Assembly (NCBI RefSeq): GCF_003258605.2
Contig: NZ_CP031264.1
Location: 1,984,001 to 2,048,000 of the forward strand
From: Peterkaempfera bronchialis
GTDB lineage: Bacteria; Actinomycetota; Actinomycetes; Streptomycetales; Streptomycetaceae
Direction: 5' to 3'
Length of the DNA stretch: 64,000 nucleotides
Every line of letters begins with the position of its first letter. The stretch's first letter is position 1. This document shows positions 1 through 64,000 of the stretch, piece after piece. A program made the translations under genes and the position numbers. Under the pieces are notes generated by a model. The model saw only the letters and a program-made list of their open reading frames with translations. It was not told the DNA's origin and searched no databases.

Positions 1-462
1 GAGGTCGATCTTGTTGAGCACCGGGATGATGGTGAGGTCGTTCTCCAGCGCCAGGTAGAGGTTGGCGAGGGTCTGCGCCTCGATGCCCTGGGCGGCGTCC
101 ACCAGCAGAACGGTGCCCTCGCAGGCCGCCAGCGACCGGGACACCTCATAGGTGAAGTCCACGTGGCCGGGGGTGTCGATCATGTTCAGCACATGGGTGC
201 GGCCCGCGCCCTCGCCGACCGTCGGCGCCCAGGGCAACCGGACGGCCTGCGACTTGATGGTGATGCCGCGCTCACGCTCGATGTCCATCCGGTCGAGGTA
301 CTGAGCGCGCATCTGCCGCTGGTCCACCACCCCGGTGAGCTGGAGCATCCGGTCGGCGAGCGTCGACTTGCCGTGGTCGATGTGGGCGATGATGCAGAAG
401 TTCCGGATCAGCGCAGGGTCGGTGCGGCTGGGCTCCGGCACGGTGTTGGAAGTCGCGGGCAC
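1..462 (-). CDS. lepA: Elongation factor 4 (LepA), N-terminal part, cut by window edge
   Basis: This translational GTPase binds the ribosome and acts during elongation and ribosome assembly. Only the first 154 codons lie in the window; the gene continues past position 1. The start is GTG at 462 ([12 protein letters not shown]...). The P-loop and start of the G domain read [13 protein letters not shown]. The switch region [12 protein letters not shown] and the G3 motif DTPGHVDF follow, then the NKIDL (G4) motif at the cut. These are typical of LepA rather than EF-G. It is divergent from rpsT, an arrangement common in actinobacteria. The family assignment is firm; the C-terminal domain cannot be seen. 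Confidence 0.95.
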
Positions 463-677
463 CTAGTGGTCCAGATTCTCAGGGGATCGATACGTCCCTC
501 CCATAGTCCCATGAGCGGACGCCCGCCCGCTCGGGGCGCTACCGGGCGGCTCGGCCGCCGGGCGGCGGCCGAGCCGGTTTGGGTGGCCGAACCGCCCCTG
601 GTAACGTGGCCTGCTGCGCCTGCGTACGACTACGCGGGCGCGCTCAATCCCGACCCAGACCAGACTGAGGCTCCTTC

Positions 678-947
678 GTGGCGAACATCAAGTCCCAGAT
701 CAAGCGGAACAAGACCAACGAGAAGGCGCGGCTGCGCAACAAGGCCGTCAAGTCCTCGCTGAAGACCGCTGTCCGCAAGGCCCGCGAGGCCGCCGAGGCC
801 GGCGACTTCGAGAAGGCCACCGTGCTGGCCCGCGAGGCGTCCCAGAAGCTCGACAAGGCCGTGAGCAAGGGCGTCATCCACAAGAACCAGGCCGCCAACA
901 AGAAGTCGGCCCTGGCCCAGCGCGTGAACACCGCCAAGGCCGCCTGA
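678..947 (+). CDS. rpsT: 30S ribosomal protein S20
   Basis: S20 is a primary 16S rRNA-binding protein of the small subunit. The 89-residue product has the usual family length and is very Lys/Ala-rich, with the classic N-terminus [22 protein letters not shown]. It should fold as a three-helix bundle. The start is GTG at 678; the sequence GAGGCTCCTTC just upstream gives a modest ribosome binding site. It is transcribed alone, divergently from lepA, and is followed by a strong hairpin at 1156-1187. Confidence 0.97.
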
Positions 948-1155
948 CCCCAGGCTCCTCGCGGCACCCGGCCGGACGGCGCAGCGGTCCCTCTCAACCG
1001 CCGCCCTCCACGGCCACCCCCGCCCGACCCGGACCGGCCCTCTACCCGGTCCCGTCGCGGCAGCACGACCTCGCACCGCACGCGGCCTGCGTTCGCCACG
1101 CGGGTGCGGTGCACAGCTTCACCAAGCGAACCGGCCGGCCACAGGCCAGCCGACC
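948..1155. other. Gap after rpsT
   Basis: About 320 bases separate the convergent rpsT and holA genes. Apart from the hairpin at 1156-1187 I see no gene, tRNA or repeat here. The short open frames lack ribosome binding sites and recognisable protein sequence. Confidence 0.6.
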
Positions 1156-1187
1156 ACTGCCCGCCAGGGGATGCCCTGGCGGGCAGT
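1156..1187. terminator. Hairpin terminator between rpsT and holA
   Basis: A perfect 14-bp inverted repeat (ACTGCCCGCCAGGG and its complement) encloses a 4-base loop GATG. There is no T-run on either side, as is usual for actinobacterial terminators. It sits between two convergent genes, so it may serve both. Confidence 0.8.
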
Positions 1188-1268
1188 TCGCGTTCGGTAC
1201 GCAGGATGCACGTGGTACACAGGCGCGTCGGCGACCCCGTCCGGGCCTGTTTCGGTGTGCCCGGTCTG

Positions 1269-2261
1269 TCAGCGGCCTCGGCCGTAGCGTGACGCCTGGG
1301 AGACCGAGACCACGGCCCGCTCCAGGGCGTATGCGGGGTCGTCGGAGCCGCCCTTGACCGCGGCGTCGGCCTCGGCGACGGCGGTGAGGGCGGCGGCCAC
1401 CCCGTCGCCGGTCCAGCCGCGCATCTGCTGGCGCACCCGGTCGACCTTCCACGGCGGCATGCCCAGCTCCCGGGCGAGGTCGGCCGGGCGCATGTTCCGC
1501 CCGGCGGTGGCCAGCCGCCCGATGCTCCGCACCCCGGACGCCAGGGCGTAGGTGATGCCGGTCGGCGGCTGGCCCACCGCCAGCGCCCAGCGCAGCCGCT
1601 CCAGCGCCTCGGCCGTGCGGCCGGTCACCGCCAGGTCGGCCACCTCGAAGCCGGTGGCCTCCGCCCGGCCGCTGTAGTAGCGGGCGACCACGGCCTCGTC
1701 GATGGAGCCGTCGGTGTCGGCGACCAGCTGGCCGACGGCGGCGGCCAGCTCGCGCAGATCGCTGCCGATGGCGTCGAGCAGCGCCCGGCATGCCTCCTCG
1801 GCGGCCGACCGCCCGGCGGTGCGGAACTCCCCCTTGACGAACGCCAGCCGCTCCGCCGCCTTGGCCAGCTTGGCGCACTGCACCTCGCGGGCGCCGGCCT
1901 TGCGCGCGGCGTCCAGCAGCCCCTTGCCCTTGGCGCCACCGGCGTGGACCAGGACCAGGATCACCTCGTCGGCGGGGGCGTCCAGGTATGCCTTGACGTC
2001 CTTGACGGTGTCGGCGGCCAGGTCCTGGGCGGCGCGGACCACCACCACCTTGCGCTCGGCGAAGAGCGAGGGCGAGGTGAGCTCCGCCAGGGTGCCGGGC
2101 TGGAGGGCGCCGGGGGCGAGGTCGCGTACATCGGTGTCCGGATCGGCGGCCCTGGCAGCCGCCACCACCTGCGCCACGGCACGGTCCAGCAGCAGCTCCT
2201 CCTGGCCGACCGCGAGGGTCAGCGGGGCGAGCAGGTCGTCGGGTGCGCTCTTCCTGGCCAT
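1269..2261 (-). CDS. holA: DNA polymerase III delta subunit
   Basis: The delta subunit is the clamp-loader wrench that opens the beta sliding clamp. The product is 330 residues, normal for the family. It starts MARKSAPDDLLAPLTLAVGQEELLLDRAV, where the VGQEELLLDRAV segment is the conserved N-terminal signature. The collar domain ends in VSVSQASRYGRGR. I chose ATG 2261 over an in-frame ATG six codons upstream because the alignment of this family begins at MARK. The gene is divergent from the small gene at 2323. Confidence 0.93.
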   Translation of the reverse strand: MARKSAPDDLLAPLTLAVGQEELLLDRAVAQVVAAARAADPDTDVRDLAPGALQPGTLAELTSPSLFAERKVVVVRAAQDLAADTVKDVKAYLDAPADEVILVLVHAGGAKGKGLLDAARKAGAREVQCAKLAKAAERLAFVKGEFRTAGRSAAEEACRALLDAIGSDLRELAAAVGQLVADTDGSIDEAVVARYYSGRAEATGFEVADLAVTGRTAEALERLRWALAVGQPPTGITYALASGVRSIGRLATAGRNMRPADLARELGMPPWKVDRVRQQMRGWTGDGVAAALTAVAEADAAVKGGSDDPAYALERAVVSVSQASRYGRGR

Positions 2262-2322
2262 CGCCCACCAGCATCCCACGACCCGCTGACAGTCCTCCCC
2301 GGCGACCGGGGAGAATGGCCGC

Positions 2323-2589
2323 GTGAACGACCACGCCCACCCCGTCCGCCGACTGCTCGTCCTCCCCGACCGCGACGCGGCGGAGGAGGTCGCCGCCGAG
2401 GTCGGCCGCCGCTGGCCCGCGCTCGGCGAACCGGAACTGGTCCGCGAGGCACTGGCCGGTGAGGACGACGCCGAGGACGCCCAGTGGCTGGTGGTCCTGG
2501 ACCAGCCCGCCGCCGTCTGGACCGCCGACCTGCGGGACGCCGTCGATGCGCTCGCCGCCGAGCACGACGGCTGGGGCGAGGAAGGCTGA
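2323..2589 (+). CDS. Small conserved protein of unknown function
   Basis: An 88-residue acidic soluble protein begins at GTG 2323, with GGGGAG about ten bases upstream. It has no signal peptide, membrane segment or known motif. The sequence alternates charged and hydrophobic residues (LLVLPDRDAAEEVAAEVGRRW; later QWLVVLDQPAAVW), suggesting a small alpha/beta fold. It is divergent from holA, a place where streptomycetes commonly carry a small uncharacterised gene. A strong terminator follows. I do not recognise a function. Confidence 0.7.
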   Translation: MNDHAHPVRRLLVLPDRDAAEEVAAEVGRRWPALGEPELVREALAGEDDAEDAQWLVVLDQPAAVWTADLRDAVDALAAEHDGWGEEG

Positions 2590-2609
2590 GCGGGGGCCCG
2601 GACAGCGCG

Positions 2610-2640
2610 GGGCGGGGGCCGCGATGCGCGGCCCCCGCCC
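2610..2640. terminator. Strong hairpin terminator between convergent genes
   Basis: A 14-bp perfect stem (GGGCGGGGGCCGCG and its complement) has a 3-base loop ATG. It lies 20 bases after the small gene and 73 bases beyond the stop of the convergent beta-helix gene, so it probably acts in both directions. Confidence 0.85.
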
Positions 2641-2646
2641 GTCAGA

Positions 2647-2694
2647 TGTTCAGTGCTGTGTTCAGTCCTGTGTTCAGTGCTGTGTTCAGTCCTG
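2647..2694. repeat. Tandem 12-bp repeat, four units
   Basis: Four adjacent units TGTTCAGTGCTG / TGTTCAGTCCTG alternate at one base, so the array is also two exact copies of a 24-bp unit. It lies between the terminator at 2610-2640 and the stop of the beta-helix gene, outside any supported gene. Slipped-strand variation in copy number is possible. Confidence 0.85.
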
Positions 2695-2712
2695 CTGCCG
2701 ACCCGTCGCGGT

Positions 2713-5400
2713 CTACGGGTAGTTGGTGACGTAGGACTGCTGGTTGGCCAGGTTGGCGGCCGCCCCGGTGTTGTTGATCACGTGGCTGATGGTGCCCACG
2801 CCACCGAGCGACACCGTCACCAGGTTGTGGAACTTGACCCCCGGGGTGTTGGGCACCTCGAAGGCGTGGCTGGCCACGATGGAGTTGTTGGTGTTGAAGA
2901 AGCAGTAGCTTCCGACACCCCACGCCTCGTGGGTGGTCACCGAGTCGGCGACCTTGTAGGACGCCCAGCCCTGGTTGCCGTTGCCGCTGGTCCACGCCGC
3001 CTGGTTGGGCACGTCGTACGGCATCTCGTTCTGGTAGAAGTACGTCCGGCCGCCGTTGCCGTTCCAGAGGGTGTTGAACTGCTGGTAGTGCTCGACGAAG
3101 AGGCCGTACATGGTGACGTCGTTGCCGTTCACCACCAGACCGTTGGCGGCGGTGTTGACGTCCCAGCCGACACCGGCGTTGCCGTGGTCGGCACGCCACA
3201 GCCACATGTGGTCGCCGATCACGTTGTTGCTGTTGACCTGGAGGCTGACGGTCGCCTTGCCGAGGTGCGCGCCGCCGACGCGGAAGAACACGTCGTGCAG
3301 CGAGCTGGGGTTGTTGGAGTGGTCGGCGGAGGAGCCCGCCGGGCCGAGCTGGACCAGCGTCGGGGAGTTCACCGGACCGGCGTCGATCAGCAGACCGGCC
3401 AGGTTGACGCCGTCCACGTCGGCGGCGGTGATCGCCGGCAGACCGGTGTCAGGCGTCAGGGTGGCCAGGCCGAGGCCCAGCACCACGGTGTCCGCACGGG
3501 TGATCCGCAGGGTGTCGTTGAGGTGGTAGACACCCGGGGTGAAGAGCAGGTTCTTGCCCTGCGCCAGAGCGGCGTTCATGGTGGCCGCCGAGGCACCCGG
3601 CTTGACCACGTAGAACTGGCTCAGCGAGAGCGAGGTGCCGACCTGCGCGCCGTGCCCCCAGCTGGTGCCGGTGGTGTTCCGGCGCACACCCGGGACGAAG
3701 ACGTTGTAGCTGCCGGAGCCGTCCACGTACAGGAACGGCTTCTCCCGCTCCACCGGGGTCTGGCCGACGACCGTCTCGGGCGGGTTGGGGAAGCTCGCCG
3801 CCGGCGCACCCTGCGTGCCGACGAAGACCATGTTCCACACGCCGCCGGCCCAGCTGCCGAGCTCGCTGTTGCGGGTGAACCACTGCTGCTGCGAGCCGGA
3901 GACGACCTGGCCGTCGATCTTGCTGTCGGCCAGCAGGCCGCCACTGGCCCAGCCGTCGCCGCCGTTCCACAGCTGGATCTGGCTGCCGCGCAGGTGCATC
4001 CGGCGGTAGGGGGCGGCCTGGGCCACGGCCCAGCGCTCGACCTGGTTGTTGGGCAGGGTCACCGAGAGGTTCTCGGCGCTGCGCCAGAAGTTCTGGGTGG
4101 CGTTGCTGAGGTTGTTCGGGTTGTCGCCCTGCTGGAGCCAGTCGGCCTCGACCCGGACGTGGCCGTTGAGGTTGACATCGTCAGGGGACAGGCCCAGACC
4201 GGCGACCTGGGTGTAGAAGCCCAGGTTGACGTCGGCGTTGTAGTTGCCCGGCTTGAAGAGCACCGCATAGCGCTGGTCGCCGAACTGGTTGGTGTGCTGC
4301 TGGGTGGCGATGGTGTTGAGGCGGTTCTGCATATCGGTCTGGGACGTCGAGGGGTCGACGATGTAGACGTTCGGGCCCAGATCCGGGTTCTTCGGGTCGG
4401 TCGGGGGCACAGTGCCGCCGGTTCCTCCGTTGCCGCCGGTGCCGCCGTCGGTGCCGCCGGTGCTGCTGGTGCCGGTGGTGTGGACGGTGACCTCCCAGAG
4501 GGAGTAGCCGTAGGCGGTGGCGCGCTGGGTGCCGTAGACGCGCAGGTAGCGGCCGGTGCCGGTGATGTTGAGGGTCTCGTTGCCGCCGGGGCCGTTGGTG
4601 GTGGTGTAGATGCTGGTCCAGGTGTTGGCGTCGGGTGAGACCTGGATCTGGTAGGCCTTGGCGTAGGCGGTCTCCCAGTTGAGGGCGACCTGGCAGATCT
4701 GCTGGGAGGTGCCCAGGTCGATCTGGAGCCACTGCGGGTCGGCTGCGGCGCTGGACCAGCGGGTGCCGTTGTCGCCGTCGACGGCTGCGGAGGCGGGGGT
4801 GCCGGCGTTCTCGGTGGAGGACGCGGTGGCGGGCCTGCCCTTGGCGGCGTTGTCGGTGGAGCAGCCGGTGCCGCCCGAGGTGGACCCGTAGACCTGGAAC
4901 TCCCACAGGGAGTAGCCGTACTGGGTGGCCCGCTGGGTGCCGTACATCCGGACGTAGCGGCCGGTCCCGGTGACGTTGAGGGTCTCGGTGCCGCCCGCGC
5001 CGGTGGTGGTGGAGTAGACGCCGGTCCAGTTGCTGCCGTCGGCGGAGACCTGGATCTGGTACGCCTTGGCGTACGCGGTCTCCCAGTTGAGGACCACACG
5101 GCTGATCGAGGCGCTGGAGCCCAGGTCCACCTGGAGCCACTGCGGATCGGCTGCGGCACTGGACCAGCGGGTCCCGGTGTTCCCGTCCACCGCCGCCGAA
5201 GCCGGCGTACCGGCGTTCTCCGTCGAGGACGCCGTAGCCGCCTTGCCCTGCGACAACAGAGCATCAGCAGCCCGAGCAGAGGTCGCGGGCACGACCAGCA
5301 GGGCGGCCGCGACTATGAACGCCGCCCAGAGCGCGGCCGGCCCTCTGAGCAGGAGCGGCAGTCGATGACGCGTTCTCGGACGTGTCATGGCTGGGGTCAT
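2713..5400 (-). CDS. Secreted beta-helix protein with two discoidin (F5/8 type C) modules
   Basis: The 895-residue product is probably an extracellular glycoside hydrolase. The start is ATG 5400, preceded by GGAG at good spacing; an upstream in-frame start lacks this site. Residues 1-44 form a signal peptide with an Arg-rich head, hydrophobic core and cleavage after SARA. Two discoidin-like modules follow at about 45-170 and 178-304, then a Gly/Thr linker at 305-335. Residues 338-895 look like a right-handed beta-helix with repeated short strands (TRADTVVLGLGLATL; NSNNVIGDHMWLWRADHG). Such domains occur in GH55 and GH87 glucanases, but I cannot fix the family. The discoidin region is nearly identical in DNA to that of the divergent GH16 gene, suggesting a shared polysaccharide target. 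Confidence 0.85.
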   Translation of the reverse strand: MTPAMTRPRTRHRLPLLLRGPAALWAAFIVAAALLVVPATSARAADALLSQGKAATASSTENAGTPASAAVDGNTGTRWSSAAADPQWLQVDLGSSASISRVVLNWETAYAKAYQIQVSADGSNWTGVYSTTTGAGGTETLNVTGTGRYVRMYGTQRATQYGYSLWEFQVYGSTSGGTGCSTDNAAKGRPATASSTENAGTPASAAVDGDNGTRWSSAAADPQWLQIDLGTSQQICQVALNWETAYAKAYQIQVSPDANTWTSIYTTTNGPGGNETLNITGTGRYLRVYGTQRATAYGYSLWEVTVHTTGTSSTGGTDGGTGGNGGTGGTVPPTDPKNPDLGPNVYIVDPSTSQTDMQNRLNTIATQQHTNQFGDQRYAVLFKPGNYNADVNLGFYTQVAGLGLSPDDVNLNGHVRVEADWLQQGDNPNNLSNATQNFWRSAENLSVTLPNNQVERWAVAQAAPYRRMHLRGSQIQLWNGGDGWASGGLLADSKIDGQVVSGSQQQWFTRNSELGSWAGGVWNMVFVGTQGAPAASFPNPPETVVGQTPVEREKPFLYVDGSGSYNVFVPGVRRNTTGTSWGHGAQVGTSLSLSQFYVVKPGASAATMNAALAQGKNLLFTPGVYHLNDTLRITRADTVVLGLGLATLTPDTGLPAITAADVDGVNLAGLLIDAGPVNSPTLVQLGPAGSSADHSNNPSSLHDVFFRVGGAHLGKATVSLQVNSNNVIGDHMWLWRADHGNAGVGWDVNTAANGLVVNGNDVTMYGLFVEHYQQFNTLWNGNGGRTYFYQNEMPYDVPNQAAWTSGNGNQGWASYKVADSVTTHEAWGVGSYCFFNTNNSIVASHAFEVPNTPGVKFHNLVTVSLGGVGTISHVINNTGAAANLANQQSYVTNYP
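4413..5282 (-). repeat. 870-bp inverted repeat, left arm
   Basis: This segment is the reverse complement of 5966-6835. Reading the two arms side by side, I found a single difference (CTC versus CTG in an ACC-CTx-AAC context). Both boundaries are abrupt. It encodes the end of the signal peptide, two discoidin modules and the start of the Gly/Thr linker, in the same reading frame in both genes. Confidence 0.93.
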
Positions 5401-5521
5401 GGGGGTCTCCACGGTGTCGGGATGGGGGGAGGACGCGCGGGCGGAGGACACCTGTCGGATCGTCAGAAAGCCTGCTGCTCAGGCATCTCGCGCTCGGGAT
5501 GGGTGGACCGCGCGCCGAAAG

Positions 5522-5533
5522 GAGAGCGCTCTC
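5522..5533. promoter_or_regulatory. LacI-type operator palindrome, site 1
   Basis: The perfect 12-bp palindrome GAGAGCGCTCTC lies about 120 bases upstream of the beta-helix gene. Its central AGCGCT core is the signature of LacI-family sugar repressor operators; the cellobiose repressor CebR site of streptomycetes is TGGGAGCGCTCCCA. Confidence 0.7.
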
Positions 5534-5618
5534 ACACGCTCACCGCGCCGAGTGTTGTCGCGGAGACTTCAAGGTGTCAAGAAGGAGGACTGGCTTGGCC
5601 ACATCCTTGCGCGAAGCC

Positions 5619-5647
5619 TTGACGGGGGCTTTTTGCCTGAGTTAAAT
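5619..5647 (+). promoter_or_regulatory. Candidate promoter for the GH16 gene
   Basis: TTGACG and TTAAAT are separated by 17 bases, a good match to a vegetative sigma factor promoter and one of the more AT-rich spots in the region. Transcription would start near 5654 and run through the operator at 5738-5753 before the start codon at 5842. Confidence 0.5.
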
Positions 5648-5737
5648 CACACCTCGAAGTAACGCGGACACGACGCAACCCTCACTCTCGCCCGGCTGCG
5701 ACCCCGCTGTGACGTGGGGGTTTGTTCCGGACTTGGC

Positions 5738-5753
5738 GAGAGAGCGCTCTCTC
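5738..5753. promoter_or_regulatory. LacI-type operator palindrome, site 2
   Basis: The perfect 16-bp palindrome GAGAGAGCGCTCTCTC lies about 90 bases upstream of the GH16 start. It contains the whole 12-bp site 1 sequence, so one LacI-family regulator probably controls both divergent genes. No such regulator gene is in the window. Confidence 0.75.
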
Positions 5754-5841
5754 CACTGATCGCCGGTGAGCAGCCCTGCGCAGATTCGCGGTGCGGTGCC
5801 GGCTTCCGCCAGTCCTTTCGGATCCGCCACCAGGAGACGTG

Positions 5842-8067
<2,226 letters not shown>

Positions 8068-8101
8068 CCCCGCGCCGCTGACCCACCTGCGCCAACCCCC
8101 G

Positions 8102-8135
8102 AGGCGGGGGCCGGTCCCACGACCGGCCCCCGCCT
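8102..8135 (+). terminator. Terminator of the GH16 gene
   Basis: A perfect 15-bp stem (AGGCGGGGGCCGGTC and its complement) with loop CCAC begins 35 bases after the stop codon. Confidence 0.88.
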
Positions 8136-8272
8136 TCCGTGCTGCCCGCCGTCGCTGTTCACCAGCCCGAATGCCTGCCCGCTGAGTGTGTAGAAGCCCC
8201 ACGGTTACGCCCCGACCGCCACGAGAGCTGTCCGGCAGCCTGATCATTCCCGACCACGTGGAGGTTGTTCCG

Positions 8273-8707
8273 ATGCCCGAGAAGGTCACCAAGGAGAAGG
8301 TACTCGTCTACGTCGTACGCGACGGGCGGCTCCTGGTCTTCCGCCACACCGACTACAGCTACGAGGAGGTCGGCATCCAGGTCCCGGCCGGCAGCATCCG
8401 CCCGGGGGAGACTCCGGAGTCCGCCGCGCTGCGGGAGGCCCGCGAGGAGACCGGCCTGACCGACTTCGAGATCGTCCGCAAGCTCGGCGAGACCGAGTAC
8501 GACATCAGCCCGTACCGGTTCGAGGTCCAGCACCGGCACGTCTTCCACCTGGAGCTCACCGAGCCCACCCCGGAGCGCTGGATGAGCCAGGAGGACCACG
8601 ACGGCGAGCAGGAGCCCACTCGCTTCGAGTGCTTCTGGATTCCGCTGGAGGCCGCTCACATCCTCCAGTCCGGCCAGGGCGCCCTGCTGGGACGCCTGTC
8701 CGACTGA
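8273..8707 (+). CDS. Nudix hydrolase
   Basis: A 144-residue Nudix-fold pyrophosphohydrolase; the substrate is unknown. The start ATG 8273 follows GGAGG by eight bases, preferred over an upstream in-frame start without such a site. The Nudix box is complete: G-x5-E-x7-REAREETGL, starting at GSIRPGETPESAALREAREE. It binds the catalytic metal through the REAREE glutamates. The protein starts MPEKVTKEKVLVYVVRDGRLLVFRH, a typical first strand. It lies alone between the GH16 terminator and a duplicated fragment of the GH16 gene, so it may have arrived with a local rearrangement. Confidence 0.92.
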   Translation: MPEKVTKEKVLVYVVRDGRLLVFRHTDYSYEEVGIQVPAGSIRPGETPESAALREAREETGLTDFEIVRKLGETEYDISPYRFEVQHRHVFHLELTEPTPERWMSQEDHDGEQEPTRFECFWIPLEAAHILQSGQGALLGRLSD

Positions 8708-8740
8708 CCCGACCGGTCACGGCAGCAAGGGAGGCGGCCG

Positions 8741-8974
8741 ATGCACCGCACCACCGAACAGCACCACCCGATCGACCAGCTCTACCGGAGCCTGGAGCCT
8801 GAGGACACCACCCGTGCATCGCCGGACTCCACGAGCCGATCCGGAAGTCTGTTCTCCTCGGCGACGAACCAGCCGAGCCCCCGCCGGACGCGAGCACCGT
8901 CTTCCCGCAGAAGATGCTGGTGGACTACGTGCGGGTGTACCAGTGACCTCGCCCCGATGACCCACCTGCGGTAA
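8741..8974 (+). pseudogene. Truncated open frame fused out of frame to a GH16 fragment
   Basis: ATG 8741 is preceded by GGGAGG at six bases, a convincing start. The frame opens MHRTTEQHHPIDQLYRSLEPED, whose parent gene I do not recognise. After about 45 codons it runs into the copied GH16 3' end in a different reading frame, giving an Arg/Cys-rich tail with no protein-like character. It looks like the 5' remnant of a gene whose rest was lost when the copied fragment was joined on. It is 33 bases after the Nudix gene. Confidence 0.55.
8883..8948 (+). repeat. 66-bp direct repeat, copy B (displaced GH16 3' end)
   Basis: An exact copy of 8004-8069, encoding the GH16 C-terminus ending in VDYVRVYQ plus the stop. 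It has no GH16 domain in front of it. After it comes a decayed copy of the downstream sequence, including half of the terminator stem, which stops at the end of comEC. Confidence 0.93.
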
Positions 8975-9000
8975 CCCCCAGGGCGGGGGCCTACGGGCGG

Positions 9001-11502
9001 TCAGTTGTCGGGGTGGTGGGGGTGGACGGCGGCGTGGAGGGTGGCGGGGGTGTCGCCGAGGACGGCGATGTCGCCGGAGGTGTCGGTGCGCAGGACGGTG
9101 GCGCCGAGGGCCGTGAGGTAGGCGACGGTGGCGGGTGCGGGGTGGCCGTAGGGGTTGTCCTGGCCGCAGGAGATCAGGGCGAGGCGGGGGTGCAGGGCGG
9201 CGGTCAGGGACCAGTCCTGGTGGGCGGAGCCGTGGTGGGCGACCTTGAGGACGTCGACCCGGCCCAGCGCGGCGGCGCCATGGGCGAGCAGGTGGGCCTG
9301 GGCGGGCGGTTCGAGGTCGCCGAGGAGGGCGATCCGCAGTCCGTGGACGATGGCGACGGCGGCGATGCTGGAGTTGTTGGGGCCGGGGGCGTCGGGTGCG
9401 GCCGGGCCGTCGGGCCAGAGCACGTCCCAGGTCACCCCGGGGGCGGCGGTGCGGTGTTCGCGTGGCGCCGCGCGGACGACGGGCACGCCGGAGCGGGCGG
9501 CCCAGCGCAGCACCCGGGCCTCCTCGCCGGGTGGGTCGTCCAGGGTGGTGGTCTGGACGGCGGCGACGGTACGGCCATGGAGCACCCCCGGGAGTCCTTC
9601 GACATGGTCGGCGTGGAAGTGGGTGAGGATCACCAGGGCGACGCGGGTGACGCCCAGCGAGCGCAGGCAGGCGTCGGCGGCACGCGGGTCGGGGCCGGTG
9701 TCGATCACCACGGCGGTGTCCGGGGCGGCGCCCGGAGCGGCGGGCAGCACGGCCATGTCGCCCTGGCCCACGTCGCACATCACCAGCCGCCAGCCGGGCG
9801 GCGGCCAGCCGGTGGCGATCCGGGTGAGCAGCGGTGGGCGGAGCAGGGTGGCCAGCAGGGCGAGGACCAGCAGCACCGTCAGGAAGGGGTGGCGGCGCAG
9901 CCGGGGCAGTACCGCCGGGGCGGCGCAGGCAGCGGCGGCGGTGACCACGGCCAGGGCTGCCGCGCCCGCCCAGCCGGCGGGCCAGGCGACCTGGGCGCCG
10001 GGCAGTGCCGCTCCATGCCGGGCGACGGCGGCGAGCCAGCCGGTGGGGATGCCCGCCAGCCGGGCGAGCAGACCGGCCACGGTCGCGGAGACCGGTGCGA
10101 TGGCGAGGGCGGCGAAGCCGACCAGGGTGGCCGGGGCGACGGCCAGTTCGGCGAGCAGGTTGCAGGGTACGGCGACCAGGCTCACCCGGGCGGTGAGCAG
10201 GACGATGACCGGACCGCAGAACGCCTGGGCTGCGGAGGCGGCGCCGGTGGCCTCGGCGAGGCGTACCGGCCAGCCGCGCCTGGCCAGCGCGGCGGACCAG
10301 CGCGGCCCGAGGGTGAGCAGCCCGGCGGTGGCCAGGACGGAGAGCAGGAAGCCGTAGTCCCGGGCCAGCCAGGGGTCGGCGAGCAGGAGTAGCAGGACGG
10401 CGGCGGACAGGGCGGTCAGGGCGTGGCTGCGGCGCCCGGCGGCGAGGGCCAGCAGACCGATCAGGCCGGTGGCTGCGGCCCGCAGCACGCTGGGTTCGGG
10501 GCGGCACAGGACGACGAAGGCGGCGGTGAGGGCGGTGCCTGCGGCGGCGGTGGTACGCAGCGGCAACCCGAGCCGGGCCGCCAGACCGCCGCGTTCCGGG
10601 GTGGCCGCCCGGGAGGGGGAGCCCAGCAGGACGGCCAGGATGATCGACAGGTTGGCACCGCTGACTGCGGTGAGGTGGGCGAGGTCGGTGGTCCGGAAGG
10701 CGTCGCGCAGGTCGTCGGGGAGGCGGGAGGTGTCGCCGACGACCAGCCCCGGGAGCAGGGCGCGGGCGTCGGGGGCCAGCGGGTCGGCGGCGCGGCGGAG
10801 CCCCTGGCGGAGGCTGCCTGCGGCCCGCTGCACGGCGCTGGGCGGTGCGAGCAGGCGGGGCGGGGCCCTGGTCAGCAGGACGGCGGCGGTGGGTTCGGCG
10901 GGGTCGGAGGGTGGCAGTGCCGTGGTGTCGGCGGCGACCCGGGTGGAGGGGAGCAGCGGCAGCCACTGTGCGGCGGCGGTGCCCTGGGCGATGACGGTGA
11001 CGGGTGTCCTGGTCGTGGTGGTGCCGGTGGTCCGGGCGGTGACCCGGTCGGCGCGGGCGTGGATGACCACCATGGACTGGCCGCGTCCGGAGCCTCGGAC
11101 CCGGGGGCCGAGGGCGACGGGATCGCTGGTGAGGGTGAGTTCGACGGTGGCCTGGGAGTGGAGTCGGGCGAGTGCGGGGAGTGGGCCTCGGTGCAGGTCG
11201 GCGGTGTGGAGGGTGGTGGCTGACGCTGCTGCGGCGGCGGTCAGCAGCACCGCCGGGAGTCCATGGCGGCGGCCTCGGGCGAGCAGCGGCAGGGCGGCGA
11301 GTACTGCCAGGGCTGCGGTGGTCAGGACCAGCGGGGTGTGGCGATGGTCGGTGGGGAGCAGGGCCGCCGTGGTCGCCCAGGCGGTGGCGGCGGGTGGCAG
11401 CAGGCGCAGGTCAGGGCGGGGGGTGGTCGGTGGGGCTGGCGGGTCGGGTCGGTCGGGTCGGTCGGGTCGTGGTTCTGCGGTGGGGGCGGGACGGTTGCTC
11501 AT
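9001..11502 (-). CDS. comEC: ComEC/Rec2-type DNA uptake channel protein
   Basis: An 833-residue multi-span membrane protein of the family that moves single-stranded DNA across the cell membrane; its role in streptomycetes is unproven. Hydrophobic segments fill about residues 40-110 and 250-540. The competence domain contains TTDLAHLTAVSGANLSII. The C-terminal metallo-beta-lactamase-like domain begins at MCDVGQGDMAVLP and contains LTHFHADHVEG and later KVAHHGSAHQD. These are the metal-ligand motifs of the proposed nuclease. It follows comEA with a 31-base gap, so the two are probably co-transcribed. The ATG at 11502 has a poor ribosome binding site. Confidence 0.92.
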   Translation of the reverse strand: MSNRPAPTAEPRPDRPDRPDPPAPPTTPRPDLRLLPPAATAWATTAALLPTDHRHTPLVLTTAALAVLAALPLLARGRRHGLPAVLLTAAAAASATTLHTADLHRGPLPALARLHSQATVELTLTSDPVALGPRVRGSGRGQSMVVIHARADRVTARTTGTTTTRTPVTVIAQGTAAAQWLPLLPSTRVAADTTALPPSDPAEPTAAVLLTRAPPRLLAPPSAVQRAAGSLRQGLRRAADPLAPDARALLPGLVVGDTSRLPDDLRDAFRTTDLAHLTAVSGANLSIILAVLLGSPSRAATPERGGLAARLGLPLRTTAAAGTALTAAFVVLCRPEPSVLRAAATGLIGLLALAAGRRSHALTALSAAVLLLLLADPWLARDYGFLLSVLATAGLLTLGPRWSAALARRGWPVRLAEATGAASAAQAFCGPVIVLLTARVSLVAVPCNLLAELAVAPATLVGFAALAIAPVSATVAGLLARLAGIPTGWLAAVARHGAALPGAQVAWPAGWAGAAALAVVTAAAACAAPAVLPRLRRHPFLTVLLVLALLATLLRPPLLTRIATGWPPPGWRLVMCDVGQGDMAVLPAAPGAAPDTAVVIDTGPDPRAADACLRSLGVTRVALVILTHFHADHVEGLPGVLHGRTVAAVQTTTLDDPPGEEARVLRWAARSGVPVVRAAPREHRTAAPGVTWDVLWPDGPAAPDAPGPNNSSIAAVAIVHGLRIALLGDLEPPAQAHLLAHGAAALGRVDVLKVAHHGSAHQDWSLTAALHPRLALISCGQDNPYGHPAPATVAYLTALGATVLRTDTSGDIAVLGDTPATLHAAVHPHHPDN

Positions 11503-11533
11503 GCGGGGCGGCGGGCCTCTGCCTGGCGGCGCA

Positions 11534-13126
11534 TCAGGGGGTGACCAGGGGGCTCAGCTCCGCGTACTTGCGGTCGCCGATGCCGGTGACCTGTCTGAGC
11601 TGTTCGACGGAGGTGAAGCCGCCGTGGGCGTCCCGGTATTCGATGATGTGGCGGGCGAGGACCGGCCCCACGCCGGGGAGGGCGTCGAGTTGGTCGACGG
11701 TGGCGGTGTTGAGGCTGATCGGGCCGGCGGGCGCTCCCCCGGTCGGCTGCGCGGCCGGACCCGGTGCGCCGCCCGGGGCGCCGACGAGGATCTGTTCGCC
11801 GTCGGTGAGGACGCGGGCGAGGTTGAGCCCGGTGGTGTCGGCTCCGCGTACGGGGCCGCCGGCCGCGCGGAGCGCGTCGGCCACCCGGGAGCCGCGTGGC
11901 AGGGTACGCAGCCCGGGGTGGCGGACCTTCCCGGACACGTCCACCACGACCTCGGCCACCGGACCGGGTGAGGGCCGGGGAGCAACGGCCCCAGCCGGGG
12001 CGGCCTCGCCGAATGCGGCTGCCTCGGGAGTGGGACCGGGCGTGGTTCCGGCCGGGGAGGCGGGTGCGGCGGTGACGGGTACGGAGACCTGCTGCGGGCG
12101 GCCGAGCCAGAAGTGCTGGACGCCGTATCCGACCGCCAGCAGGAGCAGCACCAGGAGTCCGACCAGGGCCCTGCGGTCAAGGTCCAGCGCCCCCGCCAGG
12201 CCGGGCGGGAACCATCGCCTCGGCCAGGGGGCGGCGGCACCTGGAGGCTCGGAGAGGGGGTCGGCGGCGGACGGTGACGAGGGCTGGGGTGGGGACAGGG
12301 GCAGCCGGTCGGTGTGCGCAGGGCCTGGTGAGGCTTTGGGCTCCGGCGGCGAGAGCGCCGCCGCGTACGGCCAGTCGGCGTGCGGAGGATCCGGGGCGGG
12401 CCCGGGCAGGGCACCCACCAGCACCGAGGGTGCGGGGCGATCGGGGTGGCGAGGCTTGGGAATCGGCACGGAATTCAGCGGCGCTGGGGTGGGGAGATCG
12501 GCGGCCTGCCATGGGTCGGCGGGGGCGGGGGCGAGACCGGGGGCGGCATCCGGCAGCGCTGAGGGTACGGCCTGCCATCGATCGGCGGAGGCGAGGCCGG
12601 GGGCGGGCACCCCATCCGCGACGGCACTGGGCAGCCCGTCACCGCACGGAAGCCCTGGCAACAACACGGCATCCGGCGGCGCCGAGGACGCGGCCTGCCA
12701 TCGGTCGGCGGGTGCGAGGTCAGGCACGGCATCCGGCGGCGCCGAGGACGCGGCCTGCCATCGATCGGCGGGGGCGAGGCCCGGGACGGGCACCGCATCG
12801 GGCGGCGCCGGGGGTGCGGCCTGCCATCGGTCGGCGGGTGCAAGGCCGGGGGCGGCATCCGGTGTCGCCGAGGGTGCGGCCTGCCATCGGTCGGCGGGGG
12901 CGAGGTCAGGGACGGGCGCTGCATCGGGCGGCGGGGAAGGTGCGGCCTGCCATCCGGGGGCGAGGCCGGGGGCGGCATCGGGCAGCCCGTGGGCGCGGGG
13001 AAGCTCGGGTGGGAGCAGGGCGTCCGGCGGGACTCGGGGTGAGGCGGGGGCGGCGGGGAGGAGGGTCTGGAGGCGGTGGCGGACGGTCTCGGTGGTTGGC
13101 CGGCGGCGGGTGCCGGATGGGGTCAT
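11534..13126 (-). CDS. comEA: ComEA-type DNA-binding protein with long repetitive N-terminus
   Basis: ComEA binds incoming double-stranded DNA at the outer face of the membrane. Residues from about 1-320 form an Ala/Pro-rich tail with seven or so degenerate repeats around DRWQAA. A single transmembrane helix follows (LVGLLVLLLLAVGYGVQHFW). Next come a Pro-rich spacer, an SLBB domain (VVVDVSGKVRHPGL) and a C-terminal helix-hairpin-helix pair (SLNTATVDQLDALPGVGPVLA). With the positive charge before the helix, the repetitive tail should be cytoplasmic, which is unusually long for ComEA. The start is uncertain: ATG 13126 has GAGAG just upstream, but 13135 and 13141 are also possible. Confidence 0.88.
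   Translation of the reverse strand: MTPSGTRRRPTTETVRHRLQTLLPAAPASPRVPPDALLPPELPRAHGLPDAAPGLAPGWQAAPSPPPDAAPVPDLAPADRWQAAPSATPDAAPGLAPADRWQAAPPAPPDAVPVPGLAPADRWQAASSAPPDAVPDLAPADRWQAASSAPPDAVLLPGLPCGDGLPSAVADGVPAPGLASADRWQAVPSALPDAAPGLAPAPADPWQAADLPTPAPLNSVPIPKPRHPDRPAPSVLVGALPGPAPDPPHADWPYAAALSPPEPKASPGPAHTDRLPLSPPQPSSPSAADPLSEPPGAAAPWPRRWFPPGLAGALDLDRRALVGLLVLLLLAVGYGVQHFWLGRPQQVSVPVTAAPASPAGTTPGPTPEAAAFGEAAPAGAVAPRPSPGPVAEVVVDVSGKVRHPGLRTLPRGSRVADALRAAGGPVRGADTTGLNLARVLTDGEQILVGAPGGAPGPAAQPTGGAPAGPISLNTATVDQLDALPGVGPVLARHIIEYRDAHGGFTSVEQLRQVTGIGDRKYAELSPLVTP
12500..12960 (-). repeat. Degenerate tandem repeats inside comEA
   Basis: The element GGCCTGCCATCGGTCGGCGG and variants recurs about every 60-70 bases (near 12504, 12570, 12692, 12752, 12820, 12880 and 12943). 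Two adjacent units near 12660-12780 are almost identical. It encodes the DRWQAA..PPDA repeats. Confidence 0.8.
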
Positions 13127-13259
13127 AGCTCTCATGGCCATGGACAGTAGGGCTGCGCCGAGCGGTCGGGGCGAAGACGTCCGCCGCCTGTGGACAACCC
13201 CGGGCTGTGGATAACTCCATTCACCCTCAGGCGTTAAATGCCACGCACCGCATTGACAT

Positions 13260-14105
13260 TCAGCGGGGCGAGACCACCACGGCAAGCAGTCCCGGGCCGA
13301 CGTGGGCGCCGATGACGGCGCCGACCTCGCCGACGTACAGGTCCCGCAGGCCGGGGATGCGGGCGCGCAGCCGTTCGGCCAGGGGTTCGGCGCGGTCCTC
13401 GGCGGCGAGGTGGTGGACGGCGATGTCCACCTCGGCCTCGCCCGCCTGCTCCACGGCGATCTCCTCCAGCCGCGCGATGGCCCGGGAGGCGGTGCGGACC
13501 TTCTCCAGCGGCTCGATACGGCCGCCGGAGAGGTGCAGCAGCGGCTTGACGGCGAGTGCGGAGCCCAGCAGCGCCCGGGCGGCGCCGATCCGACCGCCGC
13601 GCCGCAGGTACTCCAGGGTGTCGACGTAGAAGTACCCGGTGGCGCTGCCCGCCCGCTTCTCCGCCGCCGCCGCGACCTCCTCCAGGTCGCCGCCGTCCTC
13701 GGCGGCGGCTGCGGCGGCCAGTACGCAGTAGCCGAGCGCCATGCCCACCAGCCGGGTGTCGACCACCCGGACCGGCAGTCCGGCCGATTCGGCGGCGAGC
13801 TGGGCCGCTTCGTAGGTGCCGGACAGTTCGGCCGACAGGTGGAGCGAGACCACCGCGTCGGCGCCCGCCTCGGCGGCAGCCCGGTAGGCGGCGGCGAAGG
13901 ACTCCGGGCTCGGCCGGGAGGTGGTCACCGATCGGCGGGCCCGCAGTGCCTGTGCGACGTCCTTCGGCGAGACCTCGATGCCTTCGGCAAGTACCTCGTC
14001 GCCCATCACCACACTGAGCGGCACCACACCGATGCGGTGGCGGTCCACGGCGTCCTGCGGCAGATAGGCCGTGGAATCGGTGACAAGCGCAACGTGGACG
14101 GGCAT
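13260..14105 (-). CDS. DegV family fatty-acid-binding protein
   Basis: A 281-residue DegV-fold protein; relatives bind fatty acids and can act as the FakB subunit of fatty acid kinase. It begins MPVHVALVTDSTAYLP, where VTDSTA is the family signature. TTSRPSPESF and LSAELSGTYEAAQ provide the conserved ligand-contact motifs. The ligand is not known here and no FakA partner is nearby. It lies upstream of comEA in the minus-strand series with a 130-base gap. Confidence 0.9.
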   Translation of the reverse strand: MPVHVALVTDSTAYLPQDAVDRHRIGVVPLSVVMGDEVLAEGIEVSPKDVAQALRARRSVTTSRPSPESFAAAYRAAAEAGADAVVSLHLSAELSGTYEAAQLAAESAGLPVRVVDTRLVGMALGYCVLAAAAAAEDGGDLEEVAAAAEKRAGSATGYFYVDTLEYLRRGGRIGAARALLGSALAVKPLLHLSGGRIEPLEKVRTASRAIARLEEIAVEQAGEAEVDIAVHHLAAEDRAEPLAERLRARIPGLRDLYVGEVGAVIGAHVGPGLLAVVVSPR

Positions 14106-14196
14106 GTGCGGGAGGTTACCTCCAGGCGGCGGCCCAGGACAGTGGCAGTGCCCGGCAGGGGGCGCTTCGCCGCAGGTGGCGGCGGGACGGCGGTGG

Positions 14197-14967
14197 TCAG
14201 CGGGCAGTCGGAGTGCCGGGGTCGGGACGGGGCTTGCGGAGCCGGTCCGCGAGCCTCAGCCGGGGGTCGCCGAGCCCAAGGGCCTCGGCGGCGCTCACGC
14301 CCCGTCCGGCGGCGAGTCCGCGCCGCTGCCGCCGCTGCTCCTCGGCGCCCGAACCAGCGGAAGCGCCGTCGGCAGCACCACCGGCCGCCGCCGCCCCGGC
14401 CGCCCCGGCCGCAGTCGGCGTCCAGTGCCGCAGCGCGCCCGCCTCGGTCTCGCACTCCCGGCTGAGCCGGATCAGCTCGCTGTCCGAGAAGTGCTGCGCC
14501 CGGTCCTGCGCCGCCCAGCGCAGCGACTCGGCGGCGTGGGTGATGCGGTCGGCGCGCTCGCGCAGTTCGGGCAGCTTGGCGTCCAGCCGCTGGGTACCGG
14601 TCTCACGCTCCAACAGCCGCAGCTCCCCGTCGAGGGCCTGGGCGTGCTCGTCCAGCTGGGCGAGCAGGTGCAGGGCTTCGGCGAGCTGTGGATCCCCGGT
14701 GACGCCGGACTCCAGCACCCGGCGCGTCCCCGCGAGCGAGTCGCGGACCTCCAGCCGGAGGGCGGCGATCCGGCCCTGCGGACCCGTCTGGGTGTACTTG
14801 CGGGCCCTGAGGGTGGCGTCCTCGACCGCGCGGCGGGCCTGGGTGCCGTGCTGCTCGACCTTGCGGCTGACGGCCTTCCCCGCCTTGACCGCCGCGACCA
14901 CCATCAGGGCGATCAGGCCGAGGACGAACAGCGCCACGATGCCGACCACGATGCCGACCGCCTCCAT
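14197..14967 (-). CDS. Membrane-anchored coiled-coil protein of unknown function
   Basis: A 256-residue protein starts at ATG 14967 with GGAGG seven bases upstream. An N-terminal membrane helix at about residues 5-27 (GIVVGIVALFVLGLIALMVVAAV) is followed by a long charged, heptad-rich region at about 30-170 (HLLAQLDEHAQALDGELRLLERE), predicted coiled coil. The Ala/Gly-rich C-terminus is likely disordered. It could organise the membrane or cell wall, but I do not recognise a function. It lies between leuS and degV and is separated from leuS by a strong terminator. Confidence 0.75.
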   Translation of the reverse strand: MEAVGIVVGIVALFVLGLIALMVVAAVKAGKAVSRKVEQHGTQARRAVEDATLRARKYTQTGPQGRIAALRLEVRDSLAGTRRVLESGVTGDPQLAEALHLLAQLDEHAQALDGELRLLERETGTQRLDAKLPELRERADRITHAAESLRWAAQDRAQHFSDSELIRLSRECETEAGALRHWTPTAAGAAGAAAAGGAADGASAGSGAEEQRRQRRGLAAGRGVSAAEALGLGDPRLRLADRLRKPRPDPGTPTAR

Positions 14968-15148
14968 GGGTGCCACCTCCGCACGAGGGCGGGACCACCG
15001 GAAGGGCCCCGCTCGGGATGTCCGGTCCTGCCGTTCCGGTGGTTCCACCGTAGCCGGGTCCGCAGGGCCAACGACCGGACAATCCGGGCGGGTTCCCGGA
15101 GTTCAGGGACAGTTCGGGGTTTCCCCCGACGTACTGCCCCGACATGGG

Positions 15149-15188
15149 GCGGGGCCGGGCGGAGGAAGGACCCTCCGCCCGGCCCCGC
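15149..15188 (-). terminator. leuS terminator
   Basis: A perfect 17-bp stem (GCGGGGCCGGGCGGAGG and its complement) with a 6-base loop lies 12 bases after the leuS stop codon on the minus strand. Confidence 0.9.
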
Positions 15189-15199
15189 AGCGACAGCTG

Positions 15200-18091
<2,892 letters not shown>

Positions 18092-18146
18092 CGTCCTCAG
18101 GACTCCATCGGTGTCAGATAGCGAACCGTCATGTCAGCCGGAAATG

Positions 18147-18169
18147 AAAAAACCCCTCGCATGAGGGGT
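18147..18169 (-). terminator. Attenuator terminator in the leuS leader
   Basis: On the minus strand a 7-bp stem ACCCCTC / GAGGGGT is followed at once by six Ts. This is a classical intrinsic terminator, rare in this GC-rich genome. It lies 47 bases after the leader peptide stop and about 55 bases before the leuS start, so it would end the transcript before the gene. Confidence 0.85.
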
Positions 18170-18171
18170 CG

Positions 18172-18206
18172 CCGCGCCGACTCCGGCCTGTCCGCCAGGC
18201 GTCGGC
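18172..18206 (-). promoter_or_regulatory. Leader hairpin upstream of the attenuator
   Basis: On the minus strand, GCCGAC...GTCGGC encloses a second stem GCCTG/CAGGC. It lies between the leader peptide and the terminator, where a pause or competing hairpin would be expected. In addition GCGAACCGT at the leader start is exactly complementary to ACGGTTCGC just after the terminator. Boundaries are approximate. Confidence 0.5.
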
Positions 18207-18215
18207 CGGTGCTGG

Positions 18216-18254
18216 TCAGCGCGGCCGGCTAAGGAGCAGGCGCACGGTTCGCAT
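18216..18254 (-). CDS. Leucine leader peptide of leuS
   Basis: A 12-residue peptide MRTVRLLLSRPR starts at ATG 18254 and stops with TGA. It contains three consecutive Leu codons CTG-CTC-CTT; the last is uncommon in this genome. A ribosome stalling there for lack of charged tRNA-Leu would change folding of the following leader and relieve the terminator. There is no clear ribosome binding site; TACCCT seven bases upstream could be a -10 box giving a nearly leaderless transcript. It lies just after the stop codon of the regulator gene, so its promoter is inside that gene. Confidence 0.75.
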   Translation of the reverse strand: MRTVRLLLSRPR

Positions 18255-18258
18255 GGGG

Positions 18259-19611
18259 TCAGGGTACCGCAGGGGCGCCACCGCCCGCGCGGCCCTCGGC
18301 CGGGGCGGCCCGCCGCTCCGTGCGCGGAGCGCGCAGGGCGGCGTCGAACTCCTTCAGCGCCGTCGCCACCCGGATCGACAGCATGCCCGCCGCCAGCCCG
18401 CGTGCCCGGTCCGCCGCCTGCTCGGCCGCCTCGGGCCGCCCGTCGAGCAGGCAGCACTCGGCCAGCCGCACCAGGGCGAGCGCCCTGGCCCGGGCCTGCT
18501 CCGGCGCGATCCCCGCCACGGCCGCCTCCAGATGGCGCCGGGCGCGCTGCCGCACGCCGAGGAAGAGGAAGCACTCCCCCAGCATCCGGTGCAGGTCCGC
18601 CCGCTCCTGCGGATCGCCCTCCGGCCCGATCTCGGCGAGCGCCCGGTCGGCCGCCGCCTCTGCGGCGGGCCGCTCCCCGAGCCGGCCGAGGGCGCGGGCC
18701 ATCCTGCCGTACTGCAACGCCCGCTCGGCGGCGGTGTGCGCGCTGCCGGCGGCCTCCAGCGCCATACCGACCAGGGTCACCGCCTCCCGTTCCAGGTTCG
18801 GCAGGAAGGTCGCCTGCGCGGCCAGGCAGCCGATCACCGAGGCGCCCATCCGGACGTCCCCGGAGACATGGGCGGCGCGCAGCGCGGCGACAAAGCAGCG
18901 CTGGGCGGTGACCTCGTCGCAGGCGTCGGCGGCGGCCCAGCCGGCCAGCCGGGCGAGCCGGGCCGCCACCCCGTACAGCTCGCGGCCGGTCGCCTCGTCG
19001 TACGCGCCCAGCTCCAGCAGCTTGACCAGCACGCCGAGCTCGCGGCGGGCGGACTCCAGCACCAGCCCGCCGCCGAAGGACAGCTCCAGCCGGTGCTTGC
19101 TGTCGGAGGTGCCGCGCAACTCCGCCACATGGGACGGACCCACCGGCAGCGGCCCGGTGCCGACCGGCGGCGGGGAGTCGCTGCCGGCCCAGTGCCGCGC
19201 GACCAGGCGGAGTCCGTCGGGGCGGAAGAGGTCGGCCGGGCGCTGCAACCGCACGGGGGCGCCGGCGGTGGCGTCGGCGAGGGCGGCGCGGGCGAACTCC
19301 GGCGTCCAGTCGTCGGTGAGCAGCCGCGCGGAGAGGGTCCTGGCGCCCCGGCCGGGTCCCATGGCGGCCCACAGCTGCTGGTAGGTGACGGCGATGCCGA
19401 GCGCCCGGCTGAGCACCTCGCAGACGACCTGGTCGTACGGCGGCCGGGGGACCCGGCCCCGGTCGCGCCAGTGGTAGGGCGTGGTCCGGTTGATCGCCGC
19501 CTGGTCGCCGACGACCGCGTTGACCTCGGCCGCGAGCCGCTCCGGCCCCCAGTCGAGGTGGGACAGGATGCGCACCAGCTCGTCGTTCTGCCGGGGTGAC
19601 AGGTCCGCCAT
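18259..19611 (-). CDS. TPR-containing regulatory protein with N-terminal DNA-binding-like segment
   Basis: A 450-residue soluble protein starts at ATG 19611 (MADLSPRQNDELVRIL). Residues 1-85 (LAAEVNAVVGDQAAINRTTPYHWRDRGRVP) resemble a helix-turn-helix or plasmid-type DNA-binding segment. The rest is a solenoid of Ala/Leu-rich helix pairs typical of tetratricopeptide repeats (for example ALQYGRMARALGRLGERPAAEAAADRAL). The architecture resembles streptomycete developmental regulators of the NsdA type. Orthology is not proven. It is divergent from the cytochrome b operon and could control it through the shared intergenic region. Confidence 0.7.
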   Translation of the reverse strand: MADLSPRQNDELVRILSHLDWGPERLAAEVNAVVGDQAAINRTTPYHWRDRGRVPRPPYDQVVCEVLSRALGIAVTYQQLWAAMGPGRGARTLSARLLTDDWTPEFARAALADATAGAPVRLQRPADLFRPDGLRLVARHWAGSDSPPPVGTGPLPVGPSHVAELRGTSDSKHRLELSFGGGLVLESARRELGVLVKLLELGAYDEATGRELYGVAARLARLAGWAAADACDEVTAQRCFVAALRAAHVSGDVRMGASVIGCLAAQATFLPNLEREAVTLVGMALEAAGSAHTAAERALQYGRMARALGRLGERPAAEAAADRALAEIGPEGDPQERADLHRMLGECFLFLGVRQRARRHLEAAVAGIAPEQARARALALVRLAECCLLDGRPEAAEQAADRARGLAAGMLSIRVATALKEFDAALRAPRTERRAAPAEGRAGGGAPAVP

Positions 19612-19715
19612 GCCCGGAACGGTAACGCGCGGTCCAGCGCGCGGCGCAGGGGGGCCGCCGAGCGGGCCGGGGCACGGGGTCGGCGGGGTTTTCCCGGGCC
19701 TTTCGGATATGCCAT

Positions 19716-19770
19716 GGAATTCCGGCCCGGGGAATTCCGCTGATTGCGTTGCGGGGATTTCAGAAATCCC
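19716..19770. promoter_or_regulatory. Cluster of palindromes in the divergent region
   Basis: GGAATTCC occurs twice (19716-19723 and 19731-19738) at a 15-bp spacing. The 17-bp palindrome GGGATTTCAGAAATCCC follows at 19754-19770. These are candidate operators for a dimeric regulator. Confidence 0.5.
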
Positions 19771-19868
19771 GGAGGAGTGCGTCCGCACGGCGGCGCTCGG
19801 TCCGCAACCACCCTCCGCAGCAGGCGGGTTGTGGACAAAACGGGCAAAGATCGCAGCCTGCGCCCGCA

Positions 19869-19897
19869 CCCTAAGCGAGTCCTAAGAGCCCCCTAAC
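19869..19897 (+). promoter_or_regulatory. Three heptamers in 11-bp phase (OmpR/SARP-type operator)
   Basis: CCCTAAG, TCCTAAG and CCCTAAC start at 19869, 19880 and 19891, exactly 11 bases apart. Direct heptamers on the same DNA face are typical binding sites of winged-helix OmpR-like and SARP activators. The site is about 110 bases upstream of the cytochrome b start. Confidence 0.6.
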
Positions 19898-20006
19898 GCT
19901 GGCGGTGAACAATTCCCCGGAATGCGTATACGGCCGTCCGGGCCACTGCCTCGGCATAGCATCGCCATGTCATCGGCTTTCGGGCCAAGACCATGGAGGG
20001 CCCTTC

Positions 20007-21773
20007 GTGAACACCAACAGCTCACAGCCGCGACGCCGCGCCGCACTGCGGGGCGCCGCCCGCCTGCGCGACGCAGCCACCGGAGGGACGGCGAGCCGCA
20101 AACGCCTGCCGTTCCCGCTGTTCCTGGTGCTCGTCACGGTCGCGGTGACCATCACCTCGACCGCAGTGAGGGCCTTCTCCAGCCCGGCGGGCAAGTCGTG
20201 GATGGACGGCGCGTCGCTGGGGGTGCTCAACTTCCTCGACTTCTTCATCGGCGTGGTCACCCTGATCTCGCTCACCGGCTCGGTGGTGTGGGGCCTGATC
20301 TCCACCAACCAGTCGGTCCTGAAGCCGCATCAGCGGGTCTTCTCGCAGTCCGTGCACCGGGGCATCTCCACCGCCGCCCTCGGTGCCCTGGTGCTGCACA
20401 TCGTGGTGAAGATCTCCTTCGGTGAGGCCGCCCCGGTGGACGGCGTCATCCCGCTCGGCGGCGTCGGCACCCCGGTCGCCGTCGGGCTGGGCACCGTCGC
20501 CGCCCACTTGATGGTGGGCGTCGCGGTCACCGGCATCCTGCGCAGCAGGTTCGCCCACGGCCGCTACCCGTGGATGTGGCGGCCGATCCATGTGATGGGG
20601 TACGCCTCCTGGCTGATCGCCCTCGCCCACGGGCTCACCGCCGGACGCCCCGGCAAGTGGTACGTGCTCTGGGGCTATGGGCTCTGCGTGGCCGCCGTCG
20701 CGCTGGCCGTACTGGTCCGCGCCCTCGGCAACACCGGGAAGAGCGCTGCCGAGCTGGAGTCCACCCGCAAGCTGATGGCCCGCGACCTGATGGTCTCCGC
20801 CGACAGCGGCGACCGCCGCCCGGCCGCAGACCGCCGGGAGCGTACCGCTGCGGCGGCCGGCCAGGACATCCCGCTCACCCGCGACATCCCCATCCCCGGG
20901 TCGACCGCTCCCGAGCCGGAGCCTGCCGTCGCCGCCGGACCGGACCAGACCGCCGTTCTGCCCACCGCGCCGTCGTACCTCACCTCGGCCGAGCCTGCTG
21001 TTGCCGCCGCCGAGCAGCCGATGCCCCAGCAGTCCATGCAGCAGCAGCCCATGCAGCAGCCGATGCCGCAGCCCGAGCCGATGCAGCCGCAGTACCAGCA
21101 GCCGATGGCGCCGCAGCAGCCCGTCGCCCAGCCGGTCCCCCAGCCGGTCGGCGCGGTGTTCGACACCGGCGAGTTCGCCGCCAGCTTCGCCGCCGAGTGG
21201 GACACCGGCGAACTCAACGCCCTGCTCGACGTGGGCCGTCAGCAGTACGCCGCAGCGCAGGCCGCCGGGGTCCCCTACACCGGCGACCCGTACACCGCCG
21301 CCGCATATGCGGCCGCGCAGTCCCAGGTCCAGCCCCAGGTTCAGGTCCAACCCCAGCCGCAACCGCAGCCGCAGCCGCAGCCCGGCTACGGCTACCCCGG
21401 CGGGCAGTACCCCACCGGCGGGTACCCCGTCGCCCAGCCGCCCGCCGCACAGCCCGCCGACCCGTTCGCCACCGGCTCCTTCCCGCAGGTCCAGGCGCCC
21501 GGGGTGACCCTCGGGGCCGCCGCCGCACCGCTCCAGTACTTCCCGCCCGCCCCCGCCGCCCCGGTGGACCCCTTCGCCACCGGTGCCATCCCCCAGGTGC
21601 CCACCGCCGGATACGGCTACCCCGCCGCCCCGCAGCCCCAGCCGCAATCCCAGCCCCAGCCCCAGCCCCCGGCCCCCGCGCCCAACCCCGCCGCCCCCGG
21701 CGCCCCCGGCGCCGGCCCGGCCTATGGCTCGGTTCCCGCCGCCTACTCCGCCGACCCCTGGCAGGCCCGCTGA
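20007..21773 (+). CDS. Ferric-reductase-like cytochrome b membrane protein with Gln/Pro-rich tail
   Basis: A 588-residue membrane protein. GTG 20007 follows GGAGGG by seven bases. About six hydrophobic segments occupy residues 35-240. Two His pairs lie on consecutive helices: His117/His131 and His195/His208, 14 and 13 residues apart. This is the bis-heme ligand pattern of ferric reductase/NOX-type domains. No FAD or NAD domain is fused. Instead residues from about 330 form a disordered tail rich in Gln, Pro and Ala, with repeats such as DPFATGSFPQV and DPFATGAIPQV. The next gene overlaps it (TGATG) and encodes a NuoF-like ferredoxin fusion, the probable electron donor. It should pass electrons across or into the membrane; the acceptor is unknown. 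Confidence 0.8.
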   Translation: MNTNSSQPRRRAALRGAARLRDAATGGTASRKRLPFPLFLVLVTVAVTITSTAVRAFSSPAGKSWMDGASLGVLNFLDFFIGVVTLISLTGSVVWGLISTNQSVLKPHQRVFSQSVHRGISTAALGALVLHIVVKISFGEAAPVDGVIPLGGVGTPVAVGLGTVAAHLMVGVAVTGILRSRFAHGRYPWMWRPIHVMGYASWLIALAHGLTAGRPGKWYVLWGYGLCVAAVALAVLVRALGNTGKSAAELESTRKLMARDLMVSADSGDRRPAADRRERTAAAAGQDIPLTRDIPIPGSTAPEPEPAVAAGPDQTAVLPTAPSYLTSAEPAVAAAEQPMPQQSMQQQPMQQPMPQPEPMQPQYQQPMAPQQPVAQPVPQPVGAVFDTGEFAASFAAEWDTGELNALLDVGRQQYAAAQAAGVPYTGDPYTAAAYAAAQSQVQPQVQVQPQPQPQPQPQPGYGYPGGQYPTGGYPVAQPPAAQPADPFATGSFPQVQAPGVTLGAAAAPLQYFPPAPAAPVDPFATGAIPQVPTAGYGYPAAPQPQPQSQPQPQPPAPAPNPAAPGAPGAGPAYGSVPAAYSADPWQAR

Positions 21774-23287
21774 TGACCACCCCCGTCGTGGACGACGTTC
21801 CGGAGGTCCTCCGGATCGGCCCCGCCCGCCTCACCGCCGGGCTGGACTCCGCCGTCCGACTCGACTACACCGCGCACCAGCTGACCCACGGCCCGCTGCC
21901 CCGCTACGACCTGGACGGGCTGATCGCCCTGGCCGAGCGGATCAAGCTCAAGGGCAAGGGCGGCGCCGGCTTCCCCTTCGCCCGCAAGCTCCAGGCGGTC
22001 CTGAAGACCGTGGAGCGGCAGCGCATCGCCCCCGCCGTGGTGGTCAACGCGACCGAGGGCGAGCCCGGCAGCGCCAAGGACCGGATGCTGCTGGCCCGCG
22101 CCCCGCACGTGATCCTGGACGGGGCGAGCCTGGTCGCCGACGCGCTGGGCGCCGCCTCGCTGGCCATCGGCGTGGACGAGGGCAGCCCCGGCGTCACCTC
22201 CATGCCGCCCGCCGTGGCCGAACGCCGCTGGGACATCCCGGTCCGGGTGGTCTGCCAGCCCGAGCGGTTCACCTCCGGCGAGGGCGGCTCCCTGGTACGC
22301 GGGGTCAACGGCCTGCCCGCCATCCCGCCCAGCCGCAAGATCCGCACCTCGGACGGCGGCAACGGCGGCGTCGACGGCCGCCCCACCCTGCTCTCCAACG
22401 CGGAGACCTTCTCCCAACTCGGCATCGCCGCCCGGCTGGGGCCCGACGCCTACACGGTGATCGGCACCAAGGCCGAGCCCGGCACCGTACTGCTCACCAT
22501 CAACCGCCCGGACGCCAAGCGGCCGCTGATCGTGGAGACCCCGGCCGGCACCCTGCTCGGCGACGTCCTGGACGCCGCCGGGGTCTCCCCCGGCCAGGGC
22601 GTGCTGGTCGGCGGCTACCACGGCATGTTCCTGGACGCCGACGCCGCCGTGAAGGCGCCCTGCTCCCGGGCCGGAATGTCGGCGGCGGGCGGCTCCTTCG
22701 GCGCCGGCATCGTCATCCCCATCCCGGAGGACACCTGCCCCCTGGGGGAGGCCGCCCGGATCGCCGACTGGCTGGCCGTGCAGTCCGCCGGGCAGTGCGG
22801 CCCCTGCCGGATGGGCCTGCCCAACCTGGCCCGGGTCCTCACCGACCTCGCCAACGGCGGCGGCGGCACCCGCGCCCTGGAGGAGGCCCGCCGGATCGCC
22901 GGCGGGGTGATCGGCCAGGGTGCCTGCTCCCACCCGGACGGGTCCTCCCGCTTCATCCTCTCCGCGCTCACCGCCTTCACCGACGACCTGGCCAACCACA
23001 GCCTGCGCGGCGGCTGCGGCCGACGGGTGCGCGGTGTGATGCCGCTCTCCCCCTGGGGCCCCGGCCAGGACCAGGACCACCTCAACGGCCCCACCCTCGT
23101 GGTCGACTGGCAACGCTGCCGGGCCCACGGCCTCTGCGCGGCCCTGGCCCCCGAACTCTTCAGCCTGGACGCCCACGGCTTCCCCGTGGTCTCCAACGCC
23201 CCGATCCCGGTCTGGCTGGAGAACGACGCCCAGCGAGCCGTCAACCAGTGCCCAGCCCTCGCCCTCCGCTTCAACCGCCCCCGCTGA
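21773..23287 (+). CDS. NuoF-like flavoprotein fused to a C-terminal [3Fe-4S]-type ferredoxin
   Basis: The 504-residue protein starts at ATG 21773, overlapping the previous stop, so translation is coupled. Residues 55-300 match the NuoF/Nqo1 fold: LKGKGGAGFPFARK (59-72) and NATEGEPGSAKDR (92-104) form the FMN/NADH site. An SLBB domain follows around 252-295. The iron-sulfur segment reads SAGQCGPCRMG: Cys342 and Cys345 are present, with Cys385 as the distal ligand, but the first Cys of the usual motif is Ala339. Residues 440-500 are a ferredoxin with C449-x5-C455...C493-P, the [3Fe-4S] spacing. It probably oxidises NAD(P)H and feeds the cytochrome b encoded upstream. Confidence 0.85.
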   Translation: MTTPVVDDVPEVLRIGPARLTAGLDSAVRLDYTAHQLTHGPLPRYDLDGLIALAERIKLKGKGGAGFPFARKLQAVLKTVERQRIAPAVVVNATEGEPGSAKDRMLLARAPHVILDGASLVADALGAASLAIGVDEGSPGVTSMPPAVAERRWDIPVRVVCQPERFTSGEGGSLVRGVNGLPAIPPSRKIRTSDGGNGGVDGRPTLLSNAETFSQLGIAARLGPDAYTVIGTKAEPGTVLLTINRPDAKRPLIVETPAGTLLGDVLDAAGVSPGQGVLVGGYHGMFLDADAAVKAPCSRAGMSAAGGSFGAGIVIPIPEDTCPLGEAARIADWLAVQSAGQCGPCRMGLPNLARVLTDLANGGGGTRALEEARRIAGGVIGQGACSHPDGSSRFILSALTAFTDDLANHSLRGGCGRRVRGVMPLSPWGPGQDQDHLNGPTLVVDWQRCRAHGLCAALAPELFSLDAHGFPVVSNAPIPVWLENDAQRAVNQCPALALRFNRPR

Positions 23288-23426
23288 ACCCTTCGGTCCT
23301 GACGCCCGGTATCCCCTGTTCCACGCTGCGGCTGCCGCGCAGGCTCCGGCGCAGCACCACCCGCATCACCGACCTGGTCAAGGCCAGCTGACGGAACCAC
23401 CGGGCCGTGATGTAGCGTGCACGCCC

Positions 23427-24302
23427 ATGCCCATCCCCTCCCTGCTTCTGGACCGGCTGCGCCGGGCCGGGCTGAGCGATGCGGTGTCGGTGACCCCGGC
23501 CGAGGGGGGAGTGGCTGCCCTCGCGGGTATCGCGACGCGCCGCGAGGGTCCGCCGGTGTTTGTGAAGGCCTTCCGGGAGACCCCTGCTGACGGCCTGTTC
23601 GCAGCGGAGGCCGAAGGGCTTCGGGCGTTGCGCGAGCTGGGCGGGGCCGCCACCCCGGAGGTGGTGTACGCGGGCCGGGATGTGCTGGTGCTGTCCGTTC
23701 TGGAGGCGCGTCCGGCCCGGGAGGACTTCTGGGAGCGGCTCGCCCACACTCTCGCGCGGCTGCACACCACCACCGTGCACGACCGCTTCGGCTGGTCCCG
23801 CGACAACTGGCTGGGGCGCTACCGGCAGGACAACACCTGGGACACCGACGGTCATGCCTTCTTCGCCCGCAGCCGCCTGCTCCGCTGGCTGCCGGAGCCC
23901 CGGGTACGGGCGGCGCTGGACGAAAGGGACCGGCGGGCGCTGGAGCGGCTGTGCGAGCGGCTGCCCGAACTGCTGCCTTCCCGGCCGGCCTGCCTGACCC
24001 ACGGTGACCTGTGGGCGCACAACATCCTCGCGACCCGGGACGGGCAGCCCGCTCTGATCGACCCGGCCGTCTCCTATATGTGGGCCGAAGTGGATCTGGC
24101 CCATCTGTGGAGTTCGCCGCACCCGCCCGAAGCGAAGCGGTTCTTCGCGCGGTACGCGGAGCTGACCGGGCTCGACGACGACTGGCCTGCCAGGATGCCG
24201 ATCATCCAGTTGCGGCAGCACTTGGCCGTCATCGCCCAGTACGAGCACGACTGGGGTGCGGCGGACCAGGTCCGTGCCACGCTCAGGCCGTTCCGTTCGT
24301 AG
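23427..24302 (+). CDS. Fructosamine kinase family protein
   Basis: A 291-residue kinase-like protein. Members of this family phosphorylate sugar amines on glycated proteins or small molecules, marking them for deglycation, and resemble aminoglycoside phosphotransferases. Lys47 in PPVFVKAF is the likely ATP-binding lysine. The Brenner-type motif LTHGDLWAHN (190-199) supplies Asp194 as catalytic base, and IDPAVSY gives the metal-binding Asp212. HGDLW is the specific hallmark of the fructosamine kinase family. It lies alone; a small hairpin at 24323-24342 follows. Confidence 0.9.
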   Translation: MPIPSLLLDRLRRAGLSDAVSVTPAEGGVAALAGIATRREGPPVFVKAFRETPADGLFAAEAEGLRALRELGGAATPEVVYAGRDVLVLSVLEARPAREDFWERLAHTLARLHTTTVHDRFGWSRDNWLGRYRQDNTWDTDGHAFFARSRLLRWLPEPRVRAALDERDRRALERLCERLPELLPSRPACLTHGDLWAHNILATRDGQPALIDPAVSYMWAEVDLAHLWSSPHPPEAKRFFARYAELTGLDDDWPARMPIIQLRQHLAVIAQYEHDWGAADQVRATLRPFRS

Positions 24303-24322
24303 CGAACCCGCCGCCAGGCGAA

Positions 24323-24342
24323 ATTCACCTATTCGGGTGAAT
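24323..24342 (+). terminator. Candidate terminator after the fructosamine-kinase-like gene
   Basis: A 7-bp stem ATTCACC/GGTGAAT with a 6-base loop lies about 20 bases after the stop. It is much more AT-rich than the other terminators in the window, consistent with an imported segment. Confidence 0.5.
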
Positions 24343-24494
24343 CCTATTGGCTTGTTCGTGCAAGGGACGATCGTCGGCTGGATAGTGAGGAGGCTGCGGG
24401 ACGCCGATCATTACCGAATTCCATTTGCGCCATCCGATACCATCTTTCGCGTTCCTCGCTGTTCGTGGTCTCAATTCGCCCCAAGGGAGGACGC

Positions 24495-25400
24495 ATGGTC
24501 GGCACAGCGCATCAGAACGCCGGTGTGGAAGGCGTGGAAGGGGGTGTCGGCCTGACCGCTCTCCTGGTCGCCGCGGCACGGGCGATCGAGACCCACCGCC
24601 GCGACAGCCTGGCCCGGGACGTCTACGCAGAGCACTTTGTGCTCGCCGCACCGGCGTCCGCAGGCTGGCCGGTCCGCATGCAGCAGGTGCCGGACGGGGA
24701 CGCGGACCCGCTCTGGGGGCGCTTTGCGCGCTACTTCGGTCTGCGGACGAGGGTCCTTGACGACTTCCTTCTCCGGTCGGTGCACGCCGGTGCCCGCCAA
24801 GTGGTCCTGCTCGGGGCGGGGTTGGATGCGCGGGCGTTCCGACTCGATTGGCCTGCCGGCTGCGTGGTCTTCGAGATCGACAGGGAAGGCGTGCTGGCGT
24901 TCAAGCACAAGGTGCTCGACGGGCTGTCGGCCACCCCGAAGGCGGCGCGCGTACCGATCCCGATCGATCTGCGCGCCGACTGGGTCCAGGCGTTGACCGA
25001 CGCCGGCTTCGACCCGGCCGCACCGAGCGTCTGGCTGGCCGAGGGGTTGCTGTTCTATCTGCCCAACGCCGCCGAGACCTACCTCATCGACATGGTGGAC
25101 CAGTTGAGCACCGGGGGAAGTGCTCTCGCATTCGAGGTCAAGCTCGAAAAGGACCTGCTGGAATACCGCGACAGCCCGATCTACACCTCGACGAAAAACC
25201 GGATCGGCATCGACCTGCTCACCCTGTTCGACGGAGAGCCGCGGCCCGACTCCGCAGGTGATCTGGCGGGCAAGGGCTGGTCCACCTCGGTCCACACCCC
25301 GTTCGACTTCACCCGTCGGCACGGACGCGGCCCGCTGCCCGAGCAGAACGACGCTCTGGCGGGCAACCGGTGGGTGTTCGCGAACAAGCCCCGGCCGTAA
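24495..25400 (+). CDS. SAM-dependent methyltransferase, leucine carboxyl methyltransferase family
   Basis: A 301-residue enzyme of the LCMT/PPM family, which often O-methylates carboxyl groups of small molecules or peptides. ATG 24495 follows GGGAGG by six bases. The SAM-binding motif is LLGAGLDARAFRLDW (about 105-119), followed by FEIDREG and by AEGLLFYLPNAAE, both typical of this family. The substrate is unknown. It converges on the alcohol dehydrogenase of the MfnB operon with a 58-base gap, so it may methylate a product of that pathway, for example a furan carboxylate; this link is inference. The 192-base gap before it is unusually AT-rich. Confidence 0.88.
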   Translation: MVGTAHQNAGVEGVEGGVGLTALLVAAARAIETHRRDSLARDVYAEHFVLAAPASAGWPVRMQQVPDGDADPLWGRFARYFGLRTRVLDDFLLRSVHAGARQVVLLGAGLDARAFRLDWPAGCVVFEIDREGVLAFKHKVLDGLSATPKAARVPIPIDLRADWVQALTDAGFDPAAPSVWLAEGLLFYLPNAAETYLIDMVDQLSTGGSALAFEVKLEKDLLEYRDSPIYTSTKNRIGIDLLTLFDGEPRPDSAGDLAGKGWSTSVHTPFDFTRRHGRGPLPEQNDALAGNRWVFANKPRP

Positions 25401-25458
25401 CTCCCGCCGTCAGACGGCCCGGTGCGTCTCCCCCCGGGATGCACCGGACGAGGCTCCC

Positions 25459-26547
25459 CTACGGAACCAGGACGGGTTTGACCACCCGGCCCGCGTCACA
25501 GTCGCGTTCGGCCTCGTTGATGTCGGCGAGCGGATACGTACGGATCAGCTGGTCGAAGGGGAACCGCCCGGCCTGCCACAGTCCGGTCAGCCGGGGAATC
25601 AGCAGTCCCGGCACCGCGTCCCCTTCGCAGATATGGGAGATCCTTCGGCCCCGGTCCAGCGCCCCCGGTTCGAGCGGCAGCGCGGTGTGGAGCCGCGCCA
25701 CCAGGCCGAGGTGGCCGGTCGGGCGCAGGGCCCGGAGCGCGTCGTTGATCAGCTGGGCGGAGCCCGTGGTGTCCAGCGCGTACTGCGCGCCACCATCGGT
25801 CAGTCGCTGGATGCGGTCGGGCAGGTCGCCCGATGCGGCGTACAGCGGGATCGCACCGAACCGCTCGGCGAGGGCCAGCCGTTCGGGGTGCCGGTCGACG
25901 GCCACGGTCACCGCCCCGGCGGCGGTGGCCGCCATCACCGCGGCCAGGCCCACCGCCCCCGCGCCGAAGACCGCGATGGTGTCGCCGGGGCCGACGCCGA
26001 AGGAGTTCATGACCGCTCCGGCGCCGGTGAGGAAGCCGCAGCCGAGCGGTCCGAGCAGTTCGACGGGCAGCGCGGGATCGACCCGGACGGCATTGCGGGC
26101 CGCGACCACCGCGTACTCGGCGAACGACGACTGGCCGAACCACCGGGGGGCCAGTTCGCCCCCGGCTGCGTCGGTGAACCGCGCCGCGTTCTCCTTGCGC
26201 CCGCCGAAGAGGTTGAGCGAGGCGAAGGAGTCACAGTAGGCCGGGGCCGCACCCATGCAGTTCCGGCAGTGTCCGCAGGAGTCGAAGCTCAGCACGACAT
26301 GGTCGCCGACGCTCAGGCCGGTGTCCGGGCCGCCCGTCTCCACCACCACCCCGGCCCCCTCGTGGCCGAGCACCGCCGGCAGCGGTGAGCGGCCCGCCGA
26401 ACGCCGGACCGCGAGATCGGTCCGGCACATCCCACAGCCCGCGATCCTGACCAGGAGCTCGCCATCGGCCGGCCCCGCGTCCAGGATCACCTCCTCGACG
26501 GCGAATCGGTTCTCGTACGAGCGCAGTACCGCCGCGCCGAACCTCAT
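25459..26547 (-). CDS. Zinc-dependent alcohol dehydrogenase, aryl-alcohol type
   Basis: A 362-residue medium-chain dehydrogenase that interconverts an alcohol and an aldehyde with NAD(P). Catalytic zinc ligands are Cys41 (CRTD), His62-Glu63 (GHEGAGVV) and the Cys in PLGCGFLTGAG. The structural zinc site is C91-x2-C94-x2-C97-x7-C105. The nucleotide-binding loop is VFGAGAVGLAAVMA. The long central segment and FLTGAGAVMN resemble benzyl/aryl alcohol dehydrogenases. ATG 26547 overlaps the upstream aldehyde dehydrogenase stop (ATGA) and follows GGAGG, so the two are translationally coupled. A likely substrate is the hydroxymethyl group of a furan made by the MfnB homologue. Confidence 0.9.
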   Translation of the reverse strand: MRFGAAVLRSYENRFAVEEVILDAGPADGELLVRIAGCGMCRTDLAVRRSAGRSPLPAVLGHEGAGVVVETGGPDTGLSVGDHVVLSFDSCGHCRNCMGAAPAYCDSFASLNLFGGRKENAARFTDAAGGELAPRWFGQSSFAEYAVVAARNAVRVDPALPVELLGPLGCGFLTGAGAVMNSFGVGPGDTIAVFGAGAVGLAAVMAATAAGAVTVAVDRHPERLALAERFGAIPLYAASGDLPDRIQRLTDGGAQYALDTTGSAQLINDALRALRPTGHLGLVARLHTALPLEPGALDRGRRISHICEGDAVPGLLIPRLTGLWQAGRFPFDQLIRTYPLADINEAERDCDAGRVVKPVLVP

Positions 26548-27953
26548 GGTCGCGCCTCCTCCGGACGATGCACCACGAACGGCCTGAGGTTCCCGTAGAG
26601 CCCCCACGGCCCGCCCGCGACGCCGACACCGCTCTCCTTGATGCCCGCGAAGGGCTGGGCGAGGGACAGTTCGGCATGGTGGTTGATCCACACCGTTCCG
26701 CACTCCAGCCGGTCGGCCACCGCCTCGGCCCGGTCGAGGTCGGTCCCCCATACCGAGCCGCCCAGCCCGAAGTCGGTGTCATTGGCCGCCTCGATGGCTT
26801 CGTCAAGGCTCCGGTACGGCAGCACCGGCAGGACCGGACCGAATTGCTCCTCCGTCACCACCGGGCTGTCGGGCGGGACCTCGGCCAGGATCGTCGGGGC
26901 GAAGAAGTAGCCCGGTCGGTCCAGCCGGTGGCCACCGGCCACGGCTCGGGCGCCGTCCGCCAGGGCCTGGGCCGTGTAGCGCTCGACCCGGGCCAGTTGG
27001 GGGGCGTTGTTGACCGGCCCCAGCTGCGAGCCCGGGTCGATCCCGGGTCCGACGACCGCGGCCTTCGCGCGCTGCGCAAGGGCCTCGACCACCTGGGAGT
27101 AGAGCCGGGCCGGAGCGTAGACGCGCTTGACCGCCATGCAGACCTGCCCGCAGTTGCGGAACGCCGCCCAGAAGAGCCGGTCGGCGATCCGCTCCACATC
27201 GACGTCCTCCAGCAGGATGGCGGCGTCGTTACCGCCCAGCTCCAGGGTGACCCGAGCGAGCGAGGCCGCCGCGCCCTCCGCGACGGCCCGTCCGGTGGGA
27301 ATCGAACCGGTGAAGGTCACATGGCGCATCCCCGGATGGGACGCGAGGCGGGCGCCGAGGGGTTCGCGACCGGTGACGACCGTCAGTACGTCCTCGGGGA
27401 GGGCGGCGGAGATGACGGACCCCAGCAGCCGTGTGGCGAGGGGTGTGAACGGAGAGGGCTTGAGCACCATCGTGTTGCCTGCGGCGAGCGCGGGAGCGAA
27501 CTTCGCCGACGCGAGCTGGAGGGGAAAGTTCCACGGAACGATCGCGGCGACGGGCCCCAGCGGGCGCCAGCGGACCTCGCTGCGTACCGGCCGACCGTCG
27601 GTGATCGGCTGGGGCCGGGGGTCCAGCTCGGCGAAGTAGCGCAGGCGGGCCGCCGTACGGGCGACCTCCGCATACGACTCCGCCAGAGGTTTGCCCTGTT
27701 CACGGGTGAGCAGCGGAGCGAGGTCGACCCCGGCCGCCTCCACGGCGTCGGCCGCCGCAAGCAGCGCGGTGGTGCGGGCGGCGGGGTCGGCCCGCCAGCT
27801 TCGCCATGCCCCGTGGGACCGGTCGACGACGGCGTCCAACTCGTCCGGTTGCTGGTCGGGAGCCTCGTCGAAGACCTCACCCGTTGCCGGGTCGAGGACG
27901 GCGAAGCGGTCGCCGCAGGTCCCGGCCGCGCGACGGGGCTGACGTGTCGGCAT
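26544..27953 (-). CDS. NAD(P)-dependent aldehyde dehydrogenase
   Basis: A 469-residue enzyme that oxidises an aldehyde to a carboxylic acid. Conserved elements are PWNFP (Asn142), KPSPFTP (Lys165), FTGSIPTG (coenzyme loop), LELGGND (Glu238) and GQVCMAV (catalytic Cys272). I chose ATG 27953, nine bases after the stop of the MfnB gene; the upstream extension of the frame only overlaps that gene. Gene order MfnB, aldehyde dehydrogenase, alcohol dehydrogenase with nearly no gaps suggests one transcript. The substrate may be the formyl group of the furan product. Confidence 0.9.
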   Translation of the reverse strand: MPTRQPRRAAGTCGDRFAVLDPATGEVFDEAPDQQPDELDAVVDRSHGAWRSWRADPAARTTALLAAADAVEAAGVDLAPLLTREQGKPLAESYAEVARTAARLRYFAELDPRPQPITDGRPVRSEVRWRPLGPVAAIVPWNFPLQLASAKFAPALAAGNTMVLKPSPFTPLATRLLGSVISAALPEDVLTVVTGREPLGARLASHPGMRHVTFTGSIPTGRAVAEGAAASLARVTLELGGNDAAILLEDVDVERIADRLFWAAFRNCGQVCMAVKRVYAPARLYSQVVEALAQRAKAAVVGPGIDPGSQLGPVNNAPQLARVERYTAQALADGARAVAGGHRLDRPGYFFAPTILAEVPPDSPVVTEEQFGPVLPVLPYRSLDEAIEAANDTDFGLGGSVWGTDLDRAEAVADRLECGTVWINHHAELSLAQPFAGIKESGVGVAGGPWGLYGNLRPFVVHRPEEARP

Positions 27954-27961
27954 GCCGGTGG

Positions 27962-28717
27962 TCAACTCACGGCGGTGACGGCGGCTTCGTATTCTCGGGC
28001 ATGCCGGTCCATCTCCGCCCGGAAGGCGGCCACCAGGTGCGGCTGAATCCTCCCGGCGTTGCGGTCGCCCCCCTCGCAGACCGCCCCGCGCACCCCCACG
28101 ATGTCCGTGCCGATGCGGGTCAGCTCGCCGAGGTCTCCCGCCTTGACGCTGCCCGCGAGGGCAGCGAGCAGCTCGGCCTCGTGGGCCAGCCGGACGAACT
28201 CCGCGCAGACGTCCGGCGGAACGTGGTCGAACAGCCGTGTCCCGTCCTTGATCGCGGTGTCGAGCATGGCCGCGTCGGCGCCGGAGCGGAGGGCGATGTC
28301 GGGCAGTGCCAGCGGGTTGACGCAGCCGATCCGGTGGGCGTCGGCGTAGCCCGAGGCGACGACAAACGCGTCCGGCCGGTAGTCCTTCACTGCCCGGACG
28401 ACCCCTCGCATGACATCGACGGCCTGTTCGGGCGTCGTGCATCCATAGAGGCCGACCTTGATGTACGTGGCCCCGGAGACAGCTGCACCGAGCGCCGCCT
28501 GGGCCACCGTGCCGGGCTTGTACGGTACGTCCCCCACCGTGGCGGACACCGGCTTGTCCGCCGGGACCGCTTCGCGGATCTCCCTGATGACCCACGGGAA
28601 GTTCGCGCCGAGCGAGCCCTCGTCGGGCTTCTTGACATCGACGATGTCAAGGTGCTCCGCCGCCTTCGCGCAGTCGAGGGCCTCCTCGACGCTGTCGGGG
28701 GAGATGAGAAGCAACAA
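27962..28717 (-). CDS. MfnB-like (5-formylfuran-3-yl)methyl phosphate synthase (DUF556)
   Basis: The archaeal enzyme condenses two glyceraldehyde 3-phosphates into a furan aldehyde phosphate for methanofuran. The product is 251 residues (archaeal enzymes about 235). I chose TTG 28717 because AAGGAG sits six bases upstream and family members begin near (M)LLLISP; an in-frame GTG at 28744 has no such site. A TIM-barrel with [20 protein letters not shown] (Asp27, Lys29), DKP (Lys55), YIKVGLYG (Lys87) and LDTAIKDG (Asp153, Lys157) keeps the residues I recall as catalytic in MfnB. It heads an operon with two dehydrogenases and is divergent from a HAD phosphatase. Confidence 0.88.
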
Positions 28718-28949
28718 CCTGGACTCCTTCCGCCGCACGTCCACCTGCCAAAGGTCAGGTGTGCGGAGTCGCCTGGATCACTTGCGGTCTGCTCATCATT
28801 GCTGCGGCCCGGTGGCCACCGGTAGAGCGCGCGGAGTCCGAACGGGTCGTTGCCACGGCGTGCCCGCCCCCCAGTGCGCCGTCCACGCCGGTTTGCCGCC
28901 GACAGCGTCCATCTGGGCGCCGATGAGCCGACGCTCTACGCTGTCCCCC

Positions 28950-29681
28950 ATGTCCACGGACAACGCCGCCTCTGGCCAAGGTCGTTCGGATCGACATCTC
29001 GTCCTCTGGGATGTGGACCACACACTCGTGAGGATCGGTGGCGGGGTGAGCCGCGCCATCTACGCCCAGGCATTCGAGAGCGTGACCGGTCGCCCGCTGA
29101 ATGCGCTGGCCGACATGTCCGGTCGGACCGAGCGGGCGATCACGGTGGACACACTGCGCCTCAACGGCATCGATGAGCCGGAAGTGCGCTTTGCCGCCTT
29201 CTACTCCGCACTGGCGACAGCCGCCGAACAGCAGGCGGACCGGATACGGGAGTTCGGCATCGTCCTGCCCGGCGCCCGTGAAGCGTTGGACTCCTGTGCA
29301 GCCCACAACATCGTCCAGTCCGCAGCCACCGGCAACATCCGCCCCATTGCCATGACCAAGCTCACCACCCTGGCGGTGGGTGCAGACCTCGACTTCTCCG
29401 TTGGCGGCTACGGAGATGACGGCAGCGACCGGGCCGACCTGGTCCGCCAAGCACGCAAGCGGGCTGCGGAGAAGTACGGTCACGACTTCGCCGGCACCCG
29501 GACCGTCGTCGTCGGCGACACACCCCACGACGTTCGCGGCGCCCGGGATGCCGATGCACTGGCCGTGGCGGTCGCCAGCGGCAACAGCACCGCCGAGGAG
29601 CTGCGCCAAGCCGGCGCAGACATCGTGCTGACCAGCCTCCGGGACTTCCCCGTCCACTGCGGCGAAGCGCTCGGCTGGTGA
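28950..29681 (+). CDS. HAD-superfamily phosphatase
   Basis: A 243-residue hydrolase that probably removes phosphate from a small metabolite. Motif I is LWDVDHTL (nucleophile Asp21, acid/base Asp23); motif II includes SAATGNI; motif IV is VVVGDTPHDV. A helical cap lies between motifs I and II. ATG 28950 has little ribosome binding site, but TACGCT eight bases before it could be a -10 box of a leaderless transcript. It is divergent from the MfnB operon across about 230 bases, so it is a candidate to dephosphorylate the furan phosphate. Phosphoglycolate or a nucleotide are alternatives. Confidence 0.88.
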   Translation: MSTDNAASGQGRSDRHLVLWDVDHTLVRIGGGVSRAIYAQAFESVTGRPLNALADMSGRTERAITVDTLRLNGIDEPEVRFAAFYSALATAAEQQADRIREFGIVLPGAREALDSCAAHNIVQSAATGNIRPIAMTKLTTLAVGADLDFSVGGYGDDGSDRADLVRQARKRAAEKYGHDFAGTRTVVVGDTPHDVRGARDADALAVAVASGNSTAEELRQAGADIVLTSLRDFPVHCGEALGW

Positions 29682-29722
29682 TCACACCTCGGCTTCGGCC
29701 GCGAGCCCTGCCGGACAACCAA

Positions 29723-29750
29723 CAGGGGCCGCCCTGGCGGACGGCCCCTG
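29723..29750. terminator. Hairpin between HAD phosphatase and tRNA-Ala
   Basis: A 9-bp stem CAGGGGCCG/CGGCCCCTG with a 10-base loop lies between the convergent phosphatase and tRNA genes and can serve both. Confidence 0.7.
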
Positions 29751-29760
29751 AAAGTAAAAG

Positions 29761-29833
<73 letters not shown>

Positions 29834-30020
29834 TTGACCTGCGGTGCCGCCGGTTCTGGTCCCTGCTGGTTCCCCCCGGCGACATCGCTTACTCTACACG
29901 TTCGCGAGAGCGGTCCACGAATCCGTATCCGGCTCGGCCGGGCGTCGGACGGCGCCCCGCGCCGGGCGACGCCCCCGAGCCTCCCCTACGAGCGGTTGGC
30001 GAGTACGCTGTAAGCGAGCG

Positions 30021-30710
30021 TTACTCAGGGTGACTGAGAGCCTGGGCTGGCCGAGCCCGGCACCACGGCGAGGGCAGCGGGTGGACCCCGCCCGCCGGAG
30101 TGCGACCGGCCGCCGGTCCTGCGGGAGAGGGGTCATCCCGGGCCTCCTCCGCGATGCCGCTGCTGCCCAGGTCGGCGAACGTGAGCCGGGGCATCGACGC
30201 GATGTCGATGCCGTACCGGCGGTAGACGAGCGTGGTGTTCTCACTGGTGAGGTCCTCCACCAGCAACCCGATCGCGTGGACGGTCTCGTGAACGTGTTCG
30301 CCGCTGCTCCCCTCGACCTCCAGGTACGGGGGGATGAGCGGCCAGTGGTCGATCTCGATGGCCGCTCCGAGCAGCGACCAGGACGATCGGCGGTTCTCCT
30401 GGTACGCCTTGGGCTGGTATCCGAGCTTGCCGAGAATGGCGTTGGTGGCGTCGAAGTCGCCGACGGTGGTCTCGGTCTCCCTCACACCGTCGATGGCTTC
30501 GGGGTCCGAGATCTCCTTGACGCACAGGGTCACGGCGGTGCCGGTGTCCCGCAGGCGGACCCACGTCCCGGCCTTGCCGGGGATGTCGTAGACATAGCGG
30601 CGCTGGAGCCGGTCCCCGTGGTGCTCGGCGCCCGCCTCCGCCAGCGCGGCGCGGATCTTCTCGGGGTCGACGTCAAGGATCTTCGCCTCGTACTCGACTT
30701 CGGTGCTCAT
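30021..30710 (-). CDS. CYTH-domain protein (class IV adenylate cyclase/CyaB-like)
   Basis: A 229-residue protein of the CYTH triphosphate tunnel family, which acts on nucleoside or inorganic triphosphates. ATG 30710 follows GGAGGG. The family signature ExExK is present right at the start as EYEAK (Glu6, Glu8, Lys10). Further tunnel residues appear in YVYDIPGKAGTWVRLRD, TLCVKEI and IEIDHWPLIPPYLEVEG. The spacing resembles CyaB-type proteins more than thiamine triphosphatases. The last 35 residues are Pro/Ala-rich and may be a read-on tail. It lies between identical tRNA-Ala genes and is transcribed in the same direction. Confidence 0.85.
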   Translation of the reverse strand: MSTEVEYEAKILDVDPEKIRAALAEAGAEHHGDRLQRRYVYDIPGKAGTWVRLRDTGTAVTLCVKEISDPEAIDGVRETETTVGDFDATNAILGKLGYQPKAYQENRRSSWSLLGAAIEIDHWPLIPPYLEVEGSSGEHVHETVHAIGLLVEDLTSENTTLVYRRYGIDIASMPRLTFADLGSSGIAEEARDDPSPAGPAAGRTPAGGVHPLPSPWCRARPAQALSHPE

Positions 30711-30813
30711 ATGAACTTCCCTCCAGGGTGCGGGAGTTGCGAGGCAAGGGAGCTGAGTCTGGAGGGCAAGCTGCCGCAGACGGAGCCTGCGGGGTGTCTG
30801 GGCGGGGATGCGG

Positions 30814-30847
30814 AACGGGCCGCCTCCCGTGGGGGAGGCGGCCCGTT
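30814..30847 (-). terminator. Terminator after the tandem tRNA-Ala pair
   Basis: A perfect 15-bp stem (AACGGGCCGCCTCCC and its complement) with loop GTGG lies 10 bases downstream of tRNA copy 2 on the minus strand. Confidence 0.85.
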
Positions 30848-30856
30848 GCGTCGCTG

Positions 30857-30929
<73 letters not shown>

Positions 30930-30930
30930 G

Positions 30931-31003
<73 letters not shown>

Positions 31004-31099
31004 GCTGTTCTGCCTGCGCGTCCCGTTTTCCGGGCGGCGCTGCGAACGAGGAAGACTTTAACGGGTGACTTCAGGATTTGGCCAATTGGGCCTTGGGCC

Positions 31100-31126
31100 C
31101 CTCCTCGCCGGGGGCGGGCGAGGAGG
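31100..31126 (-). terminator. Hairpin after the histidine phosphatase gene
   Basis: A 10-bp stem CCTCCTCGCC/GGCGAGGAGG with a 7-base loop lies about 30 bases after the stop on the minus strand. Confidence 0.65.
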
Positions 31127-31157
31127 GAGGGCAGGGCCCCGCCCCGCCCCCGCGCGG

Positions 31158-31805
31158 TCAGGTGTCGTCGCCGATGACCGGCTCGGGCAGGGTCCCGGCG
31201 TTGTGCTCCAGCAGCCGCCAGCCGCGTCCGCCCCGGCCCAGGACGGACCAGCAGCAGTTGGAGAGGCCGCCCAGGGACTCCCAGTGGAACGGCTCCAGGC
31301 CCAGCAGCCGGCCCAGGCTGGTGCGGATCGCACCGCCGTGGCTGACCACCACCAGGGTGCCGTCGCCCGGGAGCCGCTCCACGGCCTCCAGGATCACCGG
31401 GACGGCCCGGTCGGCCACCTCGGTCTCCAGCTCCCCGCCGCCCCGCCGGACCGGCTCGCCACGCCTCCAGGCCGCGTAGTCGTCGCCGTACTTCTGCTGG
31501 ATCTCGGTGTTGGTCAGCCCCTGCCACACCCCGGCGTAGGTCTCCCGCAGGGCCTGGTGGCGGGTGACGGGCAGGCCCGTGACGGCGGCCAGTTCGGCCG
31601 CCGTTTCGGTGGCCCGCCCCAGGTCGGAGGCGATGATCGCATCCGGTTGCAGCGCCGCGAGCTGCCGGGCGGCCCGGCGCGCCTGGGCACGGCCGGTCTC
31701 CGTCAGCGGGATGTCGGTGGAGCCCTGGAAGCGGCCTTCGAGGTTCCACGAGGTCTGCCCGTGCCGCCAGAAGACGACGCGCGGGCCGCGCCTCGCGCCG
31801 TTCAG
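31158..31805 (-). CDS. Histidine phosphatase (phosphoglycerate-mutase-like), apparent CTG start
   Basis: A 215-residue phosphatase of the RHG superfamily. The frame contains the catalytic FWRHGQTSWN near residue 15 and the second histidine in VVSHGGAIRTS. GRFQGSTDIPLTETG is also typical. The frame has no ATG, GTG or TTG until codon 93, which would delete the active site. The best start is CTG 31805: it overlaps the rsfS stop as CTGA, has GGGAG six bases upstream, and reads (M)NGARRGPRVVFWRHG, as homologues begin. Alternatively an upstream start change or sequencing error is possible. The substrate is unknown. Confidence 0.85.
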   Translation of the reverse strand: MNGARRGPRVVFWRHGQTSWNLEGRFQGSTDIPLTETGRAQARRAARQLAALQPDAIIASDLGRATETAAELAAVTGLPVTRHQALRETYAGVWQGLTNTEIQQKYGDDYAAWRRGEPVRRGGGELETEVADRAVPVILEAVERLPGDGTLVVVSHGGAIRTSLGRLLGLEPFHWESLGGLSNCCWSVLGRGGRGWRLLEHNAGTLPEPVIGDDT

Positions 31806-32290
31806 CTGAGGCTCCCGTCGGCGACCTCCACGGCCTTCGCGGCATTCCCGGCTTCGGTGGCCTCGGTGGCCTCGACGGCATTGCCGGCGGCGTCGGTACG
31901 GGCCTCGGGGCGGTTGCGGGTCGCCACCGCGTCCTCGGGCAGCTTCAGCTCCGGGCAGTCCTTCCAGAGCCGCTCAAGGGCGTAGAAGGAGCGCTCCTCG
32001 GAGTGCTGCACATGGACGACGATGTCGATGTAGTCGAGCAGGATCCAGCGGCCCTCGCGCTCGCCCTCGCGGCGGACGGGCTTGGCGCCGCGCTCCTTGA
32101 GCAGCCGCTCCTCGATCTCGTCCGAGATGGCCTTGACCTGGCGGTCGTTGGGGGCGGACGCCAGCAGGAAGGCGTCGGTGATGGCGAGGACCTCGCTGAC
32201 GTCGTACGCGATGACGTCGTGGGCGAGCTTGTCGGCCGCTGCCTGCGCGGCGGTGGTGATGAGCTCTACGGCCCGGTCGGTAGCGGTCAC
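31802..32290 (-). CDS. rsfS: Ribosomal silencing factor RsfS
   Basis: RsfS binds ribosomal protein L14 and blocks subunit joining during starvation. The core at residues 1-120 is well conserved: ATDRAVELITTAAQAAADK, DAFLLASAPNDRQVKAISDEIEE, and EGRWILLDYIDIVVHVQHSEERSFYALERLW. GTG 32290 is the start used by homologues; the upstream in-frame region has no protein character. The C-terminal 40 residues (AAGNAVEATEATEAGNAAKAVEVA) are a low-complexity extension. It overlaps the next gene by four bases and follows the LytR-type gene, all downstream of nadD. Confidence 0.94.
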   Translation of the reverse strand: MTATDRAVELITTAAQAAADKLAHDVIAYDVSEVLAITDAFLLASAPNDRQVKAISDEIEERLLKERGAKPVRREGEREGRWILLDYIDIVVHVQHSEERSFYALERLWKDCPELKLPEDAVATRNRPEARTDAAGNAVEATEATEAGNAAKAVEVADGSLS

Positions 32291-32364
32291 GATCGGCTTT
32301 CGGTAGGGAACGGGGTTCGCCTCCCAGGATCTCACGCCGCCGGGCCGCTCCCGCATCGATATCC

Positions 32365-32401
32365 GTGGCCGCCGCCCCCTGGGGCAGGGGACGGCGGCCA
32401 C
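32365..32401 (-). terminator. Hairpin after the LytR-type gene
   Basis: A 16-bp stem with one mismatch begins GTGGCCGCCG and ends CGGCGGCCAC, with loop GGGGC. It lies nine bases after the stop and before rsfS. Confidence 0.75.
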
Positions 32402-32409
32402 GGGGCGGT

Positions 32410-34338
32410 CTACTGGTCGGCGGCGGGCCTCCCCTTGTAGTCCTGGCCGAGCACCACCAGGATGTCGGCCGTCTGGCCGCCGGTGGCCTTCTTCACCGAG
32501 GTCTTCGGCAGATCCAGGGTGAGGGCGAGCTGCCTGGCCGCCTCGGCGCGGCCGTCGTCGGTGTACCGGATCTCGGTGGTGGCGACCGGGGTGGCGGCCT
32601 TGGCGAGCGGCGGTACGAAGGTGTAGCCGCTGTTCACCACCTGGACCTGGGCGTCGTCTGCCCGGCCCTTGGTGCCGCTGGCGTCCTGGATGGCGACCCT
32701 GGCCGGGCCGCTGCTGCTGTCGGCGTTGTGCACGGTGCCGCCCAGCACCTCCTTGACCAGCGTTCCGGCGGAGGACTCGTCCACCGTGCCATTGGCCTTC
32801 ACCGGCAGCGTACGGACGGTGAACCGGCCCGCGCCGGACTCCTTGGCCAGTGCGGCGAGCGAGGCGCCGAGCTGCTTCTCGGAGAGCGAGGGGTCCATCA
32901 CCGCGTTCATCCGCTTGACGGTGTCGGCGGCGGACGAGCCGTCCGTGGGCATCGCCTTGAGTATCGCGCTCAGCACCTGCCCGAAGCGGGCCAGCTGGGC
33001 GTCGGGCTGCTCCCCCCCGGCCCGGTAGGTGGCGTAGGCGACGGCGGCCTGGCCGTTGAGGCCCTGCGCCTTGCCTGCCGTGACCACCGTCTTGCCGCTC
33101 TGGGTGACCGCCGTGTCGGTGTCCAGGGTGATGCCGCCGAGCTGGTCCACCAGGATCTGCAGATACGGGGTGTCCAGCCGCCAGGTGCCGGCGATGGGTG
33201 CGCCGAGGACGGTGGCCAGTGCCTCCTGGGTGCCGCCGGCGCCCTGGCCGTCCAGGGAGGCGGCGAGGGTGGTGGTACCGGAGTCGCCGCCGTCGTCCGG
33301 GAGCAGCAGGGCGCCGGGCAGCAGCAGGGCCGAGCCCTTGCCGCCGGCCGCGTCGTCCACCAGCAGGGCGGTGGAGGTGGTGCCCTTGAGGTCGTGCAGG
33401 TGGACGGCGATCACCTCGCGCTTGCCGCCGGCCACGTCGGCTGCGGCCCCGTCGCCGAACACCCCGGTCTTCCAGAGGTATCCGGCGCCGCCCACGGCCG
33501 CCAGCACCAGCACCACGACCAGCGCGACCACCCGGTTGCGGCCGCGCCGCTTGCGCTCGTCGCGCCGCTCACTCCGGGTCTCGGCGAACTTCAGCCAGTC
33601 GATGACGTCTTCGGACTCCTCCTCGTCGTCGACAAAGGTGAACTCCTCGCCGTCATAGCCCGCCTCCCCACCCTTGCCCGCGCCCGCGCCCTTGCCGCCG
33701 CCCCCCTGGCGGCGGGGCTGCTGCTTCGAGGGCTGGGCCGGAGCCTGGGCCGGAGGCTGCTGCCCGGGGGCCTGCGGCTGCCGTGGGGGCGGCACAGCGG
33801 CCTGCTGCTGCCCCTGCCCGGCGGCGGCGGAGTACGGGTCCACGGCGGGGTACTGGCCGGTGCCATAGGGGTCGGCCGGGTAGCCCTGGCCCTGCTGCGG
33901 CTGCGGCTGGGCGTACGGGTCGACGGGGTAGGACCCGGTGTCGTACTGCTGCCCGCCCTGGCCCCCCTGCCCGCCATAGCCGCCCCCGTACGGGTCCGCA
34001 TAGCCCTGGCCCTGCTGCGGCTGCGGCTGCGGCTGGGCGTACGGGTCGGCGGGATAGGACCCGGTGTCGTACTGCTGCCCGCCCTGGCCCCCCTGCCCGC
34101 CATAGCCGCCCCCGTACGGGTCCACAGCCGGATACTGGCCGGTGCCGTACGGGTCCGCACCGTAACCGCCGTGCTGCTGCTGGCCGTAGCCGCCCTGCTG
34201 CTGCGGCGGCTGGCCGCCGTGGGCCCCGGGTGACCACTCGCCGGGATCGTCCCAGCCGTCCTGCTGCTCCACGGGCGCATAGCGCCTCGCGGACCAGTCG
34301 TCGCCCCCCGGTCCCCTGCGGTCTGCCGTTCCGGTCAC
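32410..34338 (-). CDS. LytR-type membrane protein with degenerate LCP domain and LytR C-terminal domain
   Basis: A 642-residue protein. GTG 34338 has GAGGGG just before it; a TTG four codons upstream is possible. Residues 1-200 are Gly/Gln/Tyr/Pro-rich with two long repeats (DPYGGGYGGQGGQGG; QQYDTGSYP). A charged stretch and one membrane helix follow (VVALVVVLVLAAVGGAGYL). The outer part resembles the LytR-CpsA-Psr ligase fold but lacks a clear set of its catalytic Arg/Asp residues. The end (ATTEIRYTDDGRAEAARQLALTL...ILVVLGQDYKG) is a LytR_C domain. A role in wall polymer attachment is possible, but as an enzyme it looks doubtful. It follows nadD. Confidence 0.8.
   Translation of the reverse strand: MTGTADRRGPGGDDWSARRYAPVEQQDGWDDPGEWSPGAHGGQPPQQQGGYGQQQHGGYGADPYGTGQYPAVDPYGGGYGGQGGQGGQQYDTGSYPADPYAQPQPQPQQGQGYADPYGGGYGGQGGQGGQQYDTGSYPVDPYAQPQPQQGQGYPADPYGTGQYPAVDPYSAAAGQGQQQAAVPPPRQPQAPGQQPPAQAPAQPSKQQPRRQGGGGKGAGAGKGGEAGYDGEEFTFVDDEEESEDVIDWLKFAETRSERRDERKRRGRNRVVALVVVLVLAAVGGAGYLWKTGVFGDGAAADVAGGKREVIAVHLHDLKGTTSTALLVDDAAGGKGSALLLPGALLLPDDGGDSGTTTLAASLDGQGAGGTQEALATVLGAPIAGTWRLDTPYLQILVDQLGGITLDTDTAVTQSGKTVVTAGKAQGLNGQAAVAYATYRAGGEQPDAQLARFGQVLSAILKAMPTDGSSAADTVKRMNAVMDPSLSEKQLGASLAALAKESGAGRFTVRTLPVKANGTVDESSAGTLVKEVLGGTVHNADSSSGPARVAIQDASGTKGRADDAQVQVVNSGYTFVPPLAKAATPVATTEIRYTDDGRAEAARQLALTLDLPKTSVKKATGGQTADILVVLGQDYKGRPAADQ
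33881..34126 (-). repeat. Two tandem 120/126-bp repeats in the LytR-type gene
   Basis: 33881-34000 and 34001-34126 are nearly identical and differ mainly by an extra CTGCGG in the second copy. They encode the Gly/Gln/Tyr-rich cytoplasmic repeats. Confidence 0.85.
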
Positions 34339-34378
34339 GCCGCCCCTCAAGGTCTTCCGTTTGCCTCTGCGCGGCGCG

Positions 34379-35023
34379 TCAGCCGCCGGTGGCGGCCTGG
34401 CCGCCCTTGCGGTGGTAGAGCGCGCGCTTGTCGATGTAGCGCACCACCCCGTCGGGGACCAGGTACCAGACCGGTTCCCCGCGGGCCACCCGTGAGCGGC
34501 AGTCCGAGGAGGAGATGGCCAGCGCGGGCACCTCGACCAGGGACACCCCGCCCTCGGGCAGTCCAGGGTTCGTCAAAGTGTGCCCCGGACGGGTCACTCC
34601 GATGAAATGTGCGAGTCCGAACATCTCCTCGGCGTTGCGCCAGGAGAGGATCTGCTCCAGCGCGTCGGCGCCGGTGATGAAGAAGAGGTCGGCGTCGGGG
34701 TGTTCGGCCCGCAGGTCGCGCAGGGTGTCCACGGTGTAGGTGGGGCCCTTGCGGTCGATGTCGATCCGGCTGACCGAGAACTGCGGGTTGGAGGCGGTCG
34801 CGATGACCGTCATCAGATAGCGGTCCTCGGCCGGGGAGACCCGCTGCTCGCTCTTCTGCCACGGCTGCCCGGTGGGGACGAAGACCACCTCGTCCAGGGC
34901 GAACAGGCTCGCCACCTCACTGGCGGCCACCAGGTGCCCGTGGTGGATCGGGTCGAAGGTGCCGCCCATCACTCCGAGGCGCTTCTTCACCGGCGCACCG
35001 CCGGTATCGGCCTGCTGTTCCAT
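34379..35023 (-). CDS. nadD: Nicotinate-nucleotide adenylyltransferase
   Basis: NadD converts nicotinate mononucleotide plus ATP to deamido-NAD in NAD synthesis. The 214-residue product has the nucleotidyltransferase signature [13 protein letters not shown] near residue 19, [14 protein letters not shown], and the C-terminal [10 protein letters not shown] (canonical ISSTxIR). The first 13 residues ([13 protein letters not shown]) are a short extension. It heads nadD - LytR-type gene - rsfS - phosphatase, the usual actinobacterial order, and is preceded by a terminator for the small genes upstream. Confidence 0.96.
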
Positions 35024-35059
35024 GCCGACTCACCTTACGGGATGTGTCCGGATGCGGAA

Positions 35060-35092
35060 CCGGCCCTCCGCCCGAGGTGGGCGGAGGGCCGG
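35060..35092 (-). terminator. Terminator between the small membrane genes and nadD
   Basis: A perfect 14-bp stem CCGGCCCTCCGCCC/GGGCGGAGGGCCGG with loop GAGGT begins 33 bases after the 48-residue gene. Confidence 0.85.
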
Positions 35093-35125
35093 ACGGGACG
35101 GCGGTCGCGGCTCGGCGGTCGCGGC

Positions 35126-35272
35126 TCAGCGGTCGCGGTTGAACCGGGTCGCGATGAAGAGGAGCACCAGCAGGGCGAACAGCGCCCCGCCACCGGTCAG
35201 CGCGGGGTTGAGGCTCTCGTGGTTGCCGCCCTCGGCGAGCAGGCTCAGGGCGGGGACTGCGGCAGTGGTCAT
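35126..35272 (-). CDS. Small single-span membrane protein, 48 residues
   Basis: A 48-residue protein starts at ATG 35272 (MTTAAVPALSLLAEGG). It has a short polar head (NHESLNPALTGGG), one membrane helix (ALFALLVLLFIATRF) and a tail NRDR. The length, position next to nadD and head-helix-tail plan suggest a conserved streptomycete microprotein. GAAGG lies about nine bases upstream. No function is known to me. Confidence 0.7.
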   Translation of the reverse strand: MTTAAVPALSLLAEGGNHESLNPALTGGGALFALLVLLFIATRFNRDR

Positions 35273-35449
35273 CGTCGGCAGGACCTTCTCGGCTCGGGGG
35301 CGGGTGCGGGGTCCCGGTCCTGGCCGTGCCGGCGGCTGCCGCCGCCGTGGGGGCACCGGTGGCCCGCGTGCTCATGGTACGGGTGGGCCGTCCGCAACCG
35401 CGCGGCGGCTCCATGCGTCCGTAGCCGCAGGGGGTCTCGCGCGTGGCGG

Positions 35450-35602
35450 TCAGCGGCTGTTGTCGCGGCCGGCCCGGGCGATGGCCCAGACCAGCAGGAG
35501 TACGCCCACCACTGCGGCGATCACCACGACGCGCAGGAAGATGCCCGGTCCTCCCTCCTCGGAGATGGGCCGGGCAAGCATCATCAGGGTCTCGGGCGAC
35601 AT
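35450..35602 (-). CDS. Small single-span membrane protein, 50 residues
   Basis: ATG 35602 follows GGAG by eight bases. The product MSPETLMMLARPISEEGG continues into one membrane helix (VVVIAAVVGVLLLVWAIAR) and ends AGRDNSR. It resembles the neighbouring 48-residue protein in plan but not in sequence. Both lie between the divergent M48 protease gene and nadD. Function unknown. Confidence 0.65.
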   Translation of the reverse strand: MSPETLMMLARPISEEGGPGIFLRVVVIAAVVGVLLLVWAIARAGRDNSR

Positions 35603-35808
35603 GGTCGGGGCTCCTCGGTCGACGGTCTCGGCCAAGCCTAGACCGGGGCGATCCGGACACCCTGGCCGCCCCGCCCGTCCGCAGGGGGGACGCGGCGGGA
35701 CCCCGCACCGTAGGGTGACGGCGGGGACGAGTACGAGCAGGCGACGGACGAAGCGGACGGCGGGGGCCGACACCTCAGGGACCCGCGCCGCCAGGAGGTA
35801 CTCAAGAC

Positions 35809-36882
35809 ATGACCGACCCCACCGACAGCAGCAAGGTGCCCAGCCGCAGCCGCAAGCGGTTCCCGGGCATCTCCACCCGCGCCTGGGAGCACCCGGCCGA
35901 CCGCTCGGCGCTGGTCGCGCTGCGCAAGCTCTCCGGGTTCGACGAGGTGCTGAAGAAGCTGGCCGGTCTGGTGTCCGAGCGCAGCGTGCGGCTGATGTTC
36001 CTGGCCACCGCCGTGAAGACCTCGGAGCGCCAGTTCCCGCACATCCACGAGATGGTGCGCGACGCGGCGTACATCCTGGACCTGGAGAAGGTCCCCGAGC
36101 TGTACGTCACCCAGGACCCGCAGCCCAACGCCATGTGCATCGGCATGGACACCCCGATCATCGTGGTGACCACCGGGCTGGTGGAGATGCTGGACGAGGA
36201 GGAGCTGCGGGCGGTGGTCGGCCATGAGGTCGGACACGCCATGTCCGGCCACGCCGTCTACCGGACCATGCTGCTGATCCTCACCAATATCGCCACCCGG
36301 ATCGCCTGGCTGCCGCTGGGCAATATCGCGATCATGGCGATCATCACCGCGCTCAAGGAGTGGTTCCGCAAGTCGGAGCTCTCCTGCGACCGGGCCGGGC
36401 TGCTGGCGGGCCAGGACCTCCAGGCGTCGATGCGCGGCCTGATGAAGCTGGCCGGGGGCCACCACCTGGCCGAGATGAACGTGGACGCGTTCATCGAGCA
36501 GGCCGAGGAGTACGAGAAGGCCGGCGACCTGCGCGACGGTGTGATCAAGCTGCTCCAGGTGCTGCCGCAGACCCACCCCTTCGCGGTGGTCCGGGTGGCG
36601 AAGCTGAAGAAGTGGGCGGAGAGCGAGGAGTACCGCTCGATCATGGCGGGGGCCTACCCGCGCCGCAGCGACGACGAGAGCACCTCGGTGACCGACCAGT
36701 GGAAGGCCACCGCCGAGTCGTACGCCAAGTCGGTCAAGGAGAGCAAGGACCCGCTGATGGGCCTGATCCGCGACATCACCGGCGGCGCCGGCGACATGGG
36801 CAGCAAGCTGCGCGACGTCTTCAGCGGCTCGCGCAGCGGCGGCGGGCAGGACGGCGAGCAGGGCGGCGCCGAGCGCGGCTGA
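35809..36882 (+). CDS. M48 family metalloprotease (HtpX-like)
   Basis: A 357-residue zinc peptidase. The active site is VVGHEVGHAMSGH: His139 and His143 bind zinc and Glu140 is catalytic. Glu190 in KSELSCDRAGLL is the third ligand. A hydrophobic segment lies at about 152-182 (MLLILTNIATRIAWLPLGNIAIMAII), so it may be membrane-associated, although it lacks the N-terminal helices of true HtpX. AGGAGG precedes ATG 35809. The C-terminus is charged and Gly-rich. It is divergent from the two small membrane genes and converges on the gene at 36907. Confidence 0.9.
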   Translation: MTDPTDSSKVPSRSRKRFPGISTRAWEHPADRSALVALRKLSGFDEVLKKLAGLVSERSVRLMFLATAVKTSERQFPHIHEMVRDAAYILDLEKVPELYVTQDPQPNAMCIGMDTPIIVVTTGLVEMLDEEELRAVVGHEVGHAMSGHAVYRTMLLILTNIATRIAWLPLGNIAIMAIITALKEWFRKSELSCDRAGLLAGQDLQASMRGLMKLAGGHHLAEMNVDAFIEQAEEYEKAGDLRDGVIKLLQVLPQTHPFAVVRVAKLKKWAESEEYRSIMAGAYPRRSDDESTSVTDQWKATAESYAKSVKESKDPLMGLIRDITGGAGDMGSKLRDVFSGSRSGGGQDGEQGGAERG

Positions 36883-36906
36883 GGCCGCTGCCGGGCGGGG
36901 GGCGGC

Positions 36907-38436
36907 TCAGCGGTCGTCGGCCGACAGGCTCGCCATCGGCCCGCTGAGCACCCCGCACACCTGCCAGGCCGGGCGGTGCAGGCGGTCCAGCGGGTCGATC
37001 CCGGCCGGCCGGGTGCTCTGCGAGGCGGTGGCACCGGGGCCGCCGGTGGCCTGCGGTGTACCGGGCGAGCCGTCCGCCGCCCCGGTCTCCTGGCCGACCA
37101 GGATCGGGCGCAGATACCGCTCCGCGTGCGCGTCGCACGCCATCGGCCCGGCCTGCACCACGGAGTCCACCAGCTGTAGCTGCGAGGCGGCGATGTCGGC
37201 TCGGTCGAAGTGGAAGCGCAGCTCGCGGCGGATGGTGAAGAGGGTCACCGGCTCGCCGGGGACCGACAGCTGGTCGGGGTCGATGTCGGGGTAGACGGTC
37301 GCGTCCCCGGAGGGCGATGCCGACCACGGGGAGGCGCTGCCGCCGGACCCCTCCGGGGCGGGGGTCGTGGTGCCCGGGGTCGTGGTGCCCGGCGCCGTGG
37401 TGCCGCCGGGGGTGGTCGCGGTGGGGGTGGTCGCGGTGGGAGCGGTCGCGGTGGGGGCCGTGGTGCCGAGGCCGATCGGGCCGGGGGGTGCCTCGGGCAG
37501 CCGGGTCGGCTCGGACCCGCGCGCGGCCTGGCCGGAGGGCGGTCGGGAGCCGTTCTGCGGCGCGGCCTGCAACGCATAGACAAAGGTGTGGTCGGTGACC
37601 ACTTCCAGGGTGTCGTCGTCGGCCTCGTCCACGGTCATCCCGCCGGCCACCTTCACCTTGGAGACCCCCAGGGTCACCTGCGCCGGGTCGAAGCGCACCA
37701 GCCAGCCGGTGGCCGCGTGGTGGAGGTCGTCCCGGGGGTTGGCGACGCTGTCGTCGAACTGGGCGCGCTGGCCCGGCGCCAGCAGGTCCCGTACGGCACC
37801 CGTACTGCCCTCCACCAGGACCTTGGAGTCCAGCGAGGACGCATAGAGGTACTGCTGCACGGCAGCCAGGGCACGGGTGACCTGGTCGATCGAGAAGTGC
37901 CGGGTGGCGATGGCGGGCGGGGGCGCCAGACCGACGCCGCCGTCGTAGAAGGCGGTGCCGGCGGCCTTCTCCAGCCGGGCGAAGGGGTCGTCGTCCCCTC
38001 TCCTGTCCCCCTTGTCCTCCTTGTCAGCCTTGTCGCCCTTGTCGCCGCCCTTCTGCCTGCCCGTGCCGCTGCCCGCACCCGGGACGGCCGGGCCGGTCAC
38101 CACGGGCAGGGTCAGCGGCACGATGGTCATGGTCAGCCGGCTCTTGGCGTTGGCCGGCTCGCGGTAGGGATGGCGGATGCCCATATAGACGGCGGCCGCG
38201 AAGGCCATCGCTATCAGCAGCATCACCGTGAGGGCCTGCCGGGGCAGCGAGGTCAGCGGCCGGATCGTCCGGGGGCGTACGCCCCGGTCGGTGCCACCGA
38301 GGCGCTCACTGGCCGAGAGTTCCTGGATACGGGCAGCTCTGACGAACGACTCGTCGAACACGACGGATCGGAATTCGTCGTCGCCACCGGGAACGCCCTC
38401 GGGCACGCCCTCCGGCGGCTCATCCCGGCCACCCAT
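36907..38436 (-). CDS. Membrane-anchored protein with VVFDE motif and Thr/Pro linker
   Basis: A 509-residue protein of unknown function. The cytoplasmic head contains DDEFRSVVFDESFVRAARIQELSASERL, one membrane helix follows (LTVMLLIAMAFAAAVYMGI), and the rest should be extracellular. A Lys/Asp-rich stretch (GDKGDKADKEDKGDRRGDDD) precedes a folded region of about 160 residues. A Thr/Pro repeat (TATTPTATTPGGTTAPGTTTP) links to a C-terminal domain with three Cys. The head motif is shared with the next gene at 38589. The two probably form a functional pair. Confidence 0.72.
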   Translation of the reverse strand: MGGRDEPPEGVPEGVPGGDDEFRSVVFDESFVRAARIQELSASERLGGTDRGVRPRTIRPLTSLPRQALTVMLLIAMAFAAAVYMGIRHPYREPANAKSRLTMTIVPLTLPVVTGPAVPGAGSGTGRQKGGDKGDKADKEDKGDRRGDDDPFARLEKAAGTAFYDGGVGLAPPPAIATRHFSIDQVTRALAAVQQYLYASSLDSKVLVEGSTGAVRDLLAPGQRAQFDDSVANPRDDLHHAATGWLVRFDPAQVTLGVSKVKVAGGMTVDEADDDTLEVVTDHTFVYALQAAPQNGSRPPSGQAARGSEPTRLPEAPPGPIGLGTTAPTATAPTATTPTATTPGGTTAPGTTTPGTTTPAPEGSGGSASPWSASPSGDATVYPDIDPDQLSVPGEPVTLFTIRRELRFHFDRADIAASQLQLVDSVVQAGPMACDAHAERYLRPILVGQETGAADGSPGTPQATGGPGATASQSTRPAGIDPLDRLHRPAWQVCGVLSGPMASLSADDR

Positions 38437-38588
38437 GTGTCAAGGGTAAGTCTCTCGGGCGATGGTGAACGAGGCTGGACAGGTCAAGTTCTGACAGCAC
38501 CTCATCACAGTCCGATACGGAACGCACCGATACGTTCGGCTCGCGGCGGATTCGGGCCCTATGGCACGGCGGGTCAGGGCCGGGCGGG

Positions 38589-39167
38589 TCAGGGCGCGGC
38601 GGCGGACGGAGCGGTCACCACGGGCTGCCGCGACTGGTCCACGGCCGGGGTGCCGACGCTGCCGCTGTCCGAGCGGGACGGGCCGGGCGTACCGGTCCCA
38701 CCGGCGCCCCGGTACACGGCCGCCACCGCGACCGCGACCACGCCCACCCCCATGATCACCGCAAGGAACCAGGCCACCGGCCGATGCCAGCGGGCATGCG
38801 CCGCCGTATGGCGACCGACCGGAAAGCCGCGCCGCCCGGCGAGGCGGCCCCGTCGGCCGCGCCGCAGCGACGCGGCCAGCCAGTCGGCTTCGTCCTCGTC
38901 GTCCCGGTACGGGCGCAGCTCCTCCGGGAGGCCGTCGTCGGCCGGATCACGCGGATCGTCCACGCCCCCGTACGCGCGACCGGCCCCGGTCGCCTCCAGC
39001 TCCAGACGCGCCTCCACCGCGGCGAGCATCCGCTCATGCGCGGACGGCTCATGCACGGTGGCTGCCCGGATGAATGCCTCATCGAAGACCACGGCTGCGA
39101 ACGCATCGTCCGCACCACCGTGGTCGGCGCCGTCCGGGTACGGCGAACCCCCCACATCGTCGGGCAC
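38589..39167 (-). CDS. Smaller membrane protein sharing the VVFDE head motif
   Basis: A 192-residue protein. Its head DDAFAAVVFDEAFIRAATVHEPSAHERM aligns with that of the preceding larger protein. An acidic then Arg-rich cytoplasmic region follows, then one membrane helix (PVAWFLAVIMGVGVVAVAVAAVY) and a short Ser/Pro-rich outer tail. No catalytic motif is visible. The conserved head likely mediates a shared interaction at the inner face of the membrane. Its gene is 152 bases upstream of the larger gene and follows proA on the same strand. Confidence 0.7.
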   Translation of the reverse strand: MPDDVGGSPYPDGADHGGADDAFAAVVFDEAFIRAATVHEPSAHERMLAAVEARLELEATGAGRAYGGVDDPRDPADDGLPEELRPYRDDEDEADWLAASLRRGRRGRLAGRRGFPVGRHTAAHARWHRPVAWFLAVIMGVGVVAVAVAAVYRGAGGTGTPGPSRSDSGSVGTPAVDQSRQPVVTAPSAAAP

Positions 39168-39308
39168 GCATTCAGCCTATTACCGCGCGGCCCTTTTGTC
39201 TGTGGGTCGCCCGAAAGCCCACTCCCGGGGCCCGGATCCGGCCAACCGGACACCCCGCCGGACCCCGGCCCCGGCCCGGCCCCGGCCCGGCCTCGGCCCG
39301 ACCCCGGG

Positions 39309-40601
39309 TCAGCCCCGGATGTGGCCGTCGCCGGTGAGGATGTACTTGGTGGAGGTCAGCTCCGGCAGGCCCATCGGCCCCCGGGCGTGCAGCTTCTGGG
39401 TCGAGATGCCGATCTCGGCGCCGAAGCCGAACTGGCCGCCGTCGGTGAAGCGGGTGGAGGCGTTGACCGCGACCGTGGTGGAGTCCACCAACTGGGTGAA
39501 GCGGCGGGCCGCCGGCTGCGAGGAGGTGACGATGACCTCGGTGTGGCCGGACGACCAGCGCCGGATGTGGGCCACCGCGTCCTCCAGCGAGTCCACCACG
39601 GCCGCCGCGATGTCATGCGAGAGGTACTCGGTCTCCCAGTCCTGGTCGGTGGCGGCCACCACCACCGCCGGTCCGCCGTGGAGCCGCGCCGCCTCGGCCA
39701 CCGCCGCATCGCCGTGCACGGTCACCCCGGCCCCGGCGAGGGCGTCCAGCGCGAGCGGCAGGAAGGCGTCGGCGATGTCCCGGTGCACCAGCAGCGTCTC
39801 GGCGCTGTTGCAGACGCTCACCCGCTGCGCCTTGGAGTTGAGCAGGATCTCGACCGCCATCCTCAGGTCGGCCTGGGCGTCCACATAGACATGGCAGTTG
39901 CCGGTGCCGGTCTCGATCACCGGGACGGTGGACTCCTCCACCACCGTACGGATCAGCGAGGCCCCGCCGCGCGGGATCAGCACATCGACCAGGCCACGGG
40001 CGCGCATCAGCTCCTTGACCGAGTCCCGGCTCTCCCCCGGCACCAGCTGGACGCTGTCGGCGGGCAGCCCGGCGGCGGCGACCGCGTCGCGCACCACCTC
40101 CACCAGCTTGGTGTTGGAGCGGTAGGCCGACGACGAACCCCGCAGCAGCACCGCGTTGCCGGACTTCAGGCAGAGCGCGGCGGCGTCCACGGTCACATTG
40201 GGCCGCGCCTCGTAGATGATGCCGACCACCCCGAGCGGCACCCGCACCTGGCGGACGTCCAGCCCATTGGGGAGGGTGTAGCCGCGCACCACCTCGCCCA
40301 CCGGGTCCGGCAGCCCGACCACATCGCGGACGTCGGAGGCGATGGCCGCGATCCGCTCGGGGGTCAGCGTCAGCCGGTCCACCACCGAATCGGCGGTGCC
40401 GGCCTCGCGGGCCCGGGCGACATCCTCGGCGTTGGCGGCGGTGATCTCCGCCGTACGGGCCTCCAGCGCGTCCGCGACGGCCAGCAGCGCGGCGTCCTTG
40501 GCCGAGCGCGGCACCGGGGCGAGCACGGCGGCCGCCTCCCGGGCGCGGCGCGCGGTGGCGAGGACGGGCGAGTCGGTGGCGAAGGCGTCAGCGCTGCTCA
40601 T
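39309..40601 (-). CDS. proA: Gamma-glutamyl phosphate reductase
   Basis: The second step of proline synthesis: NADPH-dependent reduction of glutamyl 5-phosphate. The 430-residue product has [39 protein letters not shown] and the Cys-containing [15 protein letters not shown] segment of the family. The C-terminus [25 protein letters not shown] is highly diagnostic. ATG 40601 is used. It follows proB in the same direction with one small gene between them. Confidence 0.96.
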
Positions 40602-40705
40602 ACCGGAAGGGTACTGACCCGGACCGGCCGGGCCGCCGCATTTCCGACGGGTGAGACGCCGGACCGGCGGGCGGGGCAGCCGGGGAACCCCCGTTCACCA
40701 CGCAT

Positions 40706-41137
40706 TCAATACGGGTGGACCCCGCCCAGGAAGGCCGGCGCCTCGCCGTACCCCTCGGAGACCCGCTGGTGGTAGGTCGCCCGGTCCACCACCTCCAGCC
40801 CGACGATCTCCCACGGCGGCAACTGCGCGCTGGCCCGGTGCTCCCCCCAGAGGCGCAGCGCCATGGCGGCGGCGTCATGCAGGTCGCGGGCCTGCTCCCA
40901 GTAGCGGACCTCGGCATGGTCGGCCGCGTACCGGGCGGTGAGCAGGAAGGGGTGGTCATGGGCCAGCTGCTCCAGGCCGCTGCGCAGCTCGGCGAGCGGG
41001 GTGGAGCGGCCGGCCACGCTCAGCACCACATGCCAGAGTCGGCCCTGCTCGGGCGCCACCGCAGGGGCGGTGTGCCGTCCATGCTCCGCCGCCCCTCCCT
41101 CCAGACCGCCGTCGATGCTGGTCAGCACCCGTCCCAC
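40706..41137 (-). CDS. Conserved protein of unknown function between proB and proA
   Basis: A 143-residue soluble protein. The start is uncertain; I prefer GTG 41137, which follows GGAGG by four bases, over ATG 41176. The core WHVVLSVAGRSTPLAELRSGLEQLAHDHPFLLTARYAADHAEVRYWEQARDLHDAAAMALRLW and PWEIVGLEVVDRATYHQR look like a compact alpha/beta domain with many His and Arg. It has no known motif. Its place between proB and proA suggests co-expression, not necessarily a role in proline synthesis. Confidence 0.75.
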   Translation of the reverse strand: MGRVLTSIDGGLEGGAAEHGRHTAPAVAPEQGRLWHVVLSVAGRSTPLAELRSGLEQLAHDHPFLLTARYAADHAEVRYWEQARDLHDAAAMALRLWGEHRASAQLPPWEIVGLEVVDRATYHQRVSEGYGEAPAFLGGVHPY

Positions 41138-41256
41138 GGATCCTCCGGGCAGCGTTTCCTGGCGCCTGCGTCCCACCGGGGGCCTCCTGTCCGGCGATGT
41201 CGTCTCCGGACCCGACCGCCCCCGGGCCCGCTCCTCACCCCTGCTCCCCCCGCGTC

Positions 41257-42438
41257 TCAGCCGCGCAGTACCACCAGGTCGTCGCGGTGGACGACCTCGC
41301 GCTCGTACGCGGGACCCAGCTCCCGGGCCAGGTCGTGGGTGGACCGGCCCAGCAGGCGGGGCAACTCCCTCGCATCAAAGTTGACCAGCCCACGCGCCAC
41401 GATGTGGCCGTTTTCGTCAAGAAGGTCCACCGGATCGCCCGCAGCGAAATCGCCGTCGACGCCCGTCAGGCCGGCCGGCAGCAGGGACTTGCGCCGCTCG
41501 ACCACCGCCTTCACGGCGCCCGCGTCCAGGGTGAGCGCCCCGCGCGGACTACTGGCGTGCGCCAGCCAGAGCAGGCGGTCGGCGGTGCGTCGGCCGGTGC
41601 GGTGGAAGAGGGTTCCGGTCGGTCGTCCGGCCAGCGCGTCGGCGGCCTGGCTGGCGGCGGTCAGCACCACCGGGATGCCGGCGCCGGTGGCGATCCGGGC
41701 GGCCTCCACCTTGGTCACCATGCCGCCGGTGCCCACACCGGCCTTGCCGGAGCTGCCGATCTCGATGCCCGCCAGGTCGTGCGGGCCGTGCACCTCCGCG
41801 ATCCGGCTGCTGCCGGGGCGGCTGGGGTCGCCGTCGTACAGGCCGTCCACATCGGAGAGCAGCACCAGCAGGTCGGCGCGGACCAGATGGGCGACCAGGG
41901 CGGCCAGCCGGTCGTTGTCGCCGAACTTGATCTCGGCGGTGGCGACGGTGTCGTTCTCGTTGACGATCGGCACCGCGCCCATCGCCAGCAACTGCTCCAG
42001 GGTGCGGTAGGCATTGCGGTAGTGCGCCCGGCGGCTGGCGTCCTCGGCGGTCAGCAGCACCTGGCCGACCCGGACGCCATGGCGGGCGAAGGAGGCCGTG
42101 TAGCGGGCCACCAGCAGTCCCTGGCCGACGCTGGCGGCGGCCTGCTGGCGGGCCAGGTCGCGGGGCCGCCGGGTGAGCCCCAGCGGCGCCAGGCCGGCGG
42201 CGATGGCGCCGGAGGAGACCAGCACCACCTCATTGGGCGCCTCGTCGCCGCCGCGTGGCGTACGGGCCTTGGTGACCACGTCGACCAGGGCGTCGACCCG
42301 GTCGGCGTCCAAGCCGCCGGCGGCGGTGGTGAGCGAGGAGGACCCCACCTTCACCACGATCCGCCGGGCCCGCAGGACGTCCTCCCGCAGGTGTCCCTCG
42401 CCGTGCCCGTCCCCCGCTGCCGCTGAGGCCACCGCCAC
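41257..42438 (-). CDS. proB: Glutamate 5-kinase with PUA domain
   Basis: The first step of proline synthesis, usually feedback-inhibited by proline. The 393-residue product contains the amino acid kinase domain (RRIVVKVGSSSLTT; VLVSSGAIAAGL; PIVNENDTVAT; LLVLLSDVDGLYDGDP; GTGGMVTKVEAARIAT). A C-terminal PUA domain at about 310-390 includes ARGLVNFDARELPRLLGRS. GTG 42438 begins a short extra N-terminus before the kinase core. It lies downstream of obgE with a 122-base gap. Confidence 0.95.
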   Translation of the reverse strand: MAVASAAAGDGHGEGHLREDVLRARRIVVKVGSSSLTTAAGGLDADRVDALVDVVTKARTPRGGDEAPNEVVLVSSGAIAAGLAPLGLTRRPRDLARQQAAASVGQGLLVARYTASFARHGVRVGQVLLTAEDASRRAHYRNAYRTLEQLLAMGAVPIVNENDTVATAEIKFGDNDRLAALVAHLVRADLLVLLSDVDGLYDGDPSRPGSSRIAEVHGPHDLAGIEIGSSGKAGVGTGGMVTKVEAARIATGAGIPVVLTAASQAADALAGRPTGTLFHRTGRRTADRLLWLAHASSPRGALTLDAGAVKAVVERRKSLLPAGLTGVDGDFAAGDPVDLLDENGHIVARGLVNFDARELPRLLGRSTHDLARELGPAYEREVVHRDDLVVLRG

Positions 42439-42560
42439 ACCCTCGCTCCCACGCAGATCCGCTGGTCCGGCGGGCGCCCGAGGCGCCCGCCGCTCCGCAA
42501 TCTACGCGATCCCGCCGTGCGGCCCGCCCGGTGTTCCGCTCCCCGGACGGGCGCCCCGGG

Positions 42561-44042
42561 TCAGGCGTCGTCGTCCCCGCCGTGGTCGCCGCCGTGGTCG
42601 CGGCCGGAGGAGAGCGGGTCGAAGGCGGCGTACTCGGCCTCGGCCTCGTCCCCGCCACGGCCCCGCTCGCGGCGCCGGTCGACGGCCGGACGCTGGGTCT
42701 GGAAGCGGTGGTCCTCGCCTCGGCGGCCGAGCATCTCGGCGCCGGTGGCCATGGTGGGCTCCCAGTCGAAGACCACCGCGTTCTCGTCGGGGCCGATGAC
42801 GACCTCGGCGCCCGGCTTGGCGCCGGCCTTCCACAGCTGCTCCTCGACACCGAGGCGGGCCAGCCGGTCGGCGAGGTAGCCGACGGCCTCGTCGTTGGCG
42901 AAGTCCGTCTGCCGCACCCAGCGCTCGGGCTTGGAGCCGCGCACCCGGAAGAGGTCGTCCTCGACGGTGACGGTGAACCCGGCGTCGTCCACGGCCTTAG
43001 GCCGCAGCACGATGCGGGTGGCCTCCTGGACCGGCTTGGCGGCGCGCGCCTCGGCGACCAGTCCGGCCATGGCGAAGGAGAGCTCGCGCAGGCCCCTGCG
43101 GGAGGCGGCGGAGACCTCGAAGACGCGGTGGCCCCGGGCCTCCAGGTCGGCGCGGACGATGTCGGCGAGGTCCTGGCCGTCGGGCACGTCGGTCTTGTTG
43201 AGGGCGACCAGCCGGGGCCGGTCCTCCAGGCCGCCGTACGCCGCCAGTTCGGCCTCGATGGTCTCCAGGTCGGAGAGCGGGTCGCGGCCGGGCTCCAGGG
43301 TGGCGCAGTCCAGTACGTGCACCAGGGCGGCGCACCGCTCGACATGGCGCAGGAACTCCAGGCCGAGGCCGCGGCCCTCGCTGGCGCCCGGGATGAGGCC
43401 GGGCACATCGGCGACGGTGTAGACCACCTCGCCGGCGGTGACCACGCCCAGGTTGGGGACCAGGGTGGTGAAGGGGTAGTCGGCGATCTTCGGCTTGGCG
43501 GCGGAGAGGACCGAGATCAGCGACGACTTGCCGGCGCTGGGGTAGCCGACCAGGGCCACGTCGGCGACGGTCTTGAGCTCCAGCACGATGTCGCGGACGT
43601 CACCGGGCTCGCCCAGCAGTGCGAAGCCGGGGGCCTTGCGGCGGGCGGAGGCGAGGGCGGCGTTGCCGAGGCCGCCGCGACCGCCGGCCGCGGCCACGAA
43701 CACGGTGCCATGGCCGACCAGGTCGGCCAGCACCTCGCCGTGGGCGTCCATGACGACGGTGCCGTCGGGCACCGGCAGCACCAGGTCCTGGCCGTCGGCG
43801 CCGGAGCGGTGGCCGCCGGCGCCGGGCTTGCCGTTGGTGGCCTTGCGGTGCGGCGCGTGGTGGTAGTCGAGCAGGGTGGTGACATTGGTGTCGACCACCA
43901 GCGTCACATCGCCGCCCCGGCCGCCGTTGCCGCCGTCCGGGCCGCCGAGCGGCTTGAACTTCTCCCGGTGCACGGAGGCACAGCCGTGGCCCCCGTTACC
44001 CGCGGCGACATGCAGCTCGACGCGGTCCACGAAGGTGGTCAT
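42561..44042 (-). CDS. obgE: GTPase Obg/CgtA
   Basis: An essential ribosome-associated GTPase involved in large subunit assembly and development. ATG 44042 follows GGAGG by eight bases. The 493-residue product has the Obg fold at 1-160 ([28 protein letters not shown]). The G domain follows with P-loop [27 protein letters not shown] and NKTDV. A C-terminal OCT domain and a charged, Asp/His-rich tail ending in [10 protein letters not shown] complete it. It follows rpmA but is separated from it by a terminator hairpin. Confidence 0.96.
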
Positions 44043-44105
44043 GGGAAGTGCCTCCAGGGATGGGAAAACAGTCAATACAGTCGATACAGGTCAATGAGGA
44101 AACAG

Positions 44106-44138
44106 GAAGGGTGGACCGGGCATTCCGGTCCACCCTTC
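44106..44138 (-). terminator. Terminator after rpmA
   Basis: A perfect 14-bp stem GAAGGGTGGACCGG/CCGGTCCACCCTTC with loop GCATT lies 22 bases after the rpmA stop. It limits read-through of ribosomal protein transcripts into obgE. Confidence 0.85.
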
Positions 44139-44160
44139 ACAAAACTGCGTCAGACGTCGG

Positions 44161-44418
44161 TCACTCGCCGGCGGCGACGATGTTGACCACGCGACGGCCG
44201 CGGCGGGTACCGAACTCGACGGCACCGGCGGTCAGCGCGAACAGCGTGTCGTCGCCACCGCGCCCGACGTTGGCACCCGGGTGGAAGTGGGTGCCGCGCT
44301 GGCGGACGATGATCTCGCCGGCGTTGACGACCTGGCCGCCGAAGCGCTTCACGCCGAGGCGCTGGGCGTTCGAGTCGCGGCCGTTGCGGGTAGAGCTAGC
44401 GCCCTTCTTGTGTGCCAT
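44161..44418 (-). CDS. rpmA: 50S ribosomal protein L27
   Basis: L27 reaches the peptidyl transferase centre with its N-terminal tail. The 85-residue product begins [22 protein letters not shown], without the cleaved extension found in Firmicutes. [19 protein letters not shown] is the family signature. It is 13 bases after rplU, the universal rplU-rpmA pair. Confidence 0.98.
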
Positions 44419-44431
44419 GTCTCCCTGCCCC

Positions 44432-44746
44432 TTACTTCGCGGTGTCGATGCCGGTGATGCGGACCGCGGTGTGCTTCTGGCGGTGACCCATCCGCTTGCG
44501 GTAACCGGTCTTGTTCTTGTACTTCAGGATGGTGATCTTGTCGCCCTTGGTGTGGTCGACAACCTCGGCGCTGACCTTGATGCCGGCCAGGACCCACGGG
44601 TCGCTGGTGACGGCGTCGCCGTCCACGACCAGGATGGTCGAGAGCTCGACCGAGTCACCGGGCTTGACATCAACGCGGTCGATCTCCAGCACGTCGCCGA
44701 CGGCGACCTTGTGCTGGCGGCCGCCGGCGCGAACGATCGCGTACAC
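44432..44746 (-). CDS. rplU: 50S ribosomal protein L21
   Basis: A 104-residue 23S rRNA-binding protein. GTG 44746 gives [25 protein letters not shown], the canonical beginning; the upstream in-frame extension is non-conserved. The C-terminus [26 protein letters not shown] is the L21 signature. It starts the rplU-rpmA operon. The 160-base leader up to the rne terminator probably carries the operon promoter and may hold an autoregulatory RNA, but I cannot define one. Confidence 0.97.
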
Positions 44747-44906
44747 GCGGAACCTACTTTCCTTCACTCGGTCGAACCCCCGATGCCAGCCTTCCTGGCG
44801 AGTACACAGGAGGGCCTCCCCCGGCCGCTGCCGGGAGGTGGATGCTCGGGAGCATGGCGCAGACACGCCGAGGGTCAACAATACGGACCGGCTCTCCGGC
44901 GAGCAA

Positions 44907-44973
44907 ACCGGGCCTCCCCGCCGCGCGCCCCACCGCCCGAAGGCGGGGAGGCGCGGGGGCGGGGAGGCCCGGT
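44907..44973 (-). terminator. Terminator after the RNase E/G gene
   Basis: A perfect 16-bp stem (ACCGGGCCTCCCCGCC and its complement) encloses 35 bases that can form a second GC-rich hairpin. It begins six bases after the RNase E/G stop. Confidence 0.85.
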
Positions 44974-44979
44974 CGGGTG

Positions 44980-47900
44980 CTACTCGGCCACCGGGGCGGA
45001 GGGCTCGCCCTCCGCCGACGCGGCCGTCTTCTTGGCCGCGGTGGTCCGCTTGGTGGCGGTCTTGCGGGTGGTGGTCTTCTTCGCCGCGGTGGTCTTCTTG
45101 GCCGCCGTGGTCTTCTTGGCGGCCGTCTTGCGGGCGGCGCGCTTGCGGGGCGCCTCCACCTCGGGCTCGCCGTCCGCCACCGGGGCCGCCACGGCACCGT
45201 CGGCGGCGACCGGCTCGGAGACCACCGGCTCGGAGACCACCGGCTCGGAGATCGCCGGCTCGGGGACGACCGGCTCGGGGGCAGCCACCGGGGCCGGAGC
45301 CACGGCTGCCTGCGCCGCCTCGCCGTCCGGCGTACGGGCCGGCAGCACCAGCACCGCGGCCTCCGCCTCCACCGGCGGACCGGCCGGAGCGGTGGCCTTG
45401 CGGACCGCGCGGCGGCGGGTACGGCCGCCCGGCGCCGGGGCCGGGGGCAGCTCCACCAGGCTGACCGGCTGCGGCTCCGCCGGGGCCTGCTCGGGTGCCG
45501 GCTCCGGGGCCTGCGCCACGGCGGGCTCGGGCTCGGGCGCGGCCGGGGCCTCCAAGGGCTCCGGGGCGACCGGCTCGGCGGCCTCCTCGGGCTCCTCCGG
45601 CTCCTGCACATGCTCAAGCTCGTGGACGTGCTGCTCGTCGCCCGCGCCCGCGCCGCCCTTGCCCCGGCGGCGGCGCTTGGCGGCGCCACCCGAGGTGCCG
45701 CCGCCACCGCCGGAGGTGGACGGCTGGTCCATGTGCACGATGACGCCACGGCCATTGCAGTGCACGCACTGCTCGGAGAAGGACTCCAGCAGGCCCTGGC
45801 CCACCCGCTTGCGGGTCATCTGCACCAGGCCCAGCGAGGTGACCTCGGCCACCTGGTGCTTGGTGCGGTCGCGGCCCAGGCACTCCAGCAGGCGCCGCAG
45901 CACCAGGTCGCGGTTGGACTCCAGCACCATGTCGATGAAGTCGATCACGATGATGCCGCCGAGGTCGCGCAGCCGCAGCTGGCGGACGATCTCCTCGGCC
46001 GCCTCCAGGTTGTTCCTGGTGACCGTCTCCTCCAGGTTGCCGCCCTGGCCGGTGAACTTCCCGGTGTTGACGTCGACCACGACCATCGCCTCGGTGCGGT
46101 CGATGACCAGCGAACCGCCGCTGGGCAGCCAGACCTTGCGGTCCAGCGCCTTCATCAGCTGCTCGTCGATCCGGTACGTCGCGAAGACGTCGACGTCCGA
46201 GGTCCACCGCTGGAGCCGGTCGGCGAGGTCGGGGGCGACATGGCTGACGTACTCGTGGATGGTCGACCAGGCGTCGTCGCCCTGGACGATGACCTTCTTG
46301 AAGTCCTCGTTGAAGATGTCGCGGACCACCCGGACGGTCATGTCCGGCTCGCCGTAGAGCAGCGTCGGGGCGTTGCCGCCGGAGGCCCGCTTCTGGATGT
46401 CCTCCCACTGCGACTGGAGCCGCTGGACGTCCCGGGTCAGCTCCTCCTCGCTGGCGCCCTCAGCGGCGGTGCGCACGATCACGCCCGCGTCGTCGGGGAC
46501 GATCTTCTTGAGGATCTGCTTCAGCCGGGTGCGCTCGGTGTCGGGCAGCTTGCGGCTGATGCCGGTCATCGAGCCCTCGGGCACGTACACCAGGTAGCGG
46601 CCGGGCAGCGAGACCTGGCTGGTCAGGCGGGCGCCCTTGTGGCCGATCGGGTCCTTGGTGACCTGCACCAGCACCGGCTGGCCGGACTTGAGCACCGACT
46701 CGATGCGGCGCGGGCCGCCATGGCCGCCCAGGCTCTCGAAGTTGACCTCGCCGGCGTAGAGGACCGCGTTGCGGCCCTTGCCGATGTCGACGAAGGCGGC
46801 CTCCATCGACGGCAGCACATTCTGGACCTTGCCCAGGTAGACGTTGCCGACGTAGCTGGTGGCCTGCTCCTTGTTGACGTAGTGCTCGACCAGGACGCCG
46901 TCCTCCAGGACGCCGATCTGGGTGCGCTCGCCGCTCTGCCGGACCACCATCACGCGCTCCACCGACTCGCGGCGGGCCAGGAACTCGGCCTCGGTGATGA
47001 TCGGCACCCGGCGGCGGCCCAGCTCACGGCCCTCGCGGCGGCGCTGCTTCTTGGCCTCCAGGCGGGTGGAGCCCTTGATGGACTGCACCTCGTCCGGGTC
47101 GAAGGCGGGCTCGTGCGACGCCTTCTTGCGCGGCTCGCGGACCTTGACCACGGTGCGCTCGGGGTCGTCGGTGCCCGCGGCGTCCAGGTCCGGGCCGGTG
47201 TCCCCGCTGCGGCGGCGACGGCGGCGACGGCGGCGGGAGGAGGCCAGGCCGGCGGCCAGATCGTCCTCGTCGTCGTCCTCGTCCTGCTCCTGGGCCGACT
47301 CCTCGGCGGAGTCGTCCTGGTGCTCGTCGTGGTCCTCGTCGGCGCGGTCCTCGGCGTCCCCGCGACGGCGGCGGCGGCCACCACGCCGGCGGCGGCGCGA
47401 CGGACGGCCGTCGTCCTCGCCGTGCTCGGCGTCGTGGGTCTCGGCCTCCTCCTCGTGGGCGGCCTCGTCCTCGGCGGCCTCCGGCTCGGCCTGCAGCTCG
47501 GCGACGGCCTCCTCCGACACGGCCGGGCCGGCCGGAGCTGAGGCACGGCGGCGACGGCGGCGGCGGCCGCTCTGGTCGGCCTCCTCGGCCTCCTCCTCGT
47601 CATGGTCGCGGTCGCGCGGCGGCGCGATCGGGGCTGCGGGCTCCTGGAAGACCGGGGGCTGGAAGATCGCGGTGGGCGGGCGCACCACCCGGCGGCGGGT
47701 CCGGTGCCCCGGCTCGGGCTCGGGCTGCGGCTCGGCGGCGGTCTCGGCCTCGGCGGCCTGCTCCTCCTCCGGCTCCTCGGCGGCGGGCTCCTCGGCGACC
47801 GGGGCGGGGGCCTCCGGCTCGGCGGCGACCGGCTCCGGCGCCACCTCCGCCTTCTTCCGCGTACGGCGCACGCGCTTGGGCTTCTCCACGGCCTCCACGG

Positions 47901-48288
47901 CCTGCTCCGCCTGCTCCGCGACCGGGGCGGCAGCCTCCGGCTCGGCGGGGGCCTCCGGCTCGGCGGCGACCGGCTCCGGCGCCACCTCGGCCTTCTTCCG
48001 CGTACGACGCACGCGCTTGGGCTTCTCCACGGCCTCCACGGCCTGCTCCGCCTGCTCCACGGCCGGGGCGGCAGCCTCCGGCTGGGCCGGGGCCTCGGCC
48101 GTGGCCTCGGCTCCCTGCGGAGGTCCGGCCGGGCGCGACACGGCACGCCGGCGGCGGCGCGGCGGCGCGGCGGCCGACTCCTCGTGCGCGGCTTCACGGT
48201 TCACAGCGGCCTCCGCAGAGGCCGCCGATGCGGTGCCGTCGGCAGTGCCGTCCGGCGCCGCACCCTGCGGCTCGTTGATCTCGAGCAT
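44980..48288 (-). CDS. rne: Ribonuclease E/G family endonuclease
   Basis: The main single-strand-specific RNA endonuclease, which processes rRNA and starts mRNA decay. ATG 48288 follows GGGAG. The 1102-residue protein has a long Ala/Glu/Arg-rich N-terminal region (about 1-430) with two 47-residue repeats ([25 protein letters not shown]). The catalytic core contains an S1 domain ([31 protein letters not shown]), the DNase I-like segment with the metal-binding DVNTGKF and IVIDFIDM, and a zinc-link CVHCNG. The C-terminus is a Lys/Thr/Ala tail ([10 protein letters not shown]). The core sits between two disordered arms, as in the streptomycete RNase ES. Confidence 0.95.
47806..48087 (-). repeat. 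Tandem 141-bp repeats in the rne N-terminal region
   Basis: Two copies offset by 141 bases (CCTCCGGCTCGGCGGCGACC at 47811 and 47952) share nearly all positions across this interval. Each encodes one 47-residue [25 protein letters not shown] unit. Confidence 0.85.
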
Positions 48289-48682
48289 GCGGGCGTATCT
48301 CCCGTCAGGCCCCCGGGCTCCGGGACCGGGCACGGCAGGGCACCGGTGCCGGCAGATCCACTGCCTGTCGGCTCACGGTGCCGCCATGCGGGCGCGGGGC
48401 CGCACGGGGGCGCGTTGTCTCACTCGGCGCCCGCCTGTGCGGGCGGCCGAAAGTCTTCTGGTCTGACCAGTCTTCTCAAAGTGCACGGTCCCCAACCCCG
48501 GGTGGCTCCCTGGGGCCGGGACCTCTCCTCGCGTCCTGTCGGCCGGTGGCCGCGGCGGGAGGAGGGTTCTCCGCGCCCGGCGCTCGGGTGCGGAGGGGCC
48601 CCGCCTGCCCCGGTGGCGGGGCGAGGGGGCCAGGTCCCTCGTTGACGACGCTCGCGCACTCGGCTGAGCGGCGGGGCCGACG
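48289..48682 (-). promoter_or_regulatory. rne upstream region with leader hairpins
   Basis: This 394-base region has no supported gene. About 140-190 bases before the rne start it holds a hairpin GCCCGC/GCGGGC (48429-48444) and a palindrome CTGGTCTGACCAG (48458-48470). The palindrome is flanked by direct repeats AGTCTTCT at 48452 and 48469. If transcribed, these could form a structured leader, as expected if RNase E/G controls its own mRNA. Confidence 0.45.
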
Positions 48683-49513
48683 CTAGGCGGTCGCGGCGGC
48701 GCGCGGCCCGGCGGTCGAGGGTAGGACGGCCGGGGCAGCGGCGCGGTCGGGCGCCAGCGGGTCGGTCACCGTGCCGGACTCCCCGTCGATCGGCCCCTGC
48801 GCCAGCCTGGTCACCTCTGCGGGGACCGGCGGCGCGAGGTCGGCCGTCGCACGAAGACCGGACAGGACGTCGTCAGGTCGTACGGCGGGTGTGGCATGCC
48901 GCACTACCAGGCGCAGTATCGCACAGGCCCGACCCGGCCGAACATCGGCACCGCCGTCCGGCGGTACCGTGCCCCCTGCCGCCACCTGCGGGTCGACGAC
49001 CTCCAGGGAGGCCACCGCACCGCGCGCGTCGAAGGTGCGGACGCCGTTCTTGGTGAGGCGCTCCACCGCGACGCTCTCCGCCGCGAGGAACACCGCAGCG
49101 GCCTCGGCCGCCTCCTCGGAGGTGACACCCTCCAGCCGGATCTGCCACACCGAGGCCTGCAACTGGTCGGCGAAGTTCGAGGTGTGCACCTCGACCGCGT
49201 CCACCACGTCCAGGCCGTCGGGGAGCGACTCGTCCAGCTGGGCCCGCAGTTGCTCCGGGTCCCTGGCCTGGGTGAGTGCGATCTCCAGGTACTCGGCCTC
49301 GCTGGCGACACCGGTGGGTGCGGCGTTGGCATACGAGACCTTCGGGTGCGGGGTGAAACCCGCCGAATAGGCCATCGGGACCGCCGACCGCCGCAGTGCC
49401 CGCTCAAAGGCCCGCTGGAAGTCACGGTGGCTGGTGAACCGGAGACGGCCGCGCTTGGTGTAGCGCAGCCGGATGCGCTGCACCGCCGGAGCGGGCGGCG
49501 GGCCTTCGGGCAT
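48683..49513 (-). CDS. DUF2344 protein (TIGR03936 family), radical SAM partner
   Basis: A 276-residue protein that is normally next to, or fused with, a TIGR03960-type radical SAM protein. It begins MPEGPPPAPAVQRIRLRYTKRGRLRFTSHRDFQRAFERALRR. YSAGFTPHPKVSYANAAPTGVASEAEYLEI is the family core. The partner gene is at 50508-52436, but here the two are separated by a toxin-antitoxin pair on the opposite strand. The reaction performed by the pair is unknown to me; tRNA or ribosome modification has been suggested by context in other bacteria. Confidence 0.9.
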   Translation of the reverse strand: MPEGPPPAPAVQRIRLRYTKRGRLRFTSHRDFQRAFERALRRSAVPMAYSAGFTPHPKVSYANAAPTGVASEAEYLEIALTQARDPEQLRAQLDESLPDGLDVVDAVEVHTSNFADQLQASVWQIRLEGVTSEEAAEAAAVFLAAESVAVERLTKNGVRTFDARGAVASLEVVDPQVAAGGTVPPDGGADVRPGRACAILRLVVRHATPAVRPDDVLSGLRATADLAPPVPAEVTRLAQGPIDGESGTVTDPLAPDRAAAPAVLPSTAGPRAAATA

Positions 49514-49743
49514 ACGGCGTGCCAGTGTCGTTCAGTCCCTCGTCAGTCGGCCGTGCCCGACCCTCACGGACCGGACTCTTACACCCCCAAGCGTACGCGG
49601 CCCGTTCCGGCCCGCGTCCATGGGCGCGTCCGGCTGGGGCGTCCGGCTCGGCCACCCCTGGTCAAGCGCCAGGTGACACCCGTGCGGGTGAAGTCCGGCC
49701 GGACCGGCCCCGGCAGTCGGCCCACCGCAATAAGATCGCCGGT

Positions 49744-50016
49744 ATGAGCCTGGAGCGGGTCACCATCACCATTCCCTCCGAGACCCTGGCGGACGCCAGG
49801 GCAGCAGCCGAGCGCGAGGGCCTGAGTGTCTCGGCCTGGCTGTCGCGGGCTGCCGAGCGGGCCGCGAAGATCCAGGCCGGTCTCGCCGCTGCCGAGGAGG
49901 TCCTCGCGGAGATCGGTCCCCCCACGCCCGAGCAGCAGGCATGGGTGGACGCGGTCATGGAGTCGGTCACCCGGCCGCAGCACGAGGCGGCGGACAGCGC
50001 ATCCGGCGCGGCCTGA
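49744..50016 (+). CDS. Antitoxin of a VapBC-like pair
   Basis: A 90-residue protein that should bind DNA as a ribbon-helix-helix dimer and neutralise the toxin encoded just downstream. It starts MSLERVTITIPSETLADARAAAEREGLSVSAWLSRAAERAA. The first strand (RVTITIP) and two helices have the ribbon-helix-helix pattern. The acidic, flexible C-terminus (PPTPEQQAWVDAVMESV) would wrap the toxin. There is little ribosome binding site before ATG 49744, suggesting a short or leaderless message. The toxin gene starts 55 bases later. Confidence 0.82.
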   Translation: MSLERVTITIPSETLADARAAAEREGLSVSAWLSRAAERAAKIQAGLAAAEEVLAEIGPPTPEQQAWVDAVMESVTRPQHEAADSASGAA

Positions 50017-50071
50017 GCTGAACCGGCCCGAGCTGAACCGGACAGGACGAGCGAGGAACGGGGGCATCGGC

Positions 50072-50467
50072 ATGCTTCGCCCGATGGTGTACGACGCGGG
50101 GGCGCTCATCGCCGCCGAGCGCGGTTCGGTCGCGGTCTGGCGGGCCCACCGGGCCTATCTGCTCGCCGGAGGCACCCCGGTGGTACCCGCCGCCGTGGTC
50201 GCGCAGGTGTGGCGGGACGGCACCCGCCAGGCACGGGTGGCCCAGCTGCTCAAGGGGTGTGACATCGCCCCCCTCGGCGACGAGTCCGCGCGTGCGGTCG
50301 GAGAACTGCTGGGGCGCGCGGGCACCGTGGACACGGTGGACGGGGCGGTGGCCCTGCTCGCCTCGGCCCTCGGGGCGGAGGTTCCCACCTCCGACCCCGA
50401 GGATCTCCAGCACCTGCTCGACCACCTCGGCGTCCCCGGCAAGCGGGTCACCGTGCGCCCGCTCTGA
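50072..50467 (+). CDS. PIN-domain toxin (VapC-like ribonuclease)
   Basis: A 131-residue PIN nuclease likely to cut specific RNAs when free of antitoxin. It starts MLRPMVYDAGALIAAERG; Asp in YDAGALIAAE is the first metal ligand. Further acidic residues lie in GDESARAVGELL, the conserved TVDTVDGAVALLA, and PTSDPEDL. ATG 50072 or ATG 50084 could be used. The pair is inserted between the DUF2344 and radical SAM genes on the opposite strand, so it is probably acquired. Confidence 0.85.
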   Translation: MLRPMVYDAGALIAAERGSVAVWRAHRAYLLAGGTPVVPAAVVAQVWRDGTRQARVAQLLKGCDIAPLGDESARAVGELLGRAGTVDTVDGAVALLASALGAEVPTSDPEDLQHLLDHLGVPGKRVTVRPL

Positions 50468-50507
50468 CGGCACCGGTACTCGGCGACCGCCGCCAGACCG
50501 GCGACCC

Positions 50508-52436
50508 CTACTGGTTGACCACGGTCAGCGGGAGCAGCTTCTTGCCGGTGGGGCCGATCTGGATCTGGGTGTCCATCTGGGGGCAGACGCCGCAGTCGAA
50601 GCACGGGGTCCAGCGGCAGTCGTCGACCTCGACCTCCTCCAGGGCGTCCTGCCAGTCCTCCCAGAGCCAGTCCTTGTCCAGGCCGGAGTCCAGGTGGTCC
50701 CAGGGCAGGACCTCCTCGTGGCCGCGCTCGCGGGTGGTGTACCAGTCGACGTCCACGCCGAACTCGGCGAGGGCCTTGTCGGCGCAGTCCATCCAGCGGT
50801 CGTAGGAGAAGTGCTCGCGCCAGCCGTCGAAGCGGCCGCCGTCCTCGTAGACGGCGCGGATGACCTTGCCGATGCGGCGGTCGCCGCGCGAGAGCAGGCC
50901 CTCGACGATGCCGGGCTTGCCGTCGTGGTAGCGGAAGCCGATGTTCTTGCCGTACTTGCGGTCGCTCCGGATGGCGTCGCGCAGCTTGGCCAGCCGGGCG
51001 TCGGTCTCCTCCACGCCCAGCTGCGGGGCCCACTGGAAGGGGGTGTGCGGCTTGGGTACGAAGCCGCCGATGGACACGGTGCAGCGGATGTCGTTCTGCC
51101 CGGTGACCTCGCGGCCCTTGGCGATGACGTTCTTCGCCATCTCGGCGATCTGGAGCACGTCCTCGTCGGTCTCGGTGGGGAGGCCGCACATGAAGTACAG
51201 CTTCACCTGGCGCCAGCCGTTGCCGTAGGCGGTGGCGACGGTGCGGATGAGGTCCTCCTCCGACACCATCTTGTTGATCACCTTGCGGATGCGCTCGCTG
51301 CCGCCCTCGGGGGCGAAGGTGAGACCGGAGCGGCGGCCGTTGCGGGTGAGCTCGTTGGCCAGGTCGATATTGAAGGCGTCGACCCGGGTGGAGGGCAGCG
51401 ACAGGCCGACCTTGTCGTCGGTGTAGCGGTCGGCGAGGCCCTTGGCGATCTCGCCGATCTCGGTGTGGTCGGCGGAGGAGAGGGAGAGCAGGCCGACCTC
51501 CTCGAAGCCGGTCGCCTTGAGGCCCTTCTCCACCATCTCGCCGATGCCGGTGATGCTGCGCTCCCGCACCGGGCGGGTGATCATACCGGCCTGGCAGAAG
51601 CGGCAGCCCCGGGTGCAGCCGCGGAAGATCTCCACGGACATCCGCTCATGCACGGTCTCGGCCAGCGGCACCAGCGGCTGCTTGGGGTAGGGCCACTCGT
51701 CCAGGTCCATCACGGTGTGCTTGGAGACCCGCCACGGCACGCCGTGGGTGTTGGGCACCACGCGGCCGATCCGGCCGTCCGGCAGGTACTCGACGTCGTA
51801 GAACCTGGGCACGTACACGCTGCCGGTCCTGGCCAGCCGCAGCAGCACCTCCTCGCGCCCGCCGGGGCGGCCCTCGGCCTTCCAGGCGCGGACGATCTCC
51901 GTGATGTCCAGCACGGCCTGCTCGCCGTCGCCGACCACCGCGCAGTCCAGGAAGTCGGCGATCGGCTCCGGGTTGAAGGCGGCGTGGCCGCCGGCCACCA
52001 CGATCGGGTCGTCCAGGGTGCGGTCCCTGGCCTCCAGCGGGATGCCGGCCAGGTCGAGCGCGGTCAGCATATTGGTGTAGCCCAGCTCGGTGGAGAAGCT
52101 GAGGCCGAAGACGTCGAACGCCTTCACCGGCCGGTGCGCGTCCACGGTGAACTGCGGCACGCCGTGCTCCCGCATCAGCGCTTCCAGGTCGGGCCAGACG
52201 CTGTAGGTGCGCTCGGCGAGCACGCCCTCGCGCTCGTTGAGGACCTCGTAAAGGATCATGACGCCCTGGTTGGGCAGCCCCACCTCATAGGCGTCCGGGT
52301 ACATCAGAGCCCAGCGCACGTCACAGGCGTCCCAGTCCTTGACGGTCGAGTTGAGCTCGCCGCCGACGTACTGGATCGGCTTCTGGACGTGCGGGAGGAG
52401 GGCCTCCAGGCGTGGGAAGACCGACTCGACAGGCAT
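50508..52436 (-). CDS. Radical SAM protein, TIGR03960 family
   Basis: A 642-residue radical SAM enzyme. The cluster motif is CTRGCRFC (Cys-x3-Cys-x2-Cys) in IFRGCTRGCRFCQAGMITRPVRER. A preceding domain of about 220 residues (MYPDAYEVGLPNQGVMILYEVLN; VVAGGHAAFNPEPIADF) resembles a B12-binding-type Rossmann fold. The C-terminus holds further Cys (CRWTPCFDCGVCPQMD), possibly a second iron-sulfur site. Its usual partner is the DUF2344 protein at 48683. The substrate is unknown. Confidence 0.92.
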   Translation of the reverse strand: MPVESVFPRLEALLPHVQKPIQYVGGELNSTVKDWDACDVRWALMYPDAYEVGLPNQGVMILYEVLNEREGVLAERTYSVWPDLEALMREHGVPQFTVDAHRPVKAFDVFGLSFSTELGYTNMLTALDLAGIPLEARDRTLDDPIVVAGGHAAFNPEPIADFLDCAVVGDGEQAVLDITEIVRAWKAEGRPGGREEVLLRLARTGSVYVPRFYDVEYLPDGRIGRVVPNTHGVPWRVSKHTVMDLDEWPYPKQPLVPLAETVHERMSVEIFRGCTRGCRFCQAGMITRPVRERSITGIGEMVEKGLKATGFEEVGLLSLSSADHTEIGEIAKGLADRYTDDKVGLSLPSTRVDAFNIDLANELTRNGRRSGLTFAPEGGSERIRKVINKMVSEEDLIRTVATAYGNGWRQVKLYFMCGLPTETDEDVLQIAEMAKNVIAKGREVTGQNDIRCTVSIGGFVPKPHTPFQWAPQLGVEETDARLAKLRDAIRSDRKYGKNIGFRYHDGKPGIVEGLLSRGDRRIGKVIRAVYEDGGRFDGWREHFSYDRWMDCADKALAEFGVDVDWYTTRERGHEEVLPWDHLDSGLDKDWLWEDWQDALEEVEVDDCRWTPCFDCGVCPQMDTQIQIGPTGKKLLPLTVVNQ

Positions 52437-52522
52437 CAGACACAGGTCTTTCGTGACGTGAGCAGGGTGACCCCCAAGAGTAACGCGGCCCGAGGGTACG
52501 CCACGCCGGAGCGGTCGGGGGA

Positions 52523-54052
52523 TCAGCCCGTGTGCCGCCGGCGCAGCCGCCGCCGGGAGGCGCGGCGCCAGGCGCGGGGCAGCTGCCGCTCGGCCGTGGC
52601 GGCGCGGTCGTGCTCGACCTGGTGCAGCAGCCCGTAGCTGAAGGCGGACTCGCCCGCCGCGTCGGCCTGCGCGGCCAGCTCCCGCAGGGCGGTGCGGGCG
52701 ACCACGCTGTCCTGGTGCTCGCCGAGCAGTTGCTGCATGGCCTTCAGCCGGGCGCCGAACCGCTTTGCGGGCCTGCCCAGCACCGGCCGGGCGGCCTCGG
52801 CCGCGTACCGGGCGCGTTTGGCGGCCTTGCGCGCCTCATGCAGCAGCAGATCGCGCTGGTGGCCCGGCGGGGCTGCCAGGGCGACCTCCATCCGGCGGGC
52901 CAGCCGCCGCCAGTCGCGCCGCACCGCCCGGGACAGCACCCGGGCGGCCGGGCGGTGGGCGGCGGGCAGCAGCGGCGGCCGGCCCGCCAGCGCGTCCAGG
53001 GCGTCCAGCAGGGCGAGGTAGCGGGGGCTGTCCAGCGCCGCCTGGAGTGCGGCGCCGGTCTCGGCGCGGCGGCGTACCGCCCGGATCCGCAGCCGGGCCG
53101 GGACGGGGCCGACGACCAGTGCGTCCGGGAGTTCGGCGACCCGGGTGTCCAGCCGCTCGGTGAGCACCTCGCGGTCCCGTTCGGCGCCCAGTTCGGCGCC
53201 GAGCCACTTCAGCTCCTCGGCGAGCCACTCGGTGGCGCGGCGGTCCAGCACGGTGCGGAAGGTCTTCAGGGTGCTGCGCAGCCGCCGGGTGGAGACCCGC
53301 ATCCGGTGCACCGCGTCCGGCCGGTCGCGGCGGACGGCGGCGTCCAGGGCGGTGAGCTGCTCGGTGTGCTCGGCGAGGTAGCGGAGGACGGCGTCCCCGG
53401 CGGTGGTCCGGCGGCCGAGGACCGCCGCGGCGGGGGCCGGGCCGATGCCCAGGACCCTGGCGAGCTTGGAGGCGGCGGCGCCGCGGTGCAGGCCGGCGGC
53501 GGCGAGCTGCCGTTCCACGGTGTCCAGGAACGCGGGGTCGGCCTCGGCCAGTTCCACCTCCACCTCGGCCCACTCCACCGGGGCGGCCACCTCGGGAGCC
53601 GATCGGTCGATGCGGTGGGCGGTGACCCGGTCCCAGGCGACCTCGGCGAGGGTCCGCCCCTCGGCGTCCCGCAGCAGCCGCACCTCGCGCACGCTGACCA
53701 GGCGGACCACCGGCAGCAGCGGGCGGCCCCGGGTACGGGCCCGGACCAGGGCGGCCAGCTGCGGCGGCACCTCGGTGCCCGTACCGAGCGGCAGCCGGAT
53801 CTCCTCGCGGGTGTCGGGGCCGACCGGCAGCTTGAGGTGCCAGCCCGCGTCACCGCCGCCGGTCCGGCGGCGCAGTGTGCTGCCGTGGGTGACGAGCCGC
53901 AGGTCGGCGGTGTCGTAGTAGGTGGCGTCCAGGGTGGCGGTGGGGCCGTCGGCGACCTCGGCGACGCCCTCGATGCCGTCCAGCGGGGGCAGCGCGGGGG
54001 TGCCGCCGGCGGTCTCGTACTTGCGCTCGATCTCCTGCACCGTGCCGGTCAT
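52523..54052 (-). CDS. CYTH-CHAD domain protein
   Basis: A 509-residue protein. An N-terminal CYTH domain (about 1-200) carries the ExExK signature as EIERKYE, with LDATYYDTADLRL and GWHLKLP typical of triphosphate tunnel enzymes. A CHAD helical domain (about 215-500) is rich in conserved His and Arg (DAVHRMRVSTRRLRSTLKTF; HEARKAAKRARYAAEA) and binds polyphosphate in known cases. Together they suggest a polyphosphate-related phosphatase or sensor. It lies downstream of the rodA terminator on the same strand. Confidence 0.92.
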   Translation of the reverse strand: MTGTVQEIERKYETAGGTPALPPLDGIEGVAEVADGPTATLDATYYDTADLRLVTHGSTLRRRTGGGDAGWHLKLPVGPDTREEIRLPLGTGTEVPPQLAALVRARTRGRPLLPVVRLVSVREVRLLRDAEGRTLAEVAWDRVTAHRIDRSAPEVAAPVEWAEVEVELAEADPAFLDTVERQLAAAGLHRGAAASKLARVLGIGPAPAAAVLGRRTTAGDAVLRYLAEHTEQLTALDAAVRRDRPDAVHRMRVSTRRLRSTLKTFRTVLDRRATEWLAEELKWLGAELGAERDREVLTERLDTRVAELPDALVVGPVPARLRIRAVRRRAETGAALQAALDSPRYLALLDALDALAGRPPLLPAAHRPAARVLSRAVRRDWRRLARRMEVALAAPPGHQRDLLLHEARKAAKRARYAAEAARPVLGRPAKRFGARLKAMQQLLGEHQDSVVARTALRELAAQADAAGESAFSYGLLHQVEHDRAATAERQLPRAWRRASRRRLRRRHTG

Positions 54053-54064
54053 GCCCTGCGCCTG

Positions 54065-54095
54065 CCCCGTCAGGTGCGGACGGCACCTGACGGGG
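54065..54095 (-). terminator. Terminator of the mre-rodA operon
   Basis: A perfect 13-bp stem CCCCGTCAGGTGC/GCACCTGACGGGG with loop GGACG begins 17 bases after the rodA stop, ending the mreB-to-rodA cluster. Confidence 0.85.
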
Positions 54096-54111
54096 GGCGG
54101 CTACACCATGG

Positions 54112-55314
54112 CTAGGCGGAGAGGGGCCGCTGCATCCGGACCGACTGGAGCAGTCCGATGCCCATCCAGACGGCGAACATCGAGGAGCCGCCGTAGCTGA
54201 CGAACGGCAGCGGCAGGCCCGCCACCGGCATGATGCCGAGCGTCATGCCGACGTTCTCGAACGCCTGGAAGGCGAACCAGGCGACGATGCCCGCCGCCAC
54301 CACGGTCCCGTACAGGTCACCGGCCTGGCGGGCGACCCGGCAGGCCCGCCACATGACCACGCCCAGCAGCACCAGGATCAGCCCGGCGCCGACGAAGCCC
54401 AGCTCCTCCCCCGCCACCGTGAAGATGAAGTCGGTCTGCTGCTCCGGCACGAACTGGCCGGTGGTCTGGGTGCCGTGGAAGAGGCCCTTGCCCAGCAGGC
54501 CGCCCGAGCCGATGGCGATCCTGGCCTGGTTGGTGTTGTAGCCGACGCCGGCCGGGTCCAGGGCGGGGTTGGCGAAGGCGGCGAAGCGGTCGATCTGGTA
54601 CTGGCTCAGCAGCTTGAACTTCCACACCGCCAGCGCACCGGCGACCCCGGCCGAGATCAGCCCGAGCACCCAGCGGTTGGGGGCGCCGGAGGCCAGCAGT
54701 ACGCCGAGCACGATGACCACCATCACCATCACCGAGCCCAGGTCGGGCATCAGCATGATGATGCCCATCGGGATCGCGGCCAGCAGCAGCGCCTGGATGA
54801 CGGTGCGGTGGTCGGGTGTCTCCCGCTCGCCGGCGTCCACCCGGGCGGAGAGCAGCACCGCCATCCCCAGCACGATGGTGATCTTGGCGAACTCGGACGG
54901 CTGGACGGAGAAGCCGCCGCCCAGCACGATCCAGTTGCGGTTGCCGTTGATGGTGGCGCCGAGCGGGGTCAGCACGGTGAGCAGCACCAGCAGCGACAGC
55001 ACATAGAGGAACGGCACGGCGGTGCGCAGTCGGCGATGCCCTATTCCGATGATCACGGCGAAGAAGCCGATGCCGATCACGGTGTTCAGCAGGTGCCGCA
55101 GCAGGAAGTACTGCGGGTCGCCGTGGTTGAGGTCGGTGCGGTTGCGGGTGGCCGACCAGACCAGCAGCGAGCTGCCGAGGGAGAGCGCCAGGGCGCAGAG
55201 CACCAGCACCCAGTCCATCCGGCGGACCGGCGAGTCGCGGTCCAGCAGCCGTTGCAGGGCGTTGCGGCGGGGGGCGAGCCGCACGGTGCGGTACGAGGAG
55301 GACAGGCCGCTCAT
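54112..55314 (-). CDS. rodA: Rod-shape-determining glycosyltransferase RodA (SEDS family)
   Basis: A peptidoglycan polymerase that works with a class B penicillin-binding protein. The 400-residue product has about ten membrane helices. SEDS hallmarks are FSVQPSEFAKI, MLMPDLGSVMVMV, KGLFHGTQTTGQFVPEQQTDFIFTVAGEELGFVG and PVAGLPLPFVSYGGSSM. ATG 55314 has GGAGG upstream and overlaps the mrdA stop as ATGA, so translation is coupled to its partner. Confidence 0.96.
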   Translation of the reverse strand: MSGLSSSYRTVRLAPRRNALQRLLDRDSPVRRMDWVLVLCALALSLGSSLLVWSATRNRTDLNHGDPQYFLLRHLLNTVIGIGFFAVIIGIGHRRLRTAVPFLYVLSLLVLLTVLTPLGATINGNRNWIVLGGGFSVQPSEFAKITIVLGMAVLLSARVDAGERETPDHRTVIQALLLAAIPMGIIMLMPDLGSVMVMVVIVLGVLLASGAPNRWVLGLISAGVAGALAVWKFKLLSQYQIDRFAAFANPALDPAGVGYNTNQARIAIGSGGLLGKGLFHGTQTTGQFVPEQQTDFIFTVAGEELGFVGAGLILVLLGVVMWRACRVARQAGDLYGTVVAAGIVAWFAFQAFENVGMTLGIMPVAGLPLPFVSYGGSSMFAVWMGIGLLQSVRMQRPLSA

Positions 55315-57599
55315 GCGAGCCTCCTGAGCTGGCGGGGGTCGGCCCACAGGGCGTTGCGGTCCGGGGGCAGCGCCGTGCTCTCCAACGGGCCCGAGGCGGT
55401 GGTGAAGATGCCTCCGGCGGGTGCGAGGGCGGGGGCGGTGTCGGCGGTGGGGGCCTTGCCGGGGGTGGGGGCCTTGCCGGGGGCGGTGTCGGTGTCGGCG
55501 GTCTTGACGACCGCGCTGCCGTCGGCGTTGAACTTCGGCAGCGTGGACTGCGGCTTGGGCAGCAGCGCCAGCTTGGGGTCGACCTTGCCGTCCTTGACGC
55601 CGTACAGGCCCTCGTAGATCTTGCGGATGGCGTCACCCGAACCGCCGGAGCCGGTACCGCCCTGGGAGATGGTCATGACCACCGCGTAGTCGTCGCTGTA
55701 GGTGTCCAGCCAGGAGGTGGTCTGCTTGCCGACGACCTCGGCGGTACCGGTCTTGGCGTGCAGCTCGATCTTGTCCTGGGGCCACCCCGCGCTGGTGAAC
55801 TTCCAGGCGGCGGTGCCCTCGGTGACCACGCCCGCGGTGGCCTGGTTGATGTACTGGAGGGTCTTCCTGTTGTCCGGGAGCCTGCCGTCGACCTTGGGCT
55901 TGATCTCGCGCACCAGCTTGCCGTCCGGGCCGACGACGGCCTTGGCGATGGCGGGCCGGAAGAGGGTGCCGCCGTTGGCGAGCGCGGAGTAGATGCGGGC
56001 CATCTGGATGGGGGTGACCAGGGTGTCGCCCTGTCCGATGGAGTAGTTCACCGAGTCACCGGCGCGCATCACATAGCCGTCGGCGCAGTTCTCCGCGGCG
56101 ACCTGGGTGGCGTAGTCGTGCTTGCCGCTCTTGGCCTGGCGGCACCAGTCCTCGTGGTTGGCGTCCCAGTAGTCCTGCTTCCACTTGCGGTCCGGGACCC
56201 GGCCGGGGACCTCGCTGGGCAGATCGATGCCGGTGGTGGCGCCGAGGCCGAACTGGTGGGCGGTCCGGTAGAACCAGTCGGCGGGCTTCTTCTTGGGCCT
56301 GGTGCCGCCGTCCTTCTGCCACTGGTCGTAGGCGAGGCCGTAGAAGACGGTGTCGCAGGAGACCTCCAGCGCCTTCTCCAGGGTGATCGGTCCGAAGCTC
56401 TCGCCCTCGAAGTTCTTGAACTCCCGGTTGCCGATGGTCATGCTCGGCGAGCAGAGGTAGTGCCCGTCCAGCGAGTACCCGGCCTGCACGGCCGCCGAGG
56501 TGGAGACGACCTTGAAGGTGGAGCCGGGTGCCGACTGACCCTGGATGGCGCGGTTGAGCAGCGGATAGTTGGACTTCTTGTCGGTGAGGGTCTTGTAGTC
56601 CTTGGCGGAGATGCCGCCGACCCAGAGGTTGGGGTCATAGCTGGGCGCGCTGGCCATGGCGATGATCCTGCCGGTGCGCACATCCATCACGACGGCGGCG
56701 CCGGAGTCGGCCTTGTAGTAGCTGTTGGTGACGGTGTCCCAGGTCTTCCGGGCCACCTGCATGGCCTCCAGCAGCTCCTTCTCCACCAGCGCCTGCACCC
56801 GGGCGTCGATGCTGGTCACCAGGTTGTTGCCGGAGACGGCGGGGGTGGTGCCGGCGCTGCCGATGACCCGGCCGAGGTTGTCGACCTCCAGCCGGTTGAC
56901 GCCGCTGGTGCCGCGCAGGTCGTCGTCGTAGACGGACTCCAGACCGGCCCGGCCGATCTGGTCGGCGGGCTGGTACTTCTCCCGGCCGGTCTTGTGCGCG
57001 GTCTTCTTGACCTCCTCGTCGGTGACCGGCGAGAGGTAGCCGAGCATCTGGGCGGCGTTGGCGCCCGCCGGGGAGGGGTACTGGCGCAGCGCGGTGGGCT
57101 GGGCGGTGACTCCGGGGAAGTCCTCGCGGCGTTCCATTATCTGCATGGCCTGCTGCGTGGTGGCGTCGGTGGTGACCGGGATCGGCTGGTACGGGGAACC
57201 GTTCCAGCAGGGCTTGGGGGTGGTCGCGTTGCAGAGCCGGACCTTGTCGTGGACGTCCTTCTCGGACATGGACAGCACCCCGGCGAGCCGCGCCAGCACG
57301 GCCTGGCCGCCGTCCTTCTGCTGGAGCAGCGAGGTGCGGCTGACCGAGACGACCAGCTTGGTGGTGTTGCCGGCCAGCACCCGCCCGGAGGCGTCCAGGA
57401 TCTCGCCGCGCACGGCGGGCTCCACCACCTCGCGGATGTGGTTCTGCGAGGCGGCGGCGGTGTACTCCTGGCCGTTGCGGATCTGGAGGTACCAGAGGCG
57501 GCCGCCGAGGGTCGCCAGCAGGGACAGCACGAGGACCTGGAGCACCACCAGACGGATCGTCACCCGCCGGGTGCGGCCGGTCTCCGGGATGTTGCTCAC
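55311..57599 (-). CDS. mrdA: Penicillin-binding protein 2 (peptidoglycan transpeptidase)
   Basis: Cross-links peptidoglycan made by RodA. The 762-residue product has a short N-terminus, one membrane helix (LVVLQVLVLSLLATLGG), a dimerisation domain and a transpeptidase domain. Active-site motifs are STFK (nucleophile Ser, in GQSAPGSTFKVVS), SVNYSIGQGD and KTGTAE. The C-terminus has a Thr/Ala/Pro repeat (GKAPTPGKAPTADTAPA). GTG 57599 follows AGGAG. It lies between mreD and rodA, as in other actinobacteria. Confidence 0.95.
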   Translation of the reverse strand: MSNIPETGRTRRVTIRLVVLQVLVLSLLATLGGRLWYLQIRNGQEYTAAASQNHIREVVEPAVRGEILDASGRVLAGNTTKLVVSVSRTSLLQQKDGGQAVLARLAGVLSMSEKDVHDKVRLCNATTPKPCWNGSPYQPIPVTTDATTQQAMQIMERREDFPGVTAQPTALRQYPSPAGANAAQMLGYLSPVTDEEVKKTAHKTGREKYQPADQIGRAGLESVYDDDLRGTSGVNRLEVDNLGRVIGSAGTTPAVSGNNLVTSIDARVQALVEKELLEAMQVARKTWDTVTNSYYKADSGAAVVMDVRTGRIIAMASAPSYDPNLWVGGISAKDYKTLTDKKSNYPLLNRAIQGQSAPGSTFKVVSTSAAVQAGYSLDGHYLCSPSMTIGNREFKNFEGESFGPITLEKALEVSCDTVFYGLAYDQWQKDGGTRPKKKPADWFYRTAHQFGLGATTGIDLPSEVPGRVPDRKWKQDYWDANHEDWCRQAKSGKHDYATQVAAENCADGYVMRAGDSVNYSIGQGDTLVTPIQMARIYSALANGGTLFRPAIAKAVVGPDGKLVREIKPKVDGRLPDNRKTLQYINQATAGVVTEGTAAWKFTSAGWPQDKIELHAKTGTAEVVGKQTTSWLDTYSDDYAVVMTISQGGTGSGGSGDAIRKIYEGLYGVKDGKVDPKLALLPKPQSTLPKFNADGSAVVKTADTDTAPGKAPTPGKAPTADTAPALAPAGGIFTTASGPLESTALPPDRNALWADPRQLRRLA

Positions 57600-57652
57600 T
57601 CAACACTCCTGTACATGGGTGCTACGGCTTCCGGCGGTGGGCGTCACGCCCG

Positions 57653-58300
57653 TCACGGACGTCTGACCAGGCCCGACAGGCGGCCCTTCCGCTTGCCGCC
57701 GCCGTAGGAGGTGCCGCGTGCGTAGGCGGAGAGGGTGCCCATCGCCGAGCCGCCGGCCGAGCCGCCGGGGCCGATGCCGCTGACGGTGACCATCGGGTCC
57801 GGCTCGCCGCGCCGGGCGAGCGCCATCACGGCGGGCACCACGAACGGGGCCAGCAGCACGTCGTACACCAGGGCGGTGAAGACCAGTCCGGCCAGCCCCA
57901 CATGGCGGGCGGCGGTGTCGCCGACCAGGGCGCCGACGGCCGCGTAGAGCAGCGTGGAGGCGACCGCCGCGACGGCCACCACCAGCAGCGGGCCGGTGAC
58001 CGACCGCAGGCTGCGGCTCTCCGGGCGGGCCAGTCCGGCCGCGTAGCCGAGGATGCAGAGCACCAGGGCGTAGCGGCCGATGGCGTGGTCGGAGGGCGGG
58101 GCGACATCGGCGAGCAGTCCGGCGGCGAAGCCCACGATGCAGCCGCCGGTCGGCCCGTACACCAGGCCCAGGCCGACCACCACCAGCAGCAGCAGGTCGG
58201 GGACGGCGCCCGGGAGCCCGAGCCGGGCCAGCACGCTGACCTGGACGACCAGGGCCACCACGATGAGCACGGTGGGGAGCAGCATGCGGTTGAGGCGCAT
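57653..58300 (-). CDS. mreD: Rod shape-determining membrane protein MreD
   Basis: A 215-residue membrane protein of the elongasome. About five hydrophobic helices cover residues 8-170 (TVLIVVALVVQVSVLARL; LVLCILGYAAGLA; FVVPAVMALA). GPTGGCIVGFAAGLLADVAPP is the MreD signature. The C-terminal 40 residues are Gly/Ser/Arg-rich and cytoplasmic. It is two bases after mreC and 53 bases before mrdA. Confidence 0.93.
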   Translation of the reverse strand: MRLNRMLLPTVLIVVALVVQVSVLARLGLPGAVPDLLLLVVVGLGLVYGPTGGCIVGFAAGLLADVAPPSDHAIGRYALVLCILGYAAGLARPESRSLRSVTGPLLVVAVAAVASTLLYAAVGALVGDTAARHVGLAGLVFTALVYDVLLAPFVVPAVMALARRGEPDPMVTVSGIGPGGSAGGSAMGTLSAYARGTSYGGGKRKGRLSGLVRRP

Positions 58301-58302
58301 CG

Positions 58303-59226
58303 TCAGCCCTTCTTCCTCGTGGTCGTGGCAACGGACTTGGGTGCGGCCGGGGAGGCGGCGGGCTTGGGCTTGGGGGGCAGCACCGTGTCGCGGGGGTCGG
58401 TGCGGGGCTCCTCGACGACCACGCCCACCAGGTCGAGCTTGGTGAAGGAGACAAAGGGGTCGACCAGGACGGTCTTGGTGAGTTCGCCCGGGGTGGCCTC
58501 CACCTCGGTGACGGTGCCGACCGGGACGCCCGGGACGAAGGGGCGGCCCTTCTGCGAGCCGAAGGTCACCAGCCGGTCGCCCTTCTTCACCTGGGCGCGG
58601 CCGTTGAGCAGCTGCACCTTTATCGGCCGGGTGCCCTGGCCGGTGGCGAAGCCGATCTCGTCGCTGCCCTCCATGCGGGTGCCGACGGTGAAGTCGGGGT
58701 CGGAGGCCAGCAGGACGGTGGCGGTGGTGTGGCCGACGGTGGTGACCCGGCCGACCAGTCCGGCGCCGTTGATGACGGTCATGTCGCGGGCGACGCCGTC
58801 GTCGGTGCCGGCGTCGATGGTGATGGTCCAGGAGAAGCCCTGGGCCGCTCCTATGGCGATCACCTGCGCGGCCTTGATGGCGTACTGGCCGGAGCCGGCG
58901 GTCTTCAGCAGGCTGTCCAGCTGCCTGGTGCGCGAGCCGGCCATGTCGGAGGAGGCCAGGCGCTGCTTGAGTACGGCGTTCTGACGCTCCAGCCGCCGCA
59001 TCCGGTCCTGGTGGGAGCCTGCGTCGCGGACCGCCCGGATGCCGTCGGCCACCGGGTTGACGGCGGAGGCGACGCCGTTCTCGACCGGGCCGAGCACGGT
59101 CGAGGCGGCGTCGCGGGCGCCGTTCAGCGGCGAGTCGTCGCCGCCCCGGATGTCGACGGTGATCAGGGCGAAGGCGATGGCGACCAGCAGGATGAGCAGC
59201 AGCCGGCTCTCTCGTGTGTCCCTCAC
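58303..59226 (-). CDS. mreC: Rod shape-determining protein MreC
   Basis: A 307-residue bitopic protein linking MreB, MreD and the peptidoglycan synthases. It has an N-terminal membrane helix (LLLILLVAIAFALITVDI), a coiled coil (about 70-100) and a periplasmic-type beta domain with GLVGRVTTVGHTTATVLLASDPDFTVGTRM. The tail is Lys/Pro-rich. GTG 59226 is used; mreB lies 85 bases upstream. Confidence 0.94.
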   Translation of the reverse strand: MRDTRESRLLLILLVAIAFALITVDIRGGDDSPLNGARDAASTVLGPVENGVASAVNPVADGIRAVRDAGSHQDRMRRLERQNAVLKQRLASSDMAGSRTRQLDSLLKTAGSGQYAIKAAQVIAIGAAQGFSWTITIDAGTDDGVARDMTVINGAGLVGRVTTVGHTTATVLLASDPDFTVGTRMEGSDEIGFATGQGTRPIKVQLLNGRAQVKKGDRLVTFGSQKGRPFVPGVPVGTVTEVEATPGELTKTVLVDPFVSFTKLDLVGVVVEEPRTDPRDTVLPPKPKPAASPAAPKSVATTTRKKG

Positions 59227-59311
59227 GGTGCTCGGACGAGCCCTTCGTCTCTGGGGTCGGCCCGGGGCGCCGGCCGGGCCCTGGAGCCCGGCCGCGGCGC
59301 CGCCGGTTTGG

Positions 59312-60349
59312 CTAACGACGCGGCTGCGAGTCCAGGACCTGCTGGAGCGCCTCGAACTCCTCGACGCACTTGCCGGAGCCGAGCGCGACGGAGTCCAGCG
59401 GGTTCTCGGCGATGTGGATCGGCATGCCGGTCTCGCGGCGCAGCCGCTCGTCCAGGCCGCGCAGCAGGGCGCCGCCGCCGGTGAGCACGATGCCCCGGTC
59501 CATGATGTCGCCGGCCAGCTCGGGCGGGCACTGGTCGAGGGTGGTCTTCACCGCGTCGATGATCGAGTTCACCGGCTCGTCGATGGCCGTCCGGACCTCG
59601 GCGGCGGAGATCACGACGGTCTTGGGCAGTCCGCTGACCAGGTCGCGGCCACGGATCTCGGCGTGCTCGTCCTTCTCGCCGTCCATGCCGTACGCGGAGC
59701 CGATGGACATCTTGATCTGCTCGGCGCTGCGCTCGCCGAGGAGCAGCGAGTACTCCTTCTTGATGTGCTGGACGATGGCGTTGTCCAGTTCGTCGCCGGC
59801 CACCCGGATGGACTGCGCGGTGACGATGCCGCCCAGCGAGATCACGGCGACCTCGGTGGTGCCGCCGCCGATGTCGACCACCATGTTGCCGGTGGCCTCG
59901 TGGACCGGCAGACCGGCGCCGATCGCGGCGGCCATCGGCTCCTCGATGATGTGCACCTGGCGCGCACCGGCCTGCGAGGACGCCTCGATGACGGCGCGGC
60001 GCTCGACGCCGGTGATGCCGCTGGGGACGCAGACCACGACCCGGGGGCGGGCCAGGTAGCGGCGGCGGTGGATCTTGAGGATGAAGTAGCGGAGCATCCG
60101 CTCGGTGATCTCGAAGTCGGCGATCACGCCGTCCTTCAGCGGCCGGATGGCGACGATGTTGCCGGGGGTGCGGCCGATCATCTTCTTGGCCTCGGCGCCC
60201 ACCGCGAGGATGCCGCCGGTGTTGGTGTTGACCGCCACGACCGACGGTTCGTTGAGGACGATGCCGCGACCCCTGACGTACACCAGCGTGTTGGCGGTGC
60301 CGAGGTCGACAGCCATGTCACGGCCGATGAACGACATGTTGTTCGCCAT
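59312..60349 (-). CDS. mreB: Actin-like protein MreB
   Basis: Forms membrane-bound filaments that guide wall synthesis; in streptomycetes it is mainly needed for aerial hyphae and spores. The 345-residue product begins [29 protein letters not shown]. Actin-fold nucleotide motifs are [25 protein letters not shown] and [13 protein letters not shown]. Two close ATGs (60349 and 60337) are possible starts. It heads the mreBCD-mrdA-rodA cluster behind a 364-base upstream region. Confidence 0.97.
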
Positions 60350-60606
60350 GGGATCAGGGGGCCTTCCCGAACTCGAGGGTGGGGGTGGCAGGCGGTGCTG
60401 GACAGCCGTGCCGACGTGCTGCGTCACCGGCATCGCCGCACCGGGCGGGCAGCCCGTGAGCCGTCCCCCATCGTAGCCACGCCCGCTTTGGGGACGCCTA
60501 CGCACACCGTCCGCCCATTGTCGGTGCGCGAGGAGTGTTCTCACGGGATTGGGACGCCGTGTCGGTGCGTGCAGTTCCCGGTCGGACGATCATCGCAGCA
60601 GATCAT

Positions 60607-60636
60607 CGGGGTGGTCCGGGGCTGCGGACCACCCCG
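60607..60636 (-). terminator. ndk terminator, distal hairpin
   Basis: A perfect 12-bp stem CGGGGTGGTCCG/CGGACCACCCCG with a 6-base loop lies about 80 bases after the ndk stop. Confidence 0.75.
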
Positions 60637-60666
60637 GGGCAGGGCGGCGGGACCGCCCCGCGACGA

Positions 60667-60690
60667 CCCGCCGCCGGGCGGGGCGGCGGG
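60667..60690 (-). terminator. ndk terminator, proximal hairpin
   Basis: A 9-bp stem CCCGCCGCC/GGCGGCGGG with loop GGGCGG lies 24 bases after the ndk stop. Confidence 0.65.
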
Positions 60691-60713
60691 CCGTGCGGAC
60701 CCGGCCGTCCGGG

Positions 60714-61127
60714 TCAGGCGTGCGCCGGGAAGAAGATCTTGATCTCGCGCTCGGCGGACGCCTCGGAGTCGGAGGCGTGGATCAGGTTCTCCCGGGTGAT
60801 GGTCGCGAAGTCGCCACGGATGGTGCCCGGGCCCGCCACGATCGGGTCGGTCGCCCCGGCCAGCGCCCGGATGCCCTCGATCACCCGCTCACCCTCGACG
60901 ATCATGGCCACCGACGGGCCGGAGGCCATGAACTCCAGCAGCGGCTCATAGAACGGCCGGCCGAGGTGCTCGGCGTAGTGCTGCTCCAGCGTGGCCCGGT
61001 CGAAGGTGCGCAGCTCCAGCGCGGTGATGGCCCAGTCCGCCTTGCGCTCGATGCGGCTGGTGATCTCGCCGATCAGACCGCGGCGGACGCAGTCGGGCTT
61101 GAGCAGGACGAGGGTGCGCTGGGACAC
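60714..61127 (-). CDS. ndk: Nucleoside diphosphate kinase
   Basis: Transfers the gamma phosphate between nucleoside triphosphates and diphosphates. The 137-residue product begins at GTG 61127 with MSQRTLVLLKPDCVRRGLIGEI. The active-site histidine is in RENLIHASDSEASAEREI, where most families have NxxHGSD. Other conserved parts are KADWAITALELRTF and YAEHLGRPFYEPLLEFM. It sits between the DUF4233-like gene and mreB. Confidence 0.96.
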   Translation of the reverse strand: MSQRTLVLLKPDCVRRGLIGEITSRIERKADWAITALELRTFDRATLEQHYAEHLGRPFYEPLLEFMASGPSVAMIVEGERVIEGIRALAGATDPIVAGPGTIRGDFATITRENLIHASDSEASAEREIKIFFPAHA

Positions 61128-61190
61128 GGGGCGGCTCCGGAAGAGGTGCGTACGGGACAGGGATGGTATGGGCAGGAGGTTACCCGGGCG

Positions 61191-61526
61191 TCATACCTGC
61201 GCCGCCGCCCGGGCCGCCTTGATGGCGTCGATCCTCCGCCCGTAGCGCACCGAGCACCACCACAGGGCGGCGAAGACCGCGCCCAGCACATACATCATGG
61301 GCACCACGGCGCCGGCGGCGATCAGCCCGAGCTGGAGCGCCCAGCCGAGGGCCACGCCGCCACGGCGGCCGACCACGCCGCAGAGCAGCAGGCAGAGCAC
61401 CATCGCGGCGCCGCTGACCGCCCACAGGGCGCCGTGCGGGACGTCGGAGAGCTGCATGGCGACGAGGGCGGCGAACAGGATCACCAGTGCCTCGCCCAGC
61501 AGGGTGGAGGAGCACAGCATGCGCAT
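61191..61526 (-). CDS. Small membrane protein (DUF4233-like)
   Basis: A 111-residue integral membrane protein starts MRMLCSSTLLGEALVILFAALVAMQLSD. It has three or four helices (LVILFAALVAMQL; AAMVLCLLLCGVVG; LQLGLIAAGAVVPMMYVLGAVFAALWW) and a basic tail (RYGRRIDAIKAARAA). Members of this family regularly lie between folC and ndk in actinobacteria, as here; their function is not known. It is 16 bases after folC, so it is probably co-transcribed. Confidence 0.85.
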   Translation of the reverse strand: MRMLCSSTLLGEALVILFAALVAMQLSDVPHGALWAVSGAAMVLCLLLCGVVGRRGGVALGWALQLGLIAAGAVVPMMYVLGAVFAALWWCSVRYGRRIDAIKAARAAAQV

Positions 61527-61542
61527 GGGTGGGGGTTCTCTC

Positions 61543-62925
61543 TCAGTTCCGGCCGAGGAGGATGCGGGCCTCGCCGACGGTGATCACCGAGCCGGTCACC
61601 AGCACACCGGCCCCGCCGAGGTCGCCCTCCTGCTCGGCGAGTGTGACGGCGGCCTCGATGGCGTCGTCCAGCCTCGGCTCCACCTGCACCCGGTCGGCGC
61701 CGAACACCTCGACGGCGAGCGCCGCCAGTTCGTCGACCGGCATCGCGCGGTGGGTGGAGTTCCGGGTGACCACCACCTCGGCCAGGATCGGCTCGAACGC
61801 CTCCAGCACCCCGCGTACGTCCTTGTCGCCGCTGGTGCCGACGACGCCCACCAGCCGGGTGAAGCCGAAGGACTCGCTGACCGCCTCGGCGGTGGCCCGC
61901 GCACCGGCCGGGTTGTGGGCTCCGTCCAGCAGCACGGTGGGGCTGCGGCGGACCACCTCCAGTCGGCCCGGCGAGCTGGTGCCGGCGAACGCCTGCCGTA
62001 CCTTGTCGCCGTCCAGCGGCTCGCTGTGCGCGGTGCCGACGCCGAAGAACGACTCCACGGCGGCCAGCGCCAGCGCGGCGTTCTGCGCCTGGTGGGCGCC
62101 GTGCAGCGGCAGGAAGAGGTCCTCGTAGGTGTGGCCGCCCAGGCCGCGCAGGGTGACCAGCTGGCCGCCGACCGCCAGGTCGCGGCGGACCACGCCGAAC
62201 TCCATGCCCTCGCGGGCCACGGTGGCGTTCACCTCCACGGCGCGGCGCAGGATGGCCTCGGCGGCGTCCAGCGGCTGCTGGGCGACGACGGCGAGGGCGC
62301 CCTCCTTGATGATCCCGGCCTTCTCCACCGCGATCCGGCCGGGGGTGTCGCCCAGCTTGTCGGTGTGGTCCAGGCCGATGGGGGTGATCACGGAGACGGC
62401 GGCGTCGATGACATTGGTGGCGTCCCAGGACCCGCCCATGCCGACCTCGACCACGGCGACGTCCACCGGTGCGTCCGCGAAGGCCGCGTACGCCATGGCG
62501 GTCAGCACCTCGAAGAAGGAGAGTGGGATGGGCTGCGACTGGTCGACCATGGAGACATAGGGGGCGATGTCGCGGTAGGCCTCCACGAACCGGTCCTCGG
62601 AGATCGGCTCCCCGTCCAGGCTGATCCGCTCGGTGATGGACTCCACATGCGGGCTGGTGTAGCGGCCGGTGCGCAGGTCGAAGGTGCGCAGCAGCTGCTC
62701 GACCATGCGGGCGGTGGAGGTCTTGCCGTTGGTGCCGGTGATGTGGATCGCCGGGTAGGACCGCTGCGGCTGGCCGAGGATGTCCACCAGCGCCGCGATG
62801 CGGTCCAGCGAGGGCTCGAGTCTGTTCTCCGGCCAGCGCCGCGCCAGCTCGGCCTCCACCTCCCGCAGCCCGGTTTGGAGATCGTCGGCGGAGGGGGTCG
62901 AGGACTGGCGGGGTGCTTTGCTCAC
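61543..62925 (-). CDS. folC: Folylpolyglutamate synthase / dihydrofolate synthase
   Basis: Adds glutamate to dihydropteroate and to folates. The 460-residue Mur-ligase-like protein starts at GTG 62925. The P-loop is ITGTNGKTSTARM, with SPHVESITERISLDG and EVGMGGSWDATNV following. The C-terminal domain contains LLDGAHNPAGARAT. It heads folC, DUF4233-like gene, ndk and is divergent from the Lrp/AsnC regulator. Confidence 0.96.
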   Translation of the reverse strand: MSKAPRQSSTPSADDLQTGLREVEAELARRWPENRLEPSLDRIAALVDILGQPQRSYPAIHITGTNGKTSTARMVEQLLRTFDLRTGRYTSPHVESITERISLDGEPISEDRFVEAYRDIAPYVSMVDQSQPIPLSFFEVLTAMAYAAFADAPVDVAVVEVGMGGSWDATNVIDAAVSVITPIGLDHTDKLGDTPGRIAVEKAGIIKEGALAVVAQQPLDAAEAILRRAVEVNATVAREGMEFGVVRRDLAVGGQLVTLRGLGGHTYEDLFLPLHGAHQAQNAALALAAVESFFGVGTAHSEPLDGDKVRQAFAGTSSPGRLEVVRRSPTVLLDGAHNPAGARATAEAVSESFGFTRLVGVVGTSGDKDVRGVLEAFEPILAEVVVTRNSTHRAMPVDELAALAVEVFGADRVQVEPRLDDAIEAAVTLAEQEGDLGGAGVLVTGSVITVGEARILLGRN

Positions 62926-63025
62926 GGGTCAAGTCTACGAAGCGCCGGAGGCCGTTCCGTACGGGCCCGCCGAGCATGGGCGGCCCGGCTGGAGTCGCGG
63001 CATCCCGGCCGACGATACTGGCCGG

Positions 63026-64000
63026 GTGAAGGCAGCCGATGTGACCGTGGACGACCTCGACCGGCGCATCGTCGCCGCCCTCCAGATCGACGGCCGGGCC
63101 TCCTGGCGCCGGATCGCCTCCGCGCTCGGCGAGCCGGAACGCACGGTGGCGCGGCGCGGGGCGCGGCTGCTGGAGGCCGGACTGGTCACCGTGACCGGGC
63201 TGATCAGCCGGGGCGAGACGGTGATCGTCCGGCTCCAGTGCCGGCCGGGCACCGTCCGGGACGCGGCGGTGGCCACCGCGCTGCGGGGCGACACCGTCTT
63301 CAGTTATGTGCTGGCCGGGCCGCTGGACTGCGTCGCCGAGGTGCAGTGCCCGCCGGAGCAGCTGGCCCGCTTCATGCTGGACGAGCTGCCGGCGCTGCCG
63401 GGGATCGCGGTGCAGCATGTGTCGCCGGTGCTGCGGTACTTCCGTACGGTCCACGAATGGCACCCGGGCATCCTGGACGCGGCGGAGACCGCCGCCCTCT
63501 CCCGGTTCCCCGCCCCGCCGGAGGGGGTCTCGGCGCCGGTCGAGGAGCTCGGCCCGGAGGAGTGGCGGATCCTGGAGGCGCTGGCCGAGGACGGCCGCCG
63601 GACACACGAGGAGCTGGCCGCCCTGGCGGGCGTCTCGGAGGCGACCGCCCGGCGGCGGGTGGAGTCGCTGTCGCGCAGCGGCCGGATCAGCATCCGGGCC
63701 TCGGTGGAGCCGGCGCTGCTGGGGCTGCCGGTGGAGGCGCTGCTCTGGATCCGGACCCGGCCGGACGAGGTCGCGGGGGTGGGGCGGCTGCTGCTGGAGT
63801 CGCCGCTGGTGCGGTATGCGGCGGAGGTGATGGGCGAGTACCAGCTGCTGGTGGACGTCACCCAGCCGTCCAAGGAGGCGCTGCACCGCTTTCTGAGTAC
63901 CGAGCCGTGGGTGCGGAAGGCCGAGGCGGTGCAGTCGAGCCTGGTCGTGGAGGCATGGAAGCGCAGCGCCGCCCCCACCCCGCTGCTGCGCGAGCGCCTC
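63026..64000 (+). CDS. Lrp/AsnC-type regulator with two modules, cut by window end
   Basis: A transcriptional regulator open from GTG 63026 to the window end (325 codons, no stop seen). The first helix-turn-helix is DLDRRIVAALQIDGRASWRRIASALGEPERTVARR, followed by a ligand-binding (RAM) domain. The second helix-turn-helix is EEWRILEALAEDGRRTHEELAALAGVSEATARRR, followed by a second RAM domain ending near the edge. Such duplicated Lrp proteins are common in streptomycetes at about 330-350 residues, so only the last few codons should be missing. It may regulate its own gene or folC across the 100-base divergent gap; the effector is unknown. Confidence 0.9.
   Translation, partial: MKAADVTVDDLDRRIVAALQIDGRASWRRIASALGEPERTVARRGARLLEAGLVTVTGLISRGETVIVRLQCRPGTVRDAAVATALRGDTVFSYVLAGPLDCVAEVQCPPEQLARFMLDELPALPGIAVQHVSPVLRYFRTVHEWHPGILDAAETAALSRFPAPPEGVSAPVEELGPEEWRILEALAEDGRRTHEELAALAGVSEATARRRVESLSRSGRISIRASVEPALLGLPVEALLWIRTRPDEVAGVGRLLLESPLVRYAAEVMGEYQLLVDVTQPSKEALHRFLSTEPWVRKAEAVQSSLVVEAWKRSAAPTPLLRERL

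Follow-up and report, generated by a model that had tools for sequence, protein, structure and literature searches.

Could a hairpin that forms only when a ribosome stalls disable a terminator simply by lying against it? This question is raised by the minus strand of a 64,000-nucleotide stretch of Peterkaempfera bronchialis DNA (NZ_CP031264.1, positions 1,984,001 to 2,048,000; hereafter the window), where the gene for a leucyl-tRNA synthetase of 963 amino acids, leuS (15200-18091, ATG at 18091; TIGR00396 leuS_bact, E = 2.3e-264), is preceded by a short leader ORF, a hairpin termed H3 and an intrinsic terminator. The leader ORF, leuL, has the sequence ATGCGAACCGTGCGCCTGCTCCTTAGCCGGCCGCGCTGA (18254-18216, minus) and encodes the peptide MRTVRLLLSRPR-stop in 12 codons. 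A first-pass annotation of the window had described a minus-strand 12-codon leader with the codons CTG-CTC-CTT, followed by a hairpin and a terminator with six Ts within 165 bases of leuS, and this arrangement is confirmed, with a start-to-start distance of 163 nt from the leader ORF to the leuS ATG. Judged from sequence and comparison, the region is likely to be a leucine-responsive attenuator of leuS transcription that works through the ribosome and is orthologous to the one described in Streptomyces.

The putative -10 hexamer of the leader promoter, TACCCT (18261-18266, minus), is located 6 nt 5' of the leader ATG. Among 121 leuS upstream regions from Streptomycetaceae-type loci (one of which, L014, is from Plantactinospora), 118 have a TANNNT motif ending precisely 6 nt 5' of that ATG, as compared with about 1% expected by chance. 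Since this spacing is so regular, a leaderless transcript is predicted, with the AUG of the leader ORF as its probable 5' end. Such a start has been measured in S. lividans only, where LeuL2 is transcribed leaderless (PMC8079986), and the spacing of the -10 box fits it here. The upstream gene (18259-19617, minus) encodes an NsdA-family TPR-like regulator (NF053720, E = 8e-64), and its stop codon, which the -10 box overlaps, is separated from the leader ATG by 4 nt; the leader promoter is thus placed inside the 3' end of this gene. At the other end of the leader region, just before leuS, there is a conserved ATGGAG...GAGGA (18092-18110, minus), which is also seen in leuS loci of Streptomyces and Kitasatospora and is interpretable as a very small ORF (MES-stop here, MEL-stop in many Streptomyces) with a stop that overlaps the Shine-Dalgarno sequence.

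The three consecutive leucine codons of the leader, CTG-CTC-CTT (18231-18239, minus), would be the regulatory codons. The last of them is CTT in 120 of the 121 family loci (counted in 118 of 119 regular LLL leaders, and read by eye in two irregular ones) and in 29 of 32 loci outside Streptomycetaceae, whereas leuS of the window uses CTT for none of its 75 leucines. Nearly all of the 121 leaders follow the peptide pattern MR[AT][VA]xLLLSxPR, and the leader, H3 and the terminator are present together in all of them (121/121). The measures of the three-helix structure were equalled by 0 of 500 shuffles, the pairs of H3 are kept at 97% with compensatory changes indicating covariation, and the leader of the window scores 112.6 bits with a covariance model of the leuS element.

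H3 (18171-18225, minus) consists of 11 bp formed between GCCGCGCUGAC (18225-18215), which contains the leader stop codon, and GUCGGCGCGGC (18181-18171), and this intervening hairpin is the strongly conserved part of the element. Its loop can harbor an optional inner hairpin, CCGGCC/GGCCGG (18183-18209, minus), which is missing from the short forms of other genera. The terminator stem-loop (18151-18170, minus), GACCCCUC-AUGC-GAGGGGUU in the RNA, directly abuts H3 with no gap; in the DNA it reads GACCCCTC-ATGC-GAGGGGTT and then T (18170-18147), and the first two residues of the six-T tract (18147-18152, minus) pair in the stem too. T-tract terminators had been said to be almost absent elsewhere in the window, and indeed this is the sole site in the 64 kb where at least 6 perfect bp of stem are followed by at least 5 T. 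A chance hairpin next to a T-run can be ruled out, as Markov shuffles give an expectation of 0.0 such sites. A simple hairpin scan of the window likewise returned this terminator as the longest stem, and the full leader RNA folds at -80.3 kcal/mol (z = -4.1 relative to shuffles). A T-box or another Rfam element was excluded, because a search of the leader against the Rfam families, including the T-box, gave zero matches even at E = 1. In the alignment of the element, the terminator sequence CCCCTC[C/A]TG...GAGGGG is near-invariant across families, beyond what a terminator needs, and the CCUCCU within it resembles the anti-Shine-Dalgarno core.

The anatomy of the region was measured over 165 leuS loci. 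The distance from the end of the leucine run to H3 is 5 nt in 143 of them, and the gap between H3 and the terminator is 0-2 nt in 157 (0 nt in 95, 1 nt in 9 and 2 nt in 53), while the loop of H3 varies from 4 to 47 nt. With fixed gaps on either side and a variable loop, the position of H3 between the leucine run and the terminator is fixed, and its interior is free.

A covariance model, R1, built from 33 diverse loci, matched in 138 of 297 Actinomycetes genomes and in 65 of 115 genera; the 138 is not a pure leuS count, because a minority of the matches are ilvB- or leuA-type leaders. Sixty matches were fetched and their downstream gene checked, and among these leuS lies downstream in 22 GTDB families besides Streptomycetaceae. 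The comparison of leuS upstream regions for a leucine-rich peptide and a terminator, as the first-pass annotation had suggested, therefore bears out the element in 121 of 121 family loci and in these 22 further families. The minority of fetched matches without leuS were mostly ilvB-type leaders (such as MFYGLLIIGRRAG-stop) and leaders of the leuA LEU-element type, both named by their peptides. Second R1 matches in other genomes were considered as extra leuS copies, but those that were read are again ilvB- or leuA-type leaders, and nothing leader-like was found at the second match in this genome (L193, E = 2.8). By name, leuS of Plantactinospora, Actinoplanes, Knoellia and Ornithinimicrobium has the element, and the tested leuS loci of Corynebacterium, Dietzia and Mycobacterium gave no match to the leuS element model. 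Matches otherwise come from Actinomycetes, with the exception of a high-scoring leuS leader (72 bits) on VBGT01000006.1, which is labelled as a Chloroflexi MAG and is probably a misbinned actinobacterial contig or the result of a transfer. The element also precedes two divergent kinds of LeuS, with about 39% and about 67% identity to LeuS of the window (compared sets: L226, L230, L237, L242, L243 and L252 against L224, L225, L232 and L233); the proteins with about 39% identity match TIGR00396 without interruption, and one type of synthetase may have replaced the other behind a retained leader.

The leader, the promoter spacing, the rare codon, H3 and the terminator, all present in the DNA and each conserved, suggest the following course of events, in which we infer the stalling, the direction of the response and the way in which H3 would reduce termination. 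Transcription would begin on the first base of the leader ATG, and the leaderless mRNA would then be loaded with a ribosome. With ample charged tRNA-Leu, the ribosome would reach the UGA and cover the 5' arm of H3, so that the terminator could fold and transcription would stop before leuS. When charged tRNA-Leu is scarce, the ribosome would stall on CTG-CTC-CTT, H3 could form, and the polymerase would read through into leuS. Counted from the first nucleotide of its A-site codon, a ribosome covers about 12 nt further downstream. By that footprint, a stall on the leucine codons leaves 6-11 of the 11 H3 pairs free, whereas a ribosome at the stop codon covers the entire 5' arm. Since the exposure of H3 varies with the position of the ribosome, H3 could serve as a gauge of how much charged tRNA-Leu is available and, on this reasoning, should mark the read-through state. 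The terminator could instead act constitutively, the leader merely setting a basal read-through or feeding ribosomes to leuS without a response to leucine, and the ability of H3 and the terminator to form in one fold would agree with that. However, a rare leucine codon is kept 5 nt before H3 across the class, and the downstream gene charges exactly leucine, which makes this explanation quite improbable.

In a classical attenuator of the E. coli trp/thr/his type, an antiterminator overlaps the terminator and excludes it. Such a structure, hidden in the leader and forming upon ribosome stalling, could operate here as in E. coli thr and his or in Corynebacterium ilvB-II, where the loop of P1 would pair with the right shoulder of P2; an antiterminator has indeed been labelled for leuS (PMC1262725), and the loop-to-P2 pairing was proposed for ilvB-II (PMC10272879). 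By contrast, duplex energies compared with shuffles over 148 loci gave neither terminator arm any excess complementarity to the H3 loop, the leader or the H3 5' arm (mean z = -0.04 to +1.07), and the only significant pairing of the leader in the same test is H3 itself (mean z = -4.8). When terminator pairs were forbidden in folding, both terminator arms remained unpaired in the loci folded, and folding of truncated transcripts in which H3 was free gave a mean probability of 0.07 for upstream pairing of the terminator 5' arm, in a test whose positive controls were clear for E. coli thr and his and weak for trp and leu. These three approaches found no overlapping antiterminator involving the leader, the H3 loop or the H3 arm, and a hidden one is unlikely. 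The leuS leader thus seems to lack the overlapping antiterminator of the classical type, within the limited sensitivity of the test, and since no alternative partner of the terminator arms was found and H3 and the terminator are thermodynamically able to coexist, the standard switch logic is missing. A textbook antiterminator seems to be absent from the leuS leader, as far as folding and pairing statistics can tell. The first-pass annotation had called the region a textbook layout of ribosome-mediated attenuation; leucine attenuation of leuS is retained from that reading, and the textbook part is not, as no competitor for the terminator arms was found.

The same annotation had pointed to a long-range pairing as a possible alternative fold. 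GCGAACCGT at the leader start (18252-18244) is exactly complementary to ACGGTTCGC (18129-18121, minus), with 9 of 9 positions matching here and 8 or 9 of 9 in Kitasatospora and the sister species, and the pairing lies within the minimum-energy fold of the full leader. The match itself therefore holds. As a switch, however, it is hardly credible: ACGGTTCGC is located 3' of the terminator and its T-run and is transcribed only after the decision on termination, so that the pairing cannot determine it and any action would be limited to the read-through mRNA. Furthermore, the pairing is largely confined to Peterkaempfera and Kitasatospora, with no such match in Streptomyces or in most other genera, and it was rejected as an antiterminator.

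For the attenuator reading, action by adjacency is proposed instead, because H3 does not overlap with the bases of the terminator: abutting H3 might crowd the terminator hairpin so that it could not enter the RNA exit channel. The opposite effect is conceivable, in that stacking of H3 could strengthen the terminator, in which case the direction of control would be unexpected. A counterpoint to the attenuator reading comes from the related ilvB and leuA leaders of S. coelicolor, for which the results of codon replacement disagreed with classical attenuation (PMC1262725). The abutting arrangement extends beyond leuS, as a hairpin abuts the terminator with a gap of 0-1 nt in 17 ilvB-type leaders too. 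The ilvB leader of this genome (MRTRILVLGERVG-stop; L288, G000:C1:4763052-4763187, outside the window) has an abutting hairpin and terminator alike, with H3 formed by AGCGCGUCGGC/GCCGACGCGCU and then ACCCCUCG...GAGGGGT6. It is tentatively conceivable, though rather doubtful, that leuS and ilvB leaders share, throughout the Actinomycetes, an attenuator design without an antiterminator, in which a stall-dependent hairpin 0-2 nt from the terminator would disable it by adjacency and not by base-pair competition. If adjacency alone disables a terminator, many actinobacterial leaders that are read as classical attenuators would need another mechanism.

The attenuators of E. coli thr, trp and his likewise place an intrinsic terminator behind a leader peptide that contains regulatory codons, but they have an antiterminator overlapping with the terminator (the folding test detected it for thr and his), and none was detected in the leuS leader. 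The actinobacterial ilvB(NC) leaders, including Corynebacterium ilvB-II (PMC10272879), resemble leuS in having branched-chain codons, a hairpin (P1) at the uORF and then the terminator (P2), and differ in that they sense Ile, Leu and Val, precede a different gene and, in the ilvB-II study, are proposed to use a P1-loop antiterminator. The LEU element 5' of leuA (Seliverstov et al., 2005) has a similar leader start, an LLLLS run and a GC-rich hairpin, and is weakly matched by the leuS model; however, it lacks a terminator and was proposed to act at the Shine-Dalgarno region of leuA. Closest are the leuS leaders of Streptomyces. Seliverstov et al. (2005, PMC1262725) predicted classical attenuators for leuS of S. 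coelicolor and S. avermitilis, and a 2021 RNA-seq study of S. lividans TK24 reported LeuL2, MRAVRLLLSEPR, as a leaderless ORF that precedes leuS and is followed by a hairpin and a run of uridines (PMC8079986). A comparative study by Lopatovskaya et al. (2010), as cited in PMC4833913 and PMC10272879, concerns the attenuation of amino acid and aminoacyl-tRNA operons, and the published distribution of the element may be wider than two Streptomyces species and S. lividans. The Streptomyces attenuator was described as classical with an antiterminator, whereas none that overlaps the terminator was found here and many families carry the element; the class-wide spread and the failure to find the assumed antiterminator are among the additions of the present analysis and merit further attention. 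Otherwise the correspondence is close: the gene is the same, a hairpin is followed by a terminator with a U-tract, and MRTVRLLLSRPR and MRAVRLLLSEPR differ at 2 of 12 residues. With consecutive leucine codons directly 5' of leuS, a terminator and U-tract in between, and orthology of both peptide and hairpin, the leuS element of P. bronchialis is an ortholog of the already known Streptomyces leuS (leuL) attenuator.
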